DNA of 35,242 nucleotides from NCBI GenBank assembly GCA_034660655.1, contig JAYEJU010000042.1:1-35242 (forward strand). Direction: 5' to 3'. The position numbers and the translations under genes were made by a program. A model generated the notes under the pieces. The model was not told the origin of the DNA, ran no database searches, and saw only the letters and a list, made by a program, of their open reading frames with translations. Positions 1 through 35,242 of this stretch are shown piece by piece. The DNA comes from Patescibacteria group bacterium. GTDB taxonomy: Bacteria > Patescibacteriota > Patescibacteriia > JAACEG01. The stretch's first letter is position 1, and every line of letters starts with the position of its first letter.

Positions 1-2
1 TG

Positions 3-1697
3 GCTTGTGAATATATTGATGAAGCGGAAATAAAAAATATTGGCTGGCAAGGATATTGTTTGCAATATGACAGATATCCCGGCGACCCTAAACAATGTTT
101 GCTTTGGTGGCCGGTTGATCTTTTATTGGGAGAAGACGCGAATATTAAGCATGGATATAATGAGAGATATCCGTTATATTATACCACAGAAGGCCAAATT
201 GAAACGCGAAATGTTATTGGTAATAAATCATGGTTATTTGTTGACGAATTTGAATCCTTAGTAGATATTGAACTTTCTTTAGATGATATAGGTCTTGGTA
301 ATATAAATAAAGAATTTTTTAAATTAGAAAATATTAATTGGATTATAAGTCGTTGCAACCCTCATTCAGGAGATCCTATGTATAGGTTTCAAGAACATGG
401 CGGAGTATGGGATATGAATCCTTCTCTTGATTGTAGAACAGCTGAAGGGCATCTTATCTTCTGGAATGAGCCTAACCCTGTAATATCTGCTTGCGGGATG
501 AGTATAGAAGAAATCAGGAATACTGTAAGCAATTGTCCTCTTGGCGGAGATTGTATGGTTATGTTTTGGATATTGGATGATTATGGCAGATTAGATAGAT
601 ATCGATATATTATTTGGGATAATGGGGGAGATCATCTGGAGCCATCATGTAGTACAGAGATTAATGCGGATATTTATTATGCTGATAAAATAGCTCAAGT
701 AGTCACACCTATTGGACAGAATAAATATTGGTCAGGAAGAGTTTATGAAGGGTCAAATTATATTACTATTTATCCACGAGTAGACATGGAACATATAATT
801 TATAATGATGATTATCTTCCTTTTGGCTCCATAGTCCCTCCTGACCCAGATTATGAACCATCTCTTTGGGATAGTAAAGATGAAACAGGGATACAGCGAT
901 TATACAAAGAAGTTCCTGAAGAAGACTTGTCTTCTCCTTATCAGCCGAGAGCGGGACAATTGCATAATACAGACTCTATTAAACGTTTATTCGCGCAAAG
1001 TTATGGAATATGGGAATGGAACGGAAATAATTATGAATCCGTTGAAGGATTTGATTGGACGCCTCCTGAAAATATCTGCTTTGGAGATCCTCCTCAAAGA
1101 CCAATATATAATCCAATAACTAAGACTTGCGGAGGAGGCGATTGTTCGGCTGGATGCGGAAATAATCCAACAGGCGTGACTTGCGATTGGTGCGGTGTTC
1201 CGCCAGAAATAACTAATATAAATCTTAACGGTATGACAGGCGGAGATTATAAAATCGGCAATAGCGAAACAATTAATTTAAGATTTAATACCATAATTGA
1301 TAGTAATCAGCTTCCTTTGGCAATGTATGCGGTTGATTGGGGCGATGGTACTGATGATAAGCCGAATTTAATTTTAAGTAGCGGGGTTGGAACAACAAGC
1401 AAACCAAACCCTGAAAATCAGCATTCATTTTATCATTTGTATGGATATTGGGATATGTTAAATAATAATTTCGGAAGCAATAGTATTGGTTGCGGTGCGG
1501 CAGGCGAAGGTATTGATGTAGATAATGATGGAGTAACAGATGTTTTGTGTGATAATTTTTCTTCTTGTTGCGCCACTAAAATAAAAATTAAAGTAAAAGA
1601 TAATTGGGGTTGGTGCAATAGTGGAACAACTAGAAATGATTGTGAAAGTTGGGAGGAATATAATGGATATATTATTGTTAATCAATTTGGAACATAA
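3..1697 (+). CDS. Cysteine-rich surface protein with PKD-like domain (5' end outside window)
   Basis: The reading frame is open from the left edge, so the N-terminus lies outside the window; a TTG at position 60 is inside the gene and is not the start. About 564 residues are visible, rich in Cys, Trp, Tyr and Asp. Near the end a PKD-type strand reads VDWGDGT (around 1332-1352), followed by HSFYHLYGYWD and later IKIKVKDNWGWC, the usual start and end signatures of a PKD/Ig-like beta sandwich. The Cys-rich part (GGDCSAGCGNN, TCDWCG) before it suggests disulfide-stabilised extracellular modules. Such proteins are normally exported and cell-surface; no signal peptide can be seen because the start is missing. 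The stop at 1695-1697 may be premature, because similar Cys-rich coding continues in another frame. I do not recognise a specific function. Confidence 0.7.
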   Translation, partial: ACEYIDEAEIKNIGWQGYCLQYDRYPGDPKQCLLWWPVDLLLGEDANIKHGYNERYPLYYTTEGQIETRNVIGNKSWLFVDEFESLVDIELSLDDIGLGNINKEFFKLENINWIISRCNPHSGDPMYRFQEHGGVWDMNPSLDCRTAEGHLIFWNEPNPVISACGMSIEEIRNTVSNCPLGGDCMVMFWILDDYGRLDRYRYIIWDNGGDHLEPSCSTEINADIYYADKIAQVVTPIGQNKYWSGRVYEGSNYITIYPRVDMEHIIYNDDYLPFGSIVPPDPDYEPSLWDSKDETGIQRLYKEVPEEDLSSPYQPRAGQLHNTDSIKRLFAQSYGIWEWNGNNYESVEGFDWTPPENICFGDPPQRPIYNPITKTCGGGDCSAGCGNNPTGVTCDWCGVPPEITNINLNGMTGGDYKIGNSETINLRFNTIIDSNQLPLAMYAVDWGDGTDDKPNLILSSGVGTTSKPNPENQHSFYHLYGYWDMLNNNFGSNSIGCGAAGEGIDVDNDGVTDVLCDNFSSCCATKIKIKVKDNWGWCNSGTTRNDCESWEEYNGYIIVNQFGT

Positions 1698-1992
1698 TGA
1701 ATGTTTTGAAGGAGAAACTGGATATTATGAGAATTGGACTTGGGCATGCGCTCAACATCCTGACTATTATTGGTATCAAGACGATCAAATAAATTGTGAT
1801 GTTTTAGGTCAAATTTGTCAAAATGGCAGTTGTGTTTGCGCTGATGAATGTTCTGTTGGAGAAATTGGTTGTAGTATGGGCGGTGATGGCTGATTGGCGT
1901 TGTTAGGCAGCAATTAAGATGGATCGTTTGGCGGTTTTTCATTTATGTATAAGCTGGAGTGAGACAGTTCTAATATTTACTTGGACGAAGTT
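1698..1992 (+). pseudogene. Decayed, frameshifted continuation of the Cys-rich protein
   Basis: After the stop at 1697, the frame starting at position 1 continues with protein-like, Cys-rich sequence (NECFEGETGYY, WTWACAQHPD, CQNGSCVCADECSVGEIGC) up to TGA at 1891-1893. The same frame then holds more protein-like pieces, including NIYLDEVAVI, which resembles the end of LamG/concanavalin-like domains, interrupted by TAA at 1915, TGA at 1960 and TAA-TAG just after. A single frameshift near 1690 would join the main protein to the first piece. The repeated stops after that suggest decay. No start codon with a ribosome binding site is seen, so I read this as remnant, not a separate gene. Positions 1993-2219 hold nothing I can recognise. 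Confidence 0.45.
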
Positions 1993-2219
1993 GCCGTTAT
2001 TATTTAATAGTAATAATATTAAGGATTATTGGATAATCACCGACGCTAATGCGTATCGTTTTAATAATTTTTTTATTTTTATTGTATGCGCAAACAATCA
2101 AATTAAGGTTGTTTTGATAAATGTTTTGCTAAACAAATTAGTTGGATTATATTAACGGCGCTGAATAAAGATATGGTTTTTTGGATTTAAGGATTTAGAA
2201 TTTGTTAAAGTTAAAAAAA

Positions 2220-2254
2220 TAAAAAGCGTTTGGTTTTAACCAAGCGCTTTTTTA
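2220..2254. terminator. Bidirectional intrinsic terminator
   Basis: A long near-perfect hairpin has arms AAAAAGCGTTTGGTT and AACCAAGCGCTTTTT, with A-tract and T-tract on opposite sides so it can work on both strands. It separates the plus-strand surface-protein remnant from the minus-strand tRNA cluster, which converge here. Confidence 0.85.
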
Positions 2255-2284
2255 AAAATATAAATTTTTTTTAAAAATTGGAAT

Positions 2285-2360
2285 TGGTCGGGGCGACTGG
2301 ACTCGAACCAGCGGCCTCATGGTCCCAAACCACGCGCGCTACCAACTGCGCCACGCCCCG
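2285..2360 (-). tRNA. tRNA-Pro(TGG)
   Basis: On the minus strand the acceptor arm CGGGGCG pairs with CGCCCCG. The D arm is GCGC...GCGC, and the anticodon stem CGTGG/CCATG encloses the loop TTTGGGA with anticodon TGG. The T arm carries the GGTTCGAGTCC pattern. The 3' CCA is encoded (plus-strand 2285-2287), unlike the two neighbouring tRNA genes. It is the promoter-distal member of the three-tRNA cluster. Confidence 0.95.
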
Positions 2361-2505
2361 ATAAAATTTAAGATTTATAATTTAAGATTTACGAGTTGAA
2401 ATAGTTTTACATATTGAAACCATAATAGCGACTATTTGATTAATCTTTTGGAGATAGGTGCGATAGCAGAGTTTTTAGTCCAGCGTCTATCCCACACAGT
2501 TTTTG

Positions 2506-2577
2506 TGCCGAGGGAGAGAATTGAACTCTCGACACAAGGATTTTCAGTCCTTTGCTCTACCACTGAGCTACCTCGGC
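2506..2577 (-). tRNA. tRNA-Phe(GAA)
   Basis: The acceptor arm is GCCGAGG/CCTCGGC with discriminator A. The D arm is GCTC...GAGC. The anticodon stem AAGGA/TCCTT holds the loop CTGAAAA, giving anticodon GAA. The T arm is GAGAG-TTCAATT-CTCTC. The length is 72 nt and the 3' CCA is not encoded. Confidence 0.95.
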
Positions 2578-2600
2578 TATTATAGATCTTAGTCTATTAG

Positions 2601-2673
2601 TACGCCGTACAAGATTCGAACTTGTGACCTTCTCCTTAAAAGGGAGCTGCTCTACCAGCTGAGCTAACGGCGC
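2601..2673 (-). tRNA. tRNA-Lys(TTT)
   Basis: The acceptor arm is GCGCCGT/ACGGCGT with a G-T pair at the first position. The D arm is GCTC...GAGC. The anticodon loop CTTTTAA gives anticodon TTT, with a G-A mismatch at the bottom of the anticodon stem. The T arm is ACAAG-TTCGAAT-CTTGT. No CCA is encoded. On the minus strand a TATAAT-like box (plus 2680-2685) sits just upstream, so transcription of the cluster may start almost at the 5' end of this tRNA. Confidence 0.95.
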
Positions 2674-2725
2674 TTAAAAATTATATTTACACAAAATAAA
2701 ACTTATTGGTCATATAAATTGCCAA

Positions 2726-2886
2726 TAGACTTGTTGTGTAATTAGTTTCGTGACGAAATTTTCAGATTTTGAGGCAAATTTTTCAAACAATTTTTTTAGC
2801 CTATCCTTAGATAAGGTAAAAAAATTTGAGGAAAATTTGACCGAAATATGGAAATTGTAGTAGAAATTAATTACGCAACAAGTCTA
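2726..2886 (+). repeat. Foldback MITE-like element A, copy 1
   Basis: This non-coding element of about 161 bp has terminal inverted repeats: left TAGACTTGTTGTGTAATTA, right end the complement of TAGACTTGTTGCGTAATTA. The inner half is also nearly palindromic around CCTTAGATAAGG, so the transcript or single strand would fold into one long hairpin. A second copy lies at 9370-9543 in the opposite orientation. No transposase is encoded, as expected of a MITE. The rest of 2674-3062 holds only AT-rich sequence and the next promoter. Confidence 0.8.
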
Positions 2887-2971
2887 ATGATAACTAAATA
2901 ATATCAAATTCAAATATAATGTCAAGGAATCTTATTTAAAAAATATAGCTTAAAATAAAATATTAGAGTGT

Positions 2972-3000
2972 TTTACAAAAATAAAAATAAATTGTATAAT
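2972..3000 (+). promoter_or_regulatory. Sigma70-type promoter for the MFS gene
   Basis: -35 TTTACA (2972-2977), 17-nt spacer, -10 TATAAT (2995-3000). The expected start of transcription is near 3007, giving a leader of about 55 nt before the ATG at 3063. Confidence 0.65.
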
Positions 3001-3062
3001 AAATTATATTGTGTTAAATATGTTTATATTTTAACAGTTTATTTTTTTTGTTTTAAATAAAT

Positions 3063-4217
3063 ATGAATAATTGTTATTTAAAGAAAAATCTTTCGCAAGG
3101 TTTTGTTTCTCTTTACACAGGAAAAATGATCGCGCATATAGCTTATAGTGTCGGCTCTTTATTTTTGCCGATTTTTTTATATCAGATTTTTAATTTTGAA
3201 ATAAGATATGTTTTGTATTATTATTTGGCATGCAGTTTATTATATGCTTTTTTAGTCGCTTTTGGCGCAAAATTTTTAAATGAAGTCGGTTTTAGAGATT
3301 CTTTGCGCGCTAGTGTTTTGTTAGGTGCTATATTTTATTTGTCTTTTTATTTTATTAATGAAAGCAATGTAAAATATTTAATTTGGTTTCCTGTAGTAGT
3401 TATTGTTTTATATCGCCTTGCTTATTGGCTTCCATATCATGTTGATTTTGCCAAATTTACTGACAAAAAAAACAGAGGAAAAGAATTTAGTATTTTGCAA
3501 TCAACAAGATTATTAATAGGAGTTGTTTCACCGTTGTTAATCGGTTTTATAGTTGACGCTGTTGAGCTTAAAATAATGTTTATATTGGGAGCAATTATTT
3601 ATCTTGTTTCAGGAATTCCTTATTTAACAATTCCAAGGACAAGAGAAAAATTTTCTTGGGGATATTTTCAGACTTGGAAAAAGTTTTTTAGCAAAAAATA
3701 TAGAAAAATAGTTTTCGCTTATATGGCTGATGGCGCTGAACAAATAGTTGGAGTCGTAATCTGGCCGATTTTTATTTGGGAATTATTAAGCGGTGATTTG
3801 TTTAAAGTCGGATTGATTTCTTCTTTGATTGTCGCGGTTAGTATTATTTTACAATTAACAGTCGGCAGATATACTGACAAGATAAATAAGAATAAAATTT
3901 TGCGTGTTGGAAGTATACTTTATTCTTTAGGCTGGATTATAAAAATTTTTATTGCGACAGCATTTCAAATTTTTATTACTTCAACTTATCATAACTTGGC
4001 AAGAATTTTCATAAGAACGCCTTTTGATGTTTTAACTTATGAAAAAGCGGCTGACTCAGGGCATTATGTTGACGAGTTCACTGTTATTCATGAAATAGCA
4101 ATGAATGTTGGAAAAGTTTTAATGCTGATTTTAGTTTTAGTTGTTTCTTCATTTTTCGGTATTCAATGGACTTTTATTTTAGCCGCTTTAGCAGCTTTAT
4201 TTTTTAATTTTTTGTAA
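3063..4217 (+). CDS. Major facilitator superfamily permease
   Basis: This 384-residue integral membrane protein has about 11-12 hydrophobic segments, with a hydrophilic loop near the middle (around residues 195-215, PRTREKFSW...). The fold and size fit an MFS transporter. The segment after helix 2 reads AKFLNEVGFRDS, and a second cytoplasmic loop in the C-terminal half reads GRYTDKINKNKILRVGS, which matches the MFS loop-8/9 pattern G-x-x-x-D-[RK]-x-[GN]-[RK]. Substrate cannot be told from sequence. It has its own promoter upstream and a probable terminator after it, so it is probably separate from the ribosomal operon that follows. It lies just inside the inverted MITE-A pair. Confidence 0.75.
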   Translation: MNNCYLKKNLSQGFVSLYTGKMIAHIAYSVGSLFLPIFLYQIFNFEIRYVLYYYLACSLLYAFLVAFGAKFLNEVGFRDSLRASVLLGAIFYLSFYFINESNVKYLIWFPVVVIVLYRLAYWLPYHVDFAKFTDKKNRGKEFSILQSTRLLIGVVSPLLIGFIVDAVELKIMFILGAIIYLVSGIPYLTIPRTREKFSWGYFQTWKKFFSKKYRKIVFAYMADGAEQIVGVVIWPIFIWELLSGDLFKVGLISSLIVAVSIILQLTVGRYTDKINKNKILRVGSILYSLGWIIKIFIATAFQIFITSTYHNLARIFIRTPFDVLTYEKAADSGHYVDEFTVIHEIAMNVGKVLMLILVLVVSSFFGIQWTFILAALAALFFNFL

Positions 4218-4268
4218 CTCACTTGCAATTCAGTTGACTATTTTTTTAAGTTGTGTTTTACTTAATAT

Positions 4269-4297
4269 TAAGGTAATAAAATTATCTTACTTTTTTT
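4269..4297 (+). terminator. AT-rich intrinsic terminator
   Basis: Nine-base-pair stem TAAGGTAAT/ATTATCTTA with loop AAA, then C and seven Ts. It is weak because it is AT-rich, but well placed between the MFS gene and rpsL. Confidence 0.5.
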
Positions 4298-4314
4298 ATT
4301 TTTCAAAAAATTTT

Positions 4315-4369
4315 TTAAAAGCTAAAAAGCTAAGAAAGTCTTGCCTGCCGGCAGGCAGGTAAAAGCTAA
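4315..4369. repeat. AAGCTAA-type leader repeat with 16-bp GC palindrome
   Basis: Copies of AAAGCTAA-type words (4315-4335 and 4360-4368) surround a perfect palindrome TGCCTGCCGGCAGGCA (4342-4357). The same AAGCTAA words recur in the leaders of fusA, rpsC, rpsN, rpsH and hsp20, and a related palindrome occurs at 25697-25720. A reading frame starting at TTG 4341 runs through it into rpsL, but the palindrome-coded residues are not part of any S12 I know. Confidence 0.6.
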
Positions 4370-4376
4370 TTATAAT

Positions 4377-4802
4377 ATGCCTACAATAAATCAATTAATT
4401 AGAAAAGGCAGAAAAAGGATTATTAAAAAATCTAATACTCCTGCTTTACGAACTACTCTTAATTCATTGAAGCGAAAATTAAGAGAATTGCCAAAAGGAA
4501 GCCCCTTCAAACGCGGTGTTTGTTTAAAAGTTACAACAGTTACTCCTAAAAAACCAAATTCAGCTTTAAGAAAAATTGCTAGAGTGCGACTTTCTAATGG
4601 AATGGAAGTCACGGCTTATATACCAGGCGTTGGACATAATTTGCAGGAGCATTCAATTGTTATGATTCGCGGTGGAAGAGTGAGCGATTTGCCAGGCGTG
4701 CGTTATCATATAGTAAGGGGAGTTTATGACACTCAAGGCGTTGAGGGCAGAAAACAGAGCAGAAGTTTATATGGAGCAAAAAAAGAAAAAACTAAAAAAT
4801 AG
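4377..4802 (+). CDS. rpsL: 30S ribosomal protein S12 (uS12)
   Basis: This 141-residue protein of the decoding centre starts with [14 protein letters not shown], the usual S12 start, which is why the ATG at 4377 is preferred over a TTG 36 nt upstream. It contains KPNSALRK and the [11 protein letters not shown] loop, the two segments that contact the A-site and where streptomycin resistance changes arise in other bacteria; both have the sensitive-type residues. The C-terminus ends in a short lysine tail. It is the first gene of the str group (rpsL-rpsG-fusA-tuf). No clear Shine-Dalgarno sequence precedes it; TATAATATG overlaps the start. Confidence 0.97.
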
Positions 4803-4817
4803 ATTTATCATTTTTTT

Positions 4818-4901
4818 GTCATTCCGACCGAGCTGAAGGCGAGTGGAGGAATCTTTAAATTAAAAGATCCTTCGACTCCGTTTCACTACGCTCAGGATGA
4901 C
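4818..4901. repeat. Dispersed GTCATYC-type inverted repeat
   Basis: The rpsL-rpsG gap is filled by two imperfect complementary arms, each about 37 nt. The left arm begins GTCATTCCGACCGAGC and ends GGAGGAATCT. The right arm begins AGATCCTTCGACTCC and ends GCTCAGGATGAC. The core resembles palindromic intergenic repeats found in many bacterial genomes. Shorter relatives sit at 25098-25117, 25660-25730 and 28743-28796. Confidence 0.7.
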
Positions 4902-4912
4902 AGATTGAAATT

Positions 4913-5383
4913 ATGAGAGGAAAACAAGCAGTAAAAAGAAAAATAAAACCAGACGCGAAATTTAATAATCTTAATGTCGCAAAGTTTATAAATTATTTAA
5001 TGGAAAGAGGCAAAAAAACAATTGCCCAAGAAATTATTTATGATGCTTTTGACATTATAGAAAAAAAAGTTCAAAAAGATCCTTTAGCTGTTTTTGAGCG
5101 CGCTATTAAAAATGTGACTCCTGTTCTTGAAGTAAAAGGGAGACGAGTTGGAGGAGCTAATTATCAAGTTCCAATAATGGTTAAAGGAACCAGAAAATTT
5201 CAATTAGCAAGTCGTTGGATTATTACGGCCGCAAAATCGCGAAAGGGAAGGCCAATGAAAGAAAAATTAGCTTTTGAATTAATGGACGCGGCAAAAGAAG
5301 AAGGTTTAGCTATTAAGAAAAAACAGGATGTTCAAAGAATGGCGGAATCAAATCGCGCGTTTGCTCATTTTGCAAGATACTAA
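4913..5383 (+). CDS. rpsG: 30S ribosomal protein S7 (uS7)
   Basis: This 156-residue protein nucleates assembly of the 30S head and lines the E site. It shows the family core: KFINYLMERGKK, then VTPVLEVKGRRVGGANYQVP and the RWIITAAKSRKGRPM stretch. Length is normal for bacteria. The ATG follows the inverted repeat at 4818-4901 with no strong ribosome binding site. It lies between rpsL and fusA as in the classical str operon. Confidence 0.97.
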   Translation: MRGKQAVKRKIKPDAKFNNLNVAKFINYLMERGKKTIAQEIIYDAFDIIEKKVQKDPLAVFERAIKNVTPVLEVKGRRVGGANYQVPIMVKGTRKFQLASRWIITAAKSRKGRPMKEKLAFELMDAAKEEGLAIKKKQDVQRMAESNRAFAHFARY

Positions 5384-5387
5384 AACT

Positions 5388-5489
5388 AATTTTCAATTAT
5401 CAATTTTCAATTTTCAATTATTAAATTTAAAAAATTATATATAAAATATAGCCCTAAAAGCTAACGAAGCTAAAAAGCTAAAAGCTAAA
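5388..5489. repeat. CAATTTT heptad and AAGCTAA leader repeats before fusA
   Basis: The rpsG-fusA gap begins with 7-nt repeats (CAATTAT, CAATTTT, CAATTTT, CAATTAT, around 5394-5422). It ends with AAAGCTAAC-GAAGCTAAA-type words (5458-5487) directly before the fusA start codon. No terminator or promoter is clear, so fusA is probably co-transcribed with rpsL and rpsG. Confidence 0.55.
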
Positions 5490-5491
5490 TT

Positions 5492-7597
5492 ATGAGAGAA
5501 TATTCATTAGAAAAAACAAGAAATATCGGGATTATCGCCCATATTGATGCTGGTAAGACAACTGTTACCGAGCGTATTTTGTATTACACTGGGAAAAAGC
5601 ATAAAATTGGAGAAGTCCATAATGGAGAAGCCGAAATGGATTGGATGGAGCAGGAGCAGGAAAGAGGAATTACAATTACATCAGCCGCTACAACTTGTTT
5701 TTGGAAAGATCACAATATTAATATTATTGATACTCCTGGGCATATTGATTTTACGGCGGAAGTTCAGCGCTCTTTGCGTGTGCTTGACGGAGGCGTTGTT
5801 ATTTTTGACGGAGTCGCCGGAGTGGAGCCTCAATCAGAAACAGTTTGGAGGCAAGCTGACAAATTTAAAGTTCCGCGAATAGCTTTTGTTAACAAACTTG
5901 ACAGAACGGGAGCTGATTTTTTTTATGATTTAAAAACAATTTATGAAAGGCTTACAAAAGACGCGCATCCAATTCAACTTCCTATTGGCGCGGAAGCTGA
6001 TTTTAAGGGGATTATTGATTTAATTGAAGAAAAAGCAATTATATATAAAGATGATATGGGGACTGATTTTGAAGAAACTGAAATTCCAAAAGATATGGCA
6101 GATAAGTCTGAAGAATATCGTAAAAAATTAATAGAAGCTGTTGTTGAAAATGATGAAGAATTAATGAATAAATATTTAGAAGGCAAAGAAATTTCAAATA
6201 ATGAATTAAAAAAGACATTAAGGAAAGCTGTTATTGATAATAAAATTATTCCTGTCTTGTGCGGAAGCGCTTTGAAAAATAAGGGAGTTCAATTTTTATT
6301 AGACGCTGTTATTGAATATTTGCCGTCTCCGCTTGAAGTTCCGGCTGTTGAAGGCAAAGACCTATTTAACGAAGAAAAAATTATAAAAATAGATACTTCT
6401 GATTCAGCGCCTTTTACGGCGTTAGCTTTTAAGATTGCCATTGATCCTTTTGTTGGAAAACTTTGTTTTTTTAGAGTTTACGGTGGCACATTAAAATCAG
6501 GATCTTATGTATTAAATGTTAATACAAACACAAAAGAAAGAATTGGCAGAATTGTAAAACTTCATGCTAACCATCGTGAAGAAGTTAGTGAAGTTTATGC
6601 CGGAGAAATCGCCGCGGCAGTTGGATTAAAAAAAACTTTTACGGGCCATTCATTAACTGACGTTGATTATCCTGTAATTTTAGAAACAATTACATTTCCA
6701 GAGCCTGTTATTTCAGTCGCTATTGAGCCAAAAACAAAAGTTGATCAGGAAAAAATGGGGATAGCTTTGCAAAAGCTGGCAGAAGAAGATCCGACTTTTA
6801 GAATAAGAACAGATGAGGACACTGCGCAAACTATAATTTCTGGAATGGGAGAACTTCATCTTGATATTATTATAGACAGAATGAAACGCGAATTTAAAGT
6901 AGAGGCAAATATTGGGCAGCCTCAAGTCGCGTATAAAGAAACAATAAAATCAGAAGCAAAAGCGCAAGGAAAATATATTCATCAATCAGGCGGCCGCGGA
7001 CAATATGGAGATTGCTGGTTAAAATTAGAGCCTTTGCAAAAAGATAAAGACGACAAAGATAAAAAAGAATTTGAATTTGTTAATGAAATAAAAGGCGCCT
7101 CTATTCCAAATGAATATATCCCAGCGATTGAAAAAGGAGTTAAAGGAGCTATGTCTAACGGAGTTGTTGCAGGTTATCCAATGCTTAACATAAAAGTAAC
7201 GGTTTATGACGGATCATATCATGAAGTTGATTCATCAGAGGTTGCTTTTAAAATAGCTGCTAACCGCGGTTTTCAAGAAGCGGCAAAAAACGCTGATCCG
7301 ATTATTTTAGAGCCGATTATGTCAGTTGAGGTTGTTACGCCTGAAAATTTTATGGGAGATGTCATCGGAGATTTAAATTCCAAGAGAGGACAGATCGGTC
7401 AAATGGAAGATAGAGGCCATGGAGTTGCGCAAGCAAAGGTTATCACGGCAAAAGTTCCTTTAGCTGAAATGTTTGGATACGCAACGCAATTACGTTCAAT
7501 GACGCAGGGCAGAGCTTCGTATTCTATGGAATTTTTAGAATATAGTGAAGCTCCAAAAAATATTACAGAGAAAATTGTGGAAGGCAAGCAGAAATAA
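5492..7597 (+). CDS. fusA: Elongation factor G
   Basis: This 701-residue translational GTPase drives translocation of tRNA and mRNA and, with RRF, ribosome recycling. G1 is AHIDAGKTT (residues 16-24), the switch I region reads [11 protein letters not shown]3 is DTPGH (80-84), G4 is NKLD and G5 is GSALKNKG. Domain IV carries the GGRGQYGD loop with the translocation tip, and the C-terminal domain V reads [14 protein letters not shown]. The length equals canonical bacterial EF-G and all motifs are intact. A short charged DKDDKDKK stretch lies in domain IV. It is followed by a separate promoter for tuf. Confidence 0.98.
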
Positions 7598-7609
7598 ATA
7601 AAATTATTC

Positions 7610-7637
7610 TTGACATTTTTAATAAGTGTGATAATAT
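7610..7637 (+). promoter_or_regulatory. Promoter for tuf (extended -10)
   Basis: -35 TTGACA (7610-7615), 16-nt spacer ending in TGA, -10 TAATAT (7632-7637). TG one base before the -10 makes it an extended -10 promoter. The expected transcription start is near 7644, giving tuf about 90 nt of leader and its own high expression within the str group. Confidence 0.8.
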
Positions 7638-7679
7638 ATAAAAAATTATAAATTTAATTTAAACTAAGTGACTGGATAA

Positions 7680-7711
7680 AACCTTTTGATTTTTTTGTTT
7701 TCAAAAGGGTT
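7680..7711 (+). promoter_or_regulatory. Hairpin in tuf leader
   Basis: Arms AACCTTTTGA and TCAAAAGGGTT pair with one bulge around a T-rich loop, ending 8 nt before the AAGGAG ribosome binding site of tuf. The loop holds Ts but no T-tract follows the stem, so it is a leader structure and not a terminator. Confidence 0.45.
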
Positions 7712-7733
7712 GCTTATTAAGGAGAATAAAAAA

Positions 7734-8924
7734 ATGGCAGAAAAATTTGAAAGAACAAAGCCCCATGTTAACATTGGGACTATTGGTCATGTTGATCATG
7801 GGAAAACTACTTTAACGGCAGCAATGCTGAAAGTTTTTAACGCGAAAGGAATGCAAGCGTCTGATAAAAGTGTGGATCAGATTGACGCTGCTCCTGAAGA
7901 AAAAGAGCGTGGAATTACTATTGCTACGGCTCATGTTGAGTATGAATCAGAAAGTAGGCATTACGCCCATGTTGATTGCCCAGGTCATGCTGATTATGTA
8001 AAAAATATGATTACTGGCGCCGCGCAGATGGATGGAGCTATTTTAGTTGTCGCGGCTACTGATGGACCAATGCCTCAAACAAGAGAGCATATTCTTTTGG
8101 CGCGCCAAGTTGGCGTTCCTTATATTGTAGTGTTTTTGAATAAAGTTGATCAAGTTGAGGAACCAGAACTAATAGATTTGGTTGAACAAGAAGTAAGAGA
8201 TTTGCTTAATAAATATGATTTTCCCGGCGACGACACTCCTATAATCAGGGGATCAGCTTTAAAAGCGTTAGAAAATCCAAATGACGAAGAAGCAGTAAAA
8301 CCGATTTTAGATTTGTTAAAAGCTGTTGATGAGCATATTCCAGAGCCAAAAAGAGATGTTGACAAACCATTTTTAATGCCTATTGAAGATATTTTTTCAA
8401 TTGAAGGGCGTGGAACAGTTGTTACTGGAAGAATTGAAAGGGGGATTGTAAAGGTCAATGAAGAAATTGAAATTATTGGACTTGGAGAAACAAGAAAAAC
8501 AGTCGTAACAGGCGTTGAAATGTTTAATAAATCTTTAGATGAAGGTAGAGCTGGCGATAATGCTGGAATTTTATTAAGAGGAACTAAAAAAGACGAAGTT
8601 GAAAGAGGTCAAGTTTTGACAAAACCAGGGACTGTTACTCCTCACACAGAATTTGAAGGTGAAGTTTATGTGTTAAGTAAAGAAGAGGGCGGAAGACATA
8701 AACCATTTTTTAAAGGATATAAGCCTCAATTTTATATTAGAACAACAGATGTAACAGGAGAGGTGACTTTACCTGAAGGAACAGAAATGGTAATGCCCGG
8801 CGATACTGTAAAATTCATTGTAAAATTGATTAGCCCCATTGCTTTGGAAGAACAGCAAAAGTTTGCTATTCGTGAAGGCGGAAAAACTGTTGGAGCTGGA
8901 GTTGTTACTAAAATTATAAAATAA
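7734..8924 (+). CDS. tuf: Elongation factor Tu
   Basis: This 396-residue GTPase delivers aminoacyl-tRNA to the ribosomal A site. P-loop GHVDHGKTT (18-26), switch [26 protein letters not shown] and the G5 GSALKA are intact. Domains 2 and 3 follow with [13 protein letters not shown] and the C-terminal [13 protein letters not shown]. The ATG at 7734 is chosen because it begins the standard EF-Tu N-terminus and is preceded at 9 nt by AAGGAG (7719-7724), one of the few good Shine-Dalgarno sequences in the window. It has its own promoter and a strong downstream hairpin. Confidence 0.98.
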
Positions 8925-8936
8925 GTTAAGATATAT

Positions 8937-8963
8937 TTAGCCCCGTCTTTTTGGCGGGGCTAA
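8937..8963 (+). terminator. Strong hairpin after tuf
   Basis: Nine-base-pair stem TTAGCCCCG/CGGGGCTAA with a 9-nt loop, but only a weak T-run after it. It may be a partial terminator or an mRNA 3'-end stabiliser, since rpsJ begins 31 nt later with no obvious promoter. Confidence 0.6.
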
Positions 8964-8993
8964 TTTGTAAATTATTAAATTTATTAAAAATAC

Positions 8994-9350
8994 ATGACAA
9001 CGAAGAAAATTCCCATAAAAGATACTGATAAAAAAGAAGAAAATTCAACTCAAAGAATTCGCGTTAAAATTAAAGCTTTTGACAGTAAAATAATTGATCA
9101 ATCAACTAGAACAATTATTGAGACCGCTGAAAGATCAGGCGCAAAAGCCAAGGGTCCAATTCCTTTGCCAACTGAAATCAAAAAACATACTGTTTTAAGA
9201 TCAACATTTGTGCATAAAGACTCTCGGGACCAGTATGAAATGCGGATACATAAAAGATTAGTTGATATAGTTGATCTTACGCCTAAAACAGTTGAGGATT
9301 TAACAACTTTAAATTTGCCGTCAGGAGTGAATATTGAAATAAAAATGTAA
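8994..9350 (+). CDS. rpsJ: 30S ribosomal protein S10 (uS10)
   Basis: This 118-residue protein of the 30S head is also NusE, the transcription antitermination factor. The core starts at QRIRVKIKAFDSKIIDQ, and contains RSGAKAKGPIPLPTEIK and RSTFVHKDSRDQYEMRIHKR, the hallmark region of S10. A charged N-terminal extension of about 18 residues precedes the core, which is longer than in E. coli (about 103 residues). It sits after tuf, linking str and S10 groups, but a 516-bp gap with a repeat and a possible promoter separates it from rplC. Confidence 0.96.
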   Translation: MTTKKIPIKDTDKKEENSTQRIRVKIKAFDSKIIDQSTRTIIETAERSGAKAKGPIPLPTEIKKHTVLRSTFVHKDSRDQYEMRIHKRLVDIVDLTPKTVEDLTTLNLPSGVNIEIKM

Positions 9351-9369
9351 TTGATCATTATATATCAAT

Positions 9370-9543
9370 TAGACTTATTGTATAATTAATTTATACTACA
9401 ATTTTCATATTTTGGTCAAATTTTTCTCAAATTTTTTTTACCTTATCTAAGGATAGGCTAAAAAAATTGTTTGAAAAATTTGCCTGAAAATCTGTCCCGA
9501 AATTTATTCGGGACGTTACGAAACTAATTATACAATAAGTCTA
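9370..9543 (-). repeat. Foldback MITE-like element A, copy 2 (inverted)
   Basis: On the minus strand this copy matches the copy at 2726-2886 over its whole length: the terminal repeat TAGACTTATTGTATAATTA, then GTTTCGTAACG and the shared core GCCTATCCTTAGATAAGG. It carries an extra small palindrome, GTCCCGAAATTTATTCGGGAC (plus strand 9493-9513), absent from copy 1, which explains the greater length of 174 bp. The two copies face each other across the MFS-str block. Confidence 0.8.
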
Positions 9544-9681
9544 ATATATAAATTTTTGTTCTAAAGAACTTTTGCGAATTTTATTCGTGAAAAAGTATTA
9601 GAAAGATTATTTATATAAGAGGGGAAAAATTGCAACAAAAAATAAAGCAAAAATTATTTATCAAACAGATTATTAGCTTTA

Positions 9682-9710
9682 TTTTTGGCTAGTTTTTTTA
9701 TTTATATAAT
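9682..9710 (+). promoter_or_regulatory. Possible promoter upstream of rplC
   Basis: A perfect -10 TATAAT (9705-9710) is preceded by a T-rich -35 (TTTTTG at 17 nt, or TTGGCT 9685-9690 at a short 14 nt). The -35 is poor. If real, it would start the S10-spc transcript from rplC. The remainder of 9544-9681 shows no gene. Confidence 0.35.
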
Positions 9711-9860
9711 ACGAATTAGCGAATTTATGCGAATTCCGCGAATAAAATAATGCGAATTATATTATTCGCATAAAAATTGTTAGTAGCATTTGCATAAATT
9801 TGCGGATTCGTATTATATTAATATTCGCAGAATTCGCATAAATTTGCGGATTCGCATTAT
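9711..9860. repeat. GCGAAT-type foldback repeat before rplC
   Basis: The left arm is built of ACGAATTA, GCGAATTTAT, GCGAATTCC and GCGAAT words. The right arm carries the complementary TTCGCAT, ATTTGCATA, AATTTGCGG and ATTCGTATT. A second right-type arm (9832-9860) follows directly. The spacing of words is mostly 9-10 nt. It ends 6 nt before the rplC ATG. The same family occurs before rplV and secY. Confidence 0.7.
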
Positions 9861-9866
9861 GTTTTT

Positions 9867-10535
9867 ATGAAATTTATTTTAGGGAAAAAACAAGAAATGT
9901 CGCAGATTTATAAGGACGACAAAGTAATTCCGATTACAAATATTAAAATCGGTCCTTGTAATGTTGTCCAAATAAAAACTGCTGAAAAAGACGGATATAA
10001 TGCTGTTCAGATTGGGTATGGATTTAAAAAAGGAATGACAAAGCCTGAAAAAGGCCATTTGAAAAAAGTTTTAAATTTCGCAAAATCAGCTTCGCAAGAT
10101 ATTTTAAAATTCAGATATTTAAAAGAATTTAGAATTGATAAAACAGAATTTAAGCAGGGTGACTTATTAGACATTAACAGTTTTGTTGTAGGAGATAAAG
10201 TTAAAGCTACTGGAATTTCAAAAGGAAAAGGATTTCAAGGAGTTGTGAAACGACATGGATTTAAATGTCAGCCAACAACTCATGGAACAAAAGATCAGGT
10301 TAGAATGCCAGGGTCAATTGGAGCCACAGGTCCTGCTCATGTTTTTAAAGGAACAAAAATGGGCGGACAAATGGGGAATAGCAATATAACGGTTGCTAAT
10401 TTAGAAATCATTGAAATTGATAAAGATAATAATTTAATTAAAGTTAAAGGCGCTGTGCCAGGACATAGAAATAGTTTAATAGCTATTAAATCAGACGGCG
10501 AAATGAAAGTAGTTGAAAGCGAAAAAAATATTTAA
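9867..10535 (+). CDS. rplC: 50S ribosomal protein L3 (uL3)
   Basis: This 222-residue early assembly protein of the 50S subunit has a loop that reaches toward the peptidyl transferase centre. It begins MKFILGKKQEMSQIY and shows KGKGFQGVVKRHGF and GTKMGGQMGN, the conserved extension that contacts 23S rRNA. Length is within the normal range. It is the first gene of an unbroken run of ribosomal genes reaching to secY. The start is set by the family N-terminus; no Shine-Dalgarno sequence precedes it. Confidence 0.97.
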   Translation: MKFILGKKQEMSQIYKDDKVIPITNIKIGPCNVVQIKTAEKDGYNAVQIGYGFKKGMTKPEKGHLKKVLNFAKSASQDILKFRYLKEFRIDKTEFKQGDLLDINSFVVGDKVKATGISKGKGFQGVVKRHGFKCQPTTHGTKDQVRMPGSIGATGPAHVFKGTKMGGQMGNSNITVANLEIIEIDKDNNLIKVKGAVPGHRNSLIAIKSDGEMKVVESEKNI

Positions 10536-10546
10536 TTTTTTTATAT

Positions 10547-11263
10547 ATGTCAGAAATTAAGGTAAAATTTTACAATCAGGAAGCAAAAGAAATAGGCGAG
10601 CAGAAATTAAGTTCCGCTGTTTTTGGTGTTAAAATAAAACCAGAGTTGGTTCATCAAGCAGTTGTGGCGCAACAGGCAAATTCTAGACAAGTTTTAGCAC
10701 ACGCGAAAGGAAGAAGCGAAGTAAGGGGCGGGGGCAGAAAACCATGGAAGCAAAAAGGAACAGGGCGCGCGCGAGCTGGCTCTTCAAGATCTCCGATTTG
10801 GATTGGCGGAGGAGTAACATTCGGTCCCACGAATCAGAGAAATTTTTCTTTAAAAATAAATAAGAAAATAAAAAAAAGCGTTTTGTTAATGTGTCTTTCA
10901 GACAAGGTAAAAGATGATAAATTAATTTTGTTAGACAAAATTGAATTGGATGAAATTAAAACAAAAAAAATAAATAATATTTTAAAAAAGTTTGAAAGCA
11001 AATTTGCAAAAAAAATTGAAAGTAAAAAAGAAAAAGATAATCCGCCAGCTGGCGGAAAAAAGATTAAAAAAGAAAATTTTAGCGCTTTGTTAGCTTTAGG
11101 AGATAAATCTGAAAAAATAGTAAAATCAGCGAAAAATTTGCGAAAGATTGGGACAGTAAGAAATAATAGTTTAAATATAGTTGATATTTTAAAATATAAA
11201 TATTTAATAACAACAGTTGATTCTATTAAGGAAATGGAGAAAAAATATTTAAGCAAAAAATAG
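10547..11263 (+). CDS. rplD: 50S ribosomal protein L4 (uL4), with palindrome-coded insert
   Basis: This 238-residue L4 lines the nascent peptide exit tunnel. The tunnel loop GGGRKPWKQKGTGRARAGS is intact. After about residue 145 a Lys-rich insert carries NPPAGGKK, encoded by a perfect 16-bp palindrome TCCGCCAGCTGGCGGA at 11041-11056. The typical C-terminal part (LLALGDKSEKIVKSAKNL...) follows. The insert makes the protein about 30 residues longer than E. coli L4. The gap to rplC is 11 nt, so the two are surely co-transcribed. Confidence 0.96.
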   Translation: MSEIKVKFYNQEAKEIGEQKLSSAVFGVKIKPELVHQAVVAQQANSRQVLAHAKGRSEVRGGGRKPWKQKGTGRARAGSSRSPIWIGGGVTFGPTNQRNFSLKINKKIKKSVLLMCLSDKVKDDKLILLDKIELDEIKTKKINNILKKFESKFAKKIESKKEKDNPPAGGKKIKKENFSALLALGDKSEKIVKSAKNLRKIGTVRNNSLNIVDILKYKYLITTVDSIKEMEKKYLSKK

Positions 11264-11264
11264 T

Positions 11265-11756
11265 ATGAGTTTTTTAGATAAAATTAAAAAAACAATAAAA
11301 AAAGAAGATAAAAAAGATGTTAAAAAAGAATCCGCCAACTGGCGGAAAAAAAAGACAGAAAAAAAGAAAGACGTGAAAAAAACAGAACAGAAAAAAATTG
11401 TTCCGCTTCGCCAGCCAGCGTATGGCGGAAAAGAAGTGAAAGTAAAAGAAGCAAAAAAGAAAAAAACAGATGGGATCGCTTATAGAATTTTAGTAAAACC
11501 ATTGATTACTGAAAAAGTTACTGATTTAGCTGTTTTTAACCAATACGCTTTTGCCGTGTCAATTAACGCGAATAAAATAGATATAAAAAAAGCAATTCAA
11601 GAAGTGTATGGTGTAATGCCAATCGCAGTGAATGTTATAAATATGAGAGGGAAAAAAGTAAGATCAGGGAAAGTTTCAGGCAGGACAAAAAGATGGAAAA
11701 AAGCGATTATAACTTTAAAAAAGGGAGAAAAAATAGAAGTTTACAAAGGCGTTTAG
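11265..11756 (+). CDS. rplW: 50S ribosomal protein L23 (uL23), with Lys-rich N-terminal extension
   Basis: This 163-residue protein of the tunnel exit normally docks SRP and trigger factor. The L23 core begins at about residue 70 (YRILVKPLITEKVTDL) and runs to the end; it contains the rRNA-binding GKVSGRTKRWKKAI. The first 70 residues are Lys/Glu-rich and contain two segments encoded by inserted palindromes: ESANWRK (TCCGCCAACTGGCGGA, 11331-11346) and PLRQPAYGGK (around 11402-11430). E. coli L23 has about 100 residues, so the extension is the odd part. The gene starts 1 nt after rplD ends. Confidence 0.94.
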   Translation: MSFLDKIKKTIKKEDKKDVKKESANWRKKKTEKKKDVKKTEQKKIVPLRQPAYGGKEVKVKEAKKKKTDGIAYRILVKPLITEKVTDLAVFNQYAFAVSINANKIDIKKAIQEVYGVMPIAVNVINMRGKKVRSGKVSGRTKRWKKAIITLKKGEKIEVYKGV

Positions 11757-11762
11757 TCTATT

Positions 11763-11864
11763 GAGATAATTGAGATTATTGAGATATTTAAGATTTTTGG
11801 GATAATAATTTAAATTTAAATCCCAACTATCCTAACTGTCCCAATAATCTCAAAAATTTTATTA
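11763..11864. repeat. 9-nt-periodic foldback element, copy 1 (rplB leader)
   Basis: Five 9-nt units run GAGATAATT, GAGATTATT, GAGATATTT, AAGATTTTT, GGGATAATA (11763-11807). After a 12-nt spacer come ATCCCAACT, ATCCTAACT, GTCCCAATA, ATCTCAAAA, ATTTTATTA (11820-11864). The two halves are complementary and would form a stem of about 45 bp in the mRNA, ending 8 nt before the rplB ATG. Confidence 0.85.
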
Positions 11865-11872
11865 TAAATAAT

Positions 11873-12718
11873 ATGGGTATTAAAAAATACAAACCAATAA
11901 CTCCGGGAAGGCGCAAATCATCAGTGCAGGATTTTTCTGATATTACAAAAAAAGATCCGGAAAAGTCTTTGGTTATTATTAAAAAAAGAAAAGGTGGCAG
12001 AAATAATCAAGGGAAAATAACTGTTCGCCATCGCGGAGGCGGAGCAAAAAGATATATTAGAATTATAGATTTTAAACAGAATAGATTTGACGATCCAGCA
12101 ACTGTGAGCGCTATTGAATATGATCCAAATAGAGGCGCTAGAATCGCTTTAATAAAATATGAAGATGGCGAGAAAAAGTATATAATCGCTCCAATAGGAA
12201 TGAAAGTTGGCAATAAAATTGTTTCTTCCAAAAAAGCAGAAACTGAAATAAAATCAGGAAATAGAACATTGTTGAAAAATATTCCTTCTGGATTAAGCGT
12301 TTATAACATAGAACTTGTCCCTGGAAAAGGCGGACAAATTGCTAGGGGCGCTGGAACTGTTGTTAAATTAATGGCTGTTGAGGGAAAATATGCCCAGCTT
12401 AAAATGCCGTCAGGAGAAATAAGACTGGTTCTAAAAGATTGTATGGCAACAATTGGGCAAGCAAGCAATCCAGATTATCGTTTAATAAGATGGGGAAAAG
12501 CTGGCAGAATTAGGCATAAAGGGATTAGGCCGACTGTAAGAGGAAAAGCAATGAATCCAGTCGACCATCCGCATGGAGGCGGGGAAGGAAATCAGCCAAT
12601 CGGATTAAAGCATCCAAAGACTCCATGGGGGAAGCCAGCATTGGGCGTTAGAACAAGAAATAAGAAAAAAAGTTCAAATAGATTAATTATTAAAAGAAGA
12701 AAAATAAAAAGAAAATAA
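11873..12718 (+). CDS. rplB: 50S ribosomal protein L2 (uL2)
   Basis: This 281-residue protein is needed for subunit joining and peptidyl transferase activity. Conserved blocks are present: [20 protein letters not shown], then [15 protein letters not shown], and near the C-terminus [12 protein letters not shown], which holds the histidine (equivalent of E. coli His229) close to the catalytic centre. Length is normal. It follows the first 9-nt-periodic foldback element and has no Shine-Dalgarno sequence. Confidence 0.98.
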
Positions 12719-12726
12719 TAAATAAT

Positions 12727-12823
12727 AAGATTTTTAAGATAGTTAGAATTATTAAGATTATTAGGATAATAAATTAAAATCCTAAACATCTTAAATATTC
12801 TAATAATCCTGATAATCTTATAA
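12727..12823. repeat. 9-nt-periodic foldback element, copy 2 (rpsS leader)
   Basis: Left units AAGATTTTT, AAGATAGTT, AGAATTATT, AAGATTATT, AGGATAATA (12727-12771). A 7-nt spacer follows, then right units ATCCTAAAC, ATCTTAAAT, ATTCTAATA, ATCCTGATA, ATCTTATAA (12779-12823). It ends 6 nt before the rpsS ATG. Unit number, unit length and position match copy 1 although individual bases differ. Confidence 0.85.
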
Positions 12824-12829
12824 AAAATT

Positions 12830-13117
12830 ATGTCTAGGAGTTTAAAAAAAGGCCCGTATATTAATGAAAGATTGTTGAAGAAAATAAAAGATTTAAAGCA
12901 GGGCGACAAAACAATAATAAAAACATGGGATAGGTCTTGCGTTATTACGCCGGATATGATAGGGTTTACTATTGGAATTCATAATGGAAAGACTCATATT
13001 CCTGTATTTATTAGTGAGAATATGGTCGGGCATAAGCTTGGAGAATTTTCAGCCACAAGAAAATTTGTTTCTCATGGCGGAAAAATGGCTAAAACTCAAG
13101 CAAAAGGAGCAAAATAA
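12830..13117 (+). CDS. rpsS: 30S ribosomal protein S19 (uS19)
   Basis: This 95-residue protein of the 30S head forms a complex with S13. It begins [19 protein letters not shown] and has the conserved [13 protein letters not shown] and SHGGK segments. Length is normal for bacteria. It lies between rplB and rplV as in the standard S10 operon. Confidence 0.97.
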
Positions 13118-13125
13118 TTATTAAT

Positions 13126-13217
13126 AATCCGAATGCCGCGAATTATAATGCGAATTCCGCGAATATAATATAATATTATTCGCGACATTCGCATATAATT
13201 CGCTGATTCGCATTATA
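13126..13217. repeat. GCGAAT-type foldback repeat before rplV
   Basis: Left words CCGAATGCC, GCGAATTATAAT, GCGAATTCC, GCGAATATA are mirrored by right words ATTCGCGAC, ATTCGCATA, TAATTCGCTG, ATTCGCATT. It is the same family as the element before rplC. It ends 4 nt before the rplV ATG at 13222. Confidence 0.7.
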
Positions 13218-13221
13218 CTTT

Positions 13222-13851
13222 ATGGAAATGAAAGCAAGAGCAAAACACATAAAAATGAGCCCGAAGAAAATTCGGTTAGTTGTTGATGTTATTAGAAAAA
13301 TGGATGTTAATAACGCTTCAGCACAATTGAAGTTTATAAATAAATTAGCAACAAAACCAGTTGAGAAATTATTAAATTCAGCTGTTGCTAACGCGAAACA
13401 TAATTTTGGATTAGAAAAAGATAATTTATATATAAAAGAAATAAGAGTTGATGAAGGTGCGGTTTTAAAAAGATGGCGTCCAAGAGCGTTTGGAAGAGCA
13501 GGGGCAATTAGAAAGAGAAGTTCTCATATATCCTTGATTTTAGACGAGAAGGAAGAAACAAAGAAAAAAGAGATTAAAAAAGCAAAAATATCAGCTCCTG
13601 AAACAGTAAAAGAATCTCCAAAAAATGAAATTAAAAAAGAAAGTACTCTTCGCCATCCGCCGGCTGGCGGAGCTGATGGTGGGAAAAAAGATGGAATAGA
13701 AACAAAAAAGCCAACTGAGGAAGAAATTGCAAAAGAAATTTTTGATGAGCGAGAAAAAGGAAAACATCGTCATAAAGAACATCAAGATAAATTAAGAAAA
13801 AAAAGCAAGCATGGGATTGTTAAGAGAATGTTTAGAAGAAAAGCGGGATAA
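13222..13851 (+). CDS. rplV: 50S ribosomal protein L22 (uL22), with long C-terminal extension
   Basis: The 209-residue product has a normal L22 core (residues 1-112). The core starts KARAKHIKMSPKKIRLVVD and includes the tunnel-lining hairpin RWRPRAFGRAG, which forms the exit-tunnel constriction with L4. About 95 extra, highly charged residues follow. Within them HPPAGGADGG is encoded by a palindrome (TCCGCCGGCTGGCGGA, 13656-13671), and the end is a basic helix (KHRHKEHQDKLRKKSK). Bacterial L22 is usually about 110 residues. The extension probably lies on the ribosome surface; its role is not known. Confidence 0.95.
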   Translation: MEMKARAKHIKMSPKKIRLVVDVIRKMDVNNASAQLKFINKLATKPVEKLLNSAVANAKHNFGLEKDNLYIKEIRVDEGAVLKRWRPRAFGRAGAIRKRSSHISLILDEKEETKKKEIKKAKISAPETVKESPKNEIKKESTLRHPPAGGADGGKKDGIETKKPTEEEIAKEIFDEREKGKHRHKEHQDKLRKKSKHGIVKRMFRRKAG

Positions 13852-13888
13852 ATAAAATAGTTTCATTAGTTTTTAGAATATAATTTAA

Positions 13889-13921
13889 AATCTAATGAAG
13901 CTAGCAAAGCTAAAAGTTAAA
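13889..13921. repeat. AAGCTAA-type leader repeat before rpsC
   Basis: The words TCTAATGAAGCTAGCAAAGC and TAAAAGTTAAAA form a degenerate tandem just upstream of the rpsC ATG at 13925. It is the same family as in the rpsL and fusA leaders. It creates an in-frame ATG at 13895 that would add ten Lys-rich residues to S3, but this is repeat sequence. Confidence 0.45.
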
Positions 13922-13924
13922 AAT

Positions 13925-14584
13925 ATGGGACAAAAAGTTAATCCAAAATCATTTAGACTGCATAGTATTTATAGCTGGGATTCAAGCTGGTTTTCTGAAA
14001 AGAATTTTAGCAAATTTTTGCGTGAAGATGTTTTGATTAAAGAATATATTAAAAAGAAATTGAAAGATATGGGGGTAGCTAAAATCAGCATTAAAAGATC
14101 AGGTAATTCTTTTGAGTTGGACATTTATTCATCAAAGCCAGGAATGATTATCGGGCGTGGCGGAGCTGGCATTGAAAATTTACGTAAAGAAATAATCAAA
14201 AAATTTTTTAAAAATAGCCAAGGCAAAAATAGAACAGTTATAGATTTAAATATAAAAGAGGTAAAAAATCCTAATCTTTCAGCTGAATTAGTGGCTCAGT
14301 CAATAGTTGTTGATTTAGAAAAAAGAATACTTTTTAGAAGAGCGATGAAACAAGCGATTGAAAGAGTAAAAAAAGCAGGAGTTAAAGGAGTAAAAGTAAG
14401 ATTGTCTGGACGGCTTAACGGAGTTGAAATCGCGAGAACAGAACATCTGTCTCATGGTAATCTGCCATTACATACTTTACGCGCTGATATTGATTATGCC
14501 CTTAGAATAGCTAGCACTACTTATGGAGCAATTGGAGTTAAAGTATGGATTTATAAAGGAGAAATTTTTAAAAGTAAAAATTAA
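13925..14584 (+). CDS. rpsC: 30S ribosomal protein S3 (uS3)
   Basis: This 219-residue protein lies at the mRNA entry channel and takes part in mRNA unwinding. The start MGQKVNPKSFRLH is the standard S3 start, so the ATG at 13925 is chosen over an ATG 30 nt upstream inside a repeat. The KH domain shows GMIIGRGGAGIENLRKEI. The C-terminal domain contains GVKGVKVRLSGRLNGVEIAR and HTLRADIDYA. Length is normal. Confidence 0.97.
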   Translation: MGQKVNPKSFRLHSIYSWDSSWFSEKNFSKFLREDVLIKEYIKKKLKDMGVAKISIKRSGNSFELDIYSSKPGMIIGRGGAGIENLRKEIIKKFFKNSQGKNRTVIDLNIKEVKNPNLSAELVAQSIVVDLEKRILFRRAMKQAIERVKKAGVKGVKVRLSGRLNGVEIARTEHLSHGNLPLHTLRADIDYALRIASTTYGAIGVKVWIYKGEIFKSKN

Positions 14585-14660
14585 AATTTAAAATGAAAAA
14601 TTTTTCACAAAATAATTACAAAAAATTTTACTTTTTAACTTTTATTTTTTAATTTGAAAT

Positions 14661-15071
14661 ATGTTAGCACCAAAAAAGACAAAATATAGAAAGTCGCAAA
14701 AAGGAAGAAGAAGAGAGCGAGATATCGCAACATCCGGAACAGATGTTTCTTTTGGGGCTTATGGCTTAAAAGCTCAGACTTCTCATTGGGTGGATTCCAG
14801 GCAGATTGAATCAGCAAGAAGAGCAATAACCCATTTTTTAAAAAGAAAAGGGAAAATGTGGATAAGAATTTTTCCAGATAAGCCAGTAACGGCAAAAGGA
14901 GCTGAAATGCCCATGGGAAAAGGAAAAGGAGCTGTTGACCGTTATGTTGCTATGGTTAGAAGCGGAATGATTTTGTTTGAAATTGCTGGAGTTTCAGAAG
15001 AAGAAGCGAAAAGAGCAATGAAATTAGCGGAATATAAATTGCCAGTTAAATGTAAATTTGTTAACAAATAA
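14661..15071 (+). CDS. rplP: 50S ribosomal protein L16 (uL16)
   Basis: This 136-residue protein shapes the A-site tRNA pocket of the 50S subunit. It begins MLAPKKTKYRKSQKGR and shows KPVTAKGAEMPMGKGKG, the loop near the peptidyl transferase centre whose arginine is hydroxylated in some bacteria, and FEIAGVSEEEAKRAM. Length is normal. The AT-rich 76-nt gap before it shows no clear element. Confidence 0.97.
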   Translation: MLAPKKTKYRKSQKGRRRERDIATSGTDVSFGAYGLKAQTSHWVDSRQIESARRAITHFLKRKGKMWIRIFPDKPVTAKGAEMPMGKGKGAVDRYVAMVRSGMILFEIAGVSEEEAKRAMKLAEYKLPVKCKFVNK

Positions 15072-15075
15072 TTAT

Positions 15076-15273
15076 ATGGACATAAAAGAAATAAAAAAAA
15101 TGCCAAAAAAAGAATTAAAAAGAAAGTTAAATGAAAAACGCGATAAACTTCGCGAATTTAGATTTAATGTTGAGAGCAGGCATCTTAAAAATGTAAGAGC
15201 TATAAGGGAATCAAAAAAAGATATAGCAAAAATATTGACTATTTTAAATCAAAATGATAAATTATCTAAATAA
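15076..15273 (+). CDS. rpmC: 50S ribosomal protein L29 (uL29)
   Basis: This 65-residue, all-helical protein lies near the tunnel exit. It starts MDIKEIKKMPKKELKRKL and shows the conserved FRFNVESRHLKN and RAIRESKKDIAKILT stretch. The start at 15076 is chosen because it gives a normal L29 and follows the rplP stop by 4 nt; an upstream in-frame start would overlap rplP. The order rplP-rpmC-rpsQ is standard. Confidence 0.93.
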   Translation: MDIKEIKKMPKKELKRKLNEKRDKLREFRFNVESRHLKNVRAIRESKKDIAKILTILNQNDKLSK

Positions 15274-15284
15274 CAAATTGATAT

Positions 15285-15530
15285 ATGGCAGATAATAAGA
15301 CAATTAAAAGAATTTTTAACGGCGTTGTAATGTCAGACAAAATGGAAAAAACAATAGTTGTAAAAGTTGACAGAACAAAAATTCATCCAAAATATAAGAA
15401 AAGATATGTAGTAAGTAAGAGATATAAAGTTCATGACGCTAAAAACAGGTTTAAAGAGGGGGATAAAGTAGCGTTTGTTGAATGCCGTCCGTTAAGTAAA
15501 GATAAAAGATGGAGAGTAATTTATAAATAA
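15285..15530 (+). CDS. rpsQ: 30S ribosomal protein S17 (uS17)
   Basis: This 81-residue primary 16S rRNA-binding protein has an OB fold. The diagnostic segment is GVVMSDKMEKTIVVKVDR, followed by HPKYKKRYVVSKRYKVHD and CRPLSKDKRWRV. Length is normal. It starts 11 nt after rpmC. Confidence 0.97.
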   Translation: MADNKTIKRIFNGVVMSDKMEKTIVVKVDRTKIHPKYKKRYVVSKRYKVHDAKNRFKEGDKVAFVECRPLSKDKRWRVIYK

Positions 15531-15531
15531 A

Positions 15532-15632
15532 AGGATTATTAAGATTATTAGGAATTTTAAGATTTTTATGATAATTAATCAATCTATACCCCAATAATTC
15601 TAAAAATTCTAATCATCTTAAACATTTCAAAT
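15532..15632. repeat. 9-nt-periodic foldback element, copy 3 (rplN leader)
   Basis: Left units AGGATTATT, AAGATTATT, AGGAATTTT, AAGATTTTT, ATGATAATT (15532-15576). Right units ACCCCAATA, ATTCTAAAA, ATTCTAATC, ATCTTAAAC, ATTTCAAAT (15588-15632). It ends 6 nt before the rplN ATG. Confidence 0.85.
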
Positions 15633-15638
15633 AAATAT

Positions 15639-16010
15639 ATGGTTCAACATAGATCAATGTTAAAAGTTGCTGATAATTCTGGAGCGAAAAGAGTCCAGTG
15701 TATTGGTTTGTTTGGCGGGACAGGAATTAGGTACGGAAGAATCGGAAGTATTATAAAAATTGCTGTTAAAGAAGCTCAACCGCATAGCGGAGTTAAAAAG
15801 GGCGAAGTTTTAGACGCGGTTGTTGTGCGGACAAGAAAAGAAACAAGAAGAAAAGACGGCACTTATGTTCGTTTTGATGAAAATGCTGTTGTTGTCATTG
15901 ATAAAAAGAATAAAGAGCCAAAAGGAACTCGTATTTTCGGGCCTGTTGCAAGAGAATTAAGGGATTTGGGATTTACTAAAATCATTTCTTTAGCTCCGGA
16001 AGTTTTATAA
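15639..16010 (+). CDS. rplN: 50S ribosomal protein L14 (uL14)
   Basis: This 123-residue protein of the subunit interface binds L19 and the silencing factor RsfS in other bacteria. It begins [20 protein letters not shown] and contains [19 protein letters not shown], then [20 protein letters not shown] and the C-terminal [12 protein letters not shown]. Length is canonical. Confidence 0.98.
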
Positions 16011-16026
16011 AACGATAAATTAAAAT

Positions 16027-16335
16027 ATGAAAATTAAAAAAGGAGACAAAGTAAAAGTAATAGCAGGAAAAGATCGCGGAAAAAGCGGGAAAGTTTTAAA
16101 AGTGGCTGAAAAATTAAAAAAAGTTTCTGTTGAAGGATTAAATTTAAGAATTAAGCATATGCGTCCAAAAAAGCAGGGCGAGAAAGGGCAAAGAATTCAG
16201 TTTCCAGCTCCTATGGATATTTCAAATATAATGTTGATTTGTCCAAAATGTTCAAAACTAACAAGAACAAAATATAAAAAATTAGAAGATAAAAGCAAGG
16301 TAAGAATTTGCAAAAAATGCAAAGAAATAATTTAA
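16027..16335 (+). CDS. rplX: 50S ribosomal protein L24 (uL24), Cys4 type
   Basis: This 102-residue assembly initiator protein of the 50S subunit opens with a KOW motif (KKGDKVKVIAGKDRGKSGKV) and has LRIKHMRPKKQGEKGQR in the middle. The C-terminal part has CPKC...CKKC, a probable zinc-binding four-cysteine site found in many but not all bacterial L24 proteins. It lies 16 nt after rplN. Confidence 0.96.
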   Translation: MKIKKGDKVKVIAGKDRGKSGKVLKVAEKLKKVSVEGLNLRIKHMRPKKQGEKGQRIQFPAPMDISNIMLICPKCSKLTRTKYKKLEDKSKVRICKKCKEII

Positions 16336-16344
16336 ATTAAGTTT

Positions 16345-16433
16345 CATTGCGATGAGAAACGACGAAGCAATTCCGAGAATTGACGATAATATTTACGAGA
16401 TTGCTTCCCCGCCACTGCGGGTCGCAAAGACAG
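16345..16433. repeat. Dispersed CATTGCGA...GCAAT inverted repeat
   Basis: The rplX-rplE gap contains CATTGCGATGAGAAACG and GACGAAGCAATTCC, mirrored by GAGATTGCTTCC and GCGGGTCGCAAAGACA. It is an imperfect inverted repeat resembling a type common in bacterial intergenic regions. It is accidentally open in the rplE frame, which makes a false 30-residue extension of L5 possible. Confidence 0.6.
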
Positions 16434-16441
16434 ATAAAAAT

Positions 16442-16984
16442 ATGAATTTAAAAGATAAATATAATAAAAAAATAATTTCAGAATTAAAAAAGAAGTTCAA
16501 TTATAAAAATGATTTGGAATGTCCAAGGATAGTAAAAGCGACTGTTAATGTTGGCTTAGGCTCTGGATTAAAAGACACAAAATATATTGAATTAGCAAAA
16601 AAGAATTTAATGGCGATTACTGGGCAGATGCCTTTAAAAAATAAGGCAAAAAAATCAATTTCTGGATTTAAAATCAGAGAAGGGATGATAGTCGGGATGT
16701 CAGTTACTATTCGCGGTAATAGAATGTATGATTTTGTAAGCAGATTAGTGGATGTCGCGTTACCTCGTGTTAGGGATTTTCGCGGGATTTCTCCAAAGAG
16801 TGTCGATAAAAATGGCAATTTGACAATAGGAATTAAAGAATATATTATTTTTCCAGAGATTGAGATGGAAGGCGTTGAAAGACTGCATGGTTTGGAAATA
16901 TCAATTTCCACGACAGCTAAAACTTACGAACAAGGATTGAAATTGTTTAAATTGTTAGGTTTTCCTTTTAAAAAGAAAAATTAA
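16442..16984 (+). CDS. rplE: 50S ribosomal protein L5 (uL5)
   Basis: This 180-residue protein of the central protuberance binds 5S rRNA and contacts S13 across subunits. It starts [19 protein letters not shown], the usual L5 beginning. An ATG 90 nt upstream lies in a repeat and would add residues unlike L5. Conserved blocks are [50 protein letters not shown] and the C-terminal [20 protein letters not shown]. Confidence 0.96.
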
Positions 16985-17012
16985 TTATAAGATAAAAGCT
17001 AATACATTATTT

Positions 17013-17198
17013 ATGGCAAGAAAAGCTCAAATAGTAAAATCAAATAAAAAACCAAAATTTTCCACTAGAAAAGTTAATCGTTGTTGGCGTTGCGGGAGAA
17101 ATAGCGGATATATGAGAAAATTTGAACTATGTAGAATATGTTTTAGGGAATTGGCAAAAGACGGAGAAATTGTTGGAATTAAAAAATCAAGCTGGTAA
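17013..17198 (+). CDS. rpsN: 30S ribosomal protein S14, zinc-binding type (uS14, type Z)
   Basis: This 61-residue S14 has two CxxC pairs (CWRC at about 24-27 and CRIC at about 40-43) that bind zinc, with [13 protein letters not shown] between them. The length and cysteines place it in the short, zinc-containing S14 class. It starts with [16 protein letters not shown]. An AAGCTAA-like word precedes the ATG. Confidence 0.97.
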
Positions 17199-17228
17199 TA
17201 TTAATTATTAAAATATTTTAAATTTCAT

Positions 17229-17280
17229 AAGCTGAAAGCTAACGAAGTTATACTAAAAACTAACGAAGCTAAAAGCTATA
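17229..17280. repeat. AAGCTAA-type tandem before rpsH
   Basis: AAGCTGAAAGCTAACGAAG is followed by TTATACTAAAAACTAACG and AAGCTAAAAGCTATA. The basic unit is close to 9 nt (AAAGCTAAC, GAAGCTAAA). No complementary arm is present, unlike in the foldback families. It ends 7 nt before the rpsH ATG. Confidence 0.6.
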
Positions 17281-17287
17281 TAAATAT

Positions 17288-17665
17288 ATGACAGATCCAA
17301 TATCAGATATGTTAACAAGGATAAGGAATTCTTTAGCAGTTAAAAAAACTAAAGTTATTATTCCAATGTCCAAAATAAAATTAGAGATAGCAAAAATTTT
17401 AGAAAATGGCAAATGGATTGAGAAATTTTCTAAAGTTGATAACAATATAGTTATAACTCTTAAATATGAAAATGGAGAGCCAGCTATTAGTTGTTTGAAA
17501 CGAATTAGCAAACCAGGCTGTAGGATTTATTCTAAGTATAAAGATTTACCGATAGTCTTGGATGGTTTAGGATTTTCTATTATTTCTACGCCTAAAGGAT
17601 TGATGACAAATAAAGAATCTCACAGACAAAAGATGGGCGGAGAAGTAGTTTGTGAAATATATTAA
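17288..17665 (+). CDS. rpsH: 30S ribosomal protein S8 (uS8)
   Basis: This 125-residue primary 16S rRNA-binding protein regulates the spc operon by translational feedback in E. coli. It shows the signature start DPISDMLTRIRN, the middle LKRISKPGCRIYSKY, and the C-terminal ISTPKGLMTNKESHRQKMGG, ending GEVVCEIY. Length is normal. No S8-binding mimic could be identified by eye. Confidence 0.97.
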   Translation: MTDPISDMLTRIRNSLAVKKTKVIIPMSKIKLEIAKILENGKWIEKFSKVDNNIVITLKYENGEPAISCLKRISKPGCRIYSKYKDLPIVLDGLGFSIISTPKGLMTNKESHRQKMGGEVVCEIY

Positions 17666-17671
17666 CAATAT

Positions 17672-17773
17672 GGGATTATTATGATTTTTGGGATATTTGA
17701 GACTTTTGTGATAATATTTTAAAATTGAATCCCAAACATCTCAAATATCTCAATTATCTCAAATATCTCAATA
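17672..17773. repeat. 9-nt-periodic foldback element, copy 4 (rplF leader)
   Basis: Left units GGGATTATT, ATGATTTTT, GGGATATTT, GAGACTTTT, GTGATAATA (17672-17716). A 12-nt spacer follows, then right units ATCCCAAAC, ATCTCAAAT, ATCTCAATT, ATCTCAAAT, ATCTCAATA (17729-17773). It ends 6 nt before the rplF ATG. The right arm is the most regular of all copies. Confidence 0.88.
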
Positions 17774-17779
17774 AAAAAT

Positions 17780-18328
17780 ATGTCTAGAATAGGAAAACAA
17801 CCAATTAAAATATTAGAAGGCGTTGAAATAAAAATTAGCAACGATAATATTGTTAGCGCCAAAAATCAAAAAGGTGAGTTAAAAGTTCAAATTCATTCTG
17901 ATGTTAAAGTTGAAAAAAAAGATGATGAAATTATTGTTAGTATTCAAGATTTGGAAAACAACAAGCAAAAAGCTTTATGGGGACTTTCAAGAACTCTTAT
18001 TTTTAATATGATTGAGGGATTAACAAAATGTTTTGAGAAAAAATTAGAAGTTAATGGAGTTGGTTATCGCGTTGCATTGGCTGGCAACAAGTTGGTTTTA
18101 AATGTTGGTTATTCTCATCCAGCTGAATTTGAAGTGCCAGAAGGAATAAATATCACAGTTAAAGGAAATCTAATAACAATTAACGGGATTGACAAGCAAC
18201 TAGTCGGAGAGGTGTCAGCTAGAATTAGAAAAATAAGAAAACCAGAACCTTATAAAGGAAAAGGCATCAAATATATTGATGAAACAATTAGGAGAAAAGC
18301 TGGTAAAGCGGCTAAAACAACGGCTTAA
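17780..18328 (+). CDS. rplF: 50S ribosomal protein L6 (uL6)
   Basis: This 182-residue protein near the sarcin-ricin loop and factor-binding site starts MSRIGKQPIKILEGVEI. It contains the L6 repeats with EVNGVGYRVALAGNKL and NVGYSHPAEFEVPEGI. The C-terminal KIRKPEPYKGKGIKY is the diagnostic L6 end. Length is normal. Confidence 0.98.
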   Translation: MSRIGKQPIKILEGVEIKISNDNIVSAKNQKGELKVQIHSDVKVEKKDDEIIVSIQDLENNKQKALWGLSRTLIFNMIEGLTKCFEKKLEVNGVGYRVALAGNKLVLNVGYSHPAEFEVPEGINITVKGNLITINGIDKQLVGEVSARIRKIRKPEPYKGKGIKYIDETIRRKAGKAAKTTA

Positions 18329-18338
18329 TATAAAAAAT

Positions 18339-18698
18339 ATGAAAAATTTAAATAAAATTAAACAACAAGCAAGAAAAAGAAGGCATAAAAGAATTCGTTC
18401 TATAATAAAAGGGACAAAAGAGCTTCCGCGTTTTTCTGTTTTTAGAAGCAACAAATGTGTTTTTTTGCAATTAATAGATGATACAAAAAATATAACTTTA
18501 GTAAGTGTTAATGAAAATGAGATCAAGAGCAAAAAAGAAGACAAAACGCAAAAAGCTTTTAAAGCAGGCGAGTTATTTGCCGTAAAAGCGCTTAAATTAA
18601 AAATTAAAAAAGTTTTGTTTGACAGAGGCGGTTATAAATATCATGGCAGAGTTAAGGCTGTTGCTGAAGGAGCTAAAAAAGGAGGATTAAAATTTTAA
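18339..18698 (+). CDS. rplR: 50S ribosomal protein L18 (uL18)
   Basis: This 119-residue 5S rRNA-binding protein of the central protuberance begins MKNLNKIKQQARKRRHKR. It contains LPRFSVFRSNKCVFLQLIDD and the C-terminal LFDRGGYKYHGRVKAVAEGA, a clear L18 signature. An earlier in-frame ATG lies inside rplF and gives a non-family extension, so the ATG at 18339, 10 nt after rplF, is chosen. Confidence 0.96.
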   Translation: MKNLNKIKQQARKRRHKRIRSIIKGTKELPRFSVFRSNKCVFLQLIDDTKNITLVSVNENEIKSKKEDKTQKAFKAGELFAVKALKLKIKKVLFDRGGYKYHGRVKAVAEGAKKGGLKF

Positions 18699-18706
18699 AT
18701 AATTAT

Positions 18707-19282
18707 ATGATTAAAAGAAGAAAAACAAATTTTAAAAAAGAAGAACAAGAATTTGAGCAGAAAATTGTTGATTTGGCAAGAGTGACAAGAGTTATGGCAG
18801 GCGGAAAACGTTTAAGATTTAGAGCGACTGTTGTTGTTGGCGATAAAAAATCAAGAATAGGAGTTGGTGTTGGAAAAGGCGTTGACGTTAGTTTGGCAAT
18901 TTCCAAAGCTGTTGTTGTGGCAAAGAAAAAAATGATCAACACTCCAATTTTTGACAATACTATTCCTTGCGAAGTAAAAGAAAAATATGGGGCCGCGATA
19001 ATTTTTTTAAAACCGGCTAAACAGGGGACAGGTATTATCGCTGGCGGAGCCGTTAGAACAGTATTGGAATTAAGCGGATTGCAAAATGTTGTTGGCAAGA
19101 TTTATGGTTCAAAAAATAAGATTAACAATGTTCGCGCGACGATTAACGCTTTAAAAAGAATTGAAAAAATGGTCGCGAAAAAACAAGCGTTATTTGATAA
19201 AAAAACCAGTAAATCAGAAGATCTAAAAAAAGATAATAAAATAGCAAAAGATATTGTTAAGCCAATATCAGATAAAAAATAA
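18707..19282 (+). CDS. rpsE: 30S ribosomal protein S5 (uS5)
   Basis: This 191-residue protein at the mRNA entry and decoding region has the double-stranded-RNA-binding domain with VTRVMAGGKRLRFRATVVVG and GVGVGKGVDVSLAISKA. The C-terminal domain shows GTGIIAGGAVRTVLELSG and NNVRATINALKR. A Lys-rich C-terminal tail of about 25 residues follows the usual end. In most bacteria rpmD (uL30) comes next; here rplO follows after 3 nt. Confidence 0.96.
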   Translation: MIKRRKTNFKKEEQEFEQKIVDLARVTRVMAGGKRLRFRATVVVGDKKSRIGVGVGKGVDVSLAISKAVVVAKKKMINTPIFDNTIPCEVKEKYGAAIIFLKPAKQGTGIIAGGAVRTVLELSGLQNVVGKIYGSKNKINNVRATINALKRIEKMVAKKQALFDKKTSKSEDLKKDNKIAKDIVKPISDKK

Positions 19283-19285
19283 TAT

Positions 19286-19735
19286 ATGAGCTTAAGTTTG
19301 CATAATTTAAAACCAAATAAAAAATCAGTAAAAAAGAAAAAGCGAGTTGGTCGTGGAAATTCTTCTGGAACAGGAACTTATAGCGGGAGAGGCATAAAAG
19401 GGCAGAGATCTCGTTCTGGTGGAAAAAATAAATTAAAAAGACTTGGTATGAGGCAGGTTATTTTTGCTACTCCTAAAAAGAAAGGATTTAAAAGCGGGCG
19501 ACCTAAAAATCAAATAGTTAATTTTATTGATATTAACAAGCATTTTAAAGATGGCAGTGAAATTAGCCCTAAAGCATTGTTAAAAGTAAGATTAATTGAT
19601 ACAATAAAAGTGCCTGTTAAAATTTTAGGAAAAGGAAAGTTAGAAATTAAAAATTTAAAATTTGTTGGCGTAAAAATGAGTGCAAGCGTAAAAGAAAAAA
19701 TAAAAGGTGAAAGTAAAAAAGTTAAGAAAATATAA
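19286..19735 (+). CDS. rplO: 50S ribosomal protein L15 (uL15)
   Basis: This 149-residue late-assembly protein of the 50S subunit starts MSLSLHNLKPNKKS and has the glycine-rich GRGNSSGTGTYSGRG followed by KGQRSRSGGK. The C-terminal globular part includes KVPVKILGKGKLEIKNLKF. Length is normal. It follows rpsE directly, so uL30 is absent from its usual place. Confidence 0.96.
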   Translation: MSLSLHNLKPNKKSVKKKKRVGRGNSSGTGTYSGRGIKGQRSRSGGKNKLKRLGMRQVIFATPKKKGFKSGRPKNQIVNFIDINKHFKDGSEISPKALLKVRLIDTIKVPVKILGKGKLEIKNLKFVGVKMSASVKEKIKGESKKVKKI

Positions 19736-19738
19736 TAT

Positions 19739-19768
19739 TCCCCCTTTGGAAAAGGGGGTTGGGGGATT
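19739..19768. repeat. CCCCCTTT hairpin after rplO
   Basis: CCCCCTTT and AAAGGGGG pair around a 3-nt loop (19740-19758), followed by TTGGGGGATTTT. It resembles a short G/C-run repeat found between genes in some bacteria. It could weaken transcription into secY but lacks a proper T-tract. Confidence 0.45.
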
Positions 19769-19778
19769 TTACAATTCA

Positions 19779-19884
19779 AAATAATTCGCATTATATTTAT
19801 TCGTGGCATTTGCATAAATTCGCGGATTCGCATTTTCCTATAATTCGGAGCATTCGGATACAATTCGTAAATTCGGATTATATT
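19779..19884. repeat. GCGAAT-type repeat before secY (right arms only)
   Basis: This stretch holds ATTCGCATT, ATTCGTGGC, ATTTGCATA, AATTCGCGG, ATTCGCATT, then a second set of AATTCGGAGC, ATTCGGATA, AATTCGTAA, ATTCGGATT. Both sets have the polarity of the right arm of the rplC and rplV elements. No strong left arm is present, so this copy may be a partial or rearranged member. Confidence 0.6.
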
Positions 19885-19890
19885 ATTTAT

Positions 19891-21201
19891 ATGTTTAAAA
19901 AATTAATAAAAAAATTAATCCAGATTTGGAAAATTAAAGATTTAAGAAACAATATTTTATTTGTTTTGGCAATGCTGGTTGTTTTTAGAATTGCCGCTAA
20001 TATTCCAATGACAGGAGTTAATGTCGCTGCTTTAAAAGATTATTTTTCTAATAATCAATTTTTAGGCCTTGTAAATATTTTTACTGGTGGAGGAATGAGT
20101 AATTTTTCTGTTGTAATGCTTGGAATAGGACCTTATATTACTTCATCTATTATTTTTCAGTTATTAACAATGATTGTTCCGCGCTTAGAAGAGATGAACA
20201 AAGAAGAAAGCGGAAGGAAAAAAATAAACCAATATACCAGAATAGCTACTGTTCCATTAGCAATGTTGCAGGCGTATGGAATGATTACGCTTTTAAGCAG
20301 GACTTCAAGCACACAGATTATTCCTGAGTTGGATATATGGAAATATATCACAATGATTATTACCATTACTGGCGGAACAATGTTTTTGGTTTGGTTGGGC
20401 GAACTTATATCTGAAAAAAAGATTGGGAATGGAATTTCAATTATAATTTTCGCGGGAATAGTAGCGAGTATTCCAACAACAATTGGGCAGACAATAGCCG
20501 CAACATTTAATTTTGATACGCATACTTTTGAATTTTCACAAATGGGAAGCTTATTAAGTTTCGGAGTGATTGCCATATTTACGACAGCTGTTATTGTTTA
20601 TATTTCTGAAGCTCAAAGGAATGTGCCTGTTTCTTACGCTAAAAGAGTTCGCGGGATGAAAATGTACGGCGGAATGGATACCCATCTTCCTTTAAAAGTT
20701 AATCAAGCTGGAATGATTCCAATAATATTCGCGATTTCCATTATTATGTTTCCGCCAATGATAGCGCAATTTTTCGCGCGTTCCAGCCACCAATGGCTTT
20801 TATGGATGTCTAATTTTATTTTAGATTTATTCGCAAACCAGCTTTTTTATGGAATACTTTATTTTTCATTAGTTGTGGCATTTACTTATTTTTATACTTC
20901 TATTATATTTCATCCAAAACAAATAGCTGAAAATTTGCAAAAGCAAGGAGCTTTTATTCCTGGAATTCGTCCGGGAAGTATGACAGAAGAATATCTGGGC
21001 AATACTGTCCATAAAATAGTTTTCACTGGAGCTTTGTTCTTAGGTGGGGTTGCTGTTGTGCCTCTGCTTATGCAAATTGTTGTTGAAGCGCCCTGGCTTA
21101 CTATCAGCGGCGCGAGTTTATTGATTGTTGTTGGCGTGGTTTTAGAATCAATGAAACAGATTGATTCGCAATTGACAATGAGAGACTACGAAGGGTTTTA
21201 A
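19891..21201 (+). CDS. secY: Preprotein translocase subunit SecY
   Basis: This 436-residue integral membrane protein is the channel of the Sec translocon, working with SecE, SecG and SecA or the ribosome. Ten transmembrane segments can be traced. It starts MFKKLIKKLIQIWKIKDLRN and shows IPMTGVNVAALKDYF in the plug region. The cytoplasmic loops include SYAKRVRGMKMYGGMDTHLP and GAFIPGIRPGSMTEEYL, the ribosome and SecA contact loops. The ATG at 19891 is chosen because upstream in-frame sequence is repeat. It is the last gene of the ribosomal run; adk, map and infA do not follow. Confidence 0.97.
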   Translation: MFKKLIKKLIQIWKIKDLRNNILFVLAMLVVFRIAANIPMTGVNVAALKDYFSNNQFLGLVNIFTGGGMSNFSVVMLGIGPYITSSIIFQLLTMIVPRLEEMNKEESGRKKINQYTRIATVPLAMLQAYGMITLLSRTSSTQIIPELDIWKYITMIITITGGTMFLVWLGELISEKKIGNGISIIIFAGIVASIPTTIGQTIAATFNFDTHTFEFSQMGSLLSFGVIAIFTTAVIVYISEAQRNVPVSYAKRVRGMKMYGGMDTHLPLKVNQAGMIPIIFAISIIMFPPMIAQFFARSSHQWLLWMSNFILDLFANQLFYGILYFSLVVAFTYFYTSIIFHPKQIAENLQKQGAFIPGIRPGSMTEEYLGNTVHKIVFTGALFLGGVAVVPLLMQIVVEAPWLTISGASLLIVVGVVLESMKQIDSQLTMRDYEGF

Positions 21202-21265
21202 AATCAACTTTTGAAAGATTAGAATAATCATAAAGAAAAATAAAAATAGAAAAATAATAGTTTTT

Positions 21266-21312
21266 AAATTGTTGTAAAATACATGCGACCGCACATTTTC
21301 TACAGCAATTTT
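21266..21312 (+). terminator. Long hairpin after secY
   Basis: Arms beginning AAATTGTTGTA and ending CTACAGCAATTT pair over about 20 bp with a few mismatches around TGCGACCGCA. A short T-run follows. It is the likely end of the S10-spc transcript. Confidence 0.55.
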
Positions 21313-21384
21313 AACATTTTAATATTTAAATACTGATTGATTTTAGGCATATTATATTTTTTATAATTCTGTGGATAACTTTTC

Positions 21385-21412
21385 TTGACATCATTTTTAA
21401 ATATGATATTGT
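21385..21412 (+). promoter_or_regulatory. Promoter with consensus -35 and extended -10
   Basis: TTGACA (21385-21390), 16-nt spacer ending in TGA, -10 TATTGT (21407-21412). The layout matches the tuf promoter (same spacer, same TGA). No gene starts downstream; the predicted transcript is the G-poor RNA. Confidence 0.65.
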
Positions 21413-21419
21413 ATAAATA

Positions 21420-21518
21420 ACAAATCAAACAGTTCCACCACCCAAACCAACAAACCCAACCCACATATACCTTTTTCTTTGGCAAATTTTTTATCAAGAG
21501 CATTTCGCTCTTTTTTAT
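21420..21518 (+). ncRNA. Candidate G-poor small RNA
   Basis: A consensus promoter directly upstream and a terminator hairpin at 21496-21518 define a transcript of about 100 nt. It has no credible reading frame. Its body is remarkable: from 21433 to 21480 there is no G on the plus strand, with C-runs such as CCACCACCCAAACC and AACCCAACCCAC. The RNA would be single-stranded except for its terminator. It does not match an RNA family I know. On the minus strand the same stretch is G-rich (GGGTTGGG, GGTTTGGGTGGTGG). Confidence 0.5.
21496..21518 (+). terminator. Intrinsic terminator of the G-poor RNA
   Basis: AAGAGC-ATTTC-GCTCTT followed by a run of Ts (TTTTTTATTTTTT). Compact stem, short loop and strong T-tract make it a textbook terminator. 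Confidence 0.75.
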
Positions 21519-21569
21519 TTTTTAAAAATTTAATCTATCATTATTAGATTATCTTGATACAATTTTATT

Positions 21570-21819
21570 TGTAAGATATGCTAGCGTTGTTTACACTTTT
21601 TGAAAAATTCTTCTTGGTTGTCATTCCGGAAAGTATAATTTCTCGACGAGCTTGCGAGTCGTAAGAAATTAACTTATCCGGAATCTACGCTATATATAAC
21701 CACAAATCAATTAAAGTTATAGATTCCGGATAAATGATTTTCTAAAAGCTCGCGGGCTCGCTTAGAAAATCTATTTTCCAGAATGACAAAAAGTGTAAAC
21801 AACGTTTTTGATTTTTACA
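21570..21819 (+). repeat. 250-bp MITE-like element B, copy 1
   Basis: The terminal inverted repeats share CGTTGTTTACACTTTTTG (left 21585-21602; right as its complement ending near 21803) and begin TGTAA at both outer ends. Inside are two hairpins: one around AATTTCTCGACGAGC and GAGTCGTAAGAAATT, one around GATTTTCTAAAAGC and GCTTAGAAAATC. TCATTCCGG and ATTCCGGAT words link it to the GTCATYC repeats. No protein is encoded. A second copy of the same length lies at 27903-28152 in the same orientation. Confidence 0.8.
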
Positions 21820-22011
21820 TTTTATTGTAATAAGTTTTAAGCAATTGGCTTGATTTTTTTTAAAAATTAAATAATATATTAGCAGTGAGACAACTATATA
21901 TCTCATTAATTTCAAGAAAGGATAATTTTTGTTCTTTGAAAAATATTATTAGTAAAAGGAAGGTAACAAAAAAGCGCTGAAGTTGATTTGCAAGTTTGGA
22001 AAGGAGGCTTG

Positions 22012-22032
22012 ATGAAAATAAAAAAGTGGTGA
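22012..22032 (+). CDS. Possible leader peptide MKIKKW
   Basis: A six-codon frame ATG-AAA-ATA-AAA-AAG-TGG-TGA follows AAAGGAGG (22000-22007) at 4 nt. This is one of the strongest Shine-Dalgarno sequences in the window, where few genes have one. It lies about 190 nt upstream of the pyrE-like start. It could be a regulatory upstream frame; equally the purine-rich sequence may look like a ribosome site by chance. Confidence 0.3.
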   Translation: MKIKKW

Positions 22033-22125
22033 CCGAAGAGAGATAGATCAAGAGGGAAAAAGAATAAAAAAACAAAGAAGAAAGAGAATAAAGAAAAACT
22101 CAGGAAAAAGAAAAGAAAGTGAAAT
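22033..22125 (+). promoter_or_regulatory. Purine-rich leader tract upstream of pyrE-like gene
   Basis: About 90 nt consist almost only of A and G (for example AAGAAGAAAGAGAATAAAG), followed at 22145-22159 by a small hairpin CCTGC-ATTAA-GCAGG without a T-tract. The strand bias is far stronger than in the surroundings. It may be an unstructured mRNA leader. The 1-kb gap 21202-22225 holds no other gene that I can support. Confidence 0.4.
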
Positions 22126-22225
22126 GTAATTCCAAAAAGCCCGTCCTGCATTAAGCAGGCGAGGAATAAAGGGATGTATTGCCAATGATATGAATTTAAT
22201 AAATTCTATACAGGAGGATAAGAAG

Positions 22226-22939
22226 ATGGGACAAAAGAAAGAAAATGTAATGAGGTTAATACTTGAATCAGGAGGAGTGGAAATCAGAGATGTAGATAAT
22301 GGCGAAGAGCCTTTTCTATATAGCTCTGGGAATCATGGACCCGGTTATATTGATATCAAAGGCAGGGTCGGATTTGACGAGGTTTTTGAGTCTATGGTTG
22401 ATCTACTTGCTGACAAATTAGTCGCTGATAAAGTACAATTTGATTTAATTGTTGGCATGATGACTGGCGGATCTATACCTGGGTACAGGCTTAAGCAAAT
22501 TATGTCAAAGCGTCTGGGAAAAAGAATCATATATATTTACCAGCGAGGAGCCAGAAAAAAAGGAGGACACAAAGAGCTTGACACCGGAGACAGAAATAAT
22601 CTCCATATTCGGCCTCAATGCAGAACATTGGTAATTGAAGAATTAGTTAATTTTGCCGAGACTACAACTAATGGGGTCTTGTACGAGAGGGATGAAAAAG
22701 ATCGCATCGTTGAAGATGTTGCCACTATTCTTTTTTACCAAAATCCGATAGCAATTGAAAGATTTAAGAAATACAACATCAATTTGCATTGGGTCATCGG
22801 GTTTCGTGATGATTTATTACCTTTTGCGGTAAAAGAAGGTTTTTTTTCGCAAAGGCTGGTTGACCAATATTTTGAATTCTTAAACAATCCAAGAGACTGG
22901 AATTTAAAGCGTGGCTTTGAATTCTTCGATGGGGTGTAA
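22226..22939 (+). CDS. Orotate phosphoribosyltransferase-like protein
   Basis: This 237-residue type I phosphoribosyltransferase fits PyrE: YSSGNHGPGYIDIKG corresponds to the N-terminal substrate region, LIVGMMTGGSIPGYRL to the pyrophosphate loop, and TLVIEELVNFAETTTNG to the PRPP-binding loop. The PRPP loop is diverged (EEL and an insertion before TTTNG instead of the usual EDV-x-TTG), so orotate specificity is not certain. The ATG at 22226 is chosen because GGAGG (22213-22217) precedes it; an ATG 36 nt upstream lacks one. It is coupled to the pyrF-like gene by a 1-nt gap. GC content and codon choice appear higher and more mixed than in neighbouring genes. Confidence 0.75.
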   Translation: MGQKKENVMRLILESGGVEIRDVDNGEEPFLYSSGNHGPGYIDIKGRVGFDEVFESMVDLLADKLVADKVQFDLIVGMMTGGSIPGYRLKQIMSKRLGKRIIYIYQRGARKKGGHKELDTGDRNNLHIRPQCRTLVIEELVNFAETTTNGVLYERDEKDRIVEDVATILFYQNPIAIERFKKYNINLHWVIGFRDDLLPFAVKEGFFSQRLVDQYFEFLNNPRDWNLKRGFEFFDGV

Positions 22940-22940
22940 A

Positions 22941-23660
22941 ATGAAAAGAACAGCAAAGCCATTTTTATATGTAGCAATGGATTTTATGGAAGAAGACCAA
23001 ATGCTTTACTGGGCAGAGAAATTCGCTCTGGTTGAGGGCAATTTGGGGTTCAAAATTAACGATGATTATCTGAACAAGTACACTGCTGAGCGAGCTGTTA
23101 ATGAATTAAAAGGTTTTCATCGGCGAATTTTTGCCGATAAAAAAATGTTTAAAGGCGTTCGGCGAATGATCAACTCAGCATTAGAACTATCTACGATTGG
23201 TGGTGTTGAATTCACTAATGTATTTGCGCTTGTTGGCCAAAAGATGCTTAGTAAAGTCGTAAACGGTGTTCAGGGAAGCGGAATTGATATTTTGGCTTTG
23301 ACCATACTTACGCATATGGACGAGAATTACTGTCAACAGATGTTTTGTCGTTCATTAAGTGAAGCTGTAAGAATGTTTGCTCAAATAGCCAAAGATGCTG
23401 AATGTCATGGAATCATTTTGCCTGGAGCTTACTTAAAAGATGTTGAAGATTTTGATCTTATTAAAGTTGTTCCAGGAATCAGGCCAAAGCAATATCAAGG
23501 CGGAAAGGCAAATCCGCAAAGCCAAAAAGTAACTCATGGACAAGCAGTAAGAGATGGCGCTGATATTCTTATTGCTGGTAGTCCTGTCTTTGATACAAAG
23601 AATCCTGTTGATTCACTGAAGCGGATTCTTGAAGAAATGGATAATAATATCGGTAAATAA
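22941..23660 (+). CDS. Orotidine-5'-phosphate decarboxylase-like protein with altered catalytic tetrad
   Basis: This 239-residue TIM-barrel protein of the OMP decarboxylase superfamily has Asp14 in VAMD, Lys38 in FKIN, then IFADKKMFK (63-71), then PGIRP and a phosphate-binding end HGQAVRDGADILIAGS. The family's catalytic motif is D-x-K-x-x-D; here it reads D66-K-K68-M-F-K71, so the last Asp is Lys. That residue normally stresses the substrate carboxylate, so decarboxylation of OMP may be altered. ATG 22941, 1 nt after the pyrE-like stop, is chosen over starts inside that gene. A terminator follows. Confidence 0.7.
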   Translation: MKRTAKPFLYVAMDFMEEDQMLYWAEKFALVEGNLGFKINDDYLNKYTAERAVNELKGFHRRIFADKKMFKGVRRMINSALELSTIGGVEFTNVFALVGQKMLSKVVNGVQGSGIDILALTILTHMDENYCQQMFCRSLSEAVRMFAQIAKDAECHGIILPGAYLKDVEDFDLIKVVPGIRPKQYQGGKANPQSQKVTHGQAVRDGADILIAGSPVFDTKNPVDSLKRILEEMDNNIGK

Positions 23661-23676
23661 AACAATAAATTTATAC

Positions 23677-23716
23677 AAAAGGGGAAATAGCGCAAACAAG
23701 CTATAGCCCCTTTTTT
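23677..23716 (+). terminator. Intrinsic terminator after pyrF-like gene
   Basis: AAAAGGGG-aaa-TAGC pairs with GCTA-ta-GCCCCTTTT, followed by a T-tract. It ends the pyrE-like/pyrF-like transcript. Confidence 0.8.
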
Positions 23717-23739
23717 CTTTTGTCATAAACAAAAAGCCG

Positions 23740-23775
23740 AAAGTCCGAACGGACGTGCAGACTTTTATTTTTTTT
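23740..23775 (+). terminator. Second terminator-like hairpin
   Basis: AAAGTC and GACTTT can pair across 23740-23765, with an alternative inner stem TCCG-AA-CGGA, followed by ATTTTTTTT. It is 25 nt after the first terminator and before the hrcA promoter. Confidence 0.4.
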
Positions 23776-23823
23776 AGATTTTGTTTAAATGTTTTAATGT
23801 TTAAGTGTTTATATGACAAGAGC

Positions 23824-23851
23824 TTGACAAGCTTTTTTTTTATTCTATAAT
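23824..23851 (+). promoter_or_regulatory. Consensus promoter of the heat-shock operon
   Basis: -35 TTGACA (23824-23829), 16-nt T-rich spacer, -10 TATAAT (23846-23851). Both boxes are perfect. Transcription should start at about 23858, inside the CIRCE element. The -35 is also the centre of a small palindrome AGCTTGACAAGCT. Confidence 0.88.
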
Positions 23852-23855
23852 GAAA

Positions 23856-23882
23856 TTAGCACTCGCATATTGAGAGTGCTAA
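23856..23882 (+). promoter_or_regulatory. CIRCE operator (HrcA binding site)
   Basis: Perfect match to the CIRCE consensus: TTAGCACTC, 9-nt spacer, GAGTGCTAA. It overlaps the expected transcription start and lies 15 nt upstream of hrcA, so HrcA should repress its own operon until heat shock. It is the only CIRCE in the window. Confidence 0.97.
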
Positions 23883-23897
23883 ATAAGATTTGTGAAT

Positions 23898-24584
23898 ATG
23901 GAATCAAGAAAATTGCGATTATTAAATTATACTATTAGAAATTATATAAAGACCGCTCAGCCAGTCGGCTCTAATTTGTTATTAGAAAAATCAGGATTGG
24001 ATTTATCATCAGCCACAATCAGAAACGATCTTATGGATTTGGAAAATAGCGGATATATTTATCAGCCATATACTTCAGCAGGCAGAGTTCCGACTGAACA
24101 AGGATATAAATTTTGGATTAAATTTTTTTTAAAAGACAGAGAACTAAGAAAGACTAAGAAAGAATTTTTAGAAAACATAAAAAAAGAGTTTGAAAAAGAC
24201 AAAGAAAAATCAATAAAAGAATTAGCTAGAGCAATCGCGTCTATATCAAAGATGGCTGTTATTGTCGGTTTTACGCGCGACAGCACTTATTATACAGGAA
24301 TTTCTTATCTTTTTTCCCAGCCGGAATTCAAAAAATATGAATTGATTTGCGCAATTTCTGAAGTTGTTGATGGATTAGAAAAATCAATTCCTAATCTGTT
24401 TAATAAAATTGAAAAAAATAAAGTTATAACTTTAGTTGGCAGTGATAATCCTTTTAGCAATGAATGTTCAGTAATTGCTGTTAATTTTGGCGAAGAAGGA
24501 TTGTTTTCCATTTTAGGACCGATAAGAATGGATTATGAGGAAAATATAGCAATTATTAAATTTTTAAAAAAAATTATAAAATAA
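23898..24584 (+). CDS. hrcA: Heat-inducible transcription repressor HrcA (short form)
   Basis: This 228-residue repressor of class I heat-shock genes binds CIRCE. The N-terminal winged helix is clear: SSATIRNDLMDLENSGYI followed by QPYTSAGRVPTEQGYKFW, the HrcA hallmark. The C-terminal GAF-like part is present (TLVGSDNPF, SVIAVNFGEEGLFSILGPIRMDYE) and ends in AIIKFLKKI. Typical HrcA is about 340 residues, so the central dimerisation/inserted region is much reduced. A GTG 6 nt upstream (23892) is an alternative start. It leads hrcA-grpE-hsp20-dnaK, under the CIRCE. Confidence 0.93.
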   Translation: MESRKLRLLNYTIRNYIKTAQPVGSNLLLEKSGLDLSSATIRNDLMDLENSGYIYQPYTSAGRVPTEQGYKFWIKFFLKDRELRKTKKEFLENIKKEFEKDKEKSIKELARAIASISKMAVIVGFTRDSTYYTGISYLFSQPEFKKYELICAISEVVDGLEKSIPNLFNKIEKNKVITLVGSDNPFSNECSVIAVNFGEEGLFSILGPIRMDYEENIAIIKFLKKIIK

Positions 24585-24587
24585 TTT

Positions 24588-25091
24588 ATGAGCGAAGAAA
24601 AAAAAGATAAAAAAGAAATTCAGCCAGATGGCGGAGAAAAAAAAGACAAATATAAACATAAAGACAAATATAAAAATAAATATCTGAGAGCATTGGCGGA
24701 TTATCAAAATTTGTTAAAGCAGGCAGAGAAAGAAAAACAAGAATTCGTGAAATACGCTAACGCGAATTTAATAATTGAAATTTTGCCGGTTTTGAATAAT
24801 TTTAAAATGGCTGTAAAATATATTCCAGAAGACCAAAAAGACAGCCAATGGATTCAGGGAATAACGCATATTCAAAATCAGCTTTTATCAGTTTTGTCAG
24901 CGAACGGCATAGAAGAAATTAAAACAGTTGGGGAAAAATTTGATCCTGAAGCGCACGAAGCAGTTGAAAACGATGTTGATAAAAAAGAAAAAGAAAAATA
25001 TAAAAAAGGAATTATAATTAAAGAAGCAATTCCAGGATACAAAATGCATGAAAAAGTTATAATTCCGGCAAAAGTGATTGTGAATTTATAA
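24588..25091 (+). CDS. grpE: GrpE, nucleotide exchange factor of DnaK
   Basis: This 167-residue co-chaperone releases ADP from DnaK. A long N-terminal charged coiled-coil (LRALADYQNLLKQAEKEKQEF) leads to the beta domain with the diagnostic FDPEAHEAVENDVD and the end AIPGYKMHEKVIIPAKVIV. The N-terminal tail has QPDGGEKK, encoded by a mutated copy of the TCCGCCAG/TGGCGGA palindrome (TCAGCCAGATGGCGGA, 24620-24635). It starts 3 nt after hrcA. Confidence 0.95.
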   Translation: MSEEKKDKKEIQPDGGEKKDKYKHKDKYKNKYLRALADYQNLLKQAEKEKQEFVKYANANLIIEILPVLNNFKMAVKYIPEDQKDSQWIQGITHIQNQLLSVLSANGIEEIKTVGEKFDPEAHEAVENDVDKKEKEKYKKGIIIKEAIPGYKMHEKVIIPAKVIVNL

Positions 25092-25097
25092 AATTTG

Positions 25098-25162
25098 TCA
25101 TTCCGCGCTTGATGCGGAATCTAAATAAAATTAATCAGCTTTTTAGTGAACTAATTTTTTAT
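25098..25162. repeat. Short hairpins between grpE and hsp20
   Basis: TTCCGC-GCTTGAT-GCGGAA (25104-25122) inside a GTCATTCC...GGAATCT repeat, then GTGAACTAATTTTTTATTCAC (25147-25167). AAGTTAAGAAGCTAAAAGC words (25176-25195) precede the hsp20 ATG. Neither hairpin has a T-tract in the right place for a strong terminator. Confidence 0.4.
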
Positions 25163-25199
25163 TCACAAGATAAAAGTTAAGAAGCTAAAAGCAAAATTT

Positions 25200-25634
25200 A
25201 TGAGACTTATAAAATGGGATCCTTCGATGGCAGATGAGTGGGGCGATTTAGAAAGGGTTTTTTCTAATTTCCCAAGCTCCTTTGCCCAAACAAAAGGATT
25301 TACTCCAGCAATAGATGTATATCAAGATAAAGATAATGTTATAGTTGAAACTCCGCTTCCAGGGATTGACCCTGAAAAGGTTGATGTTTCAATTGAAAAT
25401 GATGTGTTGACAATTAAAGGCGAAAGCGAGTATAAAAAAGAAATTGATGAAAAAGATTATTATCGCAAAGAAGTCAGATGTGGAAGTTTTTACAGAAGCG
25501 TCGCTCTTCCGGCTCATGTTTTAGGCGATAAAGCAGACGCTGATTATGAGAATGGAATTTTAAAGATTAAGATTCCAAAAGCTCCAGAAAGCAAGCCAAA
25601 GACGATAAAAGTCAAGGCAAAGGATAAGAAATAG
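25200..25634 (+). CDS. Small heat-shock protein, Hsp20/alpha-crystallin family
   Basis: This 144-residue ATP-independent holdase has the alpha-crystallin domain from about residue 38 (PAIDVYQDKDNVIVETPLPG) to about 130. It includes VSIENDVLTIKGE and the C-terminal A-x-x-x-NGIL-x-I-x-I-PK pattern (ADYENGILKIKIPKA). A Lys-rich tail follows. It lies inside the hrcA-grpE-dnaK cluster, between grpE and dnaK, so HrcA control is likely. Confidence 0.93.
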   Translation: MRLIKWDPSMADEWGDLERVFSNFPSSFAQTKGFTPAIDVYQDKDNVIVETPLPGIDPEKVDVSIENDVLTIKGESEYKKEIDEKDYYRKEVRCGSFYRSVALPAHVLGDKADADYENGILKIKIPKAPESKPKTIKVKAKDKK

Positions 25635-25642
25635 ATAATTTG

Positions 25643-25783
25643 TCGTCCCTGATAACTTTTTTTGTCATCCTGAACTTGACCGTTGTCATTCTGAATTTCC
25701 TGCCTGCCGGTAGGCAGGAATTTAGAATCTATATTATTTATAATTTGAAATCCAATTTTCAGCGATTAAATATTTAATCGCTG
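25643..25783. repeat. Composite of palindromes upstream of dnaK
   Basis: The gap holds GTCATCCTGAAC and GTCATTCTGAAT words. It also holds a near-perfect palindrome TTCCTGCCTGCC/GGTAGGCAGGAA (25697-25720) and a perfect 24-bp palindrome CAGCGATTAAAT/ATTTAATCGCTG (25760-25783). A TATAAT at 25801-25806 could be a promoter -10 but has no good -35. No CIRCE is present before dnaK. Confidence 0.6.
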
Positions 25784-25882
25784 GATGCGGGAGGTTAAAA
25801 TATAATTTAAAAAAGTCAATAGATAGCCAGCAGATTATCTGAAAAATGTAACTGTTTGCTAATCTAAGATATTTAAAAATTT

Positions 25883-27835
25883 ATGCCAAAAATTTTAGGT
25901 ATTGATCTTGGGACTACAAATTCCGCTATGGCGATTATTGAAGGCGGAAGCCCAAGAATTTTAGAAAACAAAGAAGGAAATCGCACAACACCGTCAGTTG
26001 TGGCGATTTCAAAAACAAATGAAAGATTAGTCGGACAGGTTGCTAAAAGGCAGGCTGTTACAAATGCTGAAAATACTATTTTTTCAGTAAAGCGTTTAAT
26101 TGGACGTAATTTTGAAGACGAAGAAATTACACGCGACGCGAAATTAATGCCATATAAAATAGTTAAGTCAGGGCAAGGTGTAAAAGTAAAAATGGGCGAT
26201 AAAGAACACAGCCCTCAGGAAATTTCAGCTATGATTTTGCAAAAATTAAAAGCTGACGCCGAAGAAAAAACAGGAGAAAAAATAACTGAAGCAGTGATTA
26301 CTGTTCCAGCTTATTTTAATGATTCGCAAAGGCAGGCGACAAAAGACGCTGGCGAAATCGCTGGTTTAACCGTAAAAAGAATTGTTAACGAACCAACAGC
26401 CGCGGCATTAGCTTATGGGTTTGATAAAAATAAGGGAGAGCAGGTCGTTGTTTATGATTTAGGCGGAGGAACTTTTGATGTTTCTGTTTTAGATATTGGA
26501 GATGACACAGTAGAAGTAAAAGCAACAAGCGGAGACACGCATTTAGGCGGAGACGATTTTGACCAAAGAATTATTAAATGGATTATTGATGAATTTAAAA
26601 AAGAAAACGGAATTGATTTAGGAAACGATCAGCTTGCTTTGCAAAGATTAAAAGAATCTGCTGAAAAAGCAAAACACGAACTTTCAACAACAACTGAAAC
26701 AGAAATCAACCAGCCGTTTATTACCACTGATGAATCAGGACCAAAACATTTGGTAATGAAAATGACAAGGGCAAAATTAGAGGAAATTGTCGGGGATTTA
26801 GTTGAAAAAACTTTAGAGCCGTGCAAGAAAGCGTTAAAAGATTCAAAAACGAAAGTAGAAGATATTGAGCAAGTAATTTTAGTGGGCGGAATGACAAGAA
26901 TGCCTTTAGTCCAGCAGACTGTTGAAAAATTTTTTAATAAAAAGCCGAATATTACTGTTAATCCTGACGAAGTCGTGGCATTAGGCGCTGCTGTTCAAGC
27001 AGGGGTTTTACAAGGAGATGTTAAAGATGTTTTATTACTTGATGTGACGCCTTTAACTTTAGGAATTGAAACTTTAGGAGGAGTTGCTACTCCACTTATT
27101 GAAAAAAATACAACAATTCCGGCTTCAAAATCTCAAACATTTTCTACAGCCGCTGATAACCAGACTTCTGTTGAAATAAATGTTGTGCAAGGCGAACGGC
27201 CTATGGCGCAAGATAATAAAAATTTGGGAAGATTTATTTTATCTGGCATTCCGCCAGCTCCAAGAGGTATTCCGCAAGTTGAAGTAAGTTTTGATATTGA
27301 CGCTAATGGAATTTTAAATGTAAAAGCAAAAGAAAAAGCAACAAATAAAGAGCAGTCAATCACAATTACCGCGTCATCAGGTCTTTCAAAAGATGAAATT
27401 GAAAAAATGAAAAAAGAAGCTGAGTCTCACGCTGAAGAAGACAACAAGAAAAAAGAATCTATTGAAGTTAAAAATAACGCTGATGGTGTTGTATTTCAGT
27501 CAGAAAAAACATTAAAAGAAATGGGAGATAAAGCAACTCCTGAAATTAAAAAAGAAGTTGAAGAAAAAGTGGAAGCATTAAAAAAAGTAAAAGACGGAGA
27601 TGATATTGAAGTTATTAAAAAAGCAATGGAAGAATTATCAACTTCATTGCAAAAAATTGGAGCTGAAATGTATAAACAACAACAGCAAGCTCAGCCTGAA
27701 GCAAAAGAAGCTAATCAAACAAGCGGAGAAAAAAAAGAAGAACCGGTTGAAGGCGAATTTGAAGAGGCAAAAAAAGACGAGGGAAAAGAAGGGGAGAAAA
27801 AAGAAGGAGATAAAAAAGAAGAAGACAAAAAATAA
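25883..27835 (+). CDS. dnaK: Chaperone DnaK (Hsp70)
   Basis: This 650-residue ATP-dependent chaperone has ATPase motifs [14 protein letters not shown]-like at the N-terminus ([18 protein letters not shown]), [14 protein letters not shown] and [11 protein letters not shown]. The linker [19 protein letters not shown] leads to the substrate-binding domain with the typical [22 protein letters not shown] helical lid and a Glu/Lys-rich tail ([13 protein letters not shown]) end the protein, unlike the usual EEV-type or DDK-type end. Length is normal. It closes the hrcA cluster; DnaJ is encoded separately 1.5 kb downstream. Confidence 0.98.
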
Positions 27836-27843
27836 GTTATAAT

Positions 27844-27868
27844 ATTGCCCGTAAAATCTACGGGCAAT
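27844..27868 (+). terminator. Hairpin after dnaK
   Basis: Perfect 10-bp stem ATTGCCCGTA/TACGGGCAAT with a 5-nt loop, directly after the dnaK stop. The T-tract is poor, so it may act in RNA stability as well as termination. Confidence 0.65.
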
Positions 27869-27902
27869 AGATTTAGTTTATTTTAAAATTTATAAATTTA
27901 AC

Positions 27903-28152
27903 TGTAAGATATGATAGCGTTGTTTACACTTTTTGAAAAATTCTTCTTGGTTGTCATTCCGGAAAGTATAATTTCTCGACGAGCTTGCGAGTCGTAAGAA
28001 ATTAACTTATTCGGAATCTACGCTATATATAACCACAAATCAATTGAAGTTATAGATTTCGGATAAATGATTTTTTAAAAGCTCGCAGGCTCGCTTAGAA
28101 AATCTATTTTCCGGAATGACAAAAAGTGTAGACAACGTTCTTGATTTTTACA
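27903..28152 (+). repeat. 250-bp MITE-like element B, copy 2
   Basis: Same length and orientation as the element at 21570-21819 with only scattered base changes (for example GTGTAGACAAC for GTGTAAACAAC near the right end, ATGATAGC for ATGCTAGC at the left). Its right end lies 7 nt before the coding part of the next gene. Confidence 0.8.
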
Positions 28153-28159
28153 ATTTAAT

Positions 28160-28669
28160 ATATCATTCGTAATAATTACAGTTGGTAAAACTCATTCTGG
28201 GAAAACTACATTCGGTTATAAGATAGCAAAAAAATTAAAACAGCATTGTTTGTTAGATTCTGATATTTTAGCTGAATTTTTGAGAGAGTATGTCCCAGAT
28301 TTATATAAGAACGATTTTGTAAAAAATTCAAATAAAATATCGTCAGGATATAATCTTAAAAAGAAAATTTTAACAGAAATTTACAAGCATGCGCTTAAAA
28401 CTAATATTCCTATTATTATAACAAGCGCTAACCAAACTAAAAAAATACGGAAAGAAATATATTTATTATCTAAAAAAGAAAAACGCAAATTTATTTTAGT
28501 TTATTTTGATTTACCAGAAAAAATTTTGATTAGAGATTATATTCGTAAAATGAGGATTAGGGATGAAGAGCTAGGTAAAGGGTGGGGACAAATTGTCACC
28601 CCACTTTTTATAGATACAATTGGCGGAAAGCAGGAATTAAATTGCGCCAATACTGAAGGAATTTTGTAG
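28160..28669 (+). CDS. P-loop kinase-like protein lacking a normal start codon
   Basis: The frame encodes VIITVGKTHSGKTTFGYKI, a Walker A motif (GKTHSGKT), then CLLDSDILAEFLREYVPDLY, which resembles the DxD-type substrate loop of APS-kinase/adenylate-kinase-like enzymes, and later FILVYFDLPEKILIRDYIRKM. It is about 165-169 residues. The first ATG, GTG or TTG in frame is TTG 28250, which would cut off the P-loop. Upstream, the frame is closed at 28142 inside the MITE. The beginning could be ATA at 28160 (ATA-TCA-TTC), which is one base from ATG. The gene may have lost its start codon, or use a rare one. Substrate unknown. Confidence 0.5.
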   Translation: MSFVIITVGKTHSGKTTFGYKIAKKLKQHCLLDSDILAEFLREYVPDLYKNDFVKNSNKISSGYNLKKKILTEIYKHALKTNIPIIITSANQTKKIRKEIYLLSKKEKRKFILVYFDLPEKILIRDYIRKMRIRDEELGKGWGQIVTPLFIDTIGGKQELNCANTEGIL

Positions 28670-28742
28670 AAAAATTAAGATAAAATCTTGTATTATTGTT
28701 AATATAAATTATACTGGCAATAGAGTTAATTTATTTTTTGTT

Positions 28743-28796
28743 TGTCATTCTCGGTATTGTCATCCTCAACTTGATTGGGGATTGACCGGGAATCTA
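28743..28796. repeat. GTCATTC/GTCATCC-type repeat
   Basis: GTCATTCTCGG and GTCATCCTCAACTTGATTGG are followed by GACCGGGAATCT: an imperfect inverted repeat of the GTCATYC family. It lies in the gap between the kinase-like gene and the next small gene. Confidence 0.45.
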
Positions 28797-28806
28797 AATT
28801 AAATTT

Positions 28807-29028
28807 ATGAATCAATATATCAGGGACAAATTAGAAGAATTGGAAAGGTTAAAAATTGATATTTCTGATTTGCCGCCGAAAGTGGAAATTAAAGATATAG
28901 AGATCGGCAAGGACAATCAAAGATATTACGCTGTTATAACTTACGTTGACGGCAATGGCGAACAAAAAGAATATCGTCCTAAAACAAATCAATATAATAT
29001 TAAGGATATATTTCAAAATATGGAATAA
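28807..29028 (+). CDS. Small conserved-type protein of unknown function
   Basis: This 73-residue soluble protein has an N-terminal amphipathic helix (DKLEELERLKIDISDLP) and a short beta part (RYYAVITYVDGNGEQKEYRP). I do not recognise the family. Composition and codon use are like the surrounding genes, and it is 21 nt before the next small gene, with which it is probably co-transcribed. Confidence 0.6.
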   Translation: MNQYIRDKLEELERLKIDISDLPPKVEIKDIEIGKDNQRYYAVITYVDGNGEQKEYRPKTNQYNIKDIFQNME

Positions 29029-29049
29029 TTTTAATTAATAAATTTTTTT

Positions 29050-29367
29050 ATGCAAAATCAAGAAAATCAAAATCAAGGCGGAGCAAACCAACAGCCAAAA
29101 CAGATTCAGATGGCTGACAATATTCCAGGAGCTGAATATGCGAATTTTATGCAATCAAGCCATAACAAAGAAGAATTCAAGATTGTTTTCGGTAATATTA
29201 TGCCTCCAAGCGGAAGAATAACAGGAAAAATTATTACTACCCCGGGGCATTTTAAAAGAATGATTGTCGCAATGAAGGAAAATTTAAAAAAATACGAGGA
29301 AAAATTTGGTGAAGTAAAAGAAGCAACTGATTTAAAAGAAAAAGAAATCGGTTTTAACAATAAATAA
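29050..29367 (+). CDS. DUF3467-type small protein
   Basis: This 105-residue protein has a Gln/Asn-rich N-terminus (first 20 residues), then AEYANFMQSSHNKEEFKIVF and GKIITTPGHFKRMIVAM, followed by NLKKYEEKFGEV. This order, with YANF, a short beta segment, the [TS]PxHxKR motif and the KYEExFG helix, matches the DUF3467 family as I know it. The function is not known. It is 29 nt upstream of dnaJ. Confidence 0.7.
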   Translation: MQNQENQNQGGANQQPKQIQMADNIPGAEYANFMQSSHNKEEFKIVFGNIMPPSGRITGKIITTPGHFKRMIVAMKENLKKYEEKFGEVKEATDLKEKEIGFNNK

Positions 29368-29396
29368 CAATTTGTAATTCGTAATTGATAATTAGT

Positions 29397-30479
29397 ATGA
29401 GTGATTATTATAAAATTTTAGGTGTGGAGAAAAACGCGTCTCAAGATGAAATTAAAAAAGCTTTTAGAAAATTAGCGCATAAATATCATCCTGACAAAAA
29501 ACACGGCGACGAAAAAAAATTTAAAGAAATCAACGAAGCGTATCAAACACTTTCTAATGAAAGTAAGAGAAAACAGTATGATCAATTCGGGAGTTCGTTT
29601 AGCCAAGGAAATATGGGTGGCGGGAACTATAGCGGATTTGGCGGAGCGTCAGGATTTTCAGGCGGTTTTCATAATGCGGGACAGAGTGATTTTGAATTTG
29701 ATTTAGGTGACATTTTTTCTGATTTTTTTGGAGGCAGACAAACTGGAAAAACCAGCAGAGGCAGAGATATAGAGGTTGATACAGAAATTGATTTTGTTGA
29801 TATGATGACAGGCATTGAGAAAATAGTTAAGTTGAAAAAAAATATTGTTTGTCCAAAATGTTCAGGATCTGGCGCTGAGCCAGGAACAAAAATGAAAATT
29901 TGTTCAGTTTGCGACGGAAAAGGAAAAACAGAACAGATTAGGAATACAATTTTTGGAGCTGTTAGAACAGCTTCTGTTTGTTCTGAATGCAAAGGAGATG
30001 GAAAAATACCAGAAAGAAAATGCAGACAGTGCGGAGGCCTTGGAATAATAGAAGATGTTGAAGAAATGAAAATTAAAATTCCGGCTGGAATTAACAATGG
30101 AAGCGCAATTAAAATGCCAGGAAAAGGCGAAGCTGTTAGAGGCGGATATTCAGGAGATTGCTATATTAATGTTCATATTCGTCCAAGCGATAAATTTAAA
30201 CGAGCTAATTATAATTTAGAAACAACAAAACAGATAAAATTAACGCAGGCGATCTTAGGGGACAAAATAGAAATAGAAACTCCTTTGGAAAAAGTAAGAA
30301 TGAAAATTCCTTCTGGAACGCGATCAGGCAAAAAATTTGTTTTGCGCGGAAAAGGAGTTCCACATCTGCGAGGATTTGGGAAGGGTGATTTGATTATTGA
30401 AGTTGTTGTTAAAATTCCAGATAGATTAAATTTCAAGCAGAAAAGATTAATTAAAGAAATAAGAGAACAAGGGCTTTGA
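29397..30479 (+). CDS. dnaJ: Chaperone DnaJ (Hsp40)
   Basis: This 360-residue co-chaperone stimulates DnaK ATPase. The J domain ([20 protein letters not shown]...) has HPD in KYHPDKK. A Gly/Ser/Phe-rich region follows. The zinc domain has four CxxCxGxG repeats: [32 protein letters not shown]. The C-terminal substrate domains end with [14 protein letters not shown]. The ATG at 29397 gives a normal J domain. TAATTCGTAATTGATAATTA words precede it. Its stop, TGA, lies within the terminator hairpin. Confidence 0.97.
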
Positions 30480-30496
30480 TTAGCTCTTGTTTTTTT
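30466..30496 (+). terminator. Intrinsic terminator overlapping the end of dnaJ
   Basis: AACAAG-g-GCT pairs with AGC-t-CTTGTT, followed by a T-run. The left arm is inside the last codons of dnaJ, a compact arrangement. Confidence 0.7.
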
Positions 30497-30509
30497 GTGG
30501 ATATCCTGC

Positions 30510-30537
30510 TTGTTTTATTTTGAAAATCATATATAAT
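30510..30537 (+). promoter_or_regulatory. Promoter giving a nearly leaderless transcript
   Basis: -10 TATAAT (30532-30537) with a weak -35 TTGTTT (30510-30515) at 16 nt. Transcription would start around 30544, 0-7 nt before the GTG 30545 or ATG 30551 of the membrane protein. Confidence 0.5.
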
Positions 30538-30550
30538 ATATTTTGTGCTT

Positions 30551-31057
30551 ATGTTGTTGATAAATAACGCAATAAATTTGATAAACGCTTGGGATTTGAT
30601 TATTATCGCAAGTTTTGTCTTATTTCTTGGTCTTTTCATTTTTTTTATTAAAAAAGAAAAGTCAATGATTTTGATTTTAAGCATTTATTTGAGTTTTATT
30701 CTAGTTGAAGAATTTAGCGCGCTTAACATAAGTGTCTTAAGATGGAAAGCTATTTCCAGTAATATATTTATTCCTGAAATTTTGTTTATTGTAATAATAG
30801 CGTTATTTTTTATCTTATTTTTTAAAACGGGTTTTTTTAGGGGCTACGCGAGATCATATTATCAAGGAGGCGGAAAACAATTTTTTCTTAATATTTTGGC
30901 GATTATGCTGTTTGTGAGTATAAGTATTCATTATTTTTTACCATCTTATATAAGTTTAAATTTAGGCAATTTATTAAAATTTGTTTTTACAACCCCCATA
31001 ATGTTTTTTATATGGATGTCAGTTCCGATGTTTAGCCTTTTTTTTATAAGAAGATAA
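30551..31057 (+). CDS. Membrane protein of unknown function
   Basis: This 168-residue protein has about four to five hydrophobic segments (around residues 14-33, 37-56, 74-92, 111-130 and 141-164). A Gly/Tyr-rich loop (GFFRGYARSYYQGGG) lies near the middle. A GTG two codons upstream is an alternative start. I do not recognise the family; the general pattern could fit a CvpA-like or small-transport protein, but no motif supports it. It is followed after 4 nt by the wHTH gene, so the two are likely one transcript. Confidence 0.6.
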   Translation: MLLINNAINLINAWDLIIIASFVLFLGLFIFFIKKEKSMILILSIYLSFILVEEFSALNISVLRWKAISSNIFIPEILFIVIIALFFILFFKTGFFRGYARSYYQGGGKQFFLNILAIMLFVSISIHYFLPSYISLNLGNLLKFVFTTPIMFFIWMSVPMFSLFFIRR

Positions 31058-31061
31058 AAAT

Positions 31062-31664
31062 ATGCTTGAGCAATTGTTTAATTCTAAAATTAGAGTAAAA
31101 TTATTAAGGCTGTTTTTGGCAAATCCAAATAAGCAATATTATATAAGACAGCTCACAAGATTGCTTGATTCTCAAATTAATTCTGTTAGAAGAGAAATTG
31201 ACAATTTGGTTTCTATCGGGATTTTAAGCGCTGCATCAAATTTTGAACAAAAGAAAAAAAATGAAAATGCTGTTAAAAAAGGGAAATCCCAGCGAAAATA
31301 TTTTCAAGTGAACATAAATTTCGATCTTTATTTAGAATTAAGATCTTTGATTCTAAGATCGCATCTTGTTGTTAAAAAAGGAATTTGCAAAGAAATTGCT
31401 AAAGCAGGGAATATAAGCTATTTAGCTTTTACTGGGATATTTGTTAGTAATTCAGCTGAGTCATCTGTTGATATATTAATAGTTGGAAAAGCAAATAAGA
31501 AAAAAATAGGCAAAATTATTAATAAATTTGAAAAAGAACTAAACAGAAGTATTAATTATACATTAATGTCTAAAACTGAATTTTTATATCGCAAAGATGT
31601 CACAGATAAATTTTTATATAGTATTTTGGAGGGAAAAAAAATCGTGGCAATAGATAATATTTAA
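31062..31664 (+). CDS. wHTH protein with nucleotidyltransferase-like C-terminal domain
   Basis: The 200-residue product begins with a winged helix of ArsR type (residues 1-60: SKIRVKLLRLFLANPNKQYY, RQLTRLLD, VRREIDNLVSIGIL). The C-terminal half reads YLAFTGIFVSNSAESSVDILIVG, like the GSxxxG...SDIDLLV core of MNT-type nucleotidyltransferases, but the first glycine-serine and acidic residues are partly replaced (TGIF, SVDIL). It may be a DNA-binding regulator with a degenerate or modified enzyme domain. It overlaps plsC by one base (TAATG), so they are coupled. Confidence 0.65.
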   Translation: MLEQLFNSKIRVKLLRLFLANPNKQYYIRQLTRLLDSQINSVRREIDNLVSIGILSAASNFEQKKKNENAVKKGKSQRKYFQVNINFDLYLELRSLILRSHLVVKKGICKEIAKAGNISYLAFTGIFVSNSAESSVDILIVGKANKKKIGKIINKFEKELNRSINYTLMSKTEFLYRKDVTDKFLYSILEGKKIVAIDNI

Positions 31665-32311
31665 TGATTTTTATGGTAGTTTACCTGCTACAAAAAATGT
31701 CTTGGATTATTTTAACCCCGTTATTCAAAATTTTTTTGCGCTTGAAAGTGTCAGGACAGGAAAATTTCAATTTAATAAAGCAAAAACAATTTATTGTGAT
31801 TGCAAACCATAAGGGCTATTTAGACCCTTTTTTAGTGTCAGCTACTGTTCCCTTTATAAAATTTTTGAAAATGAATTTTCGTTATATGACAAAACCGCAT
31901 TGGTTTAAAGCTTATCCGATTATCAAATTATTAGGCGCTTATAAATTAGAAAGAAATCAAGGAAGTTTAGAAAAAACTTTGGCAAGCACGGAAGAATTTA
32001 TTAGACAAGGAAAACATATGTTGATTTTTCCAGAAGGCACTATTCCAAAACAAGGAGAAAAATCGCCTACTCGGCAAGGAATCGCGTATTTGGCTAAAAA
32101 ATATAATTTGCCGATTTTACCCGTTGCTCTTAAGGGAAGTAATGGAATTAATGGAGAAAAAGGCATAGATATAAAAAAGTTTTTTTCCAGAAAATGTTTA
32201 GTAAATATAAAGGTCGGTAGACCTTTTTTTTACGCCGATGTTGTTAATAACAACATGGACTACCACTCATCTGCGCGTAAGATAATGGAATTAGTAAGAG
32301 TAATGTTATAG
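31664..32311 (+). CDS. 1-acyl-sn-glycerol-3-phosphate acyltransferase (PlsC-type)
   Basis: This 215-residue enzyme adds the second acyl chain to lysophosphatidic acid. Block I is NHKGYLDP (N-H-x4-D catalytic pair) and block III is FPEGT, both intact. The N-terminus is hydrophobic (MVVYLLQKMSWIILTPLFKIF), suiting membrane attachment. Block II-like KPHWFKAYPIIKLLGAYKLER is also present. Length is normal for a minimal PlsC. It begins on the stop of the previous gene and is followed by a terminator. CPR bacteria often keep acyltransferases but lack full lipid synthesis, so the source of its acyl donor is not clear. Confidence 0.88.
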   Translation: MIFMVVYLLQKMSWIILTPLFKIFLRLKVSGQENFNLIKQKQFIVIANHKGYLDPFLVSATVPFIKFLKMNFRYMTKPHWFKAYPIIKLLGAYKLERNQGSLEKTLASTEEFIRQGKHMLIFPEGTIPKQGEKSPTRQGIAYLAKKYNLPILPVALKGSNGINGEKGIDIKKFFSRKCLVNIKVGRPFFYADVVNNNMDYHSSARKIMELVRVML

Positions 32312-32330
32312 CCAAAGCTATATTTTTTTT
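32307..32330 (+). terminator. Intrinsic terminator after plsC
   Basis: TATAGC-CAAA-GCTATA followed by eight Ts. The stem starts within the plsC stop codon region. Confidence 0.75.
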
Positions 32331-32340
32331 GTTTAATTTT

Positions 32341-32349
32341 TGTTATAAT
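32341..32349 (+). promoter_or_regulatory. Extended -10 promoter, leaderless
   Basis: TG-T-TATAAT (32341-32349) is a perfect extended -10. The -35 region is only T-rich. Transcription should start about 7 nt later, at 32356-32357, which is the A of the ATG of the next gene, so the mRNA would be leaderless. Confidence 0.65.
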
Positions 32350-32356
32350 ATAAGTA

Positions 32357-33562
32357 ATGAATAAAATTAAAAAAATATTAAATTACATTGATAGCCATAA
32401 GTTGTATCCTGATATTAAAATAATAAATGGAAGCGTTAAGGCTAATGTTTTTATAGACGAAAAAAAGGTTTTAATGTTTTCTTCAAATAATTATATAGGA
32501 ATAGCAACTCATCCAAGAGTAGTCAATGCTGCTGTTAATGCTACTAAAAAATACGGGGTTGGTTCTGGAGGGTCTAGGATGCTTTCTGGAAATCTGCGAA
32601 TACATAGAGATTTTGAATTCGCTATTGCTAAATTCAAAGGATATGAAGACGCAATTGTTTGGCCATCTGGATATTCTGCTAATGTCGGGATTATTTCAGC
32701 GTTAATAAATCCTCTCAAAGTCGGTGTTAGCGATTTTTTTGAAAGAAAGGGTGTTATTTTTAGCGATGAGTTAAATCATGCGAGTATAATTGATGGATGC
32801 CAAATGAGCAAGCAAAAAATTGTTATTTATAGACATAATAATGTTGGTGATTTAGAAAAAAAATTAAAAAAATATAAAAAAAGAAGAGAGCTGGTTGTTA
32901 CTGATAGTGTATTTAGTATGGATGGAGATATTGCGCCTCTTGATAAAATCGCTAAACTTTGCAAAAAATATGATGCAATGTTAATGATAGATGAGGCTCA
33001 CGCAACAGGTGTTTTAGGTGATAAAGGGCATGGAGCAGTAGAATATTTTAATTTAGATCCTTCTAAAGATGTTGATGTTATAATGGGAACATGCAGTAAA
33101 GCGCTTGGAGTTACAGGTGGATTTGTTGTCGGTAGCAAGTCATTAATCCGTTATTTAAGGGTTGCAAGCCGTTCATATATATTTTCTACAGCTATGACGC
33201 CAGCCTCTTCGGCGGCATTAATTGAAGCATTAAAAGTGATAGAAGACGAGCCAGAAATTAGAGAAAAAATGTGGAAAAATGTAAAATATTTAAGAGAAAG
33301 TTTTAATAAAATAGGTTTTGATACAATAACTAGCGAAACCCAGATAATTCCTGTTTTAATTGGGAAAGAAGAAAAGGCAATTGAATTTGCCAGAAAACTG
33401 CTTGCAAAGGGTATTTTTGCTCCGTGTGTTCGTTGGCCAGCAGTTAGAAAAAATAAAGCAAGAATCAGGTTCACTGTTATGTCAGAACATACAAAAGAAC
33501 AGATTGATTATTTATTACAATGTTGCTGTGATATTGGAAAAGATTTAAATATAATAAAATAA
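32357..33562 (+). CDS. Alpha-oxoamine synthase (PLP-dependent, KBL/BioF/CqsA family)
   Basis: This 401-residue fold-type I PLP enzyme condenses an acyl-CoA with an amino acid. PLP Lys is K248 in GTCSKALGVTGG; DEAHATGVLG (212-221) carries the cofactor Asp and His; His141 in SDELNHASIIDG stacks on the ring. GSGGSRMLSGN (69-79) is the usual substrate loop. The family contains 2-amino-3-ketobutyrate CoA ligase, 8-amino-7-oxononanoate synthase, ALA synthase, serine palmitoyltransferase and the autoinducer synthases CqsA/LqsA; I cannot choose among them from sequence alone. No biotin or threonine pathway gene is near. It starts without a leader and is followed after 18 nt by an ADC-like gene. Confidence 0.87.
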   Translation: MNKIKKILNYIDSHKLYPDIKIINGSVKANVFIDEKKVLMFSSNNYIGIATHPRVVNAAVNATKKYGVGSGGSRMLSGNLRIHRDFEFAIAKFKGYEDAIVWPSGYSANVGIISALINPLKVGVSDFFERKGVIFSDELNHASIIDGCQMSKQKIVIYRHNNVGDLEKKLKKYKKRRELVVTDSVFSMDGDIAPLDKIAKLCKKYDAMLMIDEAHATGVLGDKGHGAVEYFNLDPSKDVDVIMGTCSKALGVTGGFVVGSKSLIRYLRVASRSYIFSTAMTPASSAALIEALKVIEDEPEIREKMWKNVKYLRESFNKIGFDTITSETQIIPVLIGKEEKAIEFARKLLAKGIFAPCVRWPAVRKNKARIRFTVMSEHTKEQIDYLLQCCCDIGKDLNIIK

Positions 33563-33580
33563 ATAATAATATTTTTTAAT

Positions 33581-34375
33581 ATGGCAAATTTAGAAGAAAA
33601 ATTTGAAAATTTAAAAAAAGAAAAATTAAAAAGTTTTGAACCTATTAGTCAAGTTAATTTTTTAGGAAAACAGATAGACATGCCATTTAAATATTCTGAT
33701 GCCAGCGCTGTAATGGCTTTTTTCCCAATATCATATAAAAAGGCAAATGATATGATAGGTAATGATCGTCTTAAGCCAGTTAGTATATTAAGAGGAAAAA
33801 GCGTGGTTGGCATTACAATTTTTGAATATCGCGAATGTCCTATAGGACCTTTTTGCGAATTTACTATATCAATCCCAGTAATACATGATTCAAAAATAAG
33901 AGTTCCAATTTTTCCATTGTTATTTGATTCAATGTTCAAAAATTTTGGTTTTCATGTAATTATGTTGGGTGCAAATTCTGATATTGCTCGAAGTCACATA
34001 GAGGAAATATTTGGTTATCCAACATATCATAAAAATATTGATATAAGCATAGCAGAGCAAGACAAATATTTATTTGCTAGTCTTAGTTGTAATGATAAAA
34101 ATATAATTTCTTTTAAAGGGAAAACTCCGAAAAAATACAAGCCAATGAAAAAGAAATTTAATACATATTATTTAAGAAATAATGATATATTCAGAGTTAA
34201 GTTAGATACTATGGTTTTTTTGGGACGTTCTAAAGGAAAAAAGAGTTCTATTTTTGATTTTGGGAATCATGAAATTTCCGAAATTTTAAAAAGTTTAGAT
34301 ATAGAAAATAATTGTCTTGAAATTGTTCATTATAAGAAAGCTGTTGAAATTGCCGGTGGCGCTGAAAAAATATAA
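33581..34375 (+). CDS. Acetoacetate decarboxylase-like protein without the catalytic Lys
   Basis: This 264-residue protein resembles the acetoacetate decarboxylase (ADC) family: SVVGITIFEYRECPIGPFCEFTISIPV (about 74-100, written here in parts as GITIFEYRE and GPFCEFTISIPV) corresponds to the conserved E-[YF]-x(6)-GPx-E segment. EIFGYPTYHK (142-151) stands where the family has GFPKK with the Schiff-base Lys. Here P is followed by T, so the decarboxylase Lys is absent unless K151 replaces it. It may catalyse another reaction on a keto compound or bind a ligand. The likely partner is the alpha-oxoamine synthase just upstream. Confidence 0.6.
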   Translation: MANLEEKFENLKKEKLKSFEPISQVNFLGKQIDMPFKYSDASAVMAFFPISYKKANDMIGNDRLKPVSILRGKSVVGITIFEYRECPIGPFCEFTISIPVIHDSKIRVPIFPLLFDSMFKNFGFHVIMLGANSDIARSHIEEIFGYPTYHKNIDISIAEQDKYLFASLSCNDKNIISFKGKTPKKYKPMKKKFNTYYLRNNDIFRVKLDTMVFLGRSKGKKSSIFDFGNHEISEILKSLDIENNCLEIVHYKKAVEIAGGAEKI

Positions 34376-34443
34376 ATTTTGTTAAATATTTTTAATTTTT
34401 AACATAAAAATTATTCACAATATTAAAATCTCATTATTAAAGT

Positions 34444-35242
34444 ATGTTGATTTATTTTAAATTTAGTTATTTTTTGGGTGCAATTGCTCCTTTTTTAGTT
34501 GGAATTTTTGTTTATTTAACAAACAAAGACAAAATTGTTAATAAAATGTTTTTTTTATTATCTTTGTGCGGAGCAATCTGGAGCTTTGGTCTTTTTTTAA
34601 TGTTTAATACGCAAAATATAATAATGAGCTATTACTATCGTTTATTTATGGATTGCGGGTCAATACTTCTTCCAGCTTTTTGGTTGCATTTTGTGTATTC
34701 AATATTAAATTACAATGGATCAAAAAGAAAAGAATTATATATTTGTTATTTTATAAGTATTGTTTTATTTACCCTTAACCTTTTTGATTTTTTTATTCCT
34801 GGTTTATTTGTAAAAGAAATTGTTGAAAAAAGTATATTTAATTTTTATCCTACAGCAGGTCTTGGTTATTATTTATTTTTTTGTTATTTTTTAATAATCA
34901 TTCCTTATTCTTTATTTCACTTAATTAGAGGATATAAAAACAGTAAAGGGTTTAAAAAACAACAAATTAAATATATTATAATTGCCGCTATTTTAGGTTT
35001 TGGCGGGGGTGGTATGAGTTTTTTTTTAACATTTAATATTCCTATCTTACCTTACGGAATAATCCTTTTTGCTTTATATCCTATTATGATAGCTTATGCC
35101 ATCACAAGATATCAATTAATGGATATCCGTGTTGTTATCCGTCAAAGCACAGTTATTGTTTCTACATTGTTATCTATTCTTATAATGTTTTTGGCAGTTA
35201 TGTGGCTATGCGATTATTTAGTTGATCTTAATATAAATTACG
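34444..35242 (+). CDS. 7TM sensor protein, N-terminal part (probable histidine kinase; 3' end outside window)
   Basis: The frame starts at ATG 34444 and is open to the right edge, giving 266 residues. It has about seven to eight hydrophobic segments, ending with PYGIILFALYPIMIAYAI and then RYQLMDIRVVIRQS, a signature of the 7TM N-terminal sensor region (HisKA_7TM type) found before histidine kinase or GGDEF domains. The catalytic part lies outside the window, so kinase identity is inferred. It lies 68 nt after the ADC-like gene in the same direction and may be transcribed with it; no promoter between them is evident. Confidence 0.7.
   Translation, partial: MLIYFKFSYFLGAIAPFLVGIFVYLTNKDKIVNKMFFLLSLCGAIWSFGLFLMFNTQNIIMSYYYRLFMDCGSILLPAFWLHFVYSILNYNGSKRKELYICYFISIVLFTLNLFDFFIPGLFVKEIVEKSIFNFYPTAGLGYYLFFCYFLIIIPYSLFHLIRGYKNSKGFKKQQIKYIIIAAILGFGGGGMSFFLTFNIPILPYGIILFALYPIMIAYAITRYQLMDIRVVIRQSTVIVSTLLSILIMFLAVMWLCDYLVDLNINY

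Follow-up and report, generated by a model that had tools for sequence, protein, structure and literature searches.

Several described small RNA (sRNA) systems resemble parts of the locus reported here. CJnc190 of Campylobacter jejuni is a trans-acting sRNA that targets the ribosome binding site of ptmG mRNA and has an RNA antagonist, CJnc180, at its own locus (PMC8687705). RoxS of Bacillus subtilis has C-rich pairing regions and is controlled by an RNA sponge (PMC8216469). LhrC of Listeria is a multicopy sRNA (PMC4132741), and in type I toxin-antitoxin systems two RNAs pair in blocks across a start codon (reviewed in PMC6563280). The present locus shared a feature with each of these systems: an sRNA able to pair with G-rich RNA and a putative dedicated antagonist RNA at its locus, as in CJnc190/CJnc180; C-rich pairing regions and an RNA partner, as in RoxS; repeated copies of a single sRNA within a genome, as in LhrC; and two RNAs predicted to pair in blocks over an AUG, as in type I pairs. 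It also differed from them. CJnc180 is antisense and encoded on the opposite strand, whereas here the two RNAs lay in tandem on the same strand, solo sRNA copies were present, and no mRNA target was found in the scanned 55% of the genome. RoxS is a structured RNA with Shine-Dalgarno (SD) targets, whereas the C-rich RNA was predicted to be wholly open, lacked CCUCC, and had no homology detected by Rfam. We know of no dedicated structured partner RNA for LhrC. Unlike type I pairs, both RNAs belonged to one transcription unit on the same strand and no toxin peptide was conserved.

The window, the whole 35,242-nt stretch of DNA analysed, probably carries a solo copy of a base-pairing sRNA that is multicopy, acts in trans, and has a dedicated RNA partner, either an antagonist or a target. 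Its genome (G000) comprised 932 kb in 65 contigs and was estimated to be 98% complete. Upstream of the unit were the genes for S5, L15, and SecY, with no L30 gene between S5 and L15, as expected of a CPR genome; downstream were a pyrE-like gene and the gene for OMP decarboxylase. The extended -10 promoter (21385-21412, plus strand) was composed of a -35 element, TTGACA (21385-21390), a 16-nt spacer ending in TGA, and a -10 element, TATTGT (21407-21412), and matched the consensus at 10 of 12 positions. The intrinsic terminator (21496-21522, plus strand), AAGAGC-ATTTC-GCTCTT followed by a T tract, formed a 6-bp hairpin (21496-21512) before TTTTATTTTT. From these two elements a small C-rich RNA was predicted at 21419-21522 on the plus strand, its start being set ~7 nt after the -10 element and its end inside the T tract.

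The promoter, the G-free C-rich segment, and the terminator named in the original prediction of an orphan small-RNA unit were thus all confirmed. The G-free segment was exactly 48 nt long (21433-21480, plus strand) and contained 20 C; being free of G, it could hold no start codon. Runs of at least 48 nt without G were common in the window, where G made up 19.5% and many G-free runs exceeded 40 nt, but this segment had the highest C count among the long G-free runs of both strands. A consensus scan gave 12 promoter-like sites against 9.3 expected from shuffled sequences and one terminator against 1.0 expected. Therefore, neither element was significant alone, and their significance came from conservation. 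The predicted absence of structure was borne out by folding, with a minimum free energy (MFE) of -0.4 kcal/mol, less folded than shuffled sequences (z +1.3). On this model the C-rich RNA is open, and the lack of G would keep it single-stranded and its three pairing blocks, described below, free.

The region between the unit and pyrE contained a 245-bp palindromic MITE-like repeat (21571-21815; MFE -91 kcal/mol), unrelated to the unit, with a second copy in the window at 27904-28148. At least eight full or partial copies, mostly 90-97% identical, were present in 55% of the genome. Between AAAGGAGG-CTTG-ATG and the start of the pyrE-like gene, the purine-rich leader at 22008-22190 contained an ORF of six codons (MKIKKW, stop), followed by an CCTGCATTAAGCAGG hairpin; together, the ORF and hairpin are a possible leader peptide or attenuator.

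Conservation in relatives supported the unit. A paralogue, 92% identical, was located at G000:C21:1392-1523 on the minus strand, and relatives were found in a genome of the same genus (G001), in one of the same family with three copies (G003), and in one of the same order but another family (G006). The -35/-10 promoter, a G-poor C-rich body, and a U-rich end were common to these homologues. The middle of the body varied in sequence yet mostly stayed G-free. The CUUUUUCUUUUG end was common to the C-rich RNA copies, with a reduced form in G006, and the 3′ motif CCTTTTTCTTTGG (21470-21482, plus strand) was identical or near-identical in G000:C21, G001, the three G003 copies, and G213, a genome of another family. 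The G213 RNA (L095), alike in promoter type and end, was the one addition from a class-wide search for G-free runs; the other matches, judged mostly from the matched strings, were attributed to chance. Neither the C-rich RNA nor its partner was found in G004 (93% complete). A search of a plasmid collection gave no match. Rfam covariance models at both gathering and relaxed thresholds gave none for the unit, the partner, or the G006 and G213 loci, in agreement with the earlier statement that no known RNA family fits.

The promoter was preceded by a putative DnaA box. The sequence TGTGGATAAC (21370-21379, plus strand), an exact DnaA-box 9-mer (the reverse of TTATCCACA) plus C, lay 5 nt upstream of the -35 element. 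It occurred four times in G000, two of them at C-rich RNA promoters, and seven times in G003, three of them at such promoters. It was kept in all three G003 copies and in G006, and was replaced by TGTTGATAAC in G001. In G000 and G003, the box-TTGACA-TATNNT arrangement was found only at C-rich RNA promoters. The arrangement was nevertheless not exclusive to these RNAs and was common in the class, occurring in 112 of 381 class genomes; a backwards control pattern was found in none of the genomes listed. The downstream genes, as read from the loci, included greA-, rpmH-, mraZ-, and histone-like ones as well as small RNAs. The distances from box to -35 element clustered at 3-8, 13-17, and 26 nt, near 5, 15, and 26 nt and hence spaced by roughly one turn of the helix, which suggests helical phasing; the phasing test for distances of at least 9 nt was only modestly significant.

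Other predicted RNAs were observed behind promoters of this type. At L029:1897-2060 (G002:C178), a DnaA-box promoter preceded a structured RNA of another kind, ~90 nt long, that had a strong terminator, and the adjoining opposite strand had a C-rich stretch, TTCCACCCTCCCAACC, with AACCAACAAA. At L027, ~2686-2735 on the minus strand (G005:C76), a TGTGGATAACTTTTG-TTTACA promoter preceded ACGGTGCGGGATTACCCCTCAATTGGGTCTTACGCACCCGCC, a stretch rich in G and C whose end resembles a hairpin; this is probably another small RNA. At a second locus of G213, L160:1566-1769 (G213:C12:7750 onwards), the DnaA-box promoter was of the type seen at the C-rich RNA of this genome, and a near-identical promoter was duplicated at G213:C12:6142. 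The RNA predicted there was a long hairpin of 204 nt (MFE -71); its 5′ half was rich in purines, and its 3′ tail was rich in pyrimidines and ended in CTCTCAATCTTTTTCTTTTTGG. In this RNA, AAGATTGAGAG faced CTCTCAATCTT of the C-rich RNA in an 11-bp match, with a binding energy not better than that of shuffles. This looks like a rearranged counterpart, and we treat it as a lead only.

The partner RNA was located 3′ of one C-rich copy, on the same strand, in G000:C21, G003:C161, and G006:C48; in G000 it was on another contig than the window (L021, minus strand). Where the window copy has its terminator, the G000:C21 copy runs on into the partner. The partner would be made from the end of this sister transcription unit, in the order promoter, C-rich copy, partner, and terminator. 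The tandem units of all three genomes each had their own terminator. In G006, the C-rich RNA was ~250 nt upstream of the partner on the same strand, and a repeat-like insert of more than 100 nt separated the two. The neighbours of the tandem units were unrelated, comprising a MazE-like antitoxin (G000), dnaE (G003), and a polysaccharide-deacetylase-like gene (G006); the dnaE and deacetylase-like assignments were made by reading the sequence. The partner was single copy in each genome, while the C-rich RNA was multicopy in G000 and G003.

The predicted fold of the partner was a three-way junction, composed of a long stem, P1, and two arms. It folded far better than shuffled sequences, with z values of -4.4, -7.2, and -6.6 in the three genomes. 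Between G000 and G003, P1 showed five double-sided compensatory changes among 41 pairs, in an alignment that was trimmed by hand, with a few nucleotides of G000 omitted and a loop given two Ns. A covariance model of the G000 and G003 partners, run over 381 class genomes, gave one further true case, in G006 (E 1e-5), and the partner was found in these three genomes only. A match in G087 (E 0.007) was spurious, as it lay inside a phosphoglycerate-kinase-like gene. The core pattern ATAAGGTGGAACTTAT, with two mismatches allowed, was exact only in G000 and G003, and its other matches were at background level. In G001 (76% complete), which has a C-rich copy, neither pattern nor covariance model detected a partner.

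Each C-rich copy in G000, G003, and G006 matched the partner of the same genome in blocks that were collinear and antiparallel. Block a, AGTTCCACC (21431-21439, plus strand), was predicted to form 9 bp with GGTGGAACT, which covers the loop of arm 2 and its 3′ side. Block b, AAACCAACAAA (21444-21454, plus strand), formed 11 bp with TTTGTTGGTTT and covaried with it. Block c, ACATATACCTT (21463-21473, plus strand), formed 11 bp with AAGGTATATGT in arm 1 and its loop, and covaried at three positions. Blocks a and c thus faced the arm loops of the partner. The 5′-most 8 nt, ATAAATAA, also paired with the partner in G000; this match was not counted because it was mostly upstream of the predicted RNA start. 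The helix lengths of a, b, and c were 9, 11, and 11 bp in G000, 10-13, 9, and 11-14 bp in G003 (AAGTTCCACC, CCCCACAAA, and AACATCTACTTT), and 9, 7, and 13 bp in G006 (CACCACACT, CCCACAA, and AAACACATACTTT). Copy G003:C209 had no block b and formed 13 bp at block a. In G006, the third block was replaced outright and its pairing kept.

In the composite alignment of blocks b and c, 98.2% of cells were paired, with four double-sided and zero one-sided changes; slid versions were 40-61% paired and had no double change. This covariation came from three sequences and was modest by itself. All six cognate pairs had z values of -4.4 to -4.9 against dinucleotide-shuffled C-rich RNAs, a comparison that controlled for composition, whereas non-cognate combinations of G000, G003, and G006 gave z values of +1.6 to -3.3 and were mostly no better than shuffles. 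The covariation supports both the existence of the pairing and its specificity. An exact pattern of block a and its complement retrieved six stretches among GTDB contigs, of which just one, the G003 contig itself (JALULG010000161.1), was shown by its coordinates to be a true case; the others (Planctomycetota, Aminicenantes, and Desulfovibrio) equalled the chance expectation in number. None was found in viral contigs. The pair may have arisen through an inverted duplication, but such an origin is insufficient, since the upkeep of complementarity through sequence change needs selection.

The unit combined its own promoter and terminator, the lack of an ORF, and specific complementarity maintained by covariation, which are features of a trans-acting sRNA. 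The pair is best read as mechanistically similar to sRNA/sponge pairs but as a new family, unmatched in Rfam. An sRNA with a dedicated RNA partner is favoured because the C-rich RNA appears open and has one clear ligand. The sequences show conservation, the partner structure, and covarying complementarity; transcription and action in trans, like the direction of control, RNA processing, and possible additional mRNA targets, are inferred. Pairing would probably begin at the contacts of blocks a and c with the exposed arm loops and then zip into the stems. Silencing is likely to be mutual: the partner would soak up the C-rich RNAs or mark them for decay, or the C-rich RNAs would shut off the partner. 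The first direction, a sponge or antagonist, is favoured by the single-copy partner and the multicopy C-rich RNA in G000 and G003. A tandem partner cannot be transcribed without the C-rich segment, so that, unless the transcript is processed, a sponge would bind its own leader before other copies. The second direction, the partner as target, is favoured by an AUG in the complement of block c in all three partners and by short reading frames.

These frames raise the alternative of a type I toxin-antitoxin or mini-ORF system, an unlikely reading in which the partner would be a small mRNA and the C-rich RNA would block its ribosome site and start codon. Block c paired with the AUG in three of three partners (AAGGTATATGT, AAAGTAGATGT, and AAAGTATGTGT), an AUG followed by five codons and UAA was present at the 3′ strand of P1 in all three, and extra solo copies of an antitoxin would make sense. 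The frame from the block-c AUG had 19 codons in G000 and G003, but only 6 in G006. Moreover, the G000 and G003 frames shifted in P1, leaving their C-terminal halves out of register, and no peptide, such as the small hydrophobic one of a toxin, was conserved across the three partners. The covariation of P1 accounts for the sequence without coding.

Somewhat less credible is a structure acting only in cis, in which the tandem transcript would fold on itself as a pseudoknot or long duplex and the solo copies would be non-functional duplicates. The C-rich part and the partner are predicted to be co-transcribed in G000 and G003, and covariation cannot separate cis from trans. However, the solo copies kept the promoter, blocks a and c, the lack of G, and their own terminators while their spacers diverged, as seen in the three G003 copies.

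The original prediction had proposed pairing with SD sites, including the pyrE-like leader. The suitability for G-rich RNA held, but the SD sites fared poorly and regulation of pyrE found no support: AAAGGAGG and GGAAAGGAGGCTTG reached no more than -5 to -6 kcal/mol, and the pyrE leader as a whole gave -22.5 kcal/mol against -39 kcal/mol for the partner. A general anti-SD regulator, comparable to the C-rich regions of RoxS/RsaE, is accordingly improbable. The RNA is C-rich and predicted to be unstructured, and its block c, together with the UUUUUC that follows, could match ribosome sites rich in A, but the RNA has no CCUCC and pairs weakly with GGAGG. Among 482 predicted ribosome-site regions in 513 kb (55% of the genome, with crude gene calls), the best score, -32.3, was within the range of shuffled C-rich RNAs (-26.7 to -32.8), whereas the partner scored -36.6 on a stretch of similar length. 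Within this scanned part of the genome, the partner was the only site that matched two blocks collinearly and in register. In addition, from one genome to another the block sequences followed changes in the partner and not the SD sequence, which is invariant.

The template strand had the claimed two-tier G-quadruplex potential and no more (three GGG runs plus GG runs), and G006 had four GGG runs; an element acting at the DNA level is nonetheless very improbable, as the potential was not conserved, G003:C209 having no GGG run on this strand, and the conserved positions were those that pair with the partner. A Rho decoy is the least credible reading, for although Rho is a natural binder of C-rich RNA and the C-rich, G-poor composition fits a rut site, the Rho RNA-binding domain (PF07497) was undetected in G000, G003, and G006 and matched in 9 of 14 control genomes, and the partner would be left unexplained.

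A bolder form of the preferred reading, an sRNA with a dedicated RNA partner, can be put forward tentatively, though we doubt that it holds in full. The pair would be a self-contained module of RNA-against-RNA recognition, in which an open, G-free (three-letter), multicopy RNA and a single structured lock RNA co-evolve fast, in the manner of an antitoxin with its target. It would involve neither a protein nor a further mRNA target, and the DnaA-box promoter would switch the module and tie it to the replication cycle. In the literature collection searched, we found no study of small RNAs in ultra-small genomes of this kind, which are probably those of Patescibacteria. If the preferred reading is true, these genomes would have a regulatory RNA pair with comparative support for its pairing, and the C-rich RNA would represent a natural use of a G-free alphabet that keeps an RNA open. 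The specificity of the two RNAs, diverging between genera, would furthermore provide ready-made cognate and non-cognate controls.
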